Below are positions 1 through 64,000 of a DNA stretch of 64,000 nt, piece by piece. This DNA comes from Blautia luti. GTDB lineage: Bacteria; Bacillota; Clostridia; Lachnospirales; Lachnospiraceae. Numbering within the stretch: position 1 is the stretch's first letter; the number at the start of each line of letters is the position of its first letter. The position numbers and the translations under genes are program-made. The notes below the pieces were generated by a model. It saw only the letters and a list, made by a program, of their open reading frames with translations, did no database searches and was not told where the DNA came from. The stretch spans positions 1,012,501 through 1,076,500 of the forward strand of contig NZ_AP028156.1 of assembly GCF_033096465.1 (NCBI RefSeq), given 5' to 3'.

Positions 1-498
<498 letters not shown>

Positions 499-574
499 AG
501 AATCGCAGGAAGTAATGAATCTCAAGGAAATGTCAACATGTATGTAGTTTTGAGAGTATATAAAATATACTTGT

Positions 575-645
575 AGGGGATTGGTCAAATGGTATGATAG
601 GGGTCTCCAAAACCTTTGGTGGGAGTTCGATTCTCTCATCCCCTG
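575..645 (+). tRNA. trnW: tRNA-Trp (CCA anticodon)
   Basis: A full cloverleaf can be drawn. The acceptor AGGGGAT pairs with ATCCCCT, the D stem is GTCA/TGAT, and the anticodon loop CTCCAAA gives CCA. The T stem GGGAG/CTCTC carries loop TTCGATT, and the discriminator is G. The anticodon stem has two G-U pairs. The 3' CCA is not encoded. It lies 76 nt after the 23S end and is probably co-transcribed with the rRNA operon. Confidence 0.95.
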
Positions 646-652
646 TTTTAAG

Positions 653-697
653 ACGCTCGAAAGCCTTGGATTTGTTGGGTTTCGAGCGTTTTCGTTT
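653..697 (+). terminator. Rho-independent terminator of the rRNA/tRNA operon
   Basis: A perfect 10-bp stem (ACGCTCGAAA at 653-662 with TTTCGAGCGT at 680-689) is followed by a T-rich tract. Confidence 0.85.
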
Positions 698-762
698 TTG
701 GGAAACCAAAACCGCTGATTTTAGCTGATGACTTCTACGATTGATTAATGAGCACTATTTAA

Positions 763-1130
763 TTGATCGCAGAAATTATCAGTTTTTTGTGCGGAAAATA
801 TCTTCCTGATCCAAGCATTCTCTCTATCTCAGCTGATCTGAGAAAAATGGCACTGCTCATCATTCTGTTAAAGGCAGGTTTATCGCTGAATATGGATGAT
901 CTGAAGAAAGTAGGAAGACCTGCGGTCATGATGGTCTTTGTACCGTCATCATTTGAGATTATCGGTTATTTACTATTTTTTTTAGCATGGCGCAGGGCGG
1001 CAGTGCAGACATCAAAACATTTGCCAACATCCCGGTTTCAATCATTCTGGGAATCATTCTTGGTGCAATCGTAGGCTGCCTGCTGTGTTTATTTTTTGAG
1101 ACAGCTTATGCGAAGAAACATTATGTAAGA
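763..1130 (+). pseudogene. cation:proton antiporter remnant (internal deletion, frameshifted)
   Basis: Two blocks of a CPA-type cation:proton antiporter are seen in different frames. The first (763 to about 985) includes ISADLRKMALLIILLKAGL and DDLKKVGRPAVMM. The second (987-1130) includes MAQGGSADIKTFANIPVSI and a following hydrophobic helix. In intact relatives a long membrane section lies between these blocks, and here it is missing. The protein N-terminus is also absent, and the second block runs in frame straight into kinase sequence. Family assignment is from remembered antiporter sequence and is fairly firm. It is not functional as a transporter. Confidence 0.75.
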
Positions 1131-1133
1131 ACA

Positions 1134-1535
1134 GGCATCCTCACAGGCATGACCAGGACGACTAAACGTAAAGAAATCGTAAGAACTGCTCTCGCTTGCA
1201 TTGCTTACCAGATTACAGACGTAATCAAAGCAATGAGCACCGAATCCGGTATTGATATCTCCGAACTCCGCGTAGACGGCGGCCCAACTAAGAACAAATA
1301 TCTCATGCAGTTTCAGAGTGATATTGTCCATGTCACTGTTCAGGTTCCTTCCTCCGAGGAACTTTCCGGAATTGGAGTTGCTTATGCAGCAGGAATCGCA
1401 GCCGGCATTTATAATAAGAAAGAAGTCCTCAACAAAATGACCCGCACCCGCTTTACTCCACAGATGCAGTCGGACGAATGTGTCCAGAAATATGCAGGCT
1501 GGAAAAATGCGGTAGAACAGGTATTGAATAAATAA
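1134..1535 (+). pseudogene. FGGY/glycerol kinase C-terminal remnant fused to the antiporter remnant
   Basis: From 1134 the frame matches the C-terminal domain of FGGY carbohydrate kinases, closest in style to glycerol kinase. Blocks seen are GMTRTTKRKEIVRTALACIA, ELRVDGGPTKNKYLMQFQSD and GIGVAYAAGIAAGIY. The N-terminal domain with the first ATP-binding segment is absent. About 133 codons remain and end at a normal stop. The open frame is continuous with the antiporter block (987-1535), so a 182-residue chimeric peptide could in principle be made, but neither parent activity can survive. Likely a deletion scar joining two once-separate genes. Confidence 0.75.
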
Positions 1536-1577
1536 GAATAACAGTGTTATAATTCATAACAGAATATTGCACGAAGG

Positions 1578-1626
1578 AGAGCAGATATTACATCTTATAT
1601 CAGGTGTAGTAGCTGCTCTTTTTGTG
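1578..1626 (+). terminator. probable terminator after the chimeric pseudogene
   Basis: GAGCAG (1579-1584) pairs with CTGCTC (1613-1618) and is followed by TTTTTGTG. A second hairpin (AAAGGGAC near 1632 with GTCCCCCTTT near 1667) follows. Apart from these and the promoter at 1732, I see nothing in 1536-1835. Confidence 0.6.
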
Positions 1627-1731
1627 TTAATAAAGGGACACTCAGAAATATTTGTATTTTCCGGGCGTCCCCCTTTAATACTTAATTAACCATACACAAA
1701 TATATTTTTTCAAAAGAAAATAAAAAAGGGA

Positions 1732-1760
1732 TTGACAAACCAAAATAAAGATTGTATAGT
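1732..1760 (+). promoter_or_regulatory. sigma-A promoter for the SGNH hydrolase/ABC operon
   Basis: TTGACA (1732-1737), a 17-nt spacer and TATAGT (1755-1760). The ATG at 1836 follows with ribosome binding site AGAAGGTGA. Confidence 0.8.
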
Positions 1761-1835
1761 ATTCCTATCAAATAGATATGAAAACAGGAAAACCAAAAAC
1801 CTAAACTAAAAAATAAGTTAAGAAGGTGACAAGAC

Positions 1836-2456
1836 ATGAAACAAATCCTATGTTTCGGTGATTCCAATACATACGGTTTAATCCCGGGAACTACTAATCA
1901 GAGATACGGATGGGGTACCCGCTGGACCAGCATCCTGGATGAAAAAGTAAGAACAAAAGGCTACAGAGTAATCGAAGAAGGTCTCTGCGGAAGGACCACC
2001 GTGTTCGACGATCCATTCCGTACAGAAAGAAGAGGAACGGAAATGCTTCCGGCAATCCTTGAAAGTCACAGACCGGTAGACATTATTGTTCTTATGCTTG
2101 GCACTAATGACTGTAAAAGCGTATACAGCGCAACCCCGGAAGTGATCGGACAGGGAATTGAACAGCTTCTTGATCAGATCAAGGCTGTAAACCCGGATGC
2201 TAAAATATTACTGGTGTCTCCTATCTACCTTGGAGAGAAAATCTGGGAAGAGGATTTTGATCCGGAATTCGATAAGAATTCTATCGAAGTATCATGGAAT
2301 TTGCCTCGGGTGTATGAGAAAATCGCCAGAAGGAGAAATATTTCGTACCTTCCAGCTTCGGAATTTGCCCGGCCTGGTGAAGCAGATCAGGAGCATCTGG
2401 ATGCGTTGGGACATAGCAGACTTGCAGATGCAATTTATGAAAAGCTTGCAGGATGA
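1836..2456 (+). CDS. SGNH/GDSL-family hydrolase
   Basis: 206 aa. The N-terminal block FGDSNTYG holds the catalytic Ser of the SGNH hydrolase fold. LMLGTNDCK gives the Asn block, and the C-terminal EHLDALGHSRLADA gives the Asp/His pair. There is no signal peptide, so it should act in the cytoplasm. Family members are esterases or deacetylases of small esters; the substrate cannot be read from sequence. AGAAGGTGA precedes the ATG. It is the first gene after a strong promoter, 133 nt ahead of the amino acid importer genes and probably co-transcribed with them. Confidence 0.85.
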   Translation: MKQILCFGDSNTYGLIPGTTNQRYGWGTRWTSILDEKVRTKGYRVIEEGLCGRTTVFDDPFRTERRGTEMLPAILESHRPVDIIVLMLGTNDCKSVYSATPEVIGQGIEQLLDQIKAVNPDAKILLVSPIYLGEKIWEEDFDPEFDKNSIEVSWNLPRVYEKIARRRNISYLPASEFARPGEADQEHLDALGHSRLADAIYEKLAG

Positions 2457-2538
2457 CGCCTGAAATGTTATGATAGTTCACAGATGCGCAGATGTAACGC
2501 TTTACCTAGGTCAAGCAATAAGCGGCACCGGCGCCCCA

Positions 2539-2556
2539 ACCGTTCATTATAACGGT
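2539..2556. repeat. short inverted repeat upstream of the ABC permease gene
   Basis: ACCGTT (2539-2544), a 6-nt loop and AACGGT (2551-2556), 33 nt before the permease start. It could be an operator or a small RNA hairpin. There is no T-run, so it is not a terminator. Confidence 0.3.
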
Positions 2557-2589
2557 AAATCATAATAATAGAAGGAGAATAAAGTAACC

Positions 2590-3249
2590 ATGGATTTTGA
2601 GTTTATCCGCGAGCAGACACCCCTTTATATTGAGGCAGCGAAGCTTACACTTCACATGGCAGTGATTGGTGTGCTGCTTGCCATTGTGGTTGGGCTTGTC
2701 TGCAGCATGATTAAGTATTTCAGGATTCCTGTACTTCGTCAGATCGTGGAATGTTACATTGAACTGTCCAGAAATACACCATTGTTGATCCAGTTGTTCT
2801 TCCTGTATTTCGGTCTTCCGAAGATAGGAATCGTACTCAGCTCCGAACAATGTGCGATCTCAGGTCTGGCATTTCTGGGAGGCAGTTACATGGCAGAAGC
2901 TTTCCGAAGTGGTCTGGACAATGTTCCACCGATTCAGGTAGAATCCGCATTAAGTCTCGGAATGAGTAATCGTCAGGTATTTACAAACATCATCCTGCCG
3001 CAGGCGGTATCCAATTCCATTCCTGCATTCTGCGCCAATGCGATCTTTCTTATTAAAGAGACATCCGTATTCAGCGCAGTAGCACTTGCAGACTTGATGT
3101 TTGTGACAAAAGACCTGATCGGAATTTATTACAAAACAGATGAAGCCCTGATGATGCTTGTAATCGCATATCTGATCATACTTTTACCGATCTCGCTGAT
3201 CTGTTCATTTGTAGAAAGGAGAGTCCGCTATGCAGAATATGGGGATTGA
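2590..3249 (+). CDS. polar amino acid ABC transporter permease (HisM/GlnP family)
   Basis: 219 aa with about five hydrophobic segments. The typical early block ELSRNTPLLIQLFFLYFGLP is present. The EAA-type loop contacting the ATPase is near residues 115-140 (VESALSLGMSNRQVF...ILPQA). It forms half of the membrane channel of a polar amino acid importer. AGAAGGAG lies 13 nt before the ATG. It overlaps the second permease by 20 nt, so the two are translationally coupled. The substrate (for example cystine, glutamine or a basic amino acid) cannot be told from sequence alone. Confidence 0.92.
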   Translation: MDFEFIREQTPLYIEAAKLTLHMAVIGVLLAIVVGLVCSMIKYFRIPVLRQIVECYIELSRNTPLLIQLFFLYFGLPKIGIVLSSEQCAISGLAFLGGSYMAEAFRSGLDNVPPIQVESALSLGMSNRQVFTNIILPQAVSNSIPAFCANAIFLIKETSVFSAVALADLMFVTKDLIGIYYKTDEALMMLVIAYLIILLPISLICSFVERRVRYAEYGD

Positions 3250-3907
3250 GGTTCTTTTCAAAGGAATCAACTCATTAAGACTCTGGCAGGGCTTGTGGGT
3301 AACAATAAGAATTGCACTGATTTCCATGGTATTTTCCATTATCCTTGGATTTCTTCTTGGAATGGTAATGAACATTCCGAATAAAATAATCAAATTTATC
3401 TGTCGTATTTACCTTGAGATCGTAAGGATCATGCCGCAGCTGGTACTTTTGTTCCTGGTATATTTCGGAGCAGCCAAGCATCTGGGAATGAACCTTACCG
3501 GTGAGACAGCAGCAGTTATCGTATTTACTTTCTGGGGAACAGCAGAGATGGGGGACCTGGTGCGAAGTGCACTGATCTCTATCCCGAAACACCAGTATGA
3601 CAGTGGATACGGTCTTGGATTAAGCAAATGGCAGGTGTACTTTTATATCATCCTGCCGCAGACCATCCGAAGACTTCTTCCATCCGCAGTTAACCTCCTT
3701 ACACGAATGATCAAGACTACTTCACTGGTAGCCCTGATCGGTGTCGTAGAGGTATTAAAAGTAGGAAAACAGATCATTGATGCATCCCGATATACAAACC
3801 CGACAGCAGCCCTCTGGGTATACGGTGCAGTATTCTGTATGTATTTCATCATATGTTTTCCTTTCTCCAGACTCTCCAGAGTCCTGGAAAAGAAGTTCGC
3901 AGACTAA
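3230..3907 (+). CDS. polar amino acid ABC transporter permease, second subunit
   Basis: 225 aa, the same family as the preceding gene. Blocks include YLEIVRIMPQLVLLFLVYF and the EAA-like loop SGYGLGLSKWQVYFYIILPQ. It begins inside the end of the first permease gene (20-nt overlap). Two different permeases imply a heterodimeric channel. The ATPase gene follows after 19 nt. Confidence 0.92.
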   Translation: MQNMGIEVLFKGINSLRLWQGLWVTIRIALISMVFSIILGFLLGMVMNIPNKIIKFICRIYLEIVRIMPQLVLLFLVYFGAAKHLGMNLTGETAAVIVFTFWGTAEMGDLVRSALISIPKHQYDSGYGLGLSKWQVYFYIILPQTIRRLLPSAVNLLTRMIKTTSLVALIGVVEVLKVGKQIIDASRYTNPTAALWVYGAVFCMYFIICFPFSRLSRVLEKKFAD

Positions 3908-3926
3908 TAGAAATGAGGATAAATGA

Positions 3927-4682
3927 ATGGGACAGCCGATTTTAGAAGTAGAGCATTTAAAGAAATCATATGTAAACAATGTTCCTATTCTGGATGATGT
4001 TTCCTTCTCCATGCAAAAAGGAGAAGTAGTAGTTATCGTAGGACCTTCCGGATGTGGAAAAAGTACTTTCCTGCGATGTATCAACCGCCTGGAGGGAATT
4101 GACAGCGGAGTGCTGAAAATTGATGGCGTAAATTACGAAAATGAAAAAAAGAATATCAGTAAAGTCAGAGAGAAGATTGGAATGGTTTTCCAGAGCTACG
4201 ATCTTTTTCCGAACATGACAATTTTAAATAATCTTCTTCTGGCACCACTGAAAGTACAGAAGAGAAACAAAGAAGAAGTGAAGAAAGAAGCCGAGCAGCT
4301 TCTGGACCGAGTTGGACTTCTGGATAAGAAAGACAACTATCCAAGACAGCTCTCCGGTGGTCAGAAACAGCGGGTTGCCATTGTACGTGCCATGCTGATG
4401 CATCCGGAGATCATGCTTCTGGATGAGATCACAGCAGCCCTTGACCCGGAGATGGTAAGAGAAGTACTTCAGGTAGTTCTGGAACTTGCAAAAACAGGAA
4501 TGACCATGCTGATCGTCACTCACGAAATGGAATTTGCCAGATCTGTAGCAGACCGAGTGATCTTCATGGATAAAGGAAATATCGTAGAAGAGAACACCCC
4601 GGAACAGTTCTTCAACAATCCGCAGACTGACAGAGCCAAACAGTTCCTGAACAGTTTCCATTATGAAACAGTTAAAAAGTAA
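3927..4682 (+). CDS. polar amino acid ABC transporter ATP-binding protein (GlnQ/HisP type)
   Basis: 251 aa. Walker A is GPSGCGKST (about residues 38-46), the Q-loop is VFQSYDLFP, the ABC signature is LSGGQKQR, Walker B is IMLLDEIT and the switch His is in IVTHEM. Length and motifs are complete. It powers the two adjacent permeases. The usual DEPTSALDP is DEITAALDP here; the catalytic Glu is kept. Confidence 0.95.
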
Positions 4683-4744
4683 TAAAGCTAGTTATATAAA
4701 AATTATCATAAAATCAAATTTTTTAAAACATGGAGGAAAAGGAC

Positions 4745-5740
4745 ATGAAGAAAAAATTATTAGCAGTTTTATTAGCAACAGGCGTAGCAGCAACAACACT
4801 TTTGGGTGGAAGTATTCTTGTAAGTGCAGCAGATGACGGCGGAAACACTGCACAGGCCCGTACTCTTGACGAGATCAAAGAAGACGGAAAGATCAAAATC
4901 GGTGTATTCAGCGATAAGAACCCATTCGGATATGTAGATGAAAACGGTGATGTTCAGGGATACGATGTATACTTCGGGAAGAGACTTGCCAAAGACCTCC
5001 TTGGAAGTGAAGATGATGTAGAATTTACATATGTAGAAGCAGCAAGCCGTGTAGAATATCTGCAGTCTGCAAAAGTAGACGTAATCCTTGCAAACTTCAC
5101 AGTAACAGATGACAGAGCAGAGAAAGTAGATTTCGCACTTCCATACATGAAAGTAGCTCTCGGCGTTGTTTCTCCTGACAATGCAGTGATCACAGATGTA
5201 AAAGATCTGGAAGGCAAGAAACTGATCGTTGTAAAAGGAACAACAGCAGAAACCTATTTCACAGACAACTATCCGGACATCGAACTTGTAAAATATGATG
5301 AATACCAGGAAGCATACGATGCACTTCTTGACGGAAGAGGAGATGCATTCTCCACAGATAACACAGAAGTACTTGCATGGGCACAACAGAATGAAGGATT
5401 CTCTGTAGGAATCGAATCCCTCGGTGACATTGACACAATTGCACCAGCAGTACAGAAAGGCAACACAGACCTTCTGAATGCGATTAACGATGAGATTAAA
5501 TCTCTGGCAGACGAACAGTTCTTCCACAAAGACTTCGAAGAAACTCTGAAACCAGTTTACGGTGATGACATCAATCCGGAAGACCTTGTTGTTGAAGGCG
5601 GCGTTGTAGACAGCGAAGATACAGCAACAGAAGATGCAGATGAAGCAGAAACAACAGATGCAGACGCAGCATCCGATGATACAAAAGACGCAGAAACAAC
5701 AGAAGAACCTGAAGAAACAGAGGCAGCAGACGCTGAATAA
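4745..5740 (+). CDS. amino acid ABC transporter substrate-binding protein, not lipidated, acidic tail
   Basis: 331 aa. Start chosen at 4745, after GGAGGAAAAGG; an upstream in-frame ATG at 4730 lies within that site. Residues 1-28 form a signal peptide ending near LVSA. The SBP_bac_3 fold follows (KIGVFSDKNPFGYVDENG, then ANFTVTDDRAEKVDFALPY). After about residue 285 the protein ends in a ~45-residue tail rich in Glu, Asp, Ala and Thr. There is no cysteine anywhere, so it cannot be a lipoprotein, unlike most Gram-positive binding proteins. How it stays near the permease is unclear; no sortase motif or membrane anchor is seen. Confidence 0.9.
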   Translation: MKKKLLAVLLATGVAATTLLGGSILVSAADDGGNTAQARTLDEIKEDGKIKIGVFSDKNPFGYVDENGDVQGYDVYFGKRLAKDLLGSEDDVEFTYVEAASRVEYLQSAKVDVILANFTVTDDRAEKVDFALPYMKVALGVVSPDNAVITDVKDLEGKKLIVVKGTTAETYFTDNYPDIELVKYDEYQEAYDALLDGRGDAFSTDNTEVLAWAQQNEGFSVGIESLGDIDTIAPAVQKGNTDLLNAINDEIKSLADEQFFHKDFEETLKPVYGDDINPEDLVVEGGVVDSEDTATEDADEAETTDADAASDDTKDAETTEEPEETEAADAE

Positions 5741-5785
5741 TACAGGCAATATAATTGATATCTTCTTAAGTATTGATTTATAAAC

Positions 5786-5838
5786 AAAATGAGATGCACT
5801 CCACGGGATTTATTCTCTGCGGGGTGCATCTCATTTTT
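5786..5838. terminator. bidirectional terminator
   Basis: AAAATGAGATGCAC pairs with GTGCATCTCATTTT around a ~20-nt loop, with A-rich and T-rich flanks. It sits between the convergent ABC operon (+) and polysaccharide deacetylase (-) and can serve both. Confidence 0.9.
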
Positions 5839-5843
5839 GGCGG

Positions 5844-6683
5844 TCAGGATGCAGAAACTAATTCATTTAAAGAATGAAACGAATACCCCATCTCTTCCCA
5901 TTTGCTTAATAGTTCATCCAGAATTTGCGCATTAGTAGAAGAGGTACTATGCAGCAGTACAATAGCCCCCGGATGAATCCGCTTCGTCAGCTTCGCGATA
6001 GCTTCCTGCGGATCCGGCTGGTTATCCTGATACCAGTCTACATAAGCAAGACTCCAGAAGAACGTATGATACCCCATTTCCTTAGCCATAGACAGATTCA
6101 GAGTACTGTAGATCCCCTGTGGCGGCCGGTAAAATTTCGTCATTTCTTTTCCGGTGATCTCTTTATAAATATCTTCCACACCAGCTAATTCTTTCTGAAA
6201 GGATTCCTGCGTAGAAATCTTCGACATATCCGGATGGGTCATCGTATGATTTCCAACAGTATGCCCCTCAGCTTCCATTCGTTTGATCAAATCCTGATTC
6301 TCCGAAATAAAATTTCCCACAACGAAAAAAGTAGCCGGAGCCTGATGATTCTTCAATGCATCCAGAATCGCAGATGTATTTCCGTTTTCATATCCGGCAT
6401 CGAAGGTAAGATAGATTTTCTTTTCCACCGTATTTTCTGCAAAGAAAGCATCATACTGAGACAGTTCTTCAATCGTGGCATTCCCCACGGGACGTTTTCC
6501 TTCTTCCTGAAAACTAAGCCCCCAGCTGGAACTCTGGGAAGATGAAGGAACAGAAGCCGGGTTCTGTGTATAGTGTGAAATAATTTTCCCGGCAGCAGCG
6601 CCTGCAAAAAAGGCAGCACAGAATAAAAGGGGAAATTTCAGATATCGCAGATATCGTTTCAGAGATATGTAGTTGAGATTCAT
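5844..6683 (-). CDS. polysaccharide deacetylase, PdaA-like
   Basis: 279 aa. One N-terminal membrane segment (about residues 14-33) is followed by a short linker and a NodB domain. Motif 1 is YLTFDAGYENG, the variant typical of PdaA-type muramic delta-lactam deacetylases rather than TFDDG. Motif 2 is HTMTHPDM (metal ligands), motif 3 RPPQGIY, and a late block is HPGAIVLLHST. It probably deacetylates peptidoglycan outside the membrane; a role in spore cortex synthesis is likely by family but not shown here. It is monocistronic, ending at the bidirectional terminator. Confidence 0.88.
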   Translation of the reverse strand: MNLNYISLKRYLRYLKFPLLFCAAFFAGAAAGKIISHYTQNPASVPSSSQSSSWGLSFQEEGKRPVGNATIEELSQYDAFFAENTVEKKIYLTFDAGYENGNTSAILDALKNHQAPATFFVVGNFISENQDLIKRMEAEGHTVGNHTMTHPDMSKISTQESFQKELAGVEDIYKEITGKEMTKFYRPPQGIYSTLNLSMAKEMGYHTFFWSLAYVDWYQDNQPDPQEAIAKLTKRIHPGAIVLLHSTSSTNAQILDELLSKWEEMGYSFHSLNELVSAS

Positions 6684-6750
6684 GGAAACCTCTCGGAAGA
6701 GATGATATTGCTATAATATATGAACAGGAAAATAAAAAAATGCAAAATAT

Positions 6751-6783
6751 AAGAGCCATCAGTTTTTCTACTGTGGCTCTTTT
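6751..6783. terminator. terminator at the end of the repeat RNA (works in both directions)
   Basis: GAGCCA/TGGCTC plus an inner CAGT/ACTG make a strong stem around a 6-nt loop. On the minus strand it is followed by TTATATTTTGC, and on the plus strand by TTTTAAAATT. Minus-strand RNA from the promoter at 7278-7306 would end here, before the deacetylase gene. Confidence 0.75.
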
Positions 6784-6797
6784 AAAATTCTGTATCC

Positions 6798-7235
6798 AAT
6801 GGATGATACCTCACTTTCTGTTAAATTATGGATTAAAATTTATTGTCCCATTGGTCTGTACCTTCCTTATGTAATTTCTGAAATAGGGTAAATCGTTAAG
6901 TTCTCATCGGACTGTACCTTCTTTGTGTGAATGAAGTGTTACATTTAAAAATAGGGTAAATCGTTAATGTTTCATCGGACTGTACCTTCCTTGTATTAAT
7001 GGATGTTACATTTAAAAATAAGGTAAATCGTTATATTTTCATTGGACTGTACCTTCCTTTAGATTAGTAGGAACATATAAAACTTAGTTGGATTTAAAAC
7101 TTTAACTTCTTGGTGGTCCGTACCTGCCTTTCATAAATTATGAATCATGAATGAAAAAACTAATTATTCTGGTGGTCTGTACCTCGCTTCCTTAGATTAT
7201 AAATAAGAAATTATGTTTTCGGTGGTCTCACTCCT
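6798..7235. repeat. degenerate tandem repeat array, 8 copies, 50-71 bp spacing
   Basis: Plus-strand consensus is CATYGGWCTGTACCTTCCTT, with TGGTGGTCTGTACC variants in the right-hand copies. Spacings between cores are about 52, 56, 68, 67, 71, 59 and 50 nt. The three central copies are the most alike, which suggests recent duplication inside an older array. Confidence 0.8.
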
Positions 7236-7277
7236 TTTCTTTTTGATTTTCCGTAATCCCTTTTGTTTTATGAACTT

Positions 7278-7306
7278 ACTATAACAGATAATAATCGAAT
7301 TGTCAA
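7278..7306 (-). promoter_or_regulatory. promoter of the repeat RNA
   Basis: Minus strand: TTGACA (plus 7301-7306), 17-nt spacer, TATAGT (plus 7278-7283). Transcription should start near 7271 and run left. No coding gene starts just downstream on this strand. Confidence 0.75.
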
Positions 7307-7439
7307 GAATAAAAATAGAAAATTTATAAAAATAATTAAAAGAATAAATAAAATAGATTTAAAATAATAAAATATTCTGAAAATATTAATAAATACAGGA
7401 ACAGTATATTTCTGAATAGGTGTGGAAAAGCTATTGCTA

Positions 7440-7560
7440 TAAAGCCTGGTACAGGGAAAAAAGAACATTGATCAGGCTATAGCGCGGTATACCACGCGAA
7501 TTTATGTGTTTAGCATAAATTCTGTGCATCGCGGAGCGTGTTACTGGGCACAGAGTGAAC
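7440..7560 (+). promoter_or_regulatory. structured 5' leader of eno
   Basis: Several hairpins lie in series: AGCCTG (7443) with CAGGCT (about 7473), a palindrome GCGCGGTATACCACGC (about 7482-7497), AATTTATG (7499-7506) with CATAAATT (7514-7521), and CTGTGC (7522-7527) with GCACAG (7548-7553). CACGC (7493-7497) can instead pair with GCGTG (7536-7540), giving exclusive alternative folds. I recognise no known riboswitch. The stretch 7311-7435 before it is very AT-rich and I see nothing in it. Confidence 0.5.
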
Positions 7561-7593
7561 AGTAATAAATTAAAATTAACAGGAGGTTCAAAA

Positions 7594-8931
7594 ATGTTAC
7601 GTTATCTACCTGTAAGAAGGGTTCACGCAAGACAAGTACTGGATTCCAGAGGAAACCCTACTGTAGAAGTTGAAGTTACAGTGGGCGAAGGTGTGATTGG
7701 GATCAATGGATATACAGGAAGGGCAATTGTCCCTTCAGGAGCTTCAACCGGTAAATTTGAAGCAGTGGAATTACGGGATGGAGAAAAAGACTGCTATGTG
7801 GGATTAAGTGTTCAGAAGGCAGTAGAAAATGTAAACACAAAACTGGCAGAGGCAATCCTTGGGGAAAACGCCCTGAACCAGACTTTTATCGATAAAAAAA
7901 TCATAGATACAGATGGTACGGACAATAAAAGCAATGTCGGAGCAAATGCATCGCTGGGAGTATCCATGGCAGTAGCAAGAGCGGCAGCAGCAGCGCTTCG
8001 AATCCCTTTATACCAGTATCTGGGCGGATGCCATACCAGACAGATGCCGGTCCCGATGATGAATATTATCAACGGGGGACGTCACGCAGACAACACCGTA
8101 GATCTGCAGGAATTCATGATCATGCCGGTAGGTGCAAAGAATATGGAACATGCTATCCGCATGTGCGCAGAAGTATATCAGTTCCTCAAGATTATTCTGA
8201 AGCATAGAAATCTGTCAACTGCAGTAGGTGACGAAGGCGGCTTTGCACCAGATCTTTCTGATTCAGAAAGTGTTCTGGAACTGATCATAGAAGCGATAAA
8301 AAAAGCAGGCTATGAACCGGAGAAAGACATCTGCATCGCCATTGATGCCGCGGCCAGTGAGCTGTATGATAAAGAAAGAGGCGTATATGTTTTCCCTGGT
8401 GAGGGAAAGATGAAGGGGGAAGAAGTTCTCAGAGATGCAGGAGAGATGATCGACTATTACGAGAAACTGATCGAAAAATTCCCGATCGTTTCCATCGAAG
8501 ACGGTCTTGAAGAAGACGACTGGGAGGGATGGAAGCAGATGACAGAGCGCCTTGGAAAAAGAATCCAGCTTGTAGGCGACGATCTGTTTGTAACGAACAT
8601 TAAGCGTCTCGCCTGCGGAATCAGGCTGCGGGCAGCCAATGCAATCCTGGTAAAAGTAAACCAGATCGGGACTCTCTCAGAAGCACTGGATGCAGTAGAA
8701 ATGGCCCAGAAATCCGGATACAGAGCCGTAATCTCCCACAGATCAGGTGAATCCGAAGACTCCTTTATCGCAGACCTCGCAGTAGCCACAGGCGCCGGCC
8801 AGATCAAAACCGGAGCCCCCTGCCGCTCAGACCGAAACGCCAAATACAACCAGCTTCTGCGCATTCATGAAGCACTGGGAGAACTGGAAGTGTATGAGAA
8901 TCCCTTTAAAGATACAGAAAAAACCTGTTAA
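7594..8931 (+). CDS. eno: phosphopyruvate hydratase (enolase)
   Basis: 445 aa. Interconverts 2-phosphoglycerate and phosphoenolpyruvate in glycolysis. The start at 7594 is set by AGGAGG eight nt upstream; an in-frame ATG at 7555 lacks such a site. N-terminal [17 protein letters not shown], the phosphate loop [16 protein letters not shown], and Mg ligands in [16 protein letters not shown] and VGDDLF are all present. The C-terminal signature is slightly divergent: [10 protein letters not shown] in place of LIKLNQIGT, and [11 protein letters not shown]. Probably monocistronic behind a long structured leader. Confidence 0.97.
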
Positions 8932-8947
8932 AAACTCCGAAATGTAG

Positions 8948-8976
8948 TTGAAATCCACCTCCGGCTATGTTACAAT
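8948..8976 (+). promoter_or_regulatory. promoter of secG
   Basis: TTGAAA (8948-8953), 17-nt spacer, TACAAT (8971-8976). The secG GTG follows 30 nt downstream. Confidence 0.7.
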
Positions 8977-9006
8977 GAAACACAGTTGATTAGGAGGTGT
9001 AACGAA

Positions 9007-9243
9007 GTGAACGTTGTTAAGATCATTCTGGGTATTATTTTCTTAATAGATTGTATTGCGCTTACTGTTGTCGTTCTGATGCAGGAAGGTAAGCAGCAGG
9101 GTCTCGGCGCTATTGCAGGTGCGGCAGAGACATACTGGGGCAAGAACAAAGGGCGTTCTATGGAGGGCGGACTTGTGAAAGCTACTACTATTATGGGAGT
9201 TTTATTTTTCGTAATTTCTGTAGTATTAAATATGCTGGGTTAA
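9007..9243 (+). CDS. secG: preprotein translocase subunit SecG
   Basis: 78 aa, two membrane segments (about residues 1-23 and 55-77) around a conserved loop with LMQEGKQQGLGAIAG. It is an accessory subunit of the SecYEG channel. GTG start at 9007 after TAGGAGGTG. The order secG-rnr-smpB is common in Firmicutes. A terminator follows the gene. Confidence 0.93.
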   Translation: MNVVKIILGIIFLIDCIALTVVVLMQEGKQQGLGAIAGAAETYWGKNKGRSMEGGLVKATTIMGVLFFVISVVLNMLG

Positions 9244-9259
9244 ATTAGAATGAAACTGG

Positions 9260-9293
9260 AAACACTCTTGTCACGTACAAGGGTGTTTTTTAT
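9260..9293 (+). terminator. terminator after secG
   Basis: AACACTCTTG pairs with CAAGGGTGTT around TCACGTA, followed by a T-run. Confidence 0.8.
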
Positions 9294-9362
9294 GTCACAG
9301 ACAAAAAATTTTACCGTACACTTCCAATTATGGCAGATATTGAGTTATGAAAAAGGAGCAAC

Positions 9363-11702
9363 ATGAAGAAAAAAGATATAGAACGAAGAAAAAAGTTTAT
9401 CCTGGAACTGCTGGGAGATCCCATTTATAAACCAATGAGACTCCGCGAAATCGCCACACTTCTGAGACTTTCCAAAGAAGAGAAGCGAGACCTCTACGAT
9501 GTGCTGGACGAACTTTGTTATGAAGGAAAAGTATCTGTAGACAACAAAGGCAGATACGAAAAGGTCAAAGGAAAATGGAAGAAGAAAAAAGACGACCGTT
9601 ACTACGATGACCGAAAAGAAGAATACGCAGACCATGGCAAAAAGAAAAAAGACAAATTAAAAGATAAGAACAAAGACAAGACGAAAGAGAAAAGCCGCGG
9701 AAGAAACCGCGACAAAGATTTCCGGGATGCGGACAATTATAAGGAAGATTACCTCGAGGGCACTCAGGCAGAGGGTATATTTATCGGACATCCGAAAGGT
9801 TTCGGTTTTGTAGAAATCGAAGGACAGGATGAGGACATCTTTATCCCGGAATCTGATACAGGCACAGCTATGCATCAGGACAAAGTACGCATCATTATCC
9901 GTGACGGTCAGAAAGAAGGCAAGCGAAAAGAAGGGGTCGTTGTCAAAGTTCTGGAGCGTGGCATGCCGGAGATCGTAGGCACTTACCAGTTAAACCGTGA
10001 TTTTGGTTTCGTGATCAGTGACAACCCGAAATTTTCCAAAGACATTTTTATCCCGCGCAAAGAAGCAGCAGGAATTAAAAATGGTGACAAAGTAATCGCA
10101 GTGATCACAGACTACGGTTCCAAGAATAAGAACCCTGAGGGAAAAATCAAGGAAAACCTTGGAAATATCCGAACTCCGGGCACAGACATTCTGGCAATCG
10201 TCAAGAGCTTCGGAATCCCAAACGAATTCCCGGAGAAAGTAATGAAGCAGGCACAGCGTGTTCCGGATCATGTGCTGGATGCAGACAGAGATGGAAGACT
10301 GGATCTGAGATATCTGCAGACAGTCACTATCGACGGCGAAGATGCCAAAGACCTGGACGATGCGATTTCCCTGACAAAAGAGGGAGATATTTATCATCTT
10401 GGCGTTCATATCGCAGATGTAAGCAACTATGTACAGTACAACAGTGCTCTGGATAAAGAAGCACTGAAACGTGGAACTAGTGTTTATCTGGCAGATCGCG
10501 TTGTGCCAATGCTGCCGGAGCGTCTTTCCAATGGAATCTGTTCTCTGAATCAGGGCGAAGACAGACTGGCATTAAGCTGTCTGATGGACATCAATGAAAA
10601 AGGTAAAGTAGTTTCCCACCAGATTGCGGAAACAGTGATTAACGTAGATGAACGTATGTGTTATACTGATGTGAAGAACATTCTTGAAGACACAGATGAA
10701 GAAGCAAAGAAACGATATGAAGCGCTGATCCCGATGTTCTTTATGATGAAAGAACTGTCCGGAATCTTAAGAAACAGCCGTCACCACAGAGGCTCCATTG
10801 ACTTTGATTTCCCGGAGAGCAAGATCATCCTCAATGCAGCAGGAAAAGCAATCGATGTAAAGCCGTATGAAGCGAATGTGGCAACCAGAATTATCGAGGA
10901 TTTCATGCTGATGGCAAATGAAACTGTAGCACAGGAATACTGTACAGAAGAGATTCCATTTGTATATAGAACCCATGATAATCCGGACCCTGAGAAAGTG
11001 GAAAGTCTTCTGACACTGCTTCACAACCAGGGGGTAAAAATTCAGAAAGCAAAAGAAGAGATCACACCAAAGGAAATCCAGCAGATCATTGAAAGTATCG
11101 AAGGACTTCCAAATGAAGCAATGATCAGCCGTCTGGTACTGCGTTCCATGAAGCAGGCGAAATATACCACAGAATGCAGCGGCCATTTCGGACTGGCAGC
11201 GAAATACTACTGCCATTTCACATCCCCGATCAGGCGTTACCCTGACCTGCAGATCCACAGGATCATTAAGGATAACTTACGAGGCAGACTGATGCGTGAG
11301 GGCAGAACTGAGCATTATGCGGAAATCCTGGATGAAGTTGCAAGACAGTCCAGTGTATGTGAACGCCGTGCAGATGAGGCAGAGCGTGAATCAGACAAGC
11401 TGAAGAAAGCAGAATACATGTCCTATCATCTGGGAGAAGAGTTTGAGGGAATTATCTCCGGTGTTACCGGATGGGGACTCTATGTGGAACTTCCAAATAC
11501 AGTAGAGGGCTTGGTGCATGTCAACACTTTGCGCGATGACTACTACGTCTTCGACCAGGAAACCTATGAACTCCGCGGTGAGATGACGAAGAAAGTTTAC
11601 AAACTTGGAGATAAAGTCCGTATCCGCGTGGCGGATGCAGATAAGATGCTCAAGACAGTAGATTTTGAGCTGGTTTCCAATGTCTGGGATGACGAACAGT
11701 AA
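9363..11702 (+). CDS. rnr: ribonuclease R
   Basis: 779 aa. Order: N-terminal winged-helix domain (1-70), a very Lys/Asp-rich linker (about 75-125), two cold-shock OB domains (about 135-285), the RNB catalytic domain (about 315-640) with DGEDAKDLDDAISL carrying the metal-binding Asp residues, and a C-terminal S1 domain (from about 690). It is a 3'-5' exoribonuclease that degrades structured RNA. RNase R also takes part in tmRNA-linked decay, fitting the smpB gene 37 nt downstream. AAAAGGAGCAAC precedes the ATG. The charged linker is longer than in many homologues. Confidence 0.96.
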   Translation: MKKKDIERRKKFILELLGDPIYKPMRLREIATLLRLSKEEKRDLYDVLDELCYEGKVSVDNKGRYEKVKGKWKKKKDDRYYDDRKEEYADHGKKKKDKLKDKNKDKTKEKSRGRNRDKDFRDADNYKEDYLEGTQAEGIFIGHPKGFGFVEIEGQDEDIFIPESDTGTAMHQDKVRIIIRDGQKEGKRKEGVVVKVLERGMPEIVGTYQLNRDFGFVISDNPKFSKDIFIPRKEAAGIKNGDKVIAVITDYGSKNKNPEGKIKENLGNIRTPGTDILAIVKSFGIPNEFPEKVMKQAQRVPDHVLDADRDGRLDLRYLQTVTIDGEDAKDLDDAISLTKEGDIYHLGVHIADVSNYVQYNSALDKEALKRGTSVYLADRVVPMLPERLSNGICSLNQGEDRLALSCLMDINEKGKVVSHQIAETVINVDERMCYTDVKNILEDTDEEAKKRYEALIPMFFMMKELSGILRNSRHHRGSIDFDFPESKIILNAAGKAIDVKPYEANVATRIIEDFMLMANETVAQEYCTEEIPFVYRTHDNPDPEKVESLLTLLHNQGVKIQKAKEEITPKEIQQIIESIEGLPNEAMISRLVLRSMKQAKYTTECSGHFGLAAKYYCHFTSPIRRYPDLQIHRIIKDNLRGRLMREGRTEHYAEILDEVARQSSVCERRADEAERESDKLKKAEYMSYHLGEEFEGIISGVTGWGLYVELPNTVEGLVHVNTLRDDYYVFDQETYELRGEMTKKVYKLGDKVRIRVADADKMLKTVDFELVSNVWDDEQ

Positions 11703-11739
11703 ATAACAAGAATGAAATAATAATGGCTTGGAGGATATC

Positions 11740-12210
11740 ATGGCAAAGAAAAAAGGAATGAAGCTGATTGCCAATAATAAAAAGGCATTTCATGACTATT
11801 TTATAGAAGATACTTATGAAGCCGGCATTGCCCTTGCAGGAACAGAAGTGAAGTCCCTGCGCATGGGCAAATGCAGCATCAAGGAATCCTTTATCCGTGT
11901 AGAGAACGGAGAGGTTTATATCTACGGAATGCATATCAGTCCTTATGAAAAAGGCAATATTTTCAACAAAGACCCGCTGAGGATCCGTAAGCTTCTGCTT
12001 CACAGATACGAGATCAACAAAATTGAAGCAAAGCTCAAAGAAAAAGGTTTAACTTTAGTACCTCTGAAAGTATACTTCAAAGACAGTCTGGTAAAAGTAG
12101 AGATCGGCATGGCCCGAGGTAAGAAACTCTATGACAAGAGACAGGATATCGCGAAGAAAGATCAGAGAAGAGAGGCAGAGCGCGACTTCAAAGTTAAGAA
12201 CCTGTACTAA
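11740..12210 (+). CDS. smpB: SsrA-binding protein SmpB
   Basis: 156 aa. It binds tmRNA and brings it to stalled ribosomes for trans-translation. Characteristic blocks are [28 protein letters not shown] and [11 protein letters not shown], with the basic C-terminal tail ([20 protein letters not shown]). Start chosen at ATG 11740 after TTGGAGGATATC; an in-frame TTG at 11728 is less likely. The tmRNA gene is not in the window. Confidence 0.96.
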
Positions 12211-12269
12211 CAATATTACCAAATCCTTTCACTTAAAATTGTGAAATGTTATGAAAATTTCGATAGATA

Positions 12270-12298
12270 TTGCAAAAATATTCGAAAATTCCTATAAT
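12270..12298 (+). promoter_or_regulatory. promoter upstream of the cytidylate kinase-like gene
   Basis: TTGCAA (12270-12275), 17 nt, TATAAT (12293-12298). Confidence 0.65.
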
Positions 12299-12364
12299 CA
12301 TAATTGATAGATAAAAAAATAACAATTCATTTTCAGGCAGATGAGCTGAAAGGAGTGGTGCCCT

Positions 12365-12955
12365 ATGAAAACAATCACGATCAGCAGACAGTATGGAAGC
12401 GGTGGAAGACACATTGCAGCTTTGCTTTCAGAAAAAATGGGAGTCCCCTTTTATGACAGCAGGCTTTTACTGAAAGCAGCAGAGAGATACGGAATCAGCC
12501 AGGAGATCATTGATGAATTTAAAGGCAAGACCAGTCTTCTCTATGCAATCGGAGTAATGATGTCAGAAGAATCACAGGATAAAGAACATCTGGCGATTCC
12601 GGAGAAAATGTTTCATGCGCAGAAAGAAGCAATAAAACGTCTGGCACAGGAAGGCCCATGTGTTTTTGTTGGAAGATGTGCAGATCAGATTCTGAAAGAT
12701 GATAACCAGCTGCTTCGGGTGTATATTTATGCATCTGATATGAAAGACCGTATTAAACGGATCAAGAAAAATAAGAATCTTTCTCAGAGAGAGGCGCTTG
12801 AGAGAATTGCATATAAAGACCGCCAGAGAAGAGGCTATTATAATTTTTATACAGGATGTGAATGGGGAAAAATGGAAAATTACGATATCTGCCTGAATAC
12901 GTCAGTTATATCAGAGGAAGAGTGTGTAGAACTTCTGATGAAACTTGCGGAATAA
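12365..12955 (+). CDS. cytidylate kinase-like family protein
   Basis: 196 aa. The P-loop variant SRQYGSGGRHIA at residues 7-18 and VPFYDSRLL are typical of the cytidylate kinase-like family, which is separate from housekeeping Cmk. GPCVFVGRCAD and the Arg-rich lid region (DRIKRIKKNKNLSQREA) follow. It is probably a nucleotide kinase or phosphotransferase; the substrate is unknown. AGGAGTGGTG precedes the ATG. Monocistronic, with its own promoter and a terminator at 12985. Confidence 0.85.
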   Translation: MKTITISRQYGSGGRHIAALLSEKMGVPFYDSRLLLKAAERYGISQEIIDEFKGKTSLLYAIGVMMSEESQDKEHLAIPEKMFHAQKEAIKRLAQEGPCVFVGRCADQILKDDNQLLRVYIYASDMKDRIKRIKKNKNLSQREALERIAYKDRQRRGYYNFYTGCEWGKMENYDICLNTSVISEEECVELLMKLAE

Positions 12956-12984
12956 AATAAATATGACCAAGAAGAGATGACATT

Positions 12985-13014
12985 GGACTGCCAGAGTAGC
13001 ATGGCAGTCCTTTC
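12985..13014 (+). terminator. terminator after the cytidylate kinase-like gene
   Basis: GGACTGCCA (12985-12993) pairs with TGGCAGTCC (13002-13010), followed by TTTCTGTC. Confidence 0.75.
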
Positions 13015-13055
13015 TGTCTATATAAGAAAAGGTTTTACAAATTATGGGGGAAATT

Positions 13056-13958
13056 ATGAAGAGAGGAAAGAACACATCCGTCAAATGGAAAATGGTAAGC
13101 ATGATCCTGTTATACTGGGCGCTTCCGTTTGCGCTGATGCTGGCACTTGTGGGGCATATTATGGCAGACCGGCAGGAGAAGACAGGTCTGGAACGTATGG
13201 CAGCGCAGCTTGAAATGGATAATCAGAACAGCATCGAACGGATCGACAGTGCCATCAGTGATTCGCGCCAGGCTACATATGACAAAATATTGTACAGTTA
13301 CTACGATGAATTCCGCAAAGGCAGCGTAAACTTTGATACCGTATACAACAAAGGTCAGTACTACATGGCAAAGCAGTACGGCAAACGAAAAGAAATTTCC
13401 AGCAGTGTATTCATGCTGCTGCGTGCGCCAAAAGTGTACAAGATGACAAGCTATAACACACCAGCAGGAGACAGCTACAACCAGCTTAAAACATTCTGGG
13501 AAAAAGACTGCGACGATGTTCTGGAATTCGCAAAGGATCTGGACACATCCATCGGCACTTACCAGGCAGATGGCAGGCTTTATCTGGTGAGAAATCTTGT
13601 AGATTCTGCTACATACCGTCCATGGGGGGTGCTTGTACACAGAATGAATCTGAATTACTGCTTTGAATCACTTCTGCACTTTTATGATAACGCAAATGTA
13701 AAAATTGTGCTGGACGGAAAGAATATCGTTACCCAGGGAAATGCAGAAATCTGGAAAGATGCACCGGAAGCAGAGAAAAAAGGTTCTGCCGTATACACAG
13801 TAAAAGATAAGAAAGCATATATCTGCCATAAAGAGGGAACCAACTACGGACTGATGGCATCTACGGTTTCACTGGTAGTTATTCCGGTCATTATCGTATA
13901 TATTTTCTTACAGAAATATATCATCAAGGGAATGACAGCCGGAGCTGTTAAAGGGTGA
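13056..13958 (+). pseudogene. truncated YesM-type sensor kinase: sensor and membrane part only
   Basis: 300 codons remain. A membrane segment (about residues 12-34), a ~240-residue extracytoplasmic sensor region and a second membrane segment (about 268-288) are followed by a stop after ~12 more residues. HAMP, histidine phosphotransfer and ATPase domains, which follow at this point in YesM-like kinases, are all missing. A similarly damaged YesN-like regulator lies downstream, so this is best read as a decayed two-component gene. Start 13056 follows GGGGGA; ATG 13044 is an alternative. It might still yield a membrane sensor stub. Confidence 0.65.
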
Positions 13959-14000
13959 TAAAAAACAGAAAGCTGAAAAATAAAATATAAGGTATTGCAT

Positions 14001-14044
14001 AAAAAGGAGCATCCGCTGATTACAGGGGGTGTTCCCTTTTGTGT
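14001..14044 (+). terminator. possible terminator between kinase and regulator remnants
   Basis: AAAAAGGAGCATCC pairs imperfectly with GGGTGTTCCCTTTT, ending in TTTTGTG. Confidence 0.5.
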
Positions 14045-14078
14045 AATAATAAGAAATGGGAAAAACGGGGGATTTTTT

Positions 14079-14729
14079 ATGTATAAAGTGGTTATTATTG
14101 ATGATGAACCGATCATCGTGGAAGGACTGTCAAGACTTCTGCCATGGGAGCAGTATCACTGCAGAATCGCAGCAACTGTCCATGATCGCAGCGTTGAAAG
14201 TAGAATTTTCGGACATGGAGATTAGCATTCTGACAGGTTACCGTGAATTTGACTATTGCCAGAAAGCTATCCGTCTGGGGGTATCCAGATTTCTGCTGAA
14301 ACCATCCAATATGACGGAGCTGGAAGAAGCATTAAAGGCGATGACCGGGTGCCTGAGAAAAAAAGAAATAACCGGAGAAGAAGCAGCACAGGAAAGTGCT
14401 TTGGTTGCCGGCAGTTTCGTTGTGAAGAATGCGCTTCAGTACATAGAAGAACATTACAATGAGAAGATCACGCTGACTCAGGTTGCGGAGAAAACGTATG
14501 TAAGTCAGTGGCATCTGAGCAAGCTTCTGAATAAAGAAGAAGGAAAAAATTTTTCAGAGATCCTTAACTGCATCCGTATCCGTCATGCGAAGGAACTTAT
14601 GAAGGAACCGGCTTACAGACTGGCAGACATTGCAGAGCTGGTAGGTTTTACAGATGTGACACATTTTTCCAGAGTTTTAAAAAAAATGAAGGGATTTCTG
14701 CAAATGAATACAGAAATACAAAACTTTGA
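14079..14729 (+). pseudogene. broken YesN-type response regulator (deletion plus frameshift)
   Basis: The receiver domain starts normally (MYKVVIIDDEPIIVEGLSRL) with its acidic pocket. At about 14180 it jumps to the end of the receiver in another frame (MIAALKVEFSDMEISILTGY, then RFLLKPSN). The central strand with the phosphoacceptor Asp is gone. An AraC-type DNA-binding domain follows (YIEEHYNEKITLTQVAEKTY, then DIAELVGFTDVTHFSRVLKK). Near 14690 a second frameshift hides the usual ending: the +1 frame reads GISANEYRNTKL and stops at 14727-14729. The annotated frame runs to 14748. It cannot work as a response regulator. Confidence 0.8.
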
Positions 14730-14765
14730 AAGTCTAAAATTTGTATGAAATCAGAGAGTGTCCGG

Positions 14766-14793
14766 TTGACAAGTTTTCCAGACTCTGTAATAA
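14766..14793 (+). promoter_or_regulatory. possible promoter for the lipoprotein gene
   Basis: TTGACA (14766-14771), 16-nt spacer, TAATAA (14788-14793). A hairpin ACTGCC...GGCAGT (about 14829-14857) lies in the presumed leader. Confidence 0.5.
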
Positions 14794-14927
14794 TAGGAAA
14801 CTGATATAAGAATAAAAAATAGTTACGGACTGCCGGGCTGCTGGCAGCTTTGGCAGTTCTGAAACATGTGAAATACAGGAATGTAAATAAATGAAACAGA
14901 TATTCCAGATACAGGAGGGAATATATT

Positions 14928-15935
14928 ATGAAAAAACGTTATTTGATACTTACAGGAATGCTTGTTATGGCTGTAGCAGCTGCGGGCTGCGGAAAGAAAC
15001 AGGATACGCAGACAGAGACTGTACAGACAAGTCCGACACCTACACCTGAGGCAACGAAGGCACCCGAAGTAGTAAATATGCAGACATCCACAGAGGATGA
15101 TATTACCAATATTATGGGAGAGAAAACAGACACCGCATCCAAGGTGGTCTTTGTAAACAGCACAGGAGATGACATTGCTGCAATCTATGTCCGTCCTCAT
15201 GTTTCAGACGATACAGATGATTCCGATGATACCTGGGGAAGTGATCTGGTAAATGGTAAGTTTACACTGAAGGACAAGGACAAAGCACTGTATTATTATA
15301 ATAAAGATCAGAAGGACAGTGACGGAAAAACAGTTACTTCGTATGACATCCGTGTTACTTATACAGATGAAGAGAAGAATGAATGCTTCTTCAGGGATAT
15401 TCCGCTGCCTACAGTTTCACAGATCACATTATGTATGGATACATCAGGAGATGATTCCATTCCGTATGCGAAATATCTTCTGGGAAGTACGAAGAAAGAA
15501 GTATCAACTCTTAATGATGTGAAGAAGCGTCTGGGTCTGACGGATGACAGCAGTGATTCTTCTGATGACAGCAGCTCGGACAGTGAGACATATGGGACAC
15601 CGACGCCGGTTCCGGACGACAGCAGTGATGATCAGAATGAAGAACAGGATGATCAGAACGGAGGCGACAACAATGAGGATCCGTCCCCGACAGAGGCACC
15701 TGAGGATCCGGATACGCCAAGTGATCCTTCAGATTCTGATGACATGATCTCTACAGCAGAACAGTATATCGGTCAGTCTCTGTCAGCACTGCAGAGTGCA
15801 TGCGGCGATCCTGAAGGCAGCGATTACGAAGACGATCCTGAAACAGGAAAGATGGGACTGCATTATTACAGCAATTTCACAGTTTCTACAACAGTTGATG
15901 AAAATGGCAATGAAATTGTTTCCGGAATATGGTAG
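14928..15935 (+). CDS. secreted lipoprotein with Ser/Asp-rich linker, function unknown
   Basis: 335 aa. A signal peptide ends in lipobox VAAAGC (Cys21), giving membrane anchoring. A Thr/Pro-rich spacer (about 28-45) leads to a domain at about 60-200. Then comes a long low-complexity linker of Ser, Asp, Glu and Pro (about 205-270). A small C-terminal domain follows (AEQYIGQSLSALQSACGDPE to the end), of a kind that recurs at the ends of Lachnospiraceae lipoproteins. Function is not recognised. GGAGGGAATATATT precedes the ATG. It lies 44 nt upstream of pyrH but has its own possible promoter. Confidence 0.75.
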   Translation: MKKRYLILTGMLVMAVAAAGCGKKQDTQTETVQTSPTPTPEATKAPEVVNMQTSTEDDITNIMGEKTDTASKVVFVNSTGDDIAAIYVRPHVSDDTDDSDDTWGSDLVNGKFTLKDKDKALYYYNKDQKDSDGKTVTSYDIRVTYTDEEKNECFFRDIPLPTVSQITLCMDTSGDDSIPYAKYLLGSTKKEVSTLNDVKKRLGLTDDSSDSSDDSSSDSETYGTPTPVPDDSSDDQNEEQDDQNGGDNNEDPSPTEAPEDPDTPSDPSDSDDMISTAEQYIGQSLSALQSACGDPEGSDYEDDPETGKMGLHYYSNFTVSTTVDENGNEIVSGIW

Positions 15936-15979
15936 AATAGAGTTACAATAACAATAAAATAACTTTAGGAGAAAGCAAT

Positions 15980-16675
15980 ATGAAACGAGTATTATTAAAA
16001 TTAAGCGGTGAAGCTCTCGCCGGAGCAAAAAAGACCGGATTTGACGAGGCAACAGTCATTGAAGTAGCGAAACAGATCCGTACGCTGTCTGAGGAAGGTC
16101 TGGAGATCGGTATCGTGATCGGTGGTGGTAACTTCTGGAGAGGACGTACCAGTGAGACCATCGACAGAAATAAAGCAGACCAGATCGGAATGCTTGCTAC
16201 TGTTATGAACTGTATCTATGTATCTGATATCTGCAGATATCTGGGATTGAAGACTCAGATCCTGACACCGTTCGTATGCGGTGCTTTTACAGGATTGTAT
16301 TCCAAGGATGCAGCTGAAGAATGCTTCGCACAGGGCAAGATCGTATTCTTCGCAGGCGGAACAGGCCATCCATACTTCTCTACAGATACAGCTACTGTAC
16401 TTCGTGCAGTGGAGATCGAGGCAGAAGCAATCCTTCTGGCGAAAGCTGTAGACGGAATCTATGACAGTGACCCGAAGGTAAATCCGAATGCTGTAAGATA
16501 TGACGAGATTTCCATCGAAGAAGTAGTTGCAAAGAAACTGGCTGCCATGGATCTGACAGCATCTATTATGTGCATGGAGCAGAAAATGCCGATGCTGGTA
16601 TTTGCCCTGGATGAGAAGGACAGCATTGTAAATGCGGCACATGGTAAATTTACAGGCACGAAGGTAACTGTGTAA
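15980..16675 (+). CDS. pyrH: UMP kinase
   Basis: 231 aa, amino acid kinase fold. It phosphorylates UMP to UDP. Blocks seen are KRVLLKLSGEALAG, GIVIGGGNFWRG, GGTGHPYFSTDTA and LLAKAVDGIYDSDP. Full length for the bacterial hexameric enzyme. TTTAGGAG lies upstream. It is first of the pyrH-frr-uppS-cdsA-dxr-rseP group; rpsB and tsf, often upstream, are not here. Confidence 0.97.
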   Translation: MKRVLLKLSGEALAGAKKTGFDEATVIEVAKQIRTLSEEGLEIGIVIGGGNFWRGRTSETIDRNKADQIGMLATVMNCIYVSDICRYLGLKTQILTPFVCGAFTGLYSKDAAEECFAQGKIVFFAGGTGHPYFSTDTATVLRAVEIEAEAILLAKAVDGIYDSDPKVNPNAVRYDEISIEEVVAKKLAAMDLTASIMCMEQKMPMLVFALDEKDSIVNAAHGKFTGTKVTV

Positions 16676-16799
16676 GCACAGATTATCTGGAAATGATATA
16701 AACGGTTATTGCCGGTATACCAACAAGCTGATTTGCTGAATGATCAGTCGGCCGGTACACTGGTAAATGTAAAATAAACGGGAGAGGGAGATTAACCTT

Positions 16800-17351
16800 A
16801 TGGATGAAAGAATTCAGAAATATGAAGACAAAATGAAAAAGACACTGGCAAGCCTGGAGAGCGAGCTTGCTACAATCCGTGCAGGACGTGCGAATCCGCA
16901 TATTCTTGACAAACTTACCGTAGACTATTACGGAGCACCGACACCTCTGCAGCAGGTTGCCAATATTACAGTTCCTGAAGCACGTATGATCCAGATCCAG
17001 CCATGGGAATCCAGCCTGATCAAGGGAATCGAGAAAGCAATCCTTGTTTCTGATCTCGGTCTGAATCCAAGCAATGACGGTAAAGTGATCCGTCTTGTTT
17101 TTCCGGAACTGACAGAAGAGCGTCGTAAAGAACTGGTAAAAGACGTTAAGAAAAAAGGCGAAGCCGCCAAAGTTGCAGTCCGCAATATCCGTCGTGATGC
17201 AAATGATGCATACAAGAAGCTTGCAAAACAGGACGTATCTGAGGATGAGATCAAAGAGCTTGAAGACAAGATCCAGAAGAGCACAGATAAATATATCAAA
17301 GAAGTTGATGCGGCAGTAGATGTAAAGAGCAAGGAAATCATGACCGTATAA
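16800..17351 (+). CDS. frr: ribosome recycling factor
   Basis: 183 aa. It splits post-termination ribosomes together with EF-G. Blocks include [34 protein letters not shown] and [10 protein letters not shown], with long coiled-coil helices. GGGAGAGGGAG precedes the ATG by about 10 nt. The 124-nt gap after pyrH holds no gene. Confidence 0.97.
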
Positions 17352-17361
17352 GGAAACGTAG

Positions 17362-17429
17362 AAGAGAGCTCCATTATGCGGGCTCTCTTTTAAGCTTGTT
17401 TAACCGGACTGTGAAACAGCCATCCGGTT
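17362..17429 (+). other. two hairpins in the frr-uppS gap
   Basis: AAGAGAGC (17362) pairs with GCTCTCTT (17382), followed by TTAAG: a weak terminator or attenuator. AACCGGA (about 17401) then pairs with TCCGGTT (about 17423) with no T-run. They may reduce read-through into uppS. Confidence 0.45.
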
Positions 17430-17477
17430 ATGAGCAGGCAGTGAAGCGGCAGAAAGAACAAAAAGTGAGGAGAAACC

Positions 17478-18185
17478 ATGAACGTACCGAATCATATTGC
17501 GATCATCCTGGATGGCAACGGACGCTGGGCGAAAGCCAAGGGAATGCCCAGAAGCTACGGTCATATGAAGGGCTGCGCCAATCTGGAGACAGTCTGTGAC
17601 TATATGAAAGAACTTGGAGTGAAATATGTAACTGTGTATGCTTTTTCCACAGAGAACTGGAAACGTTCCAAAGAAGAAGTAGACGGTCTGATGAAACTGT
17701 TCCGCAGTTATCTGAAAAAATGTATCAAGCTTGCAGACAAAAATAAAATGCGTGTCCGTGTGATCGGGGAAATCTCTGCATTTGACCAGGATATTCAGGA
17801 CAGCATTGTGAAACTGGAAGAGTATTCATACAAATACGATGAGATCTATTTTCAGATTGCCTTAAATTACGGAAGCAGGGATGAGATCCTCAGAGGAATC
17901 CGGAAGCTGACACAGGATGCTGTGGACGGTAAAGTGAAGCCTGAGGAAATCGATGAGCATACATTTGACAGTTATCTGGATACAGCAGGGATCCCGGATC
18001 CGGATCTGATGATCCGTACAAGCGGAGAACTGCGTCTATCCAATTTCCTGTTATGGCAGATGGCATATACAGAATTTTATTTCACAGAAGTGGCGTGGCC
18101 TGATTTCAATAAAGCAGAGCTGATCAAGGCCATCGAGAAATATAATCAGAGAGACCGGAGATACGGCGGGGTAAAGGAGGAATAA
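17478..18185 (+). CDS. uppS: isoprenyl (undecaprenyl) diphosphate synthase
   Basis: 235 aa. A cis-prenyltransferase making the C55 carrier lipid for wall synthesis. The N-terminal IILDGNGRWAKAKGMPRSYG holds the catalytic Asp and the diphosphate-binding residues. YAFSTENW(K)R and the late RTSGELRLSNFLLWQ are present. AGGAG lies upstream of the ATG. The stop is 3 nt before cdsA, so the genes are co-translated. Confidence 0.96.
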   Translation: MNVPNHIAIILDGNGRWAKAKGMPRSYGHMKGCANLETVCDYMKELGVKYVTVYAFSTENWKRSKEEVDGLMKLFRSYLKKCIKLADKNKMRVRVIGEISAFDQDIQDSIVKLEEYSYKYDEIYFQIALNYGSRDEILRGIRKLTQDAVDGKVKPEEIDEHTFDSYLDTAGIPDPDLMIRTSGELRLSNFLLWQMAYTEFYFTEVAWPDFNKAELIKAIEKYNQRDRRYGGVKEE

Positions 18186-18188
18186 AAG

Positions 18189-18983
18189 ATGTTTAAGACA
18201 AGACTCTTAAGCGGAATCCTGCTGGTGATCATCGCTCTGGCAACGATCATAAGCGGCGGATATGTTTTGTTTTTTACGCTTCTGGCGGTTTCACTGATCG
18301 GAATGCGTGAGCTGTATAAGGCTATGAAGGTGCAGGACGAGAAGGCAAATCTTCTGGTATATGCCGGATATGCAGGTGCAGCGATTTATTATGTGGCAGT
18401 TCTGCTTGACTTCGGGAGATATGGAACTCTGGCCATCATCTTCGGCCTGGTGCTGATCATGTTTGTCTATGTGTTTACTTATCCTGAATTTGAAGCGAAG
18501 CAGGTAATGCCGGCGATGTTCGGAATCGTTTATGTGGCAGTGATGCTGTCCTTTATTTGCCTGACAAGAGCACTTCCGGGAGGAAAATTCCATGTATGGC
18601 TGATCTTCTTATGTTCCTGGGGTTGCGATACCTGTGCATACTGCGTGGGAATGCTCATCGGCAAACATAAGATGGCTCCTGTACTCAGTCCGAAGAAATC
18701 TGTAGAGGGAGCCGTTGGCGGTGTAGCGGGCGCTGCACTTCTGGGTGTGATCTATGCAGCTGCAACCCAGGGACCGATTCTGAAATATGCAGTGATCTGC
18801 GCTGTGGGAGCACTGATCTCCATGGTAGGAGACCTAGCTGCTTCTGCCATCAAGAGAAATCAGGGGATCAAGGATTACGGGAAACTGATACCAGGACATG
18901 GAGGAATCCTGGACCGGTTTGACAGTGTGATCTTTACTGCACCGGTGATCTATTTCCTGTCTGTGATAATGATAGAGGTATAA
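18189..18983 (+). CDS. cdsA: phosphatidate cytidylyltransferase
   Basis: 264 aa, about seven membrane segments. It makes CDP-diacylglycerol for phospholipid synthesis. The family signature is intact near the end: SAIKRNQGIKDYGKLIPGHG followed by GILDR. AAAGGAGGAATAA upstream overlaps the uppS end, and dxr starts 3 nt after the stop. Confidence 0.95.
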   Translation: MFKTRLLSGILLVIIALATIISGGYVLFFTLLAVSLIGMRELYKAMKVQDEKANLLVYAGYAGAAIYYVAVLLDFGRYGTLAIIFGLVLIMFVYVFTYPEFEAKQVMPAMFGIVYVAVMLSFICLTRALPGGKFHVWLIFLCSWGCDTCAYCVGMLIGKHKMAPVLSPKKSVEGAVGGVAGAALLGVIYAAATQGPILKYAVICAVGALISMVGDLAASAIKRNQGIKDYGKLIPGHGGILDRFDSVIFTAPVIYFLSVIMIEV

Positions 18984-18986
18984 AAG

Positions 18987-20129
18987 ATGAAAAAAATTGC
19001 AATTTTGGGATCAACTGGATCCATCGGAACTCAGACACTGGATGTGGTTCGTGCCAATGAGGATCTGGAAGTAGTGGGACTTTCCGCAGGAAGCAATGTG
19101 GAGAAGCTGGAAGAGCAGATCAGGGAATTTCGCCCGAAACTGGTGGCAGTCTGGAAGGACGAAGCTGCCAGAGATCTGGCTGTAAGAGTGAAGGATCTGA
19201 ATGTAAAGATCGTAAGCGGGATGGGAGGACTGATCGAGCTTGCCCGGATGAAAGAGTCTGATATTCTGGTAACTGCCATTGTGGGAATGATCGGTATCCG
19301 CCCGACCATGGAAGGAATCCTGGCAGGAAAGGACATTGCCCTCGCAAACAAAGAAACACTGGTAACAGCCGGACATCTTATTATGCCGCTGGCAAAAGAG
19401 TGCAGAGTAAACATCCTTCCTGTGGACAGTGAACACAGTGCCATTTTCCAGGCACTTCACGGAGAGAAAAGAGCGGAAGTCCATAAACTGCTTATCACGG
19501 CATCCGGCGGTCCTTTCAGAGGAAAGAAAACCAGAGATCTGGAGAAAGTTACCCTGGAGGATACGTTAAAGCATCCGAACTGGGTAATGGGCCAGAAGAT
19601 CACTGTGGATTCTGCGACTCTGGTAAATAAAGGTCTGGAAGTTATGGAAGCCAGATGGCTCTTCGATGTGGATCTGGATCATATCCAGGTGGTTGTACAG
19701 CCTCAGAGCATCATTCATTCTATGGTGGAATTTAAGGACGGTGCAGTGATGGCGCAGCTTGGAACTCCGGATATGCGCCTGCCGATCCAGTATGCACTGT
19801 GTTATCCTGAACGTAGATATCTGGCGGGAGACAGACTGGATTTCCATATGTTAAAGCAGATCACTTTCGAGGAACCGGACAGAGAAACATTTAAGGGACT
19901 GCCTATGGCAATCGAAGCATCTGCCAGAGGCGGCAGTATGCCGACGGTCTTTAATGCTGCCAATGAGCTGGCTGTACGGAAATTCCTGCAGCGCAAGATT
20001 GGATTTCTGGATATTTATGAGATTATCGGGCAGTCTATGAGCAGACATACAGTAACAGAGAATCCGGATCTGGATCAGATCCTGGAGATTGAGAAAGAAA
20101 CTTATCAATGGATCGAAAGCAGGTGGTAG
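18987..20129 (+). CDS. dxr: 1-deoxy-D-xylulose 5-phosphate reductoisomerase
   Basis: 380 aa. First committed step of the MEP isoprenoid pathway, feeding the UppS substrate. The NADPH-binding GSTGSIGTQTLDVV starts at residue 7. Metal-site blocks PVDSEHSA and the central NHPNWVMG-like KHPNWVMGQKITVDSATLVN follow, and the C-terminal helical domain is complete. It belongs to the tight cdsA-dxr-rseP chain. Confidence 0.97.
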   Translation: MKKIAILGSTGSIGTQTLDVVRANEDLEVVGLSAGSNVEKLEEQIREFRPKLVAVWKDEAARDLAVRVKDLNVKIVSGMGGLIELARMKESDILVTAIVGMIGIRPTMEGILAGKDIALANKETLVTAGHLIMPLAKECRVNILPVDSEHSAIFQALHGEKRAEVHKLLITASGGPFRGKKTRDLEKVTLEDTLKHPNWVMGQKITVDSATLVNKGLEVMEARWLFDVDLDHIQVVVQPQSIIHSMVEFKDGAVMAQLGTPDMRLPIQYALCYPERRYLAGDRLDFHMLKQITFEEPDRETFKGLPMAIEASARGGSMPTVFNAANELAVRKFLQRKIGFLDIYEIIGQSMSRHTVTENPDLDQILEIEKETYQWIESRW

Positions 20130-20130
20130 A

Positions 20131-21426
20131 TTGAAGATCATTATTGCAATTATCATATTCAGTGCAATTATCCTGTTTCATGAACTGGGTCATTTTCTTC
20201 TGGCAAAGAAAAACAAGATCGTAGTTACAGAATTTTCCCTGGGAATGGGACCAAGGCTCCTGAGTACAGAGAGAAACGGAACCAGATATTCCCTGAAACT
20301 TCTGCCTATCGGCGGTTCCTGTGCAATGCTGGGGGAAGATACGGACGAAGAAGACGAACCGGGGACTTTTAACAGTGCTCCGGTAGGGGGCAGGATCGCA
20401 GTGGTGGCTGCAGGACCTGTATTTAATTTCATCATGGCGTTTGTGCTGTCCGTGATCATTGTAGGCATGGTGGGATATGAACCATCTACGGTACTTTCTG
20501 TGAAGGAAGGATCAGCAGCGGAAGCGGCAGGCCTGAAAGAGGGAGATGTGATCACCAGTTATCAGGGATATCATGTTGATCTGGGAAAAGACATCTATGT
20601 GTATTCCTACATGAATGAACTGAAAGAAGGAGATACTGTCAGGCTTACCGTGAAACGTGACGGAGAGAAGAAGGAGATCTCTTATCAGTCAGATACAAAT
20701 GTCAGATACCTTCTGGGATGTAATTTCAAAGGAGACGACACTACGGCCATGACAGTGGAATCCGTGATGGAGGGCATGCCTCTGGATGATGCTGGTGTGA
20801 AGGAAGGAGATGTGATCACTTCCATCAATGGTGTGAAGATCGGGAATGCCCAGGATTATCAGGATTACATCAAGGAGAACCCTCTGACCGGAGATCCGGT
20901 AGAACTGACATACACCAGGGACGGCCTGGAATATCATGCATCCATCACTCCGAAGGAGTACAGGACTGCAGATTCCGGATTTACCTATAATATATACTGC
21001 CAGAAGGCCAAAGGACTGGACGTGATCCGCTATGGCGCAGTGGAAGTGAAGTATATGATCCGCACTACGGTTCTCAGCCTGAAAGAACTGTGTACAGGAA
21101 AGCTTGGAGTAAAGGATCTGAGCGGTCCGGTAGGTGTGGTGGATGCAATTGGCACCACTTATGAGCAGAGCAAAAGTGAAGGCACAGTCATGCTGTGGAT
21201 GAACATGCTGAATATGGCAGTTCTGCTGTCTGCGAATCTGGGTGTAATGAACCTTCTGCCATTTCCAGCACTGGATGGAGGAAGACTGGTGTTCCTTGTT
21301 GTGGAAGCGGTAAGACGTAAACCGATCAACCGCCAGATTGAAGGTATGGTTCATTTTGCGGGACTGATGCTTTTGATGGTGCTGATGGTAGTGGTCATGT
21401 ATAATGATATCGTAAGGATTTTTTAA
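20131..21426 (+). CDS. rseP: RIP metalloprotease RseP (site-2 protease family)
   Basis: 431 aa. Zinc motif HELGHFLLAKK lies in the first membrane segment (residues about 18-28), and the second half of the active site, NLLPFPALDGGRL, is near residue 375. Two PDZ-like stretches lie between. It cleaves membrane proteins within the bilayer. TTG start at 20131, one base after the dxr stop and preceded by AGGTGG; an in-frame upstream ATG lies inside dxr and is unlikely. Last gene of the group, followed by a strong terminator. Confidence 0.93.
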   Translation: MKIIIAIIIFSAIILFHELGHFLLAKKNKIVVTEFSLGMGPRLLSTERNGTRYSLKLLPIGGSCAMLGEDTDEEDEPGTFNSAPVGGRIAVVAAGPVFNFIMAFVLSVIIVGMVGYEPSTVLSVKEGSAAEAAGLKEGDVITSYQGYHVDLGKDIYVYSYMNELKEGDTVRLTVKRDGEKKEISYQSDTNVRYLLGCNFKGDDTTAMTVESVMEGMPLDDAGVKEGDVITSINGVKIGNAQDYQDYIKENPLTGDPVELTYTRDGLEYHASITPKEYRTADSGFTYNIYCQKAKGLDVIRYGAVEVKYMIRTTVLSLKELCTGKLGVKDLSGPVGVVDAIGTTYEQSKSEGTVMLWMNMLNMAVLLSANLGVMNLLPFPALDGGRLVFLVVEAVRRKPINRQIEGMVHFAGLMLLMVLMVVVMYNDIVRIF

Positions 21427-21446
21427 ATAAGCATAGTATTATATAG

Positions 21447-21494
21447 AAAAACACGGTACATTTTGCGAAGAAAGCAAAATGTACCGTGTTTTTT
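21447..21494 (+). terminator. terminator after rseP
   Basis: A near-perfect ~19-bp stem (ACACGGTACATTTTGC with GCAAAATGTACCGTGT), flanked by A- and T-tracts, ends the pyrH-rseP operon. Confidence 0.92.
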
Positions 21495-21517
21495 GAATTT
21501 TCGTCACAGGGAACCAC

Positions 21518-21546
21518 TGGAATTTTTTGAATTTTTTCTGTATAAT
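21518..21546 (+). promoter_or_regulatory. possible promoter of the diguanylate cyclase gene
   Basis: TGGAAT (21518-21523), 17 nt, TATAAT (21541-21546). Confidence 0.5.
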
Positions 21547-21579
21547 GTGAATAAGCGAAATATGGAGGAACTTCATAAG

Positions 21580-23049
21580 ATGAAAAAGAAAAATAATCAT
21601 ATGACAGGGAATTATATTACTGCTATTTTTGTGTTTATCTGTGCCGTAGCAGCCAGCCTGGGTGTTTTCCTTGTCGAAGTGCAGCGTTCTATTGACCAGA
21701 ATTCCCAGGTGACCATGGCCAATAATGTTTCCAGACAGAGTGACCATATTCTGTCGATCCTGGATATTCATTATGGATTTTTGAATGGCATTGCAGATAA
21801 GATGGGAAAATCCGAAGATCTTTTGTCCGATGAGAATATGGACATGCTGGTTTCCATATGTGATAATACGGATTTTGAGCGTACAGCTCTCATCGAGGCT
21901 GACGGAACTTCCCATTATGACAACGGTGCGGTGAAAAATGTTGCCGAAAGGCTTTATTTCAAAGAAGCTATAAGAGGAAAGGAAACACTCAGTGATCCGT
22001 TGGAGAGCAGTGTGGATCAGGAAACCAGAGTGATTTTGAGTGTTCCGGTCTACCAGAATGGAAAGGTGGTAGCAGTACTAGGTGGTTCTTACAATGTAAC
22101 TGCATTAAGCCGTATGCTGTTTGATGATATTTTTGACGGTGCAGGTTACAGTCTGATCGTTACAATGGAAGGGGAGATTATCGCCTATGACGGGGAACCG
22201 GCTTATCATAAGATTACCTATGGAGATAATTTCTTTGAATTCTATGACAGCAAAACACTTCTGGGAGTAAATGAACTCCAGGACGTGAAAGCGGATTTCG
22301 CAGTGGGAAGAGACGGGCTGATCAAAATGAGAAACGGTACAGATACAAGTTCTGACCAGTATCTGTCATATACCAGGCTGGGAATGAATGACTGGATGAT
22401 CTGCTATGTGATCCCTGTTTCTGCTGCACAGAAGTCCTTTGATTTTATCAAAAGGGACGAAAGCGTATTTATGGGAGTTTTCTGTGTGCTGGTACTGGTT
22501 CTGATATTCTATATTATCTACAGGAACCGGAAACAGAACGAGGCATTGCTTAAAAGCGCACAGACAGACGGCCTGACCGGAATTTATAATAAACGGAGTA
22601 CAGAAGAGAGGATCAATGAGATCCGGGATGAAAATCCAGCAGAAAAGGGGACTTTTGTGATCCTGGATGTGGACAAGTTTAAAGAAGTTAATGACAGATA
22701 TGGACATATGGCAGGAGATAAGGTGCTGAGTGAATTTGGCAGGATCCTGAAAGCACATTTCAGGGAAGAAGATGTGGTAGGAAGGATTGGCGGAGATGAA
22801 TTCGTAGTTTACATACGCAGGACAGAGAACAGAGAGATTGCTGATATCCGTATACGGGAACTGATTTCGAAAGTACGGCAGTTCCATTTCCCTGAACTGA
22901 AAGGTGGAAATGTGACTATCAGCGTAGGTGTCTGCTTCGCGCCGGAACATGGAACCTGTTATATGGATCTGTACAAAAATGCAGATATTGCTCTGTATGA
23001 GACGAAACAGGCAGGAAGAGATGGATACCGCATGTATCAGAAAGAATAA
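21580..23049 (+). CDS. membrane diguanylate cyclase (sensor plus GGDEF)
   Basis: 489 aa. Membrane segment at about residues 13-33, an extracytoplasmic Cache-like sensor region (about 35-300), a second membrane segment (about 307-327) and a GGDEF domain. The GGDEF domain has TDGLTGIYNKR, FVILDVDKFKEVND and the intact GRIGGDEFVVY. It makes cyclic di-GMP from two GTP. Start chosen at 21580 after GGAGGAAC; longer in-frame starts lie in the preceding terminator. It has its own promoter and terminator. A degraded EAL gene lies 1.4 kb downstream. Confidence 0.88.
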   Translation: MKKKNNHMTGNYITAIFVFICAVAASLGVFLVEVQRSIDQNSQVTMANNVSRQSDHILSILDIHYGFLNGIADKMGKSEDLLSDENMDMLVSICDNTDFERTALIEADGTSHYDNGAVKNVAERLYFKEAIRGKETLSDPLESSVDQETRVILSVPVYQNGKVVAVLGGSYNVTALSRMLFDDIFDGAGYSLIVTMEGEIIAYDGEPAYHKITYGDNFFEFYDSKTLLGVNELQDVKADFAVGRDGLIKMRNGTDTSSDQYLSYTRLGMNDWMICYVIPVSAAQKSFDFIKRDESVFMGVFCVLVLVLIFYIIYRNRKQNEALLKSAQTDGLTGIYNKRSTEERINEIRDENPAEKGTFVILDVDKFKEVNDRYGHMAGDKVLSEFGRILKAHFREEDVVGRIGGDEFVVYIRRTENREIADIRIRELISKVRQFHFPELKGGNVTISVGVCFAPEHGTCYMDLYKNADIALYETKQAGRDGYRMYQKE

Positions 23050-23055
23050 TAAGAA

Positions 23056-23083
23056 TGGAATCCTGCAAGCAGGATTCTTTTTT
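23056..23083 (+). terminator. terminator after the diguanylate cyclase gene
   Basis: GAATCCT (23058-23064) pairs with AGGATTC (23071-23077), followed by a T-run. Confidence 0.8.
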
Positions 23084-23166
23084 GTATTTGACAGAAATGA
23101 AAAAAGGTAACAACCGGGAAGAACGGCGCATATGCTGATGTGAAAGAAGTATTTCGGAGAGCTTGT

Positions 23167-24438
23167 ATGGCTTTTTATAAAGAGATGAGGATGCAGCAGG
23201 AAAATGTGGATACAGGCCGTTATCAGGTGACTGTTTTAAACAGGGCGGATAACCGGCCGGTGGAAAATGCCAGAGTCCGGATCTCCTACACAGGGGCGCC
23301 GGACAGTGTTCTGGAAGAGGTGGTTACGGATTCTTCGGGAAGAACGCCGGTGATCGAACTGAAGACACCGCCCCTGGAATACAGTATGGAACCGGTGGAG
23401 GAGCAGCCTTATGCAGAATATACGGTGCAGATCCAGGCAGAAGGGTTTGAGCCAAAGGAAGTGGCAGGCAGTGAAGTACTTCCGGATGTATTGTCCAGGC
23501 AGCCTGCCACTCTGGAAGCAAGTGAACCGGGGGAGAGCTATGAGCGTGTGGTGATCCCACCGCATACATTGTTTTATGAATATCCGCCGAAGATCGAGGA
23601 AGCAGAGATCAAGCCTGTAAATGAAACTGGGGAGATCGTTCTGAGCAAGGTAGTGGTACCTGAGTATATCGTAGTACATGACGGCCCTGTCAGGGATTCT
23701 TCAGCAGAAAATTATTATGTCCCTTACAGGGATTATATCAAAAATGTGGCAAGCAGCGAAATCTATGCCACCTGGCCTGATGACACAATAAGGGCAAATG
23801 TTCTGGCAATCATGTCCTTTACCATGAATCGTGTATATACGGAATGGTACCGGAACAAAGGATATGATTTTACCATCACTTCCTCTACGGCCTATGACCA
23901 TAAATGGATCTACGGCAGAAATATTTTTGACAGTATTGACCGGATCGTGGATGAATTGTTTGAAAATTATCTTTCCAGACCGGATGTGCGGCAGCCGATC
24001 CTGACTCAGTATTGTGACGGGAAACAGGTGCAGTGCAGAAGCCGTGGATGGATGACCCAGTGGGGAAGTAAGACGCTGGGAGATCAGGGATATTCGGCTA
24101 TTGAGATCCTGAGGGCTTTCTACGGAAATGATATGTATATTAATGTTGCGGAAGCTGTGTCCGGGATTCCGGCTTCCTGGCCGGGATATGACTTAGATAC
24201 AGGTGCTTCAGGGAGCAAAGTCCTGCAGATCCAGGAACAGCTTAATACCATAGCCGGGGCATATCCTGCAGTTCCTGTTGTGACCGCAGACGGAATCTAT
24301 GGAGAACAGACGAAAAATTCAGTCCGGGTATTTCAGGGGATTTTCGGACTGGAACAGACCGGGATCGTGGATTATCCTACCTGGTATAAGATTCAGGAAA
24401 TTTATGTGGCAGTGAGCCGGATCGCAGAATTAAATTAA
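23167..24438 (+). CDS. peptidoglycan-binding, SpoIID-like domain protein
   Basis: 423 aa. N-terminal region (about 10-110) resembles a carboxypeptidase-regulatory beta domain (VTVLNRADNRPVENARVRIS). A middle region (about 180-340) resembles SpoIID-type proteins (YVPYRDYIKNVASSEIYATW, then QCRSRGWMTQWGS). A C-terminal PG_binding_1 repeat follows (VLQIQEQLN...GIYGEQTKNSVRVFQ). No signal peptide is seen. Catalytic activity is not clear; a link to spore or wall assembly is inferred. Start 23167 follows CGGAGAG; GTG at 23140 would add nine residues. Confidence 0.75.
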   Translation: MAFYKEMRMQQENVDTGRYQVTVLNRADNRPVENARVRISYTGAPDSVLEEVVTDSSGRTPVIELKTPPLEYSMEPVEEQPYAEYTVQIQAEGFEPKEVAGSEVLPDVLSRQPATLEASEPGESYERVVIPPHTLFYEYPPKIEEAEIKPVNETGEIVLSKVVVPEYIVVHDGPVRDSSAENYYVPYRDYIKNVASSEIYATWPDDTIRANVLAIMSFTMNRVYTEWYRNKGYDFTITSSTAYDHKWIYGRNIFDSIDRIVDELFENYLSRPDVRQPILTQYCDGKQVQCRSRGWMTQWGSKTLGDQGYSAIEILRAFYGNDMYINVAEAVSGIPASWPGYDLDTGASGSKVLQIQEQLNTIAGAYPAVPVVTADGIYGEQTKNSVRVFQGIFGLEQTGIVDYPTWYKIQEIYVAVSRIAELN

Positions 24439-24503
24439 AGTGTCCTATACAGATGCAGATACAGGGGAACTGACAGGAATTCATAGATGATCAGGATCTG
24501 GCC

Positions 24504-24940
24504 ATGACGGGAATACCTTTCACGCAGACTGAGACCTGTATGATGTACCAGAAACAGACGGATAAGAATCTTATATCTGTAATGAATAAAAGCATCGGGT
24601 CTGTCAGTGAAGAGGAACAAAATGAAGTGATCCGCCATTATTCGGCTTCTTCGCTGAATATGCTGAAAGAAGCACCTATTGATGAGATTAAACTGGATAT
24701 GCGTTTCTTAAGTAAGGATGATCCTTACGGAAGAGCGGAGGATATCCTTCATATGATCATTGCCATGGGAAACAGTATGCGTCTTTCTGTATTGGCAGAA
24801 GGGGTTGAGACAGAGAAACAGAAGGAAATGCTTCAGAATTTCTGTTGTAATAAAGCACAGGGATATTATTATGCCAAACCAATGAAGGCACAGGATTCTA
24901 TGCTACAGAGTCCCCCTCTGACCGGAGGGCCTGTAGCAGA
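24504..24940 (+). pseudogene. EAL-domain (c-di-GMP phosphodiesterase) remnant
   Basis: Only the C-terminal third of an EAL domain is recognisable: LNMLKEAPIDEIKLDMRFLS, then LSVLAEGVETEKQKEMLQ, then AQGYYYAKPM. The EAL motif itself and most metal ligands are missing, and the preceding ~40 codons do not match the family. After PM the frame runs on into intergenic sequence. It is a non-functional leftover. The stretch 24440-24500 shows nothing else. Confidence 0.75.
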
Positions 24941-24958
24941 CGGAATTCGAAATAAAAG

Positions 24959-24992
24959 CAAAAAAATAAGGCACCATGAATTCACATAGCTC
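24959..24992 (-). terminator. probable terminator of tRNA-Leu
   Basis: On the minus strand an imperfect stem GGAGCTATG with CATGGTGCC is followed by TTATTTTTTT. Confidence 0.55.
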
Positions 24993-25004
24993 CTCATTTT
25001 TCAA

Positions 25005-25089
25005 TGCGGAAGATGGGACTTGAACCCACACGAGCGCAATGCTCACAAGATCCTTAGTCTTGCTCGTCTGCCAGTTCCGACACTTCCGC
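25005..25089 (-). tRNA. trnL: tRNA-Leu (AAG anticodon)
   Basis: Minus strand. Acceptor GCGGAAG pairs with CTTCCGC, discriminator A. The anticodon arm CAAGA-CTAAGGA-TCTTG gives AAG. A long variable arm (GAGC...GCTC) marks a class II tRNA, and the T arm is normal. 85 nt, CCA not encoded. It is a lone tRNA gene with its own promoter. Confidence 0.95.
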
Positions 25090-25137
25090 ATATCGCATTT
25101 CACGGGATTCTTTATCTTCTCCCTCGCGACAAATGAT

Positions 25138-25166
25138 ACTATACCAAAAGTGAAACTTAATGTCAA
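25138..25166 (-). promoter_or_regulatory. promoter of tRNA-Leu
   Basis: Minus strand TTGACA (plus 25161-25166), 17 nt, TATAGT (plus 25138-25143). It has the same two hexamers and spacing as the repeat RNA promoter at 7278-7306. Confidence 0.8.
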
Positions 25167-25300
25167 CACCTTTTCGTAAAAAAATAAAAAAAATTTATTT
25201 TTTTTTTGAAAAAAAGAGGAATTTGAAATTTTGTGTAGAATATAATTAATAAGAGGTATTTTGTGGTTAACATTTTTGTCAGCCTGTGGAGGTATCGCTT

Positions 25301-26308
25301 ATGAACATCAGGGAAAGCATGGAACAGAGAGAACTGGAGCTATTAAGCCCCTATGCAGCACACAGCCTTCATTCCCGGGGACGGGAGAGGCAGGAAGAGG
25401 AATGCGATGTACGTACTGTATATCAGAGGGACAGAGACAGGATCCTTCACAGTAAGGCTTTTCGCAGGATGAAGGATAAGACACAGGTTTTCCTGGCACC
25501 CCAGGGGGACCATTACAGGACCCGGCTGACACATACTCTGGAAGTATCGCAGATCGCCAGGACGATTGCGAAGGCACTGCGGCTGAATGAGGACCTTGTG
25601 GAGGCGATCGCACTTGGCCATGACCTGGGACATACTCCTTTCGGACATGCCGGTGAGCGAGCACTCAATGAAGTGGATCCGGATGGTTTTGCCCACTATA
25701 AACAGAGCGTCCGGGTTGCACAGGTGCTGGAGAAGAACGGGGAAGGCCTGAATCTTACCTGGGAGGTAAGGGACGGGATACTGAATCACCGCACCAGCGG
25801 AAATCCTTCCACACTGGAGGGAAAGGTGGTGCGTCTTTCCGATAAGATCGCTTACATCCATCATGATATGGATGATGCCCAGAGAGCCGGGATCATTACA
25901 GAGGATGATATTCCCATTACTCTTCGGATGCTTCTGGGATATACTACCAGGGAACGATTAAATACCTTTGTCCATAATATCATAGAGAACAGCTATGAGC
26001 AGGACACCATAAAGATGTCAGATGAGATCTTCGAAGCCATGATGACCCTCCGGGCGATCATGTTCGAGCAGGTGTATGAGAATCCTGTCGCCAAGAAGGA
26101 AGAGGATAAGGCAGTGAAGATGCTGACAGAATTATACGAATATTATGTGGAACATCCGGAAAGCATGTCTGCGGAGTACAGGGAGATGATCCGAAGGGGA
26201 GAGAAGAAAACACGGACTGTGTGCGATTATCTCTCCGGCATGACAGATCAGTATTCCATGGAGAAATTCCGGGAGATATACATACCTAAAGCATGGGAAG
26301 TCTATTAG
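25301..26308 (+). CDS. dgt: deoxyguanosinetriphosphate triphosphohydrolase-like protein
   Basis: 335 aa, HD superfamily. N-terminal DRDRILHSKAFRRMKDKTQV leads to the metal site HTLEVSQIAR and HDLGHTPFGHAGE, with later SDKIAYIHHDMDDA. Family members remove triphosphate from dNTPs; specificity cannot be read. Start 25301 follows GGAGGTATCGCTT. It precedes dnaG by 27 nt and is probably in one operon with dnaG and rpoD. A TATAAT at 25241 is a possible -10 without a clear -35. Confidence 0.92.
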   Translation: MNIRESMEQRELELLSPYAAHSLHSRGRERQEEECDVRTVYQRDRDRILHSKAFRRMKDKTQVFLAPQGDHYRTRLTHTLEVSQIARTIAKALRLNEDLVEAIALGHDLGHTPFGHAGERALNEVDPDGFAHYKQSVRVAQVLEKNGEGLNLTWEVRDGILNHRTSGNPSTLEGKVVRLSDKIAYIHHDMDDAQRAGIITEDDIPITLRMLLGYTTRERLNTFVHNIIENSYEQDTIKMSDEIFEAMMTLRAIMFEQVYENPVAKKEEDKAVKMLTELYEYYVEHPESMSAEYREMIRRGEKKTRTVCDYLSGMTDQYSMEKFREIYIPKAWEVY

Positions 26309-26335
26309 CAGATACCAGAAGAAGGAGGACGAAAC

Positions 26336-28129
26336 ATGCGCTATTCAGACGATATCATTGAAGAAGTCAGAATGAAGAATGATATTGTAGACGTTGTATC
26401 CCAGTATGTGAAGCTGACGAGAAGAGGAAGCACCTATTTCGGACTGTGTCCTTTCCATAATGAGAAGACGCCGTCCTTTTCGGTGACACCCTCGAAGCAG
26501 ATGTATTACTGTTTCGGCTGCGGAGCAGGGGGAAATGTTTTTAACTTTGTAATGGAATATGAGAATTATACTTTCGGGGAGGCATTACAGCATCTGGCAG
26601 ACAGAGCAGGAGTGCAGCTGCCGAAGATCGAGTATTCCAGGGAAGCCAGACAGAAGGCAGAAGAGAGAGCTGCTCTTCTGGAGATCAACAAGCTGGCTGC
26701 CAGATACTTTTATTACCAGCTGCGCAGGGAGAGCGGAAAAACAGCTTACGCGTACCTTACAGGCAGAGGGTTAAGTGAGGAGACCATTAAGAAATTCGGT
26801 CTGGGCTATTCCGACAAGTTCAGCGATGACCTGTACAAATTCCTGAAATCAAAGAATTACAGCGATATGCTGCTGAGGGATTCCGGACTTTTTAATGTAG
26901 ATGAACGTCATGGAATGTACGATAAGTTCTGGAACCGTGTGATCTTTCCCATCATGGATGTGAATAACCGTGTGATCGGGTTCGGAGGAAGAGTAATGGG
27001 CGACGGGAAACCGAAATACCTGAATTCTCCGGAAACGAAGATCTTCGACAAGAGCCGGAACCTGTACGGACTGAATGTGGCGAGAACAACCAGGAAAAAT
27101 TATCTGATCCTGTGCGAGGGATACATGGATGTGATCTCCATGCACCAGGCAGGATTTACCAATGCAGTAGCATCATTGGGAACAGCGCTGACATCCGGGC
27201 ATGCAAGCCTGCTGAAGCGCTATACTCAGGAGGTTCTGCTTCTCTACGACAGCGATGATGCAGGAGTGCGTGCAGCACTTCGTGCTATTCCTATTCTGAG
27301 AGAGGCGGGAGTGACATCCAGGGTGGTGAATTTAAGACCTCATAAAGACCCGGATGAATTTATCAAGGCACTGGGTGGTGAGGAATTCGAGAAGCGTCTG
27401 GAACAGGCCATGGACAGCTTTATGTTCCGGGTGCATATGGCACAGAGGGAATTTTCCATGAAAGAACCCCAGGGACAGAACCGGTTCTTCGAACGATGTG
27501 CGCAGATGCTTCTGGAGCTGAGCGATGAGCTGGAGAGAAATCTTTATATAGAGGCTATTGTAAAAGATTACAGAAACTATGGGATCAGTGTGGAGGATCT
27601 GAGAAAAAGGGTGAACACGCTGGCACTGAAAGGAACGCCTGCAGAGCAGAGGGTGCAGCCGAAACAGACCGGCACCCAGCAGAAAAAAAAGGAGAACGCA
27701 GGGGAGAAAGCACAGAAACTGATGCTTACCTGGCTGGTAACCTATCCGGGAATCTTTGAAACTGTGGAGAAATATATCCAGCCTGCAGACTTTATCGTGC
27801 CCCTGTACAGACAGGTGGCAGAAATGTTGTATGAACAGCATGTGCAGGGAGATGTAAACCCTGCAAGACTTTTGAATTCCTTTATAGACAGTGACGAACA
27901 GAGAGAAGTTTCGTCCCTGTTTAATGCAACGATCCACCTGGAAAATGCCCAGGAACAGGATCGTGCATTTGCGGATACGGTACTCAGGATCAAAGAGGAG
28001 AGCCTGAAGGATAAAAATAAAAACTGGGATCCCACAGATATGCAGGGGCTTCAGGAGATCGTAAAAGCAAAAAAGGAACTGGAAGATCTCGGAAGAAAGC
28101 GGCAGCAGCTGCATATTTCTTTCGAATAA
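26336..28129 (+). CDS. dnaG: DNA primase
   Basis: 597 aa. N-terminal CHC2 zinc finger (CPFHNEKTPSFSV, then YYCFGCGAGG, about 40-66), then the RNA polymerase core with TOPRIM (ILCEGYMDVISMHQAGF, then LLLYDSDDAG). A Gln/Lys-rich hinge near 440-460 leads to the C-terminal DnaB-interacting helical domain. It makes RNA primers at the fork. AGAAGGAGG precedes the ATG. Part of the classic dnaG-rpoD arrangement. Confidence 0.97.
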   Translation: MRYSDDIIEEVRMKNDIVDVVSQYVKLTRRGSTYFGLCPFHNEKTPSFSVTPSKQMYYCFGCGAGGNVFNFVMEYENYTFGEALQHLADRAGVQLPKIEYSREARQKAEERAALLEINKLAARYFYYQLRRESGKTAYAYLTGRGLSEETIKKFGLGYSDKFSDDLYKFLKSKNYSDMLLRDSGLFNVDERHGMYDKFWNRVIFPIMDVNNRVIGFGGRVMGDGKPKYLNSPETKIFDKSRNLYGLNVARTTRKNYLILCEGYMDVISMHQAGFTNAVASLGTALTSGHASLLKRYTQEVLLLYDSDDAGVRAALRAIPILREAGVTSRVVNLRPHKDPDEFIKALGGEEFEKRLEQAMDSFMFRVHMAQREFSMKEPQGQNRFFERCAQMLLELSDELERNLYIEAIVKDYRNYGISVEDLRKRVNTLALKGTPAEQRVQPKQTGTQQKKKENAGEKAQKLMLTWLVTYPGIFETVEKYIQPADFIVPLYRQVAEMLYEQHVQGDVNPARLLNSFIDSDEQREVSSLFNATIHLENAQEQDRAFADTVLRIKEESLKDKNKNWDPTDMQGLQEIVKAKKELEDLGRKRQQLHISFE

Positions 28130-28168
28130 GGATAAAATATAAACACTATATGGAGGTATAGAGCACAT

Positions 28169-29296
28169 ATGGAAATGAATATGGGTAAATTCAGTGAGAA
28201 ACTGGTAGAACTTCTGGAACTTGCCAAGAAGAAAAAGAATGTACTGGAGTATCAGGAGATCAACGATTTCTTTAAGGATCAGCCGCTGGGAGTGGAGCAG
28301 ATGGAGAAAGTCTTCGACTTCCTGGAAGCCAGCGGAGTAGATGTGCTTAGGATCACAGACAATAATGCAGATGATATGCTTCTGGACGATGGAGATGATA
28401 TTGACAAGATCGGCGAGGAAGAGGAGATCGAACTTGACAAGATCGACCTTTCCGTACCTGAGGGCGTCAGCATCGAAGATCCGGTCCGTATGTATCTGAA
28501 AGAGATCGGTAAAGTTCCGCTTCTTTCTGCAGAAGAAGAAATTGAACTTGCCAAAAGAATGGAGAACGGTGATGAGGCAGCGAAGAAACGTCTGGCAGAA
28601 GCCAACCTTCGTCTGGTTGTCAGCATTGCGAAAAGATATGTAGGCCGTGGAATGCTTTTCCTTGACCTGATCCAGGAAGGAAACCTTGGTCTGATCAAAG
28701 CTGTAGAGAAATTTGACTACCGCAAGGGATATAAGTTCAGTACCTATGCAACCTGGTGGATCCGTCAGGCTATTACCAGAGCCATCGCAGACCAGGCAAG
28801 AACCATCCGTATCCCGGTTCATATGGTTGAGACGATCAACAAGCTGATCCGCGTTTCCCGTCAGTTACTGCAGGAGCTTGGACGTGAACCTACGCCGGAA
28901 GAGATTGCAGCAGAGATGGATATGTCTGTGGAACGTGTCCGTGAGATCCTGAAGATTTCCCAAGAACCGGTTTCCCTGGAAACTCCTATCGGTGAAGAGG
29001 AAGACAGCCATCTGGGAGATTTCATCCAGGATGACAATGTTCCGGTACCTGCAGATGCAGCAGCATTTACACTTCTTAAGGAACAGCTGGTGGAAGTCCT
29101 CAGTACTCTTACAGACAGAGAGCAGAAAGTTCTCAGACTGCGTTTCGGTCTGGATGACGGACGTGCCAGAACACTGGAAGAAGTAGGAAAAGAATTTAAT
29201 GTAACAAGAGAACGTATCCGTCAGATCGAGGCCAAAGCTCTTCGTAAATTACGTCATCCGAGCCGCAGCCGTAAGCTGAAGGATTACCTGGATTAA
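28169..29296 (+). CDS. rpoD: RNA polymerase primary sigma factor (SigA/RpoD)
   Basis: 375 aa. A short acidic region 1.1 is followed by region 1.2 ([11 protein letters not shown]). Regions 2.1-2.4 contain [36 protein letters not shown] and RTIRIPVHM. Region 4.2 is [20 protein letters not shown]. Full group 1 sigma architecture, matching the TTGACA/TATAAT promoters in this window. TGGAGGT lies 12 nt before the chosen ATG; 28178 and 28184 are alternatives. Ten nt separate it from trmK. Confidence 0.97.
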
Positions 29297-29306
29297 GGAG
29301 CCTGTT

Positions 29307-30014
29307 ATGCAGCTTTCACTACGTTTGTCTGCAGTGGCAGGCCTGGTAACCAGGGGAAACAGACTGGCAGATGTAGGATGCGATCATGGTTATCTGCCGG
29401 TATATCTGTATCAGAAAGGGATCATTCCTCATGGGATCGCCATGGATGTCCGCCCGGGTCCTTTGTCCAGGGCGCAGGAACATATTGCACAGTATGGACT
29501 GGAACAGTACATAGAAACCCGGCTCTCCGATGGACTGGAGAAGCTGGAAGCAGGGGAGGCAGATACGCTTGTGATCGCAGGAATGGGCGGCCCTCTTATG
29601 GAAAGGATCCTCACAGACGGTGAGGCAGTCCGGGAAAGTTTCCGGGAGATGATCCTGCAGCCGCAGTCTGATATTCCACATTTCCGCAGATTTATAAAGG
29701 AGATCGGGTGGAAGATCGTGGAGGAGGAGATGATCCTGGAAGATGGGAAATTCTATCCCATGATGAAGGTCATTCCCGGAGAAAAGGAGCATATTTGTGC
29801 AGATACGCCTTATACTTTAAGTGAGTGGTTCGGCAGTATGCTTCTGGAGCGGAAACACCCTGTTCTGAAGGAGTATCTGGAAAGAGAGCTCCGCATCCGC
29901 AATGAGATCCTTGATAAATTAAAGAAAGCGCCTGATGCCAAGAAACGGACAGGTGAGATAGAGGAGGAGAAGCAGGCGATCATCGCTGCTTTAAAGGAAT
30001 ATGAAAGCATATGA
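29307..30014 (+). CDS. trmK: tRNA (adenine(22)-N(1))-methyltransferase
   Basis: 235 aa. Rossmann methyltransferase of the TrmK family that makes m1A22 in tRNA. SAM motif ADVGCDHGYLPVYL is at residues 21-34. Family block VIAGMGGPLMERIL stands at the active-site position. C-terminal coiled coil. It sits right after rpoD and overlaps the Nif3-like gene by 14 nt, a gene order also known in Bacillus. Confidence 0.92.
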   Translation: MQLSLRLSAVAGLVTRGNRLADVGCDHGYLPVYLYQKGIIPHGIAMDVRPGPLSRAQEHIAQYGLEQYIETRLSDGLEKLEAGEADTLVIAGMGGPLMERILTDGEAVRESFREMILQPQSDIPHFRRFIKEIGWKIVEEEMILEDGKFYPMMKVIPGEKEHICADTPYTLSEWFGSMLLERKHPVLKEYLERELRIRNEILDKLKKAPDAKKRTGEIEEEKQAIIAALKEYESI

Positions 30015-30783
30015 ACTGACCTCCTGGCTGGAGAAGAAGTATCCTGCAGATGCAGCAGAAGACTGGGATAATGTAGGACTTCTCACAGGAGATGATACCA
30101 ATGAGATCAGCCATGTATTTCTGGCTTTGGATCTGACAGAGGAAACACTGGCTGAAGCCATAGAGGATGGAGCGGATATGATCATTACCCACCATCCCAT
30201 GATCTTTTCCGGGATCAAGAAGATCAATAATCATAATTTTACAGGGAGAAAGATCATAAAACTGATCCAGAAGGGAATTGTCTATTATGCCATGCATACC
30301 AATTATGATGTGCTGGGCATGGCAGATTTAAGTGCAGATTATACGAAGATGCACAATACGACAGTTCTTTCTGTAACTGAAGAGAGAAACGGTGAGGTGC
30401 AGGGATTCGGCAGGGTCGGAGACCTTCCGGAAGAGATGACTCTGAGGGCGTATGCGCAGCTGATCAAGAAATCCCTGAAATTAAATGATGTGAAGGTCTA
30501 TGGTGACCTGGATGCCAAAGTAAAGCGTGCAGCCGTCTGTACAGGATCAGGTAAGAGCATGATCAAAGATGCCATTAAGGCAGGTGCAGATGTGTACGTG
30601 ACCGGTGATATCGATCATCATACCGGAATCGATACCGTTGCCCAGGGACTGGCACTGATCGACGCCGGACACTATGGAACAGAATATGTTTTTATGGATG
30701 CGATGAAGAAAGAACTGGAACAGGCTTTTCCCAAGCTGAAGATTTCCAGTGCAGAAGTAAAGAGCCCGTACACAATTTTGTGA
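30001..30783 (+). CDS. Nif3-like dinuclear metal centre protein
   Basis: 260 aa. Family motifs are AEDWDNVGLLTG, ITHHPMIFSGIKKI and, near the end, DAGHYGTEY. They carry the His/Asp/Glu ligands of the di-metal site. It lacks the middle PII-like insert of longer YqfO proteins. Biochemical role is uncertain; it is often beside trmK. It starts inside trmK (14-nt overlap). The stop lies within a hairpin (CCCGTA near 30765 with TACGGG near 30784), a weak terminator at best. Confidence 0.88.
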   Translation: MKAYELTSWLEKKYPADAAEDWDNVGLLTGDDTNEISHVFLALDLTEETLAEAIEDGADMIITHHPMIFSGIKKINNHNFTGRKIIKLIQKGIVYYAMHTNYDVLGMADLSADYTKMHNTTVLSVTEERNGEVQGFGRVGDLPEEMTLRAYAQLIKKSLKLNDVKVYGDLDAKVKRAAVCTGSGKSMIKDAIKAGADVYVTGDIDHHTGIDTVAQGLALIDAGHYGTEYVFMDAMKKELEQAFPKLKISSAEVKSPYTIL

Positions 30784-30832
30784 TACGGGTTCTTACCATA
30801 TTGTCGGCATAACAGAAATGGAGGCAGGATTT

Positions 30833-32500
30833 ATGGAACAGAAAATGTATCATGTTACAATAAAGGGAGAGACGAAGGAATATCCGGAAGGAATCCCTTA
30901 CAGTGAGATTGTGAAAGAATACGAAGGTGCCGGTGATGCGCCGGTGATCCTGGTGCTGGTGGATGGAAGGCTGAGAGAACTGCATAAACGGCTGAAAGGT
31001 GACTGTACCATTGAATGCGTGACAACCAGTGATCCGATCGGACATCAGACTTATAAGAGAAGCGCCTGCCTGATCCTTCTGAAGGCCATCTATGATGTGG
31101 CAGGGCAGGAGAACATAGATAAGGTAGTGATTCACTATTCAGTGGGAAGCGGGTATTATTTTACAATGAAGGGCGGTACTGAGCTGACACAGGAATTTAT
31201 TGATCAGGTAAAGAGCCGGATGCATGAGATCGTAGATGCCCGTCTGCCGATTCAGAAGAGAAGCGTCAGCACAGATGATGCCATTGCCATGTTCCATAAA
31301 TATCATATGTACGATAAGGAACGGCTGTTTTATTACAGAAGAGTATCCAGGGTAAATCTCTACAGTATAGAGAATTTCGAAGATTATTTCTATGGATTTA
31401 TGGCAAATCATACAGGGTATATTCAGTATTTTGACCTGTTTTTATATGAAGGAGGATTTATCCTTCAGCTGCCGAACCAGGCCGAACCGGATAAAATCCC
31501 GGAATTCAGACCCCAGGAAAAGATCTTTCATGTACAGAGGGAATCTCAGGAGTGGGGAGACCGTCTGGATATCTCCACAGTGGGAGAAATGAATGACAAA
31601 GTGACCCATGGAGGGATCCAGGATATTCTGCTGATCCAGGAAGCCATGCAGGAGGGCAGGATTTCGGAAATTGCAGCCCAGATCGCAGCTGCCGGAAATA
31701 AGAAGTTCGTAATGATCGCAGGTCCGTCTTCTTCTGGAAAGACCACATTTTCCCACAGATTGTCTATCCAGCTGGCTGCACACGGGATGAAACCTCATCC
31801 CATCGCAGTAGATAATTATTTCGTGAACAGGGAATTTACCCCTGTGGATGAATTTGGAGAGAAGAATTTCGAATGCCTGGAAGCCATTGATGTGAAACAG
31901 TTCAACCAGGATATGTTAGACCTGCTGGATGGAAAGCGCGTGGAGCTTCCTGTCTTTAATTTCAAGACAGGACATAGGGAATATAAGGGCGACTTCCTTC
32001 AGCTTGGAAAAGAGGATGTTCTGGTCATCGAGGGAATTCATGGATTGAATGACAAATTAAGCTATGCACTGCCCCAAGAGAGCAAGTTTAAAATCTATAT
32101 CAGTGCATTGACTCAACTGAATATTGATGAGCATAACCGGATTCCCACTACTGACGGCAGGCTGATCCGCAGGATTGTAAGAGATGCACGTACCAGAGGA
32201 ACTTCCGCGAAGGAGACCATCGCCAGGTGGCCCTCTGTGCGCAGGGGAGAGGAACAGAATATCTTTCCGTTCCAGGAAGAAGCAGATGTGATGTTTAATT
32301 CTGCGCTGATCTATGAACTTGCGTGCCTGAAGGTTTATGCAGAACCGTTGCTGTTCGGAATTGATAAAAATGAGCCGGAATATGCAGAAGCGAAAAGGCT
32401 TCTGAAATTCTTTGATTATTTTCTGCCTGTTCCAAGTGAGGCAGTGCCCCATAATTCCATTCTGAGAGAATTTATCGGGGGAAGCTGTTTCAATGTATAA
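30833..32500 (+). CDS. nucleoside (uridine) kinase with N-terminal TGS/ThrRS-like domains
   Basis: 555 aa. Residues 1-60 resemble a TGS domain, and about 60-250 resemble the second additional domain of threonyl-tRNA synthetase. A P-loop kinase of the uridine kinase type follows (GPSSSGKTTFSHRLS near 290, then AVDNYFVNRE and VLVIEGIHGLN). The domain fusion is known in Clostridia and Thermotoga; the role of the N-terminal half is unknown. Start 30833 follows GGAGGCAGGATTT; ATG at 30818 is inside that site. Confidence 0.85.
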   Translation: MEQKMYHVTIKGETKEYPEGIPYSEIVKEYEGAGDAPVILVLVDGRLRELHKRLKGDCTIECVTTSDPIGHQTYKRSACLILLKAIYDVAGQENIDKVVIHYSVGSGYYFTMKGGTELTQEFIDQVKSRMHEIVDARLPIQKRSVSTDDAIAMFHKYHMYDKERLFYYRRVSRVNLYSIENFEDYFYGFMANHTGYIQYFDLFLYEGGFILQLPNQAEPDKIPEFRPQEKIFHVQRESQEWGDRLDISTVGEMNDKVTHGGIQDILLIQEAMQEGRISEIAAQIAAAGNKKFVMIAGPSSSGKTTFSHRLSIQLAAHGMKPHPIAVDNYFVNREFTPVDEFGEKNFECLEAIDVKQFNQDMLDLLDGKRVELPVFNFKTGHREYKGDFLQLGKEDVLVIEGIHGLNDKLSYALPQESKFKIYISALTQLNIDEHNRIPTTDGRLIRRIVRDARTRGTSAKETIARWPSVRRGEEQNIFPFQEEADVMFNSALIYELACLKVYAEPLLFGIDKNEPEYAEAKRLLKFFDYFLPVPSEAVPHNSILREFIGGSCFNV

Positions 32501-32518
32501 AAGGAATGGCAAAATAGC

Positions 32519-32547
32519 TTTACAAGTAAAAAAAATCGTGTTAGAAT
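32519..32547 (+). promoter_or_regulatory. promoter of rnpB
   Basis: TTTACA (32519-32524), 17 nt, TAGAAT (32542-32547), ending just before the mature RNA 5' end. Confidence 0.75.
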
Positions 32548-32552
32548 AGCAC

Positions 32553-32908
32553 TTGCGCAACCAGGCCAGGTAATCGCGGCTGAACAGACGAAAGGGTTCA
32601 GACGAGGAAAGTCCGGGCTTCGCAGGGCAGGATGCCGGATAACGTCCGGTGGAGGTGACTCCCAGACCAGTGCAACAGAAATAAACCGCCTCACCTGTTG
32701 AGGTAAGGGTGGAAAGGTAGTGTAAGAGACTACCGCCGTCCTGGTAACAGGCCGGGCACATGTAAACTCCATTCGAAGCAAGACCGAATAGAAAGCGATA
32801 CGGCTGCCCGTCGTGCTTTCAGGTGGGTCGCTTGAGCCCTATGGCAACGTAGGGCCTAGACAGATGATTACCCAATGACATAACCCGGCTTATCGGTCTG
32901 ATTGCGTA
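32553..32908 (+). ncRNA. rnpB: RNase P RNA, class A
   Basis: Catalytic RNA that removes 5' leaders of pre-tRNAs. The universally conserved blocks are present: GAGGAAAGTCCGGGC near 32615, AGGGTGGAAAGGT, and near the 3' end ACAGATGATTACCC followed by ACCCGGCTTAT. The termini are set by the P1 pairing of CGCAA (32556) with TTGCG (32906). Confidence 0.96.
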
Positions 32909-32926
32909 TAAGAATAAGAAATTGAG

Positions 32927-32979
32927 ATCTCACTGCTGATGTGGAAAATTTGTCTGCGTCAGTCGGTGAGATTTTTTTG
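32927..32979 (+). terminator. terminator of rnpB
   Basis: ATCTCACTG pairs with CGGTGAGAT after an interrupted stem, followed by seven Ts. The next stretch, 32980-33072, shows nothing. Confidence 0.8.
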
Positions 32980-33072
32980 CATAGAAAATTATTCTTAACT
33001 GCATTACAACTGGGAAATCTGATACAGGCGGATGTTTCAGCAAATAAGATTCCTGTATACGAAAAAATGATA

Positions 33073-33111
33073 GAATAAAAATAACCGGGAACAACGATGG
33101 CTCCCGGTTAT
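33073..33111 (-). terminator. terminator of pyrBI
   Basis: ATAACCGGGA pairs with TCCCGGTTAT. On the minus strand the stem is followed by TTTTATTC. Confidence 0.8.
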
Positions 33112-33138
33112 GTAAAGATTCATATGAGGTACTGCTGA

Positions 33139-33576
33139 TTATTTATTGCGTTTGCCAGTATATTTCTCTTCACAGTATTTGCATCTGTAAACTTCGTTCT
33201 CTTCATCTGCAAGAACAAATACCTGATCAAGACCCTGCTCAATAGAAGTGATGCAGCGGGGATTCTTGCATTTGATCACATTTACAACCTGTTTTGGAAG
33301 TTTCAGGTCTTTCTTTGCAACAATTTTCTCATCTTTGATGATGTTTACAGTAATGTTATGGTCAATGAAACCAAGGATATCCAGATCAAGATTCTCAATC
33401 GGGCATTCGACCTTGATGATATCTTTCTTTCCCATTTTGTTGCTGCGTGCGTTCTTGATGATCGCAACAGTACAGTCAAGTTTATCAAGCTTCAGATCAT
33501 GATAGATAGTCATGGCCTTGCCGGCTTTGATATGGTCTAATACATAACCTTCACGAAGTGCGCCAACATTTAACAT
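33139..33576 (-). CDS. pyrI: aspartate carbamoyltransferase regulatory subunit
   Basis: 145 aa. N-terminal effector-binding domain, then a C-terminal zinc domain with four cysteines (CKNPRCITS and [10 protein letters not shown]). It carries nucleotide allostery for PyrB. It overlaps pyrB by 7 nt. No other pyr gene is adjacent. Confidence 0.95.
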
Positions 33577-34493
33577 GGTAATTTTACCTCCAGTAATGTG
33601 AGAATCAGGGCCATACGTACATATACACCGTACTGCACCTGTTTGAAATAAGCTGCTCTCGGGTCAGAATCTACTTCTGTTGCGATTTCGTTTACACGTG
33701 GAAGTGGATGAAGGATATACATATCATCCTTTGCAAGCTCCAGTTTCTGTTTATCCAGAATATAGAAATCTTTCATGCGGACATAATCTTCCTCATTGAA
33801 GAAACGTTCTTTCTGTACACGTGTCATGTACAGGATATCAAGTTCAGGTAAAGCGTCTTCAAGTCTCTCGACTTCCTGGAACTCAACATTGTTCTTCTTC
33901 AGGACATCTTCGCGGATGTAACTTGGGATACGAAGTTCTTCCGGTGAGATCAGTATAAACTTCACATTGTTGTAACGTACAAGTGCCTCGATCAGGGAGT
34001 GAACGGTACGTCCGAATTTCAGGTCACCGCACAGACCGATAGTAATGTTGTCTAAACGTCCCTTAAGAGAACGAATGGTAAGTAAATCAGTTAATGTCTG
34101 GGTAGGATGTTGATGACCACCGTCACCGGCGTTGATAACAGGAATAGAAGAAGCCATAGAAGCTACTAACGGAGCGCCCTCTTTCGGGTGACGCATAGCA
34201 CAGATATCTGCATAACAGGAAACGACACGAATCGTATCAGCAACACTTTCGCCTTTGGAAGCGGAACTGGAATCAGCTGATGAAAAACCAAGGACTTTAC
34301 CGCCGAGATTCATCATAGCAGCTTCAAAGCTGAGGCGGGTACGGGTACTTGGTTCGTAGAATAAGGTGGCAAGTCTCTTATCATCGCAGACATGTGCGTA
34401 TTTATCAGGGTGTTTCTCAATATCACTGGCCAGGTCGAGAAGAGTGTTAAGCTCGTCTACAGACAGGTCAAGTGGACTCATTAAGTGTCTCAT
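33570..34493 (-). CDS. pyrB: aspartate carbamoyltransferase catalytic subunit
   Basis: 307 aa. Makes N-carbamoyl-aspartate in pyrimidine synthesis. The carbamoyl-phosphate loop [16 protein letters not shown], the mobile loop [11 protein letters not shown] and HPTQTLTDL are intact, as is [10 protein letters not shown]. Upstream, TATGGAGGTATGAA gives the ribosome site. I see no PyrR-type attenuator in the short leader (34494-34560). Confidence 0.97.
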
Positions 34494-34569
34494 TTCATAC
34501 CTCCATATTTTGTTGGTGCAGGAATTTTCGTAATCCTTCTTAACATCATATAATAATCAGGTATATTTT

Positions 34570-34956
34570 TCAAGATAGTTTTCCAAGTATTTTTTCAAAA
34601 AAAAGTCCGGTTCCGAACCACAGAGGCGCATAGTCAAAACGGATCACGCCCATGAAGTTGAAAGGGGAACTGCTGTAGTCCCAGGGACACATGTGAAAAC
34701 GGCGCAAAAGGGTTCCACTTAAGAATTCTACGAAAAAAATCCCCACTGTGTAGATACAGCCGCGGATAAATGTGGACACTTTGGAAAGTCTGGCTGAAAC
34801 AGGACGGATAATTGTGGCACAGCCATAGATGGGAAACATTAAAAGAGAGGTCCGGGCAGTCATGGTAAGTTCACCGGCCAGTATGGAATGGAGCCCTGTC
34901 CAGAGGATTTCCAGGCACCATCCTATAAAGCCGCAGATCAGAAAGTTTTTTTTCAA
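34570..34956 (-). CDS. small integral membrane protein, putative ABC-transporter permease (CmpB-like) family
   Basis: 128 aa with about four hydrophobic segments. The late block CPWDYSSSPFNFMGVIRFDY is the hallmark of the family annotated as putative ABC transporter type IV/CmpB. No ATPase partner is nearby and no transport role can be claimed. It ends 77 nt before pyrB starts, on the same strand. AGGAGGAAT lies upstream. Confidence 0.75.
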   Translation of the reverse strand: MKKNFLICGFIGWCLEILWTGLHSILAGELTMTARTSLLMFPIYGCATIIRPVSARLSKVSTFIRGCIYTVGIFFVEFLSGTLLRRFHMCPWDYSSSPFNFMGVIRFDYAPLWFGTGLFFEKILGKLS

Positions 34957-35007
34957 ATCAGGATTCCTCCTTTACATAAATTTAACCTGTTTGTAGTATT
35001 GCCTGCC

Positions 35008-35036
35008 TTGAAAAAAACATACGTCTGGGCTATAAT
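35008..35036 (+). promoter_or_regulatory. promoter of the folC-pheA operon
   Basis: TTGAAA (35008-35013), 17 nt, TATAAT (35031-35036). An inverted repeat TGTTAC (35051-35056) with GTAACA (35065-35070) lies just downstream and may be an operator. Confidence 0.75.
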
Positions 35037-35106
35037 GAGCGAAAGCAGAATGTTACTGTAAATGGTAACAAATGAATTACATAAGAAAATATAAGGAGCC
35101 AAAAAC

Positions 35107-36414
35107 ATGAATTATCAGGAAAGCCGGGAATACATAGACAGAGTTACACGGGAAATTCCCAGTGTACTTGGACTGGATCATATGCGGGAGATGATGAAAC
35201 GTCTTGGAAATCCCCAGGATGATCTGAAGTATGTCCATGTAGCCGGCACGAATGGCAAAGGATCTGTCATCGCATTTCTCTATTCTGTATTATCAGAAGC
35301 AGGATACCGGGTAGGCAGATATGTATCCCCAACTCTTTATTCCTACAGAGGAAGAATGGAGATTTCAGGAAAGAGGATCAGCCGGGACAGCTTTGCCGCA
35401 TATATGACACAGGTAGCAGATGTGATCGCTGCCATGACAGAGGACGGATATCCTCATCCCACAGCATTTGAGATCGAGACGGCTGTGGCATTTCTGTTTT
35501 TCAGAAACGAGAACTGTGATCTCGTACTTCTTGAAGTCGGAATGGGCGGAAATCTGGACGCCACCAACATTATCAAAAACACCATGCTGTCCGTGCTGGT
35601 ATCCATAAGCATGGATCACATGTCTTTTCTTGGAAATACCCTGGGGGAAATCGCTGAGAAAAAAGCAGGAATCATAAAAGAGAACAGCCACGTTGTCACC
35701 TCTCTTCAGAAAAAAGAGGCCATGGACGTAATATGCAGTCAGTGTGAGAAATGCCATGCAGAATGTGTTGTGGCAGACCCGGGTAAGGCACAGGTACTGG
35801 CAGAAAGCTGTCTGGGTCAGACGCTTCTGTATGAGGGAGAAAAGTATGAGATCCCCCTGGCAGGTGTCTATCAGAAAGAGAACGCAGTGGTTGCTTTGAA
35901 TGCCCTGAAAGTGCTGGATACCCTTGGCTTTGCTTCCACACCGGAACAGAAGAAAGCGGGAATGAAGCATACAGTCTGGAATGGAAGATTCACAGTTCTT
36001 TGTACAGAGCCCCTTTTCGTAGTGGACGGAGCACATAATCCGGCAGCAGCAGACATGATGGCTGCATCTATTGAACATTATTTCAAAGGGAAACGTCTGA
36101 TCTATATCATGGGCGTTTTCGGAGATAAGGATTACAGGAGTGTAGTGGCGAAAACAGTACCTTACGCAGACAAGATACTGACCATCCAGACACCGAACAA
36201 TGAGCGTGCCCTTCCTGCTGCGAAGCTGGCTGAGACAGTGAAGGAATTCCATAAAGATGTCCAGGCCCGGGAATCCATAGAGCAGGCGGTGGAGACTGCC
36301 TTCAGACTGGCACATAAGGAGGATGTGATCCTCGCTTTCGGTTCTCTGTCGTTTATCGGAGAGATGACAGACCTGGTGGAGAAAGAGAAGAAACGAGAGG
36401 GAAAACAGAAATGA
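35107..36414 (+). CDS. folC: folylpolyglutamate synthase/dihydrofolate synthase
   Basis: 435 aa, Mur-ligase fold. The P-loop is VAGTNGKGSVIAFL (about residues 45-58). The later LEVGMGGNLDATNII, SISMDHMSFLGNTLGEIA and DGAHNPAA complete the active site. Adds glutamate to folates. ATAAGGAGCC precedes the ATG. It overlaps pheA by 4 nt (ATGA). Confidence 0.93.
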   Translation: MNYQESREYIDRVTREIPSVLGLDHMREMMKRLGNPQDDLKYVHVAGTNGKGSVIAFLYSVLSEAGYRVGRYVSPTLYSYRGRMEISGKRISRDSFAAYMTQVADVIAAMTEDGYPHPTAFEIETAVAFLFFRNENCDLVLLEVGMGGNLDATNIIKNTMLSVLVSISMDHMSFLGNTLGEIAEKKAGIIKENSHVVTSLQKKEAMDVICSQCEKCHAECVVADPGKAQVLAESCLGQTLLYEGEKYEIPLAGVYQKENAVVALNALKVLDTLGFASTPEQKKAGMKHTVWNGRFTVLCTEPLFVVDGAHNPAAADMMAASIEHYFKGKRLIYIMGVFGDKDYRSVVAKTVPYADKILTIQTPNNERALPAAKLAETVKEFHKDVQARESIEQAVETAFRLAHKEDVILAFGSLSFIGEMTDLVEKEKKREGKQK

Positions 36415-37541
36415 TCGATTTACAGGAATGCAGAGATGAGATCGATGTGATCGACAGCGAGATCATACGTCTTTTTGAAAAAAGAATGAAAGTCTGCGAG
36501 GATGTTGCAGAATATAAGATCCGTACAGGCAAAAAAGTCCTGGATCCGGAACGTGAGAGGAAGAAACTGGAAGTATTAAGGGAAAAGGCCCACGGCGAGT
36601 TCAACCGGCTGGGAGCACAGGAACTGTTTCAGCAGATCATGGCTATCAGCCGTAAGAGACAGTATCAGCTTCTCAATGAGCATGGAGTGGAAGATGATGA
36701 GAAACTGGAGATGGTAGATCATCTGCCGCTGGAAAATGTGACCGTGGTGTTCCAGGGAGTAGAGGGAGCGTACAGCTATGCTGCCATGCGGGAATATTTT
36801 TCTGATGAGATCAGAAGCTTCCATGTGAAGACCTGGAGAGATGCCATGGAAGAAGTGGCAGAGGGACGTGCAGATTATGCAGTGCTTCCTATCGAGAATT
36901 CCACAGCAGGGATCGTGGCAGGAATCTATGATCTGCTGGCAGAGTATGATCTGAGCATTGTAGGAGAGCAGATCATACGTCCGGAGCATGTGCTTCTGGG
37001 CATGCCGGATGCTTCCCTGGAAGATATTACCTGCGTATGCTCTCATCCTCAGGCACTGGCACAGTGCGGCAAATATCTGGAAGCCCATCCGGGCTGGAAG
37101 ACCAGAGAGATGGAAAATACGGCAGGTTCTGCCAAACAGGTCAAAGAAGACGGGGATAAAACCCAGGCAGCCATTGCCAGCAGACAGGCGGGAGAACTTT
37201 ATGGACTGAGGATCCTGGCAGAGAATATCTGCTACAATGGACAGAATGCCACCCGGTTTATCATTGTAAGCAAGAAGCCGATCTATGTGAAAGATGCCCA
37301 TAAGATCAGCATTTTCTTCGAACTGCCTCACGAAAGCGGAACCCTTTATAACATGCTTTCCCATATTATTTATAACGGACTGAACATGACGAAGATCGAG
37401 TCACGCCCTATTGCGGGACGTACCTGGGAGTACCGGTTCTTCGTGGATTTCGAAGGAAACTTAAAGGACAGTGCTGTGAAGAATGCACTGAGAGGGATCG
37501 AGGCGGAAGCGAACAGAATGAGGATCCTGGGAAATTATTAA
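36411..37541 (+). CDS. pheA: bifunctional chorismate mutase/prephenate dehydratase
   Basis: 376 aa. AroQ-type chorismate mutase at residues 1-85 (RDEIDVIDSEIIRLFEKRM), then prephenate dehydratase (FQGVEGAYSYAAMREYF; PIENSTAGIV; the Thr-containing ATRFIIVS), then an ACT domain with the phenylalanine-binding block KIESRPIAGR. It converts chorismate to phenylpyruvate, with feedback by phenylalanine expected from the ACT domain. Confidence 0.95.
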   Translation: MIDLQECRDEIDVIDSEIIRLFEKRMKVCEDVAEYKIRTGKKVLDPERERKKLEVLREKAHGEFNRLGAQELFQQIMAISRKRQYQLLNEHGVEDDEKLEMVDHLPLENVTVVFQGVEGAYSYAAMREYFSDEIRSFHVKTWRDAMEEVAEGRADYAVLPIENSTAGIVAGIYDLLAEYDLSIVGEQIIRPEHVLLGMPDASLEDITCVCSHPQALAQCGKYLEAHPGWKTREMENTAGSAKQVKEDGDKTQAAIASRQAGELYGLRILAENICYNGQNATRFIIVSKKPIYVKDAHKISIFFELPHESGTLYNMLSHIIYNGLNMTKIESRPIAGRTWEYRFFVDFEGNLKDSAVKNALRGIEAEANRMRILGNY

Positions 37542-37587
37542 TACGACGGAAAAACCAAATAGAGTAAATTTAGAGGAAGAAATAATA

Positions 37588-38895
37588 ATGGCAAGATTAA
37601 ATGAATGTATACTTTATCGTAACTTTGAACACGGAGAGATCCTGGAGAAAATGGCAGGCCTGATGAATGCCTGGGAGAAGAAAGATCCGAAGCTTCAGGA
37701 AATGGAAGGCGTATTTTTCGAATGTGCCAATGGACTGGTGGAAAATGCAGGGATGTATGGATTTTCTGGAAACCTCTGGCACTGCTACCTTACATTTCTG
37801 CTGGTAAACAATGAGAATGCGTTCAGTACAGCCAGTGAGATCAGAGGTGCGGTAGAGGGAAGCATTAACGAACTTGCGTTAAATGATTTCGGTGTATTCA
37901 AGGAACTGTATGATTTCGACTTGAGTGTACTGGATGAGGCTTTCGGCATTTCCTGCTGCAGAGTTCTCTGTGATTACACAAACACAGGAAGCAACAGTAA
38001 GATGTTTAATTCCCGCATCAGAGACCGTATCTGCGAGATGAGCAAAACTCTGGCAGAAGCCCGGACAGCAGAAGAATTTATGGCAGATATGGTACAGTTC
38101 TATAAAGACTTCGGTGTAGGCAAGCTGGGACTTCACAAAGCATTCCGTGTAGGTCATGATGAGAATGATAACGTCGTGATCCAGCCTATCACCAGGATCG
38201 CACATGTGAAACTGGAAGACCTGGTAGGATATGAGATCCCGAAACAGAAACTCATCGAGAACACAGAAGCCTTTGTCAGAGGCAAAAAAGCCAACAACTG
38301 TCTGTTGTTCGGTGATGCAGGTACAGGTAAATCCTCCAGTATCAAAGGAATCCTGAACAGATATTATGATGAGGGACTTCGTATCATTGAGGTGTACAAG
38401 CATCAGTTCCAGGATCTGAATGATGTGATCGCACAGATCAAGAACAGAAACTATAAATTTATTATTTATATGGATGATCTTTCCTTTGAGGAATTTGAAA
38501 TCGAATATAAGTATCTGAAAGCAGTGATCGAAGGCGGTCTGGAGAAGAAACCGGATAACATTCTGATCTATGCTACAAGTAACCGCAGACATCTGGTAAG
38601 AGAGAAATCCAGTGACAAGCTGGAGATCATGGATGATGATGATCTGCATTCCTCTGATACCGTACAGGAGAAACTTTCCTTGGTATACAGATTCGGTGTC
38701 CGTATCTATTACGGCGCACCAAGCAAAAAGGAATTCCAGACCATCGTTAAAGAACTGGCACAGAGAAACAAGATTACCATGCCTGAGGAGGAGCTTTTGC
38801 TGGAGGCCAATAAATGGGAACTTTCCCACGGCGGCCTGACAGGAAGAACTGCACAGCAGTTCATTGACCATCTTCTGGGAACTGTGGAAAAGTAG
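37588..38895 (+). CDS. DUF815-family AAA+ ATP-binding protein
   Basis: 435 aa. A ~200-residue N-terminal helical region precedes an AAA domain with Walker A LLFGDAGTGKSSSIKG and Walker B FIIYMDDLSFEEFE. ATSNRRHLVREK is at the sensor position. Families of this type are thought to load or remodel partners; the target is unknown. AGAGGAAGAAATAATA precedes the ATG. It leads a ppx-ppk block and may be co-transcribed with it (46-nt gap). Confidence 0.85.
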   Translation: MARLNECILYRNFEHGEILEKMAGLMNAWEKKDPKLQEMEGVFFECANGLVENAGMYGFSGNLWHCYLTFLLVNNENAFSTASEIRGAVEGSINELALNDFGVFKELYDFDLSVLDEAFGISCCRVLCDYTNTGSNSKMFNSRIRDRICEMSKTLAEARTAEEFMADMVQFYKDFGVGKLGLHKAFRVGHDENDNVVIQPITRIAHVKLEDLVGYEIPKQKLIENTEAFVRGKKANNCLLFGDAGTGKSSSIKGILNRYYDEGLRIIEVYKHQFQDLNDVIAQIKNRNYKFIIYMDDLSFEEFEIEYKYLKAVIEGGLEKKPDNILIYATSNRRHLVREKSSDKLEIMDDDDLHSSDTVQEKLSLVYRFGVRIYYGAPSKKEFQTIVKELAQRNKITMPEEELLLEANKWELSHGGLTGRTAQQFIDHLLGTVEK

Positions 38896-38940
38896 CACCT
38901 TTTCTCAGAAGAAATAATCCAATCGGAAGGAGAAAACAAT

Positions 38941-40479
38941 ATGGCAGTCATGACTTTTGCAGCGATTGACATTGGTTCCTATGAAGTGAGCATGAAGATT
39001 TTCGAGCTGTCAAAAAGAATCGGATTTCGGGAGCTGAATGATGTAAGATATAGTCTGGAACTGGGAAAAGGCGCCTATGCCAATAGCAGAATCGACACGG
39101 AAATGCTGGATGTTCTCTGTGAGATCCTTAATGATTTCAAGAGACTGATGAAGGATTTCGGTGTAACGGAATACCGTGCCTGCGGTACCAGTGCATTCAG
39201 GGAGCTTGCCAATCCGCTGATCACAGTGGAACAGATCCTGCGTAGAACAGGGCTGAAGATCGAGGTTTTAAGCAGTGCAGAGCAGCATTTCCTGGGCTAT
39301 AAATCGATTGCAGCCATTGAAAAAGGATTCAAGAAAATGATCCAGAAGGGAACTGCCATACTGGATGTAGGCGGCGGAAGCCTACAGGTTTCTCTTTTTG
39401 ACAAGGATGCCCTGGTGACCACCCAGGGACTGAAAATGGGAAGCCTGCGTATCCGCCAGAGACTTCAGGAGCTGGAGAAATCCACCATCCATTATGATCA
39501 GCTTGTGGAGGAATTTATCCGCAATGACCTGACCAATTTCCAGCGTCTGTACCTGAAAGACAGGGATATTAAAAACGTGATCCTTATGGGAGATTTTATT
39601 ACAGATATGATCTTCCAGGAGGAAATGGAAGATAAGATCATAACCAGGGATGAGTTCATGAAGCGTTATGAAGATACGGTAGGCAAATCTGATCATGTGT
39701 TGGCACAGGAGATGGAGATCGATCCGGAATATGCATCTCTGGTTGTGCCTACCATGGTTGTATGCAAAAATTTTATTGATATTTTCAATGCGGAATCCCT
39801 CTGGGCACCAGGGGTCTCTCTTCTTGACGGAATTGCCTATGATTATGCGGAGAAAAAGAAATTTATAAAGAGTGTACATAATTTCGAGAATGATATTCTG
39901 GTAACTTCCAGAAATATTGCGAAACGTTATTTCAGCAGCAAGAGTCATATTCAGGGTACCATGAACCTGTGTCTGGATATTTTTGACAGCATGAAGAAAG
40001 TTCACGGTATGGGATCCAGGGAACGTCTGCTCCTGCAGATCTCGGCATTGCTTCATGACTGCGGCAAATATATCAGTATGGGAAATGTGGCAGAGTGCTC
40101 TTACCAGATCATTATGTCCACGGATATTATCGGATTGTCTTCTCTTGAACGCAAGATGATCGCCTCTGCAGTGCGGTATAATACTTCCTCTTTCGGAGAC
40201 TACGAGGAGCTTCAGATGATGGGGGCAGGCATTGACAGAGAGAGTTATATAAAGATCGCCAAGATGACAGCAATCCTCAGGCTGGCCAATGCCATGGACA
40301 GAAGCCATTGCCAGAAGGTAAAGGGGATCAAAACCGTGCTGAAAGACAGGGAACTGCAGATGGTGATGGATTCCACCCAGGATATTTCCCTGGAACTGGG
40401 ACTTCTGAAGGATAAGGTTGCATTTTTTGAAGAAGTGTTTGGAATCCGTCTTGTACTCAGACGTAAAGGAAGGGCATAG
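38941..40479 (+). CDS. ppx: Ppx/GppA phosphatase with C-terminal HD domain
   Basis: 512 aa. An actin-fold N-terminal half with phosphate loops AAIDIGSYEVSMKIFEL and AILDVGGGSLQVSLFD is followed by an HD-type helical domain (ISALLHDCGKYISMGN). Members hydrolyse polyphosphate or (p)ppGpp gamma-phosphate. Adjacency to ppk (12 nt) argues for exopolyphosphatase. GGAAGGAGAAAAC precedes the ATG. Confidence 0.9.
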   Translation: MAVMTFAAIDIGSYEVSMKIFELSKRIGFRELNDVRYSLELGKGAYANSRIDTEMLDVLCEILNDFKRLMKDFGVTEYRACGTSAFRELANPLITVEQILRRTGLKIEVLSSAEQHFLGYKSIAAIEKGFKKMIQKGTAILDVGGGSLQVSLFDKDALVTTQGLKMGSLRIRQRLQELEKSTIHYDQLVEEFIRNDLTNFQRLYLKDRDIKNVILMGDFITDMIFQEEMEDKIITRDEFMKRYEDTVGKSDHVLAQEMEIDPEYASLVVPTMVVCKNFIDIFNAESLWAPGVSLLDGIAYDYAEKKKFIKSVHNFENDILVTSRNIAKRYFSSKSHIQGTMNLCLDIFDSMKKVHGMGSRERLLLQISALLHDCGKYISMGNVAECSYQIIMSTDIIGLSSLERKMIASAVRYNTSSFGDYEELQMMGAGIDRESYIKIAKMTAILRLANAMDRSHCQKVKGIKTVLKDRELQMVMDSTQDISLELGLLKDKVAFFEEVFGIRLVLRRKGRA

Positions 40480-40491
40480 AGGAGGTAGATT

Positions 40492-42645
40492 ATGGAACTG
40501 GGAAAATTTGAGAAAAGCGAAAATTTTGTAAACCGTGAACTGAGCTGGCTGAAATTTGATGAGCGTGTACTCAGCGAGGCCAGGGACAAAAATCTGCCTC
40601 TTTTTGACAGACTGAAATTCTTAAGCATTACAGCTTCCAACCTGGATGAATTCTTTATGGTGCGTGTGGCTTCCCTGAAAGATCAGGTACACGCAGGATA
40701 TCATAAGACAGATATCGCGGGAATGACTGCCAAAGAGCAGCTGAAAGAGATCAGTGCCAGAACTCATGAGCTGGTTCATGTTCAGTATAATACCCTGAAC
40801 CGTTCCCTGCTCCCTGCGCTTGATAAAGTGGGACTTCATCTGGTGGCAGAGCATGAGAATCTGAGTGATGCCCAGAAGACTTTTGTAGACAGATATTTCG
40901 AAGATAATGTGTATCCTGTGCTTACACCTATGGCCATGGATTCTTCCAGACCGTTTCCGCTGATCAGAAACAAGACATTGAATATCGGTGCCCTGATCTC
41001 CAAGAAAGATAAAAAGGGCAAAGAAGAGCTGATGTTTGCCACTGTACAGGTTCCGTCTGTTCTTCCGAGGGTAGTGCAGATCCCTTCAAAAAAAGCAGAA
41101 GACACCACGGTGATCCTTCTGGAGGAGATCATAGAGAGAAATATTGATAAACTGTTTCTCAGTTATGATGTGGTATGTGCCCATCCTTACAGGATCATGC
41201 GTAATGCGGATCTGACTATTGACGAGGATGAGGCAGAGGACCTGCTGGTGGAGATCCAGAAGCAGCTGAAGAAACGCCAGTGGGGCGAGGTGATCCGTCT
41301 GGAAGTGGAAGATAAGATGGATAAACGTCTGCTGGATATTCTGAAGATGGAATTTGATATCAAAGACGCAGATATTTTTGCCATCAATGGACCTCTGGAT
41401 CTGACCATGCTGATGAAGGTTTACGGAGCAGAAGGTTTTGATCAGTATAAAACACCACGTTATCAGCCGGCTCCTGTACCTGAATTTCAGAATGATAAAG
41501 ATATTTTCCAGGTGATCCGTGAGGGAGATGTATTCCTACATCATCCATATATGAGTTTTGACCCTGTGGTAAATTTCGTGCGTCAGGCAGCGAAGGATCC
41601 GGAAGTTCTGGCCATCAAGCAGACCCTTTACCGTGTCAGCGGAAATTCTCCCATCATTGCGGCACTGGCACAGGCAGCAGAGAACGGCAAACAGGTTTCC
41701 GTACTGGTTGAGCTGAAGGCCCGTTTCGATGAAGAGAATAATATTGTGTGGGCGAAGAAACTGGAAAAAGCAGGCTGTCATGTTATTTACGGTCTGGTAG
41801 GTTTAAAGACACACAGTAAGATTACGCTGGTAGTAAGAAAAGAAGAAACAGGAATCCGCCGTTATGTACATCTGGCAACCGGTAACTATAATGATTCCAC
41901 AGCCAAGCTTTATACAGACTGCGGTATTTTTACCTGCGATGAACGGTTCGGGGAAGATGCGACAGCAGTATTCAATATGCTGTCCGGTTATTCAGAACCG
42001 AAATGCTGGAATAAACTGATCGTGGCACCCATCTGGATGAAAAACAGATTTCTGGATATGATCGAAAGAGAAGCAGAGAATGCAAAGAAAGGACTTCCGG
42101 CAGGGATCAGGGCGAAGATGAATTCCCTCTGTGATCCGAAAATTATGGCAGCTCTTTATTATGCTTCTTCCTGCGGGGTGCAGGTGGAGCTGCTGGTGCG
42201 AGGCATCTGCTGTCTGAAAGCAGGGGTAGCCGGGCTCAGTGAAAATATCCATGTTCGTTCCATAGTAGGAGAATTTCTGGAGCACAGTCGTATTTTCTAT
42301 TTCGAGAATGGTGGAAATCCGGAAATCTATATGGGAAGTGCTGACTGGATGCCGCGTAACCTGGATCGTCGTGTGGAGATCGTTTTCCCTGTAGAGGATG
42401 AAGAAATTAAGAAAGAACTTATCCATATCCTTGATCTGGAATTCAGGGACAATGTCAAGGCACATATCCTGCAGCCGGACGGAACCTATGAGAAACCGGA
42501 CAGAAGAGGAAAAGCACAGATCAATTCCCAGATGGAATTCTGCATGGAGGCCACAGAGAAGGCTGTCTTTCATAAACATAAAACCCAGGCAGAGAAATCC
42601 AGAGTGTTTGTCCCGGCAGAACCGGCAGAGGATATTGAGGAATGA
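40492..42645 (+). CDS. ppk1: polyphosphate kinase 1
   Basis: 717 aa, all four PPK1 domains. N-terminal FVNRELSWLKFDERVL; phosphohistidine regions VELKARFDEENNIVWAKKLE and GLKTHSKITLVVR; late block YMGSADWMPRNLDRRVEIVF. It reversibly makes polyphosphate from ATP. TAGAGGAGGTAGATT is a strong ribosome site. The last ~40 residues are polar and look unstructured. Confidence 0.96.
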   Translation: MELGKFEKSENFVNRELSWLKFDERVLSEARDKNLPLFDRLKFLSITASNLDEFFMVRVASLKDQVHAGYHKTDIAGMTAKEQLKEISARTHELVHVQYNTLNRSLLPALDKVGLHLVAEHENLSDAQKTFVDRYFEDNVYPVLTPMAMDSSRPFPLIRNKTLNIGALISKKDKKGKEELMFATVQVPSVLPRVVQIPSKKAEDTTVILLEEIIERNIDKLFLSYDVVCAHPYRIMRNADLTIDEDEAEDLLVEIQKQLKKRQWGEVIRLEVEDKMDKRLLDILKMEFDIKDADIFAINGPLDLTMLMKVYGAEGFDQYKTPRYQPAPVPEFQNDKDIFQVIREGDVFLHHPYMSFDPVVNFVRQAAKDPEVLAIKQTLYRVSGNSPIIAALAQAAENGKQVSVLVELKARFDEENNIVWAKKLEKAGCHVIYGLVGLKTHSKITLVVRKEETGIRRYVHLATGNYNDSTAKLYTDCGIFTCDERFGEDATAVFNMLSGYSEPKCWNKLIVAPIWMKNRFLDMIEREAENAKKGLPAGIRAKMNSLCDPKIMAALYYASSCGVQVELLVRGICCLKAGVAGLSENIHVRSIVGEFLEHSRIFYFENGGNPEIYMGSADWMPRNLDRRVEIVFPVEDEEIKKELIHILDLEFRDNVKAHILQPDGTYEKPDRRGKAQINSQMEFCMEATEKAVFHKHKTQAEKSRVFVPAEPAEDIEE

Positions 42646-42660
42646 TAAAAGGATATGCTC

Positions 42661-42681
42661 CAGCGCCTTTATAAGGCGCTG
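42661..42681 (+). other. hairpin after ppk1
   Basis: CAGCGCCTT pairs perfectly with AAGGCGCTG around TAT. It has no T-run, so it may be a processing or RNA-stability element rather than a terminator. Confidence 0.5.
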
Positions 42682-42760
42682 TGGGCGGCAGGTTCTGCAG
42701 ATGAAAAACTGTCAGAATTGCATATAAAGTAGAAAAAATAAAATTTTTTAAAAAAAGTAC

Positions 42761-42789
42761 TTGCATTTTAGAAAAAGATGGTGTATATT
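42761..42789 (+). promoter_or_regulatory. promoter of tRNA-Glu
   Basis: TTGCAT (42761-42766), 17 nt, TATATT (42784-42789). Confidence 0.7.
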
Positions 42790-42830
42790 AAACAAGTCGA
42801 CAGCGAAGAGCGAACGACAGAGAAACAGAT

Positions 42831-42902
42831 GGCCAGTTGGTCAAGGGGTTAAGACGTCGCCCTCTCACGGCGAAAACACGGGTTCGATTCCCGTACTGGC
42901 TG
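42831..42902 (+). tRNA. trnE: tRNA-Glu (CTC anticodon)
   Basis: 72 nt. The acceptor GGCCAGT pairs with ACTGGCT (one G-U), the anticodon arm TCGCC-CTCTCAC-GGCGA gives CTC, and the T arm is GGG-TTCGATT-CCC. CCA not encoded. CTC reads GAG; a TTC isoacceptor should exist elsewhere. Confidence 0.95.
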
Positions 42903-42930
42903 CTATTAAATAGTGAGAACGAATGAAAAG

Positions 42931-42960
42931 TGATCAGAACGATGTTCTGGTCATTTTTTT
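42931..42960 (+). terminator. terminator of tRNA-Glu
   Basis: TGATCAGAAC pairs with GTTCTGGTCA around GAT, followed by seven Ts. Confidence 0.85.
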
Positions 42961-43002
42961 TCGGATAAAACTCACCGGGACATTTTTTGTGAAAATGTGT
43001 AC

Positions 43003-43031
43003 TTGAAATAAATTCATATTTCGTATATAAT
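43003..43031 (+). promoter_or_regulatory. promoter of the parE-parC pair
   Basis: TTGAAA (43003-43008), 17 nt, TATAAT (43026-43031). A LexA-type box starts three bases after the -10. Confidence 0.8.
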
Positions 43032-43033
43032 AC

Positions 43034-43047
43034 GGAACAAACGTTCG
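43034..43047 (+). promoter_or_regulatory. LexA (SOS) box at the topoisomerase promoter
   Basis: GGAACAAACGTTCG contains a perfect GAAC-N4-GTTC and fits the Gram-positive consensus CGAACRNRYGTTYC except at the outer bases. It overlaps the expected start of transcription, where LexA would block polymerase. Confidence 0.65.
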
Positions 43048-43124
43048 AAATATAAACTTCGAATTCAGAGGTAAATAACAGTACACAGATTAATTATTAT
43101 AGAAAGAAAGGAAATGTAACAGAC

Positions 43125-45050
43125 ATGGCAAAGAAAAACACCTATGATGCAGGGAGTATCTCTGTCCTGGAAGGCCTGGAGGCAGTTCGTAAGCGTCCCG
43201 GAATGTACATCGGAAGTGTTTCACGAAAGGGGCTTAATCATCTGATCTATGAGATCGTAGACAATGCTGTAGATGAACATCTGGCAGGCTACTGCAGTCT
43301 GATCCATGTGGTTTTGGAGAAAGACGGTTCCTGTACAGTCACAGATAACGGACGTGGAATTCCGGTAGATATGCATGAGAAAGGAGTATCAGCAGAGCGT
43401 CTGGTATTTACCACTCTTCATGCAGGCGGCAAATTCGATAATTCCGCTTATAAGACAAGTGGAGGACTTCATGGAGTAGGTTCTTCTGTTGTAAATGCCC
43501 TGTCTACATATCTTGACATTAAGATCAGCCGTGACGGATATGTTCACCATGATCATTATGAACGGGGAATTCCTACCATTGAACTGGAAGAGGGACTTCT
43601 GCCGAAATTAAGTAAGACCAGACAGACAGGAACCAGTATTAACTTTCTGCCTGATCCGGAGATCTTTGAGAAGACCAGATTTTCAGCAACAGAGGTAAAG
43701 AGCAGGCTTCATGAGACTGCATACCTGAATCCGGAACTGACCATTCACTTCGAGGATAAAAGAGGACAGGAGATTGAAGATATTACCTATCATGAACCGG
43801 ATGGCATCATCGGATTTATCAAGGATCTGAACCACAGTGCGGAAGTTCTCCATGAGCCGGTTTATCTGAAGGGGGAAGCGGACGGCATTCAGGTGGAAGT
43901 GGCATTTCAGTTTACCAATGAGTTCCGTGAGAATGTGCTGGGCTTCTGTAATAACATTTATAATGCAGAGGGCGGTACTCATCTGACCGGATTTAAGACT
44001 ACATTTACCACAGTGATGAATACTTATGCCAGAGAGATCGGTGTTCTGAAGGATAAAGATCCGAATTTCACAGGTGCAGATATCCGTAACGGAATGACAG
44101 CGGTCGTTTCCATTAAGCATCCGGAACCACGATTCGAGGGTCAGACCAAAACGAAGCTGGACAACCAGGATGCATCCCGTGCAACCGGTAAGGTTGTGGG
44201 AGAGCAGATGGTACTCTATTTCGACCGAAATCTGGAAACTCTTAAGACAATCCTCTCCTGTGCAGAGAAAGCTGCCAAGATTCGCAAGACAGAAGAGAGA
44301 GCCAAGATCAATCTTCTGACCAAACAAAAATATTCCTTTGATTCCAATGGAAAGCTGGCGAACTGCGAGAAGAAAGATCCTTCCCAGTGTGAGATCTTCA
44401 TCGTAGAGGGAGATTCTGCCGGTGGTTCTGCCAAGACTGCCCGTAACCGTAATTATCAGGCAATCCTGCCGATCAGAGGTAAGATCCTGAACGTAGAGAA
44501 AGCAACCATTGATAAAGTACTTGCCAATGCGGAAATCAAGACCATGATCAATGCATTCGGCTGCGGATTCTCTGAAGGGTATGGAAATGACTTTGACATC
44601 ACGAAACTTCGCTATGATAAGATCGTGATCATGGCAGATGCCGATGTGGATGGAGCACATATTTCCACACTGCTTCTTACATTATTCTACCGTTTCATGC
44701 CGGATCTGATCACAGAAGGACATGTGTACATCGCCATGCCGCCGCTGTATAAGGTTATGCCGAAGAAAGGGCAGGAAGAATATCTGTACGATGATAAGGC
44801 CCTGGAGAAATACAGACGCTCCCATAAAACAGGAAGTTTTACCCTTCAGAGATATAAAGGTCTGGGTGAAATGGATGCAGAACAGCTCTGGGAGACCACT
44901 CTGAATCCGGAAACCAGAATGATGAAGCGTGTGGAGATCGAGGATGCGAGACTTGCATCCAACGTGACAGAAGTTCTGATGGGAAGCGATGTCCCGCCGA
45001 GAAAGAAATTTATCTATGAGCATGCACAGGATGCAGAACTGGACATCTGA
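43125..45050 (+). CDS. parE: type IIA DNA topoisomerase subunit B (ParE-like)
   Basis: 641 aa. GHKL ATPase (RKRPGMYIGSVSRKG; IVDNAVDEHLAG; TDNGRGIPVDMHEK; GGLHGVGSSVVNAL), transducer domain, TOPRIM (IVEGDSAGGSAKTARNRNYQ; MADADVDGAHI) and the C-terminal RYKGLGEMDAEQLWETT. With the next gene it should form an ATP-driven strand-passing enzyme. Sequence cannot separate GyrB from ParE with certainty; ParE is favoured because the partner lacks a GyrA box and the pair is not beside dnaA-recF. AGAAAGGAAATG lies upstream. Confidence 0.85.
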   Translation: MAKKNTYDAGSISVLEGLEAVRKRPGMYIGSVSRKGLNHLIYEIVDNAVDEHLAGYCSLIHVVLEKDGSCTVTDNGRGIPVDMHEKGVSAERLVFTTLHAGGKFDNSAYKTSGGLHGVGSSVVNALSTYLDIKISRDGYVHHDHYERGIPTIELEEGLLPKLSKTRQTGTSINFLPDPEIFEKTRFSATEVKSRLHETAYLNPELTIHFEDKRGQEIEDITYHEPDGIIGFIKDLNHSAEVLHEPVYLKGEADGIQVEVAFQFTNEFRENVLGFCNNIYNAEGGTHLTGFKTTFTTVMNTYAREIGVLKDKDPNFTGADIRNGMTAVVSIKHPEPRFEGQTKTKLDNQDASRATGKVVGEQMVLYFDRNLETLKTILSCAEKAAKIRKTEERAKINLLTKQKYSFDSNGKLANCEKKDPSQCEIFIVEGDSAGGSAKTARNRNYQAILPIRGKILNVEKATIDKVLANAEIKTMINAFGCGFSEGYGNDFDITKLRYDKIVIMADADVDGAHISTLLLTLFYRFMPDLITEGHVYIAMPPLYKVMPKKGQEEYLYDDKALEKYRRSHKTGSFTLQRYKGLGEMDAEQLWETTLNPETRMMKRVEIEDARLASNVTEVLMGSDVPPRKKFIYEHAQDAELDI

Positions 45051-45069
45051 TGTGTAACTGAATGGAGGA

Positions 45070-47325
45070 ATGAAAGAAATGGAAACAAAACAGGAGAATG
45101 TAATCCCTACCGACTATGCGGAGGTCATGCAGAAATCCTATATCGATTATGCCATGAGCGTTATTATCTCCAGAGCCCTGCCGGATGTGCGTGACGGATT
45201 GAAGCCTGTACAGCGGAGAACCCTGTATGATATGTATGAACTGGGTATCCGCTATGACAGACCATACAGGAAATGTGCCCGTATCGTAGGGGATACCATG
45301 GGTAAATATCACCCTCACGGTGACAGTTCGATCTATGAAGCACTTGTAGTAATGGCGCAGGATTTCAAGAAAGGCAGAACACTGGTGGACGGACATGGAA
45401 ACTTCGGTTCCATCGAGGGTGACGGTGCAGCTGCTATGCGATATACAGAGGCCAGACTGGAGAAACTGACACAGGATGTCTTTCTCGAAGACCTGGATAA
45501 GAATGTCGTAGACTTTATGCCGAACTTCGACGAGACAGAGAAGGAACCTGTGGTACTTCCTGTCAGAATCCCCAATCTGCTGGTAAATGGAGCAGATGGT
45601 ATCGCAGTCGGTATGGCAACCAGCATTCCGCCTCACAATCTGGGTGAAGTGGTAGATGCGGTAAAAGCATATATGAAGAATAACGACATCAGTGTTAAAG
45701 GTCTGATGCGCTATCTGAAAGGACCGGACTTCCCCACAGGCGGCCTGGTAGTAAATAAAGATGATCTGCTCAAGATTTATGAGACAGGAACCGGTAAACT
45801 CCGTGTCAGAGGTAAAGTGGAGACCGTGAAGCTCAAAGGCGGCAGACAGCAGCTTGTGATTACGGAAATCCCATATACCATGATCGGTGCCAATATTGGA
45901 AAATTCCTGAATGATATTGCATCTCTTGTGGAAAACAAGAAGACAACAGATATCGTAGATATTTCCAACCAGTCTTCCAAAGAGGGAATCCGGATTGTTC
46001 TGGATCTGAAACGTGATGCAGATGTAGAGAACCTTACAAACATGCTCTATAAGAAGACCAAACTGGAAGATACCTTCGGTGTAAATATGCTGGCAGTTGC
46101 AGACGGCAGACCGGAAACTCTCAGTCTGAAACAGGTGATCGAACATCATGTAGATTTCGTATTTGATATTACCACCAGAAAATATACCACACTTCTGAAC
46201 AAAGAGCAGGAGAAGAAAGAAATCCAGGAAGGTCTTATCAAGGCATGCGATGTGATCGACCTGATCATTGAGATCCTGCGCGGAAGCAAGAGCAGAGAAC
46301 AGGTAAAAAAATGCCTGGTTGACGGTGCAACAGAAGGAATCAGGTTCAAGAGCAAATCCAGCGAGAAAGCTGCACAGAAACTGCGTTTCTCAGAGAAACA
46401 AGCAGCAGCAATCCTGGATATGCGTCTGTATAAGCTGATCGGTCTGGAGATCGAAGCGCTGCAGGCAGATTATGCAGAGACGATGAAGAACATTGCGCGA
46501 TATGAAGATATCCTGAATAATTATGACTCCATGGCAGAAGTGATCATGAAAGATCTGGACCAGATCAAGAAAGAATATGGAACCAGACGCCGTACAGTGA
46601 TCGAGAATGCAGAGGAAGTTGTATACGAAGAGAAGAAGATGGAAGAGATGGAAGTTACCTTCCTGATGGACCGCTTCGGATATATGAGGATCATTGACAA
46701 GTCTGCATACGAGAGAAACAAAGAAGCTGCCAATGCAGAGAATAAGTATGTATTTAACTGTATGAATACAGATAAGATCTGTATTTTTACAGATAACGGC
46801 AAGATGCACAGCATCAAAGTGGCAGATATCCCGCTGGTACGTTTCAGGGACAAGGGAACTCCGGCAGATAATCTGAGCAATTATGACAGCGCCCGGGAGC
46901 GGATGTTGTATGTGGCTCCTCTTGCTGCTGTGAAAGAATCTACGTTATTATTTGTAACAGCATCGTCTATGTGCAAACTGGTAGCAGGAGAGGAATTCGA
47001 TGTGGCGAAGAGGACCATCGCATCCACCAAGCTGACAGAGGGGGATGAACTGATCTTCGTAGGCGCATCTGATGAAATGGAGCAGATCGTCCTTCAGAGT
47101 GAAGGAGGATATTTCCTCAGATTCCAGAAACAGGATGTTTCCACTGTGAAAAAGACTTCCATCGGTGTAAGGGGAATGAAACTTGCAGAAGGGGACAGAC
47201 TTGCCCATGCATATCTTCTGGAATCCAGACAGGAGTACACCATCACACATCATGACAAGCCATATACTCTGAACAAGATAAAACTGGCCAAACGAGACAG
47301 TAAGGGAACGAAACCACGCATATAA
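45070..47325 (+). CDS. parC: type IIA DNA topoisomerase subunit A (ParC-like)
   Basis: 751 aa. Winged-helix and tower domains with the catalytic Tyr in [11 protein letters not shown] (about residue 120) and the quinolone-region [13 protein letters not shown] coiled coil follows (about 380-500), then a beta-pinwheel C-terminal domain. No QRRGGKG GyrA box is seen, which favours topoisomerase IV. The likely start is ATG 45070 or 45079; GGAGGAATG lies just before 45070. 19 nt after parE. Confidence 0.85.
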
Positions 47326-47391
47326 AATCAGGCCGGAAAAGCTTTCAGGGTGAACAAATCCGGCAAAAACAAGGTTTTTACAGGAAAAGCC

Positions 47392-47420
47392 TTGCAATTG
47401 TAAAGAATTGGTGTTACAAT
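47392..47420 (+). promoter_or_regulatory. promoter of the rimP-nusA-infB operon
   Basis: TTGCAA (47392-47397), 17 nt, TACAAT (47415-47420). Confidence 0.75.
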
Positions 47421-47448
47421 ACGGATAAATCAGAACTTGTAAACATGG

Positions 47449-47471
47449 GAGTGGGCGTAAGCCCACTCTTA
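47449..47471 (+). promoter_or_regulatory. leader hairpin before rimP (possible attenuator)
   Basis: GAGTGGGC (47449-47456), loop GTAA, GCCCACTC (47461-47468), then TTATTTGTT. It resembles an intrinsic terminator with a weak T-tract placed between promoter and rimP. Confidence 0.55.
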
Positions 47472-47499
47472 TTTGTTGCATAGAAAGGTAGGTGGGAAA

Positions 47500-47964
47500 A
47501 TGAGCAGACGGGAAGAATATGAAAAGCGCGCAGAAGAACTTCTGGCACCGATCGTAGAGCAGAACGGATTTGAACTGGTAGATGTAGAATATGTCAAAGA
47601 GGCAGGAACCTGGTATCTGAGAGGATACATTGATAAAGAGGGCGGGATCACAGTGAATGACTGTGAGACAGTCAGCAGAGCTTTCAGCGACAGACTGGAT
47701 GAGAATGATTTTATTGAAGACAGTTATATTATGGAGATCAGTTCGCCGGGACTGGACAGACCGCTGAAGAAAGAGAAAGATTTCAAAAGAAACATGGGGA
47801 AACCGGTGGAGGTCCGCACCTATCGGCCGATCGAGAAGCAAAAAGAGTTCTGTGGTGTTTTAACCGCATATGATAGTAACAGTGTGACAATCGATGAGGA
47901 CGGAAACGAGCGCGTTTTTGATAAAAAGGACATTGCCCTGATACGTCCGGCAATAGAGTTTTAG
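47500..47964 (+). CDS. rimP: ribosome maturation factor RimP
   Basis: 154 aa. It helps 30S assembly. Blocks are GFELVDVEYVKEAGTWYLRG, DCETVSRAFSDRLDE, EISSPGLDRPLK and a C-terminal SH3-like domain. Start 47500 follows AGGTAGGTGGG. First gene of the rimP-nusA-ylxR-ylxQ-infB operon; 25 nt to nusA. Confidence 0.95.
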   Translation: MSRREEYEKRAEELLAPIVEQNGFELVDVEYVKEAGTWYLRGYIDKEGGITVNDCETVSRAFSDRLDENDFIEDSYIMEISSPGLDRPLKKEKDFKRNMGKPVEVRTYRPIEKQKEFCGVLTAYDSNSVTIDEDGNERVFDKKDIALIRPAIEF

Positions 47965-47989
47965 ATAAATTCAGGAGGATAAGAAAAAA

Positions 47990-49189
47990 ATGAACAAAGA
48001 GTTAATGGAGGCGCTGGATATTCTGGAAAAAGAAAAAAATATCAGCAAAGACACCCTGCTTGAGGCAATTGAACAGTCTTTGATCCAGGCTTGCAAGAAC
48101 CATTTCGGCAAAGCTGACAATGTACATGTGACCATTAATCCGGAAACATGTGATTTCGCAGTATATGCTGACAGAACCGTTGTAGAATATGTAGAAGATC
48201 CTGCAATGGAGATTTCACTGACAGATGCACAGAAGATCACTTCCAGAGCTGAGATCGGTGGAATGGTTCAGGTTCCGGTCCAGTCAAAGGAATTCGGACG
48301 TATCGCAACACAGAATGCCAAGAACGTGATCCTGCAGAAGATCCGTGAAGAAGAGCGCAAGGTACTCTTCGATGAATATTACGGCAAAGAGAAAGAAGTA
48401 GTGACCGGTATTGTACAGCGTATCATGGGCAAGAATGTAAGCATTAACCTGGGCAAGGCAGATGCTGTCCTCAGCGAAAATGAGCAGGCGAAAGGGGAAA
48501 CCTTCCAGCCTACTGAGAGGATCAAAGTGTATATCCTGGAAGTTAAGGATACACCGAAAGGTCCGCGTATCCTGGTATCCAGAACCCATCCTGGTCTTGT
48601 AAAACGTCTCTTTGAGTCTGAAGTAGCAGAAGTCAAAGACGGAACTGTTGAGATCAAGAGCATTGCCCGTGAGGCTGGTTCCCGTACAAAGATCGCTGTA
48701 TGGAGCAATGATCCGGACGTAGATCCGGTAGGTGCCTGTGTAGGTATGAACGGAGCGCGTGTCAACGCGGTAGTGGATGAACTCCGCGGAGAGAAGATCG
48801 ATATCATCAACTGGGATGAGAACCCGGCAATCCTCATTGAGAACGCATTAAGCCCGGCGAAAGTTATCGCAGTTATGGCAGATCCGGATGAGAAGACTGC
48901 ACTGGTTGTAGTTCCGGATTATCAGCTTTCCCTTGCCATCGGTAAGGAAGGACAGAATGCACGTCTGGCAGCCAGACTGACAGGATTCAAGATCGACATC
49001 AAGAGTGAGACCCAGGCAAGAGAGTCCGGTGACTTCTATGACTATGATGAGGAAGAAACTGAAGAAGAAACAGCAGAGGATGCAGCAGAAGAAACTGTAA
49101 CTGAAGAAGATGCAGCAGCAGAGGAGATTCCGGCTGAGGAAGATCCGACAGAAGTTCAGGAAGCAGAAGAGAATGAAGACGAAGACTAA
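47990..49189 (+). CDS. nusA: transcription termination/antitermination protein NusA
   Basis: 399 aa. N-terminal RNAP-binding domain, S1 domain (about 135-200) and two KH domains ([38 protein letters not shown]). A ~45-residue tail rich in Glu/Ala/Asp/Thr replaces the acidic repeats of proteobacterial NusA. AGGAGGATAAG precedes the ATG. The end overlaps ylxR by 17 nt. Confidence 0.96.
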
Positions 49190-49448
49190 GATTCCCATGC
49201 GCCAGTGTACAGGTTGCAGGGAAATGAAAAGCAAGAAAGAAATGATCAGAGTTTTAAAGACCACAGAAGATGAGATCGTACTTGATACTACCGGTAAGAA
49301 GAATGGCAGAGGCGCGTATCTCTGCTTTTCCAGAGACTGCTTGGAAAAAGCGATCAGGAATCATGGTCTTGAGCGCTCACTGAAAACTGCGGTTCCCGAT
49401 GAAGTATATGAACGACTGAAAAAGGAGCTGGAAGATATTGAAAAATAA
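49173..49448 (+). CDS. ylxR: YlxR-family RNA-binding protein (RnpM-like)
   Basis: 91 aa. PMRQCTGCREMKSKKEMIRV and GRGAYLCFSRDCLEKA are family marks. Recent work on the B. subtilis homologue links it to RNase P. Start 49173 ([12 protein letters not shown]) inside the nusA end; other in-frame starts lie deeper in nusA. It overlaps ylxQ by 11 nt. Confidence 0.88.
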   Translation: MKTKTKIPMRQCTGCREMKSKKEMIRVLKTTEDEIVLDTTGKKNGRGAYLCFSRDCLEKAIRNHGLERSLKTAVPDEVYERLKKELEDIEK

Positions 49449-49737
49449 CAAAGTACTGTCGCTGATAGGGCTGGCTACCAAGGCTGGCAAGACCGTAAGC
49501 GGGGAATTTTCCACAGAGAAATCTGTTAAGACCGGAAAAGGACTGCTTGTGATCGTAGCTGAGGATGCCTCCGAGAATACAAAGAAGAAATTTCGGAACA
49601 TGTGCAGCTTTTATGAAGTTCCGATCTACTTCCTCTCAGATAAAGAGAGTTTAGGCAGAGCAATGGGAAAGGAGTACCGTGCCTGTCTGGCTGTCCAGGA
49701 TGAGAACTTTGCGAAAGCAATCATGAAGGAGGTATAG
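49438..49737 (+). CDS. ylxQ: L7Ae-family ribosomal protein YlxQ
   Basis: 99 aa, L7Ae/L30e fold. Blocks are LSLIGLATKAGKTVSGEF and LVIVAEDASENTKKKF. Such proteins bind kink-turn RNA. TTG start preceded by GGAGCTGGAAGAT, inside the ylxR end. Three nt before infB. Confidence 0.88.
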   Translation: MKNNKVLSLIGLATKAGKTVSGEFSTEKSVKTGKGLLVIVAEDASENTKKKFRNMCSFYEVPIYFLSDKESLGRAMGKEYRACLAVQDENFAKAIMKEV

Positions 49738-49740
49738 CAA

Positions 49741-52578
49741 TTGTCTAAATTGCGGGTACATGAGCTGGCAAAAGAGCTTGGACGACAGAACAAAGAAGTA
49801 ATCGAGTTTCTGAAATCCAGAGGTGTTGAAGTCAGGAGCCATATGAGTATGGTGGATGAGCCTCTGATTTCGGTGGTAAAGAATAGATTTTCAAATAATA
49901 ACAGGGGAAAGGAGCATATTGCGAAATTGGATACTCCCAAGACAGAAGAAAAGGTTGTAACAGCAAAATCTGAAGGAGATAAAGCTGAAACACCTAAAAA
50001 GAAAAAAAATATTATCCGCGTTTACCATGCACAGAATGCAAGTGACGGAGGAAAAACAACAAGAAAGAAACCGGCAAAAGCCGAAGGCGAGAGAACAGGT
50101 GCGCCAAGAAATACAGAAGGAAAATCTTCTGATAACAGAACAGATGGTGAAAGACCAAGAAGAAATAATGGAGACCGTTCCAATGCCGGTAACAGAAGAC
50201 CGCAGGGAGACGGAAACCGTCAGGGAAGATCCCAGGGCGAAGGCAGAGCTCAGGGCGATGGAAATCGTCAGGGCGGACGCTTCGGCGGTCAGGGAAGATC
50301 CCAGGGTGACGGACAGGGACGCCAGGGCGGAAGACCACAGGGCGATGGAAATCGTCAGGGTGGACGTTTCGGTGGCCAGGGAAGATCCCAGGGTGATGGA
50401 CAGGGACGCCAGGGCGGAAGACCACAGGGCGATGGAAATCGTCAGGGTGGACGTTTCGGCGGCCAGGGAAGATCTCAGGGCGATAACCGTCAGGGAGGCA
50501 GACCACAGGGTAATGGTCAGGGTCGTCCGGATGGAAACAGAAGTGAGGGACGCGACGGACGCTTCGGCGGTGGTCAGGGACGTCAGGGACAGCGCCAGAA
50601 TACCAGAAAGAATGATGATATGGTATTTGCACCGGAACTGACTAAGACTTCCAAAGACAGCAAGAGAGAGCGCGACAGAGAAAACAAGAATAAGAAGAAA
50701 GATTTCGATAAGAGCCAGGGCGGCGGACGCAGACCAAATCAGGGTGGATTCAACAAGAATTCCAGAATCCCGAAAGCTCTGCAGAAACCAACTCCACAGC
50801 CAAAACAGGAAGAAAAGAAACCTGAGGTTAAAGAAATCACACTTCCGGAGAAGATGACAATCCGTGAACTGGCAGAAGCAATGAAGATGCAGCCGTCAGT
50901 GATCGTTAAGAAACTCTTCATGGAAGGTATGATGGTTACTGTAAACCATGAGATCGACTTTGAGAAAGCTCAGGAGATCGCTCTGGATTACGATATCATC
51001 GCAGAAAAAGAAGAGAAAGTGGACGTCATCGAAGAACTCCTCAAAGAGGACGAAGAAGACGAGAAAGATATGGTTCCGAGACCACCTGTAGTTTGTGTTA
51101 TGGGTCATGTCGATCATGGTAAAACATCTCTTCTGGATGCAATCCGTAAGACAAACGTAACACGCGGCGAGGCCGGCGGTATCACACAGCATATCGGTGC
51201 TTCTGTAGTAGAGGTTAACGGTCAGAAGATCACATTCCTGGATACACCTGGACATGAAGCTTTTACAGCCATGCGTATGCGTGGTGCAAACTCCACAGAT
51301 ATCGCAGTTTTGGTCGTAGCAGCAGACGATGGTGTAATGCCTCAGACTGTAGAGGCTATCAGCCATGCAAAAGCAGCAGGTGTTGAGATCATCGTTGCCA
51401 TCAACAAGATTGATAAACCAAGTGCAAATATCGAACGTGTAAAACAGGAACTTTCCGAGTATGAACTCATTCCGGAAGACTGGGGCGGAAGTACAATCTT
51501 CGTTCCTGTATCTGCACACACAGGAGAAGGAATCGATACTCTTCTTGAGATGATCCTTCTTACAGCAGAAGTCTGCGAACTCAAAGCAAACCCGAATCGT
51601 GAAGCAAGAGGTCTAGTGATCGAGGCGCAGCTTGATAAAGGTAAAGGTCCGGTTGCTACTATCCTTGTTCAGAAAGGTACTCTCCATGTAGGAGACTTCA
51701 TTGCAGCAGGAGCATGCAGCGGTAAGGTTCGTGCCATGATGGACGACAAGGGACGCAGGATCAAAGAAGCAGGTCCGTCTACTCCTGTAGAGATCCTCGG
51801 ACTTGGTGATGTTCCGAATGCAGGTGAGATTCTTCTTGCATTTGAGAGCGATAAAGAAGCGAAGAATTTCGCAGGTGCATTTGTATCTGAGAACAAGAAC
51901 CGTCTTCTTGAGGAAACGAAGGGCAAACTGTCTCTGGATAATCTCTTTGACCAGATTCAGGCAAGTGATCTGAAAGAGCTGCCGATCATCGTCAAAGCAG
52001 ACGTACAGGGATCCGTAGAAGCCGTAAAACAGAGCTTAACAAAGCTTTCCAACGAAGAAGTAGTTGTAAAAGTAATCCATGGCGGTGTTGGTGCTGTCAA
52101 TGAATCTGACGTAAGTCTTGCAGCTACATCTAATGCGATTATCATCGGATTTAACGTTCGTCCTGATGCAACAGCAAAACAGCTTGCTGAGCAGGAAGGC
52201 GTAGATCTTCGTCTGTACAGAGTCATTTATCAGGCAATCGAAGACGTAGAATCTGCTATGAAGGGTATGCTGGATCCTGTATACGAGGAGAAAGTCATAG
52301 GTCATGCAGAAGTACGTCAGCTGTTCAAGGCATCCGGCGTTGGAACGATCGCAGGAAGCTATATCCTGGATGGTGTCTTCCAGAGAAACTGCAAGGTTCG
52401 TATTTCCAGAGAAGGCGAGCAGATCTTCGAAGGTGAACTTGCATCCCTGAAGAGATTCAAGGACGATGTTAAGGAAGTTAAGGCAGGATACGAGTGTGGT
52501 CTTGTATTTGACGGATTTAACGATGTCAAGGAAGAAGATAAAGTAGAAGCTTATATCATGGTAGAGGTGCCAAGGTAG
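49741..52578 (+). CDS. infB: translation initiation factor IF-2
   Basis: 945 aa, TTG start after AAGGAGGTATAGCAA. N-terminal IF2_N domain ([20 protein letters not shown]), then a long basic Arg/Gly/Gln-rich region (about 90-330) containing 29-residue tandem repeats. The conserved core from about 375 has a second IF2_N ([20 protein letters not shown]), G1 [13 protein letters not shown]3 DTPGHEAF and G4 NKIDK, then domains II-IV. It brings initiator tRNA to the 30S subunit. A second internal start is possible but not evident. Confidence 0.97.
50251..50515 (+). repeat. 87-bp in-frame tandem repeat inside infB
   Basis: Units start at 50251, 50338 and 50425 (87-bp period, 29 codons), the third incomplete. 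The coded unit begins [20 protein letters not shown]. The copies differ by only a few silent changes, so copy number could vary between strains. Confidence 0.85.
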
Positions 52579-52589
52579 TCAATGTAAAT

Positions 52590-52640
52590 AAGGGGTGCGC
52601 GATTCATGGTGTTACGGACAGCGTGACGCGCACCTTTTTA
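52590..52640 (+). terminator. terminator after infB
   Basis: GGTGCGCG (52594-52601) pairs with CGCGCACC (52627-52634), followed by TTTTTA. rbfA follows and may depend on read-through. Confidence 0.8.
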
Positions 52641-52696
52641 TAAGAGATATAACAACGAAGGTATCATGGTTATATCTGAAATAATAGGAGATTAAA

Positions 52697-53089
52697 ATGA
52701 GAAAAAACAGTATTAAGAATACACGGATCAATGGAGAAGTTCAGAAAGAACTCAGTGCCATTATCCGCAATGAGATCAAGGACCCGCGTATTCATCCAAT
52801 GACATCTGTCATGGCTGTAGAAGTGGCTCCTGATCTGAAAACCTGCAAAGCATACATCAGTGTGCTGGGAGAGAAAGAAGCAAAAGAGGCAACCATCAAA
52901 GGTCTCAAGAGTGCAGAAGGCTACATCAGACGCCAGCTTGCGCGCAACTTAAATCTGAGAAACACACCGGAGATCCGTTTCATTCTGGACGAATCTATTG
53001 AATACGGCGTAAATATGTCCAAACTGATTGATGACGTTACAAAGAAAGACAACTCCCACAGACAGGCTGAGGAGCAGGAAGAGATTTGA
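52697..53089 (+). CDS. rbfA: ribosome-binding factor A
   Basis: 130 aa, KH-like fold. It acts in 16S rRNA 5'-end maturation. Blocks are RINGEVQKELSAIIRNEIKD, TCKAYISVLG and RNTPEIRFILDESIEYG. ATAGGAGATTAAA precedes the ATG. 12 nt to the DHH gene. Confidence 0.94.
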   Translation: MRKNSIKNTRINGEVQKELSAIIRNEIKDPRIHPMTSVMAVEVAPDLKTCKAYISVLGEKEAKEATIKGLKSAEGYIRRQLARNLNLRNTPEIRFILDESIEYGVNMSKLIDDVTKKDNSHRQAEEQEEI

Positions 53090-53101
53090 GAGGGTGAATG
53101 C

Positions 53102-54064
53102 ATGAAGAATATTGCGGAGATACTGGAAGGAGTAAAAACAATGGGAATCGGCGGACACATCCGTCCGGATGGTGACTGCGTTGGTTCCTGTATGGCATTG
53201 TATTTATATGTAAAAACCTATTATCCGGAAATTCAGGTAGATGTTTATCTGGATAATCCGAAACCTGTTTTCGGACATATTGACTGTATGGACGAGATCA
53301 AAACAGAACTGGACGGCGACAAAGAGTATGATCTTTTTGTTACCTGTGATGTAAGTGCCAGAGACCGACTTGCTCTTGCAGGTCCGTATTTTGACACTGC
53401 AAAGAAAACCGCCTGCATTGATCATCACATCAGCAATCCGGGATTTGCACAGGTCAATCACATCAGAGGCGAAGTAAGCTCTGCATGTGAAGTACTCTAT
53501 GGATTATTTGATCCTGAGAAAGTGGTCCGTACGATCGCGGTACCGATCTATACAGGAATGGTTCATGATACAGGAGTATTTCAGTATTCCTCAACGTCAC
53601 CAGAGACTATGCGCATTGCCGGTGAACTGATGAAGACAGGATTCAATTTCAGCAAGATCATTGATGAGTCCTTTTATCAGAAAACTTACGTTCAGAATCA
53701 GGTTATGGGACGTGTTCTCGCAGAGAGCATTATTCTTCTGGATGGCAAATGCATTATCGGATATCTCAAGAAAAAAGACATGGACTTCTATGGAGTAGAG
53801 GGCAAGGATCTGGATGGCATCGTCAGCCAGCTGCGCCTTACAGAGGGCGTGGAAGTTGCCATGTTCCTGTATGAACTGGAAACACAGTCCTTTAAAGTTT
53901 CTCTTCGCTCTAACGGCAAAGTTGATGTGAGCAAGATTGCAGTATACTTTGGCGGCGGTGGTCATATGAGAGCAGCCGGATGTGATCTGCAGGGATCAGT
54001 ATATGATGTCATCAACAATGTGACAGAACAGATCTGCAAAGAATTTCAGGAGTGCGGTGTCTGA
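53102..54064 (+). CDS. nrnA: DHH/DHHA1 phosphoesterase (NrnA-like oligoribonuclease/pAp phosphatase)
   Basis: 320 aa. DHH domain motifs HIRPDGDCVGSCMAL, VTCDVS and CIDHHISN give the metal site. The C-terminal DHHA1 domain has FGGGGHMRAAGC. Family members degrade nano-RNA and dephosphorylate pAp. Between rbfA and truB, a frequent Firmicute order. Its stop overlaps the truB start (TGATG). Confidence 0.9.
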   Translation: MKNIAEILEGVKTMGIGGHIRPDGDCVGSCMALYLYVKTYYPEIQVDVYLDNPKPVFGHIDCMDEIKTELDGDKEYDLFVTCDVSARDRLALAGPYFDTAKKTACIDHHISNPGFAQVNHIRGEVSSACEVLYGLFDPEKVVRTIAVPIYTGMVHDTGVFQYSSTSPETMRIAGELMKTGFNFSKIIDESFYQKTYVQNQVMGRVLAESIILLDGKCIIGYLKKKDMDFYGVEGKDLDGIVSQLRLTEGVEVAMFLYELETQSFKVSLRSNGKVDVSKIAVYFGGGGHMRAAGCDLQGSVYDVINNVTEQICKEFQECGV

Positions 54065-54948
54065 TGGACGGCGTAATTGTAATCCGTAAGGAAAAAGATT
54101 TTACTTCCCATGATGTGGTTGCGAAGCTGCGCGGGATTCTTCATATGAAGAAGATCGGACATACAGGAACTCTGGATCCGGACGCGGAAGGCGTACTACC
54201 GGTGGCTTTGGGAAAAGCAACCCGCCTGGTGGATATGATCACAGATAAAGAGAAAACATACGAAGCAGTGATGCGCCTGGGTGTTGTCACAGATACACAG
54301 GATATGAGTGGAACTGTACTTTCACAGGCATCAGAACTTCATGTCACAGAAGAGGAACTGAGAGCAGCGATAGAGTCTTTCGCAGGAGATTATATGCAAG
54401 TACCTCCCATGTATTCGGCACTGAAAGTCAACGGAAAGAAGCTCTATGAACTTGCCAGAGAGGGCAAGACCGTGGAGCGCAAACCAAGGCCAGTACATTT
54501 CTATGAAATAGAGATCCTTGAGATTAATCTTCCACTGGTACGTTTCTGCGTAACCTGCAGCAAAGGAACCTATATCCGTACTTTATGTCATGATATCGGT
54601 GAGAAGCTGGGATGCGGAGCTGCCATGGAGACTCTTCTGCGTACAAAAGTAGGCAGATTTACCCTGGACGATGCCATTACTCTGGCACAGACAGAGGAAG
54701 CAGTGAAGAACGGCAAGATAGAAAGCAAGGTTCTTGGCATTGAAGAAATCCTTGCAGAGTATCCGCGTGTATGCTGCACAAAAGAAGGCGACAGGCTTCT
54801 GGCAAATGGAAATCCTCTTGTACAGGCGCTGGTTGATGCAGAGGAGAAAGACGGCTGGATTCGTATGTGTAACAGCGAAGGGAGCTTCGTCGGAGTTTAC
54901 CAGTGGGATGAAAAAAGAGACAGGTATTTTCCTGTAAAGATGTTTTAG
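54064..54948 (+). CDS. truB: tRNA pseudouridine(55) synthase TruB
   Basis: 294 aa. Catalytic Asp is in GHTGTLDPDAEGVLPVALGK (about residues 35-54). PPMYSALKVNGKKLYELAR and KGTYIRTLCHDIG follow, and the C-terminal PUA-like region is present. It makes psi55 in the T loop. ATG 54064 overlaps the previous stop by one base. Eight nt to ribF. Confidence 0.95.
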   Translation: MDGVIVIRKEKDFTSHDVVAKLRGILHMKKIGHTGTLDPDAEGVLPVALGKATRLVDMITDKEKTYEAVMRLGVVTDTQDMSGTVLSQASELHVTEEELRAAIESFAGDYMQVPPMYSALKVNGKKLYELAREGKTVERKPRPVHFYEIEILEINLPLVRFCVTCSKGTYIRTLCHDIGEKLGCGAAMETLLRTKVGRFTLDDAITLAQTEEAVKNGKIESKVLGIEEILAEYPRVCCTKEGDRLLANGNPLVQALVDAEEKDGWIRMCNSEGSFVGVYQWDEKRDRYFPVKMF

Positions 54949-54956
54949 GAGACACG

Positions 54957-55856
54957 ATGGAATATTTAAGGATTGAACAAGATTTTCCCAGAATTTCACA
55001 CAGTGCGGTAACACTTGGGAAGTTTGACGGCATACACCGCGGACATCAGAAACTGGTTGAGAAAATTATTGAGCAGAAACAGGAAGGTGCACAGGCGGTT
55101 GTACTTGCACTGGGAACTGCCTCAAGAACAATCCTCACAAAGGAAGAGAGATGCCGTGTTCTGGAAGAAATGGGAGTGGACGTGCTGTTAGAATGCCCGC
55201 TCACAGAGAAAATACGGCACATGAAAGCAGAGAATTTTATAAAAGAAATATTGATAGGGGACCTGCAGGCCTCCTATGTGGCAGTTGGAGAGGATTTCCG
55301 TTTTGGCTATGAGCGGAAGGGAACTCCTGCCATGCTGAAAGAGTTCGGAAAGAAATATGGATTTCATACGGAAGTCCTACCAAAAGAAATGGACGGACGC
55401 CGCAAGATCAGTAGCACATTTGTCAGGGAAGAACTGAACAGAGGGAATATGGAGAAGTTTCATTATCTTATGGGAACAGACTTCTCAGTAGAGGGAATCG
55501 TCGAACACGGACGTGGAATGGGACACAAGTATCTGCTCCCGACCACAAACCTGATTCCTCCAGTAGAGAAACTGATGCCGCCAAACGGCGTTTACATCAC
55601 AGTTTCCCATTTCAAAGACAAAGCCTACCAGGGAATCACCAATGTGGGGCATAAGCCTACAGTGGGCGGTGAGAAATTTATCGGTGTGGAAACATACCTC
55701 TTTGACTGCAATGAGGATCTGTATGGAGAATACTGCAAAGTAGATTTCAAAAAATTCCTCAGACCAGAACAGAAGTTCTCTTCGCTGGAAGCATTAAAGG
55801 CACAGTTAGAGAGAGATGCCGGTAAGGGAAAAGAATATTTTCGGCAGATTAAATAG
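54957..55856 (+). CDS. ribF: bifunctional riboflavin kinase/FAD synthetase
   Basis: 299 aa. N-terminal nucleotidyltransferase with TLGKFDGIHRGHQKLVEK, and the block KISSTFVREELNRG. C-terminal flavokinase domain (VEHGRGMGHKYLLPTTNL; PPNGVY; ETYLFD). Makes FMN and then FAD. AGGAGACACG precedes the ATG. Last gene of the rimP-ribF stretch. Confidence 0.95.
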   Translation: MEYLRIEQDFPRISHSAVTLGKFDGIHRGHQKLVEKIIEQKQEGAQAVVLALGTASRTILTKEERCRVLEEMGVDVLLECPLTEKIRHMKAENFIKEILIGDLQASYVAVGEDFRFGYERKGTPAMLKEFGKKYGFHTEVLPKEMDGRRKISSTFVREELNRGNMEKFHYLMGTDFSVEGIVEHGRGMGHKYLLPTTNLIPPVEKLMPPNGVYITVSHFKDKAYQGITNVGHKPTVGGEKFIGVETYLFDCNEDLYGEYCKVDFKKFLRPEQKFSSLEALKAQLERDAGKGKEYFRQIK

Positions 55857-55898
55857 TTTCCTGTATTTAATTTTGTTGGAAGTTTGTAAAAAAAGAGG

Positions 55899-55927
55899 TT
55901 TACACGCCAAGGTCAATGTGCTATACT
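55899..55927 (+). promoter_or_regulatory. promoter of rpsO
   Basis: TTTACA (55899-55904), 17 nt, TATACT (55922-55927). Confidence 0.75.
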
Positions 55928-55933
55928 AACCAA

Positions 55934-56032
55934 GGTGAATTTAGCCCATGTTCAGGGACTGGACACTCCGACCATCTCTTAATATGTGGCGGTCAATCAA
56001 TAATAATTATAAGAATACAGGAGGAAATCACA
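55934..56032 (+). promoter_or_regulatory. rpsO 5' leader, possible S15 autoregulatory RNA
   Basis: About 100 nt of leader with complementary segments, for example GACC (about 55970) with GGTC (about 55991). Many bacteria have S15-binding leaders of several unrelated folds here. I cannot match it to a named class. Confidence 0.4.
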
Positions 56033-56299
56033 ATGATTTCAAAAGAAAAGAAAGCAGCAATCATGAAAGAATATGCAAGAACTGAAGGAGATACAGGATC
56101 ACCGGAAGTACAGGTAGCAGTTCTTACAGCAAGAATTCAGGAACTTACAGAGCATTTACAGAACAACCATAAAGATCATCACTCCAGACGTGGTCTTCTG
56201 AAAATGGTAGGTCAGAGACGTGGACTGTTAGCTTACCTGAAGAAAACAGACATCGAAAGATACCGTGCACTGATTGAAAAATTAGGCTTAAGAAAATAA
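56033..56299 (+). CDS. rpsO: 30S ribosomal protein S15
   Basis: 88 aa, complete. [20 protein letters not shown] and [20 protein letters not shown] are the 16S-binding helices. CAGGAGGAAATCACA sets the start at 56033. rpsO then pnp is a widely kept order. Confidence 0.97.
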
Positions 56300-56317
56300 T
56301 AGCCTTTTAGTATGCGG

Positions 56318-56349
56318 AAGGGGGCGGATTTCCATCCGTCTCCCTTTTT
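56318..56349 (+). terminator. terminator after rpsO
   Basis: AAGGGGGCGGAT pairs with ATCCGTCTCCCTT, followed by TTTTTA. Confidence 0.8.
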
Positions 56350-56359
56350 ATGTTATGTG

Positions 56360-56443
56360 ACAGGAGTTATTTCCGAGACTACTGAAAAGATTATTTTAAC
56401 CGATAAACTTAAAGTAGTTTTTTCAGTTGTTTCGGACTCCTGT
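56360..56443 (+). promoter_or_regulatory. long stem-loop in the pnp leader
   Basis: ACAGGAGT (56360-56367) pairs with ACTCCTGT (56436-56443), and inside it ACTGAAAA (56381-56388) pairs with TTTTCAGT (56420-56427), with internal loops. In E. coli a similar rpsO-pnp hairpin is the site of RNase III cleavage and PNPase autocontrol; the same role here is inferred. TTTTAT follows, so a terminator role is the alternative. Confidence 0.6.
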
Positions 56444-56546
56444 TTTATAAGTAATGATTTCATGAAAAGCCCCGAACTATGCAGTTATGCGGGCAGTTTT
56501 GCAAAGTAATATAATAACCCCAATATGAAAAAAGGAGAATGAACGT

Positions 56547-58640
56547 ATGTATAAAAGTTATTCCATGGAATTAGCTGGAAGAACCTTAACAGTAGATATC
56601 AACCGTGTTGCAAAACAGGCAAACGGTGCTGCATTAATGCATTATGGCGATACTACAGTTTTATCTACAGCAACAGCATCTAAAGAGCCAAGAGAAGGAA
56701 TCGATTTCTTCCCGTTAAGCGTTGAATATGAAGAGAAAATGTATGCAGTAGGCAAAATCCCTGGAGGATTCAATAAGAGAGAGGGAAAAGCAAGCGAGCA
56801 TGCAATCCTTACCTCCCGTGTAATCGACAGACCGATGCGTCCTCTGTTCCCGAAGGACTACAGAAATGACGTAACATTAGTAAACATGGTTATGTCTGTT
56901 GATCCAGAGTGTAATCCGGAGATCCCGGCTATGCTTGGTTCCTCTATCGCAACCTGCATTTCCGATATCCCGTTTGACGGGCCATGTGCAACTACACAGG
57001 TTGGTCTGATTGATGGCGAGTTCATCATTAACCCGACACTGGCACAGAAAGAAGTTTCCGAACTTCAGCTTACAGTAGCTTCCACAAGAGAGAAAGTAAT
57101 CATGATCGAAGCCGGTGCAAAAGAAGTTCCGGAAGACAAGATGATCGAAGCAATCTACAAAGCTCACGAAGTAAACCAGGAAATCATTAAATTTATCAAT
57201 AAGATCGTAGAAGAATGCGGAAAACCAAAACACAGCTATGAATCATGCGCTGTTCCGGAAGAACTCTTCGCAGCAATGAAAGAGATCGTACCTCCGGAAG
57301 AAATGGAAGTTGCAGTATTCTCTGATGACAAACAGACAAGAGAAGAGAACATTCGCCAGGTAACAGAGAAGCTGAAAGAAGCTTTCGCTGACAATGAAGA
57401 ATGGCTTGCTGTTCTGGGTGAAGCTGTATATCAGTACCAGAAGAAGACTGTACGTAAGATGATCTTAAAAGACCACAAACGTCCAGACGGTCGTGCCATC
57501 ACCCAGATCCGTCCTCTGGCAGCAGAGACAGACATCATCCCGAGAGTACATGGTTCTGCTATGTTCACACGTGGACAGACACAGATCTGTACAATTACAA
57601 CTCTTGCTCCTCTTGCAGAAGCACAGAGACTTGACGGACTTGATGAGTTCGAAACTACAAAGAGATATATGCATCACTATAATTTCCCGTCCTACTCTGT
57701 AGGTGAGACAAAACCATCCAGAGGACCGGGACGTCGTGAGATCGGTCATGGCGCACTTGCTGAGAGAGCACTGGTTCCTGTGCTTCCAAGCGAAGAGGAA
57801 TTCCCATATGCGATCCGTACAGTATCTGAGACATTTGAATCCAATGGTTCTACATCTCAGGCAAGTATCTGCGCATCTACCATGTCTCTGATGGCAGCAG
57901 GCGTACCGATCAAGAAACCGGTAGCTGGTATTTCCTGCGGTCTGGTAACAGGCGAGACAGATGATGACTATATCGTTCTGACAGATATCCAGGGACTTGA
58001 GGACTTCTTCGGAGATATGGACTTCAAGGTAGCCGGAACACATGACGGTATCACAGCAATCCAGATGGATATCAAGATCCACGGACTGACAAGACCAATC
58101 GTAGAAGAAGCAATCAGACGTACAAAAGAAGCAAGAGAATACATCTTGACAGAAGTTATGGAGAAATGCATCGCAGCTCCGCGTAAATCTGTAGGCGAAT
58201 ATGCTCCGAAAATCATCCAGATCCAGATCGACCCGCAGAAGATCGGTGATGTTGTAGGCCAGAGAGGAAAAACCATCAACACGATCATCGAGCGTACCGG
58301 CGTTAAGATCGACATCACAGATGAAGGTTCTGTATCTATCTGCGGCATAGACCAGAAGAGCATGGATGAGGCAGCTGACATGGTTAAGATCATTGCAACT
58401 GATTTCGAAGCAGGACAGATCTTCACAGGTAAAGTTGTCAGCATCAAAGAGTTTGGTGCATTCATTGAATTTGCACCGGGCAAAGAGGGAATGGTACACA
58501 TTTCCAAGATCTGTAAAGAAAGAATCAACCGTGTTGAAGATGTTCTCACACTTGGCGACAAAGTTAAGGTTATCTGCCTTGGCAAAGACAAGATGGGAAG
58601 AATCAGCTTCAGCATGAAGGATGTACCGGAAGAAGCGTAA
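56547..58640 (+). CDS. pnp: polyribonucleotide nucleotidyltransferase (PNPase)
   Basis: 697 aa. Two RNase PH domains (VDRPMRPLFPKDY-type block IDRPMRPLFPKDYRNDV; second core RGQTQICTITTLAP, then the catalytic Asp region AGTHDGITAIQMDIK). KH (GQRGKTINTIIERTG) and S1 (GKVVSIKEFGAFIEF) follow. Phosphorolytic 3'-5' RNA decay. AAAGGAGAATGAACGT precedes the ATG. nrdG starts 5 nt after the stop. Confidence 0.97.
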   Translation: MYKSYSMELAGRTLTVDINRVAKQANGAALMHYGDTTVLSTATASKEPREGIDFFPLSVEYEEKMYAVGKIPGGFNKREGKASEHAILTSRVIDRPMRPLFPKDYRNDVTLVNMVMSVDPECNPEIPAMLGSSIATCISDIPFDGPCATTQVGLIDGEFIINPTLAQKEVSELQLTVASTREKVIMIEAGAKEVPEDKMIEAIYKAHEVNQEIIKFINKIVEECGKPKHSYESCAVPEELFAAMKEIVPPEEMEVAVFSDDKQTREENIRQVTEKLKEAFADNEEWLAVLGEAVYQYQKKTVRKMILKDHKRPDGRAITQIRPLAAETDIIPRVHGSAMFTRGQTQICTITTLAPLAEAQRLDGLDEFETTKRYMHHYNFPSYSVGETKPSRGPGRREIGHGALAERALVPVLPSEEEFPYAIRTVSETFESNGSTSQASICASTMSLMAAGVPIKKPVAGISCGLVTGETDDDYIVLTDIQGLEDFFGDMDFKVAGTHDGITAIQMDIKIHGLTRPIVEEAIRRTKEAREYILTEVMEKCIAAPRKSVGEYAPKIIQIQIDPQKIGDVVGQRGKTINTIIERTGVKIDITDEGSVSICGIDQKSMDEAADMVKIIATDFEAGQIFTGKVVSIKEFGAFIEFAPGKEGMVHISKICKERINRVEDVLTLGDKVKVICLGKDKMGRISFSMKDVPEEA

Positions 58641-58645
58641 GTTAT

Positions 58646-59134
58646 ATGAGATATCACAATATTACCAAGGACGATATGCTTAACGGAGACGGGCTCCGTG
58701 TAGTACTCTGGGTGGCAGGGTGTAACCACTGTTGCGCAGAGTGCCAGAATCCCGTGACCTGGGATCCCAATGGCGGGCTGCCTTTCAAGGAGGCAGAACG
58801 GAAAGAGATTTTTGTGGAACTGGATAAGGACTATGTAAGCGGAATCACTTTTTCAGGTGGAGATCCGCTGCATCCGGCGAATATCACTGAGGTAACAGCC
58901 CTTGCGAAAGAGATCAGACAGAAGTATCCGAATAAGACCATCTGGCTTTATACTGGCTTTGAATGGGAAGAGATCTGCCATGAGGAAATCGTGAATTATC
59001 TGGATGTATGCGTAGACGGTGAATTTGAGGTGGACAAGAAAGAAATTTCCCTGAAATGGAAAGGTTCCAGCAATCAGAGAGTGATCGATGTTCCCAAAAC
59101 TCTTCATGAAGGAAAAATTGTATTGCATCAATAA
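58646..59134 (+). CDS. nrdG: anaerobic ribonucleotide reductase activating protein
   Basis: 162 aa, radical SAM. The CX3CX2C cluster motif is in GCNHCCAECQNP (about residues 26-37), followed by GITFSGGDPL. It makes the glycyl radical on NrdD. The nrdD gene is not in the window. It sits directly behind pnp with no clear ribosome site other than GAAGAAGCG inside pnp, so it is coupled to it. Confidence 0.93.
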   Translation: MRYHNITKDDMLNGDGLRVVLWVAGCNHCCAECQNPVTWDPNGGLPFKEAERKEIFVELDKDYVSGITFSGGDPLHPANITEVTALAKEIRQKYPNKTIWLYTGFEWEEICHEEIVNYLDVCVDGEFEVDKKEISLKWKGSSNQRVIDVPKTLHEGKIVLHQ

Positions 59135-59141
59135 GAAATAT

Positions 59142-59191
59142 ACAGGCAATTCAAGTATACTGAGTCAGGTGTACCTGAACTGCCTGTTTTG
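59142..59191 (+). terminator. terminator after nrdG
   Basis: ACAGGCA (59142-59148) pairs with TGCCTGT (59181-59187) with a secondary TTCA/TGAA, followed by TTTTGC. Confidence 0.75.
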
Positions 59192-59280
59192 CTATAAGCA
59201 GATCAGGTACAGTTATCTATACTGTAGAAAACAGATAAACTTATACACTATTTTGATATATGAAAAGAAAGGAATAACAG

Positions 59281-59793
59281 ATGAAACGAATCGCGAAATT
59301 CCATAAAGTGAGCAAAGAACGCTTCACAGCAGACTGGGTCGATACTTTTGCGCAGTCTAAGGAAGAAGCAGAGAGAGTATATGAAGCTATCCGCTTGCCA
59401 AAGAGAGCAACAGCGGGAAGTGCAGGATATGACTTCTTTGCACCGGCAGAATTTACCCTGAAACCAGGTGAGACCGTAAAGATTCCGACTGGAATCCGTG
59501 TGGAAATGGATCAGGAGTGGGTGCTGAAATGTTATCCGAGAAGCGGACTTGGATTCAAGTACCGCCTCCAGCTCAACAACACGGTTGGTATCATTGACAG
59601 TGATTATTTCTACTCAGACAATGAAGGACACATCTTTGCAAAAATCACAAATGATTCCAACGAAGACAAAACCCTCACAATCCCGGCAGATACAGGATTT
59701 ATGCAGGGAATTTTTGTAGAGTATGGAATCACGGTAGATGATGATGCTACAGAAATCCGTAATGGTGGATTTGGTAGCACTACTGCGAAATAG
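59281..59793 (+). CDS. dut: deoxyuridine 5'-triphosphate nucleotidohydrolase (dUTPase)
   Basis: 170 aa, trimeric dUTPase with all five motifs: AGSAGYDFFAP (I), PRSGLGFKY (II), NNTVGIIDSDY with catalytic Asp (III), GFMQGIFV (IV) and the C-terminal RNGGFGSTTAK (V). An N-terminal extension of ~40 residues is unlike the minimal enzyme. Hydrolyses dUTP to dUMP. GAAAGGAATAAC precedes the ATG. A loose A/T-rich stretch follows to 59911 with nothing else seen. Confidence 0.93.
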   Translation: MKRIAKFHKVSKERFTADWVDTFAQSKEEAERVYEAIRLPKRATAGSAGYDFFAPAEFTLKPGETVKIPTGIRVEMDQEWVLKCYPRSGLGFKYRLQLNNTVGIIDSDYFYSDNEGHIFAKITNDSNEDKTLTIPADTGFMQGIFVEYGITVDDDATEIRNGGFGSTTAK

Positions 59794-59911
59794 TAAGAAA
59801 GAGAATGTTCTGACAGAGGCGAATAACTGATAGACTGATAGCTGAGATATAGAAACAGATTTAAGAGCATATTTCACAAAGTTAATTATCGAAACCAGAA
59901 TCAGAATGTTT

Positions 59912-59968
59912 AAAAAGTAGAACATAGAGAAGAAACTGAGATTTTCACTTTACGTTCTACTTTTTCTT
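59912..59968 (+). terminator. terminator after dut
   Basis: AAAAAGTAGAAC (59912-59923) pairs with GTTCTACTTTTT (59954-59965). The right arm overlaps the -35 of the fabV promoter. Confidence 0.8.
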
Positions 59969-59977
59969 TGCTATAAT
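59949..59977 (+). promoter_or_regulatory. promoter of fabV
   Basis: TTTACG (59949-59954), 17 nt, TATAAT (59972-59977). Confidence 0.65.
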
Positions 59978-59997
59978 ATTTTGAGACTCAAAATATT
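59975..59997 (+). promoter_or_regulatory. FabT-like palindromic operator of fabV
   Basis: A perfect 11-bp palindrome centred on A59986 has the core TTTGA-GAC-TCAAA. This matches the form of the FabT (MarR family) site TTTGA-N3-TCAAA known from streptococcal fatty acid genes. It overlaps the -10 and start region, where a repressor would act. Confidence 0.6.
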
Positions 59998-60092
59998 TGT
60001 AATTCGTAGAATTTATAAAGATATATTTATCAAAGACAGAAGCAGCTTTAATATAAAATATCAAGTAAAAATAAATTTAGGGAGAAAAAGTC

Positions 60093-61277
60093 ATGATCAT
60101 CGAACCAAAAGTAAGAGAATATATCTGCACAACCGCACATCCACAGGGATGCGCAGAAAGTGTACGCAATCAGGCATCCTACGCCTGTAAGCAGGGAACC
60201 GTAAACGGAACAAAGAAAGCACTGATCATCGGATGTTCCACAGGTTACGGTCTTGCATCCCGCATCTGCGCTCTGGAAAACTGCGGTGCAGACACACTGG
60301 GAATCATGTTCGAACGCCAGGCAAACGGAAGAAGAACAGCAACCCCGGGATGGTACAATACAGCAGAATTTCATCGTCTGGCAGCAGAAAAAGGTGCTTA
60401 TGCCAAGACTATCAATGGAGATGCGTTTTCAAAAGAAATCAAAGTGAAAGCCGTTGAACTGATCAAAAAAGACCTGGGAAAAGTAGATTTAGTAGTTTAC
60501 AGTCTGGCAGCACCGAGACGTACAGATGCTGACGGTAAGACATGGTCATCCTGTCTGAAAACGACAGACGAAGCTTTCACAGAGAAGAGCCTTGATCTGC
60601 GAAATAATGAGATTACAAAAAAGACAGTAGGTCCGGCTACGGAAGAAGAGGTTTTAAGTACAGTGAAAGTTATGGGAGGCGAAGACTGGGCAGACTGGAT
60701 TGATGCGCTGAAAGCAGCAGATGTACTGACTGAGAACGCAGTCACTGTAGCATATTCCTATATCGGACCGGAGCTTACTTATCCGATCTACTACCACGGA
60801 ACCATCGGAACTGCCAAACAGCACTTACAGAAAACAATGTCCGAAATCAACCAGGCACACCCGGATGTTCGTGCAGTAATATCAGTAAATAAAGGTCTTG
60901 TGACCCAGGCAAGCGCAGCAATCCCGGTTGTACCGCTGTATTTCGCAATCCTCTATAAAGTAATGAAAAAAGCCGGAACCCATGAAAACTGCATCCAACA
61001 GATTGCCAGACTCTTTACTAAGAAACTCTACACACCAACAGGATTCCAGACAGATGAGAATGGCTTCATTCGTATGGACGACTATGAACTGACACCGGAG
61101 GTTCAGGAAGAAGTAAAGAAATGCTGGAAGGCTGTTACGACAGATACTGTAAATGAATACTGCGACATAGACGGCTACTGGGAAGATTTTTACCATATGT
61201 TTGGATTCCACTATGAAGATATCAACTATACGCAGGATGTGGATGCTGACGTAGAAATTGATGGTATAGTAATGTAA
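60093..61277 (+). CDS. fabV: enoyl-ACP/trans-2-enoyl-CoA reductase FabV
   Basis: 394 aa, extended short-chain reductase. N-terminal IIEPKVREYICTTAHPQGC, NADH motif IIGCSTGYGLASRI, and VYSLAAPRRTD. The active-site Tyr-X8-Lys is in YYHGTIGTAKQHL, the FabV spacing rather than X6. It reduces enoyl thioesters in fatty acid synthesis or butyrate-type metabolism. GGGAGAAAAAGTC precedes the ATG. Monocistronic with its own operator. Confidence 0.95.
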   Translation: MIIEPKVREYICTTAHPQGCAESVRNQASYACKQGTVNGTKKALIIGCSTGYGLASRICALENCGADTLGIMFERQANGRRTATPGWYNTAEFHRLAAEKGAYAKTINGDAFSKEIKVKAVELIKKDLGKVDLVVYSLAAPRRTDADGKTWSSCLKTTDEAFTEKSLDLRNNEITKKTVGPATEEEVLSTVKVMGGEDWADWIDALKAADVLTENAVTVAYSYIGPELTYPIYYHGTIGTAKQHLQKTMSEINQAHPDVRAVISVNKGLVTQASAAIPVVPLYFAILYKVMKKAGTHENCIQQIARLFTKKLYTPTGFQTDENGFIRMDDYELTPEVQEEVKKCWKAVTTDTVNEYCDIDGYWEDFYHMFGFHYEDINYTQDVDADVEIDGIVM

Positions 61278-61279
61278 TA

Positions 61280-61346
61280 AAAAATTCTCTCTTAACAAAC
61301 AAGTACGGTTAACACCCGTGCATAAAAGTTAAGAGAGAATTTTTAT
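61280..61346. terminator. bidirectional terminator between fabV and the minus-strand genes
   Basis: AAAATTCTCTCTTAAC (61281-61296) pairs perfectly with GTTAAGAGAGAATTTT (61328-61343). Confidence 0.9.
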
Positions 61347-61353
61347 TTACGAT

Positions 61354-62118
61354 TTATTTAGCCTTATGTACCGGATCTGCCGGATACCCGCTGCGAAGCT
61401 TCTGCATTCCACGCTGCAGAGCATCTTTGGAATTCTTCCAGTCGGCATCCTTATTTCTGTAGTCAAACTTATCCGACAGCCATACAAGATCTTCTTCCAT
61501 ACGCTGGAAGTTCTCATCCATCAGTTTAAACATAGCCGGATAAAATTCAGCCTTTTCTTTATCATTCAGATACTTATCCGCACCATCGCACAGAATTCCG
61601 AAGTGATGCAGACAGAAGCCTTTACTGCGCAGAATTTTATTCTTAAATTCATTATCCTGCCGATACAGCCAGAAAAAAGTTTCCACATATCGTGCAAAAG
61701 TATCCGAAATATTCTGGCAGATAAAACAACTGCAATCTTTAGAAACAACCCAGGCAGCAAGCGTATTTTTGTCTGTGCCTGCATCTGAACGGCGAAAACG
61801 CCCTAAAATCGATGACTTTCCGGGTGTGAAAGAATCGAATTGCTTTTTCATTTCTTCGCGAAGCTTATGGTAATGTGTCTGAAGAATCAATGTATTGCCA
61901 AGCGTATTTCCGTAATCAAACATTTTCTTCATATGTATTTTGCAGAATCCGGCTTTATCAGTCTGGTCACGAATGTCACTTTCCATATAAGAAGAACTGT
62001 TACCAAGCACGAAATTCAGCGAATTCTGTTCCAGTTCACGCTCAATGAAACAAAAGGGGCATTCATCATTGGCATTCACTGCGTCATTAAGTGGGATGGT
62101 GTATAATTTTTCTTTCAT
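61354..62118 (-). CDS. DUF6062-like cysteine-rich cytoplasmic protein
   Basis: 254 aa. N-terminal MKEKLYTIPLNDAVNANDEC leads to CPFC (about residue 21). Later come GFCKIHMKKM, SKDCSCFICQN and GFCLHHFGIL, giving four Cys/His clusters that look like metal ligands. No membrane segment. Resembles proteins called DUF6062 in Clostridia; function unknown. Start set at 62118 with GGAG 10 nt upstream; the longer frame to 62181 lacks a site. Probable promoter on the minus strand: TTGACA near 62175, 17 nt, CACAAT. Confidence 0.75.
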   Translation of the reverse strand: MKEKLYTIPLNDAVNANDECPFCFIERELEQNSLNFVLGNSSSYMESDIRDQTDKAGFCKIHMKKMFDYGNTLGNTLILQTHYHKLREEMKKQFDSFTPGKSSILGRFRRSDAGTDKNTLAAWVVSKDCSCFICQNISDTFARYVETFFWLYRQDNEFKNKILRSKGFCLHHFGILCDGADKYLNDKEKAEFYPAMFKLMDENFQRMEEDLVWLSDKFDYRNKDADWKNSKDALQRGMQKLRSGYPADPVHKAK

Positions 62119-62195
62119 CTTAATAGAACTCCAATCGTAGCTTTTTCTTCTTATTGTGCACAGAAAATTAGTTAGTGTCAAGAAAAACTATAATA

Positions 62196-64000
62196 TCAGG
62201 AAAGCAAGAAGCTCTCAAGGGAAGCATAAGTGGCGAAAGTCCAGCATAATCCAAAGTTTCCCTGATCTTTTACCGGGGATACACGGTTATATTGACGTAA
62301 ATCATAGAAAGCAGGAAATATTTCGGCAGATGCAAAAGGGGTATCGCCTGTAGTTATAGAGGAAATGATACCGGATGAATCATCTGTATAAGTCGGGTTG
62401 AGGATAAATCCATGTTCTTTGAGTTCGCTTGAGGAATAGACTTCACAGGAGATATCCTCTCCGTCTGCGCCGGCAGCAGGAATACTTTCTGCGATATCAC
62501 CATTGCTAAATGCTTTTATACAGACATTAGTGCCAGGCTGATAGACATTAAAATCTGTCCAGATATTTCCATGATGGCTAATGTAACTTTCGCCATCAGA
62601 GGCTGTGGCGAGGGAACTGCTGTCGCCAAGCGGAGCCTCAAAATATGTTTTTGCACCGGCTGTACTCCATAATTTTATAACAACTGCGAAACGTGTTCCA
62701 CTTTTTAAGGTTATCGGTTTCTTGAGGTTTACTGTGTGATATCCCGCATATTTGCAGATGCCTGATGCAGAAGGAGTGGGAAGTTTTAGCAGTGAATCTT
62801 TGCCTTTGAAGGAGGATACGATATAAACTTCATAATTGTAATTGCTATCATAAGTATAAAAGGAGACGGAACCGAGCTGCTCTTTTTTCTTTAATTTCTG
62901 ATTATTTTCCGGAAAAACATTAGCACAGTACAATTCATCGTTATATCCGAAAGCAGAGGTAGCGCCTAACGGGTCGTACTGGTAAATGCGCTTGTAGGTC
63001 TTATCACTGGAAACTTTTCCAAATGCCATGGAAAATTCCTGGATACCGAGAAATCCATCATAATAGGAAATATAGAAATATCCATTGTCTGCAAATTCTG
63101 TTCCCCAGCTGTTTTTACAGAGAAATGCACCATTCCCAGCGGGTTCTGTCACAAAATTTTCTTTTGAGTAGTTATCATCCCAACCGATAATGGCGATAGC
63201 GTGATTTGTTGCTATGACGGGAGAAGAACCAACTGGCGCTCTGCCTGCGTTATAATCAGCAGGGAGATAATAGGAAAGATCATCGCTGGAATAATATTCT
63301 TCAACAGAAACATAAGATGCGGATACTGCCCCATAATTGATGACGGTCTGTTTGATCGCCTGATTATCCAGAGCACTTTTTCGTTCAGGGATAAAAATAA
63401 TTTCATCTATTTTAAGAGCTGGTGAAAAGGAAACATCAGCTGCTGAACGGAGATTCTTATAGGGTGCCTGCCATTCGTATACAGGACCAGTTCCACGTGT
63501 AAGATAGGCGGCAGCCATAGAAAAACTGCCACCTTCATCGTAATTACGGTCAAAACCTGTGGATGAGGAACGATTACTTGTCTGGTAACCCATATGAAAT
63601 TCTGAAAAATCACTGGCATTTGGGTTATCAGAATATGGATTCAGAGCAACGGATTTGGAATATGGACCATAGTAGTGTTTTCCGTTTATAAGGAGATATG
63701 CACGGACTTTATATAATGGACTGCCGGAGTCAAATGTCGCAGATTCGTAATATTCAACGTATTTGCCACTTTCAGGATCGTTTAGTATATCTTCGATTTT
63801 ATAGTATTTGCTGTTTGAATCATCAGCTCGATAAATGAAATATCCGGTAACATAAGGTAAATATTTCCATTTGACTGTGATACCGATATTCTGTTCGGTG
63901 ACAGATGTCAGACTGACTTTTGGAATGGATAATTGGCATATGTATCCGGTAGAGCCGTAGTCTCCAAGAGAAATTTTGCTGCCAGTTTTCCGATAGGGAC
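62196..64000 (-). CDS. lectin-type C1 papain-family protease with permuted catalytic order, N-terminal FnIII-like domain (5' end outside window)
   Basis: The frame is open from the window edge (600 residues visible). Order seen: FnIII-like domain (about 20-120); FSEFHMGYQTSN and GGSFSMAAAYLTRGTGPVY (about 132-175); His in NHAIAIIGWDDNY (His266; codon 63203-63201); Asn in CKNSWGTEF (Asn296); a lectin-like beta domain (about 350-500); a linker; then PAFYDLRQYNRVSPVKDQGN leading into GLCWTFA, with Gln579 and Cys585 (codon 62246-62244) just 15 residues before the stop. In ordinary papain-family enzymes the Gln/Cys block comes before His and Asn. All catalytic residues are present, so an active permuted fold is possible. 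Secretion signal not visible. Confidence 0.8.
   Translation of the reverse strand, partial: PYRKTGSKISLGDYGSTGYICQLSIPKVSLTSVTEQNIGITVKWKYLPYVTGYFIYRADDSNSKYYKIEDILNDPESGKYVEYYESATFDSGSPLYKVRAYLLINGKHYYGPYSKSVALNPYSDNPNASDFSEFHMGYQTSNRSSSTGFDRNYDEGGSFSMAAAYLTRGTGPVYEWQAPYKNLRSAADVSFSPALKIDEIIFIPERKSALDNQAIKQTVINYGAVSASYVSVEEYYSSDDLSYYLPADYNAGRAPVGSSPVIATNHAIAIIGWDDNYSKENFVTEPAGNGAFLCKNSWGTEFADNGYFYISYYDGFLGIQEFSMAFGKVSSDKTYKRIYQYDPLGATSAFGYNDELYCANVFPENNQKLKKKEQLGSVSFYTYDSNYNYEVYIVSSFKGKDSLLKLPTPSASGICKYAGYHTVNLKKPITLKSGTRFAVVIKLWSTAGAKTYFEAPLGDSSSLATASDGESYISHHGNIWTDFNVYQPGTNVCIKAFSNGDIAESIPAAGADGEDISCEVYSSSELKEHGFILNPTYTDDSSGIISSITTGDTPFASAEIFPAFYDLRQYNRVSPVKDQGNFGLCWTFATYASLESFLLS

Follow-up and report, generated by a model that had tools for sequence, protein, structure and literature searches.

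The last gene of the window, by which we mean the whole 64,000-nucleotide stretch of DNA analysed here, very probably encodes a real, presumably secreted and circularly permuted papain-type protease in which the block carrying the catalytic cysteine comes last; taken whole, this is the best explanation of our data. Among cysteine proteases, family C1, with papain and the cathepsins, is the textbook example. Circular permutation is already known elsewhere in the papain-like clan, and the sequences place the present case within family C1, with a conserved order. A natural permutant and its canonical relatives form a direct pair for testing folding, maturation and inhibition with the catalytic helix last. 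There is also an annotation hazard, in that domain tools return two fragments and may thereby imply a broken gene.

Domain order of P0001

The window holds only the 3′ part of the gene (62196-63998, minus strand), which extends beyond the window edge. The surrounding one-contig assembly (G000, 3.74 Mb) supplies the remainder, giving an ORF of 1,422 amino acids (G000:C1:1074696-1078964) that encodes protein P0001. The part inside the window comprises the following features:

62196..64000, minus strand: 3′ part of the 1,422-residue gene, residues 823-1422 and stop; the 5′ part lies outside the window, up to G000:C1:1078964
63645..63998, minus strand: last part of the FnIII-like repeats, P0001 823-940 (label given by eye; no Pfam call)
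62985..63611, minus strand: papain core without Cys block, P0001 952-1160, beginning at DFSEFHMGY (PF00112 profile 67-205; phmmer to Cwp84, 4ci7)
63201..63203, minus strand: catalytic His1088 (from alignments)
63111..63113, minus strand: Asn1118 of the KNSWG block (from alignments)
62505..62987, minus strand: Lectin_like domain PF18560, P0001 1160-1320 (141.8 bits)
62322..62504, minus strand: linker joining the lectin-like domain to the Cys block, about 60 residues, a possible relocated propeptide
62199..62321, minus strand: Gln/Cys block with the catalytic helix, P0001 1382-1422, forming the C-terminus (PF00112 profile 2-64)
62262..62264, minus strand: oxyanion-hole Gln1401 (from alignments)
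62244..62246, minus strand: catalytic Cys1407 (from alignments)
62196..62198, minus strand: stop codon TGA straight after the catalytic helix; the sequence ends ...SLESFLLS

From its N-terminus, P0001 consists of a signal-peptide-like start (assigned by eye), an acidic stretch, LRRs (LRR_4, 60.5 bits in Pfam), FnIII-like repeats, the papain core, the Lectin_like domain, the linker and the Gln/Cys block. The preliminary description had considered a signal peptide followed only by FnIII-like domains in front of the core; the former is borne out by eye, and the latter does not hold, as LRRs are present too. The FnIII-like repeats are not called by Pfam, the nearest entry being GH85_C (E 0.66).

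PF00112 matches the gene in two pieces of swapped order, with profile positions 67-205 upstream (39.7 bits) and positions 2-64 downstream (32.5 bits), each of which passes the cut-off of 20.7 bits on its own. The papain core contains His and Asn and lacks Cys. The swapped pieces and the position of the stop codon confirm the order first read from the window, in which the His, Asn and lectin-like blocks precede a terminal Cys block, and the cut does lie between the catalytic helix and the DFSE segment at which the core starts. (Cys1407 and His1088 are Cys585 and His266 in the numbering of the preliminary description.) The complete Gln/Cys block further upstream that would have spoken against this reading was sought over the whole of P0001 with a profile of the Cys block and with the pattern Q...CW, and both detect the C-terminal copy only.

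In a phmmer search against solved structures, residues 13-379 of the query correspond to chain residues 111-465 of Cwp84 (4ci7; E 2.4e-31). The Cys block (query 446-481) aligns upstream of this region in 4ci7, at chain residues 67-102, an alignment that is weak alone (6.0 bits); the same block matches mature cathepsin H at its N-terminal end (1nb3, 4-38) with an E value of 9.7e-9.

Judged as a member of peptidase family C1A, the whole of P0001 scores 57.1 bits against PF00112 in two stretches, Gln, Cys, His and Asn of the permuted genes stand in their motifs, and the predicted fold is papain-like. Its chain runs His, Asn, Cys instead of Cys, His, Asn, and we therefore file P0001 as a permuted derivative of C1A and not as a regular member. 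As in Cwp84-type enzymes, PF18560 lies directly behind the protease core (141.8 bits, 1160-1320).

A DUF6062 gene (324 bits; window 61357-62121, minus strand) adjoins the protease gene on its downstream side. If its start is at 62121, the gap between the two is about 75 bases, which leaves no space for a lost remainder of the protease.

Permuted relatives and their conservation

Relatives were collected by BLAST and HMM passes over about 1,550 genomes (handles G000-G1549). We found at least 18 permuted genes in 18 genomes and four families (f1, f11, f73 and f77), a lower bound since at most three or four candidates per genome were scored in the large surveys. The search for homologues of identical order thus yielded at least 17 genes beyond the window gene, among them a same-genus orthologue that has the same ends, and they support circular permutation, as originally proposed, as the best reading. 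Six of the genomes are one-contig assemblies (G000, G749, G820, G893, G1117 and G1140).

The distribution is uneven. Permuted genes occur in 4 of 64 genomes of the window's own genus (G000, G1528, G1529, G1540), in all four of the genus of G261, G748, G749 and G750, in three of five of the genus of G1117, G1139 and G1140, and in 6 of 18 of family f73 (G820, G893, G1123, G1124, G1126 and G1138, the last truncated by a contig end). The gene of G701 is the sole permuted one found among 48 genomes of its family, the other 47 having none.

Of the 115 loci examined first, 80 came from genome contigs and the rest from the own or near genomes, and the window gene was the only permuted one in them; every other ORF in which BLAST detects both core and Cys block was canonical, and further ORFs had no detected Cys block. 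In 397 genomes of the family, one match among those listed, apart from the window gene, runs without a break through core, lectin-like domain, linker and Cys block; it belongs to G261 and has 38% identity over query 12-482 of 483. Profiles A1 (window gene and G261) and then A2 (six permuted domains) were used for wider searches, which added permuted genes from 392 genomes of the order and 391 of the class, again among the matches listed; in a phylum sample of 398 genomes, the matches listed held no additional permuted gene. Two candidates whose profile match reaches far toward the Cys end (G716:C45 and G1020:C9) proved canonical on reading, a match on a Methanosarcina plasmid was likewise sorted as canonical, and viral contigs gave just six short matches.

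The most telling relative, G1540 from the same genus, is a full-length orthologue of 1,408 amino acids with the same domains that ends just past the catalytic helix; the profile match to it runs beyond its stop and hence includes one TGA. It is 43% identical to P0001 26-1421 (586 of 1,360 aligned residues). The Cys block is the best-kept segment, with 25/40 residues identical; the counts are 83/161 for the lectin-like domain, 101/202 for the core, 206/540 for the LRR part and 19/55 for the linker.

Outside the pair formed by the window gene and G1540, the chain goes on past the helix; by eye, it often enters a stretch of Ig-like appearance and ends in a hydrophobic tail. Partner domains vary. 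A 5′-nucleotidase or part of one is found in G261 (by Pfam) and in G748, G1528 and G1529 (by eye), and the G701 gene carries LRR_5 and Big_2. G749 and G1117, both scanned, have an N-terminus with a HELQH motif and CHB_HEX_C domains, and the N-terminal parts of G750, G1139 and G1140 align with theirs; G820, G893 and G1126, also scanned, have CHB_HEX_C without the HELQH N-terminus. In L173 (G749) and L212 (G1117), HELQH lies within about the first 450 residues, which have no Pfam match at E up to 0.01. This region is probably a zinc metallopeptidase, and its fusion to the permuted cysteine protease possibly places two proteases in one chain. In G1117, a subtilase with Kelch-like repeats (L212 6769-9999) adjoins the permuted gene. 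The shared architecture and a nested tree position suggest horizontal transfer of the whole gene between f1 (L173 and L174, from G749 and G750) and f77 (L212, L245 and L246, from G1117, G1139 and G1140).

None of the 18 permuted genes has lost Gln, Cys, His or Asn (15 of 15 by alignment and three by eye). The Trp of KNSWG is replaced by Tyr in the six f73 genes. All 18 have Thr after Cys-Trp (CWTF), compared with 9 of 176 canonical motifs; we set aside the corresponding Fisher p value of 1.8e-16, as it treats related rows as independent. For three close groups comprising 11 of the 18 genes, dN/dS was calculated by the Nei-Gojobori method with a custom script, leaving several saturated dS values unused. 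The ratio is 0-0.16 for the Cys block where dS can be estimated, 0.03-0.18 for the core and 0.19-0.63 for the linker; in the second group, constraint on the Cys block is no stronger than on the core or the C-terminal part. These ratios place the Cys block of the 11 genes under purifying selection.

Origin of the permutation and the linker

Over core and lectin-like domain, canonical relatives are 31-40% identical to the permuted genes. A tree built from these two domains only, and therefore blind to the location of the Cys block, has a branch that splits 14 permuted from 52 canonical rows with support of 82/85, recovered in 86% of 200 bootstrap trees. The canonical rows include five added bearers of the pro-segment described below, and the near-copies G750, G1139 and G1123 and the partial G1138 were left out. 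The alignment used for the structure model, A4, holds 23 core-lectin rows and 8 Cys-block rows.

A single origin of the permutation is likely from these data. The opposite case, in which the permutation arose repeatedly and the line of the window gene, G1540 and G701 is separate from the main clade, seems to us rather unlikely, and the evidence is divided. Two earlier trees, without G1540, G1528, G1529 and the five canonical rows, separated the window gene and G701 from the main clade of permuted genes; the first used the best 86 of 163 canonical rows, and the second 47 canonical and 11 permuted rows, hand-thinned for long branches, near-copies and, with others, for speed, and had one permuted clade in 2% of its bootstrap trees. 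The G701 linker also resembles canonical pro-segments, and the linkers of the main clade stay below significance. Against this, the fuller tree joins this line to the main clade, the breakpoint is shared, CWTF stands in all 18 permuted genes, and one clade is not rejected by either AU test: in the first, the one-clade tree lies 37 log units above the free quick tree (p 0.877), and in the second it is 4.3 log units lower (p 0.187). The tree result is sensitive to sampling, and 82/85 amounts to moderate support.

The likely route to the permutation is a tandem duplication with subsequent loss; the preliminary description had listed duplication and deletion as an alternative to permutation, and the idea survives in this other role. 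An intermediate with two Cys blocks was found in none of 251 ORF rows with a core match from 246 loci; these rows, which are not distinct genes, divide into 200 canonical, 40 permuted (the 15 genes then known) and 11 without detected Cys block. Canonical C1 genes stand in same-strand tandem at L059 5689-9442, L078 5776-10074 and G600:C339, and a permutation could plausibly start from such pairs.

Between the end of the lectin match and the Cys lie 76-109 residues. In the window gene, the linker contains a YS..E....GF.xNP.Y element resembling ones in the linkers of G1540 and G701. The pattern [IVL]NP.[FYL] is present in three of the 18 linkers. Among canonical pro-segments, 10 of 194 have it, compared with a mean of 1.9 after shuffling, and among C-terminal extensions 1 of 119. 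Such a pro-segment precedes the Cys block in canonical L184, L186, L192, L251, L262 and others; by eye, a short IP or VP motif often comes after the element, and these canonical segments may represent an undescribed propeptide family.

A profile of the 10 motif-bearing canonical pro-segments, flattered by the motif-based choice of its members, gives 29.5 bits for the G701 linker and 5.3 for that of G1540, with none reported for the window linker; the best of 3,600 shuffled sequences reaches 13.9. The fairer, motif-blind test uses the part after the motif in nine pro-segments (L170 was left out as unlike the others) and gives 15.2 bits for the G701 linker (E 0.0032; best shuffle 8.7) and at most 7.4 bits for the other 17. 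Only the G701 linker, 1 of 18, is thus significantly like canonical pro-segments, and the window linker is not. With hhalign, the linkers of the window gene, G1540 and G701 match the pro-segments with a probability of 26% over 8 columns.

Predicted structure and proposed mechanism

AlphaFold2 models the permuted domain with a pTM of 0.82 and is confident for core, lectin-like domain and Cys block; the closest fold is Cwp84. Block means of pLDDT in the Cys block are 80-92, a level that a helix alone can also score, and most linker residues are under 50 and thus predicted to be disordered. In a control without the Cys block, mean pLDDT is about 76 compared with 83 for residues 11-210 and 88 compared with 90 for residues 211-380, a small drop from an alignment with 8 rows fewer.

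We envisage that the Cys-bearing helix at the C-terminus would pack in cis against the core and thereby restore a normal active site, and that the enzyme would cleave extracellular proteins, with the LRR and FnIII-like parts probably serving attachment or substrate binding. The linker may act as an internal propeptide. It occupies the place of the canonical propeptide, so that cleavage within it would give an enzyme of two chains, the short C-terminal one carrying the Cys. Tentatively, and with more doubt than confidence, we combine these ideas in one proposal: a single circular permutation would have founded a C1A clade and made an internal linker of the N-terminal propeptide; cutting the linker would separate the Cys-bearing helix and free no N-terminal propeptide, giving a two-chain enzyme joined by packing; and the new ends would allow insertion in large surface proteins with diverse partners.

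Three other readings of the window gene have to be weighed. That it reflects an assembly join, as the preliminary description had also considered, or a single recent rearrangement breaking a canonical gene, fits its solitary place in this order among the first 115 loci; the probability is nonetheless close to nil, and a one-off assembly join is excluded, because the order is kept in at least 17 further genes, some of them in the one-contig assemblies and one of them orthologue G1540 with its identical ends. More serious, if still quite improbable, is that the permuted domain is real and has lost its protease function, being degenerate or purely binding or structural. The activity of the permuted enzyme is deduced from sequence, the linker is predicted to be disordered, and six f73 genes have Tyr for the Trp of KNSWG; on the other side stand the complete retention of Gln, Cys, His and Asn and a Cys block that in most pairs ranks with the segments under the strongest constraint. 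It is very improbable that the C-terminal Cys block acts in trans with the core of another molecule, in a domain-swapped dimer or by complementation. A flexible linker of the length found here would permit such pairing, and against it the AlphaFold2 monomer is confident for all three folded parts, although a monomer model says nothing on dimers. We thus retain a permuted protease that would act in cis.

Cwp84 of Clostridioides difficile (4ci7, 4d59) likewise combines peptidase family C1A with a lectin-like domain, and by sequence the P0001 domain descends from Cwp84-type C1A enzymes, which it resembles. Propeptide and Cys block are at the front in Cwp84, whereas in P0001 linker and Cys block lie behind the lectin-like domain; Cwp84 has cell-wall-binding domains, as passages of its description state (PMC4089489), and P0001 instead has LRR and FnIII-like parts in front.

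Other papain-like folds in which the Cys has moved toward the C-terminus are the permuted NlpC/P60 enzymes (YaeF/YiiX, LRAT) and PPPDE, according to parts of two papers (PMC3142127, PMC10318531). Unlike P0001, these belong to a distant part of the clan, cluster II (PMC10318531), and P0001 has no Pfam match to permuted NlpC/P60 (C92, LRAT) or PPPDE at E up to 1, a range in which the HMMER filters drop most matches above about 0.1. In the sections concerned, the same 2023 clan survey puts permutations in other clusters and states that the cluster of C1 retains all core structural elements (PMC10318531), and an article on how the papain family evolved early on contains no word starting with 'permut' in its main text (PMC10380794). 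We found no permuted family C1 enzyme in the open-access literature on permutation, covered mostly at listing level.

The genome itself also encodes a canonical paralogue, P0002 (G000:C1:2952190-2954478), which shares the C1 domain, the motifs and the FnIII-like repeats with P0001. It differs in having the usual order, with the Cys block at 140-182 before the core, and the two cores are 26% identical over 337 columns.
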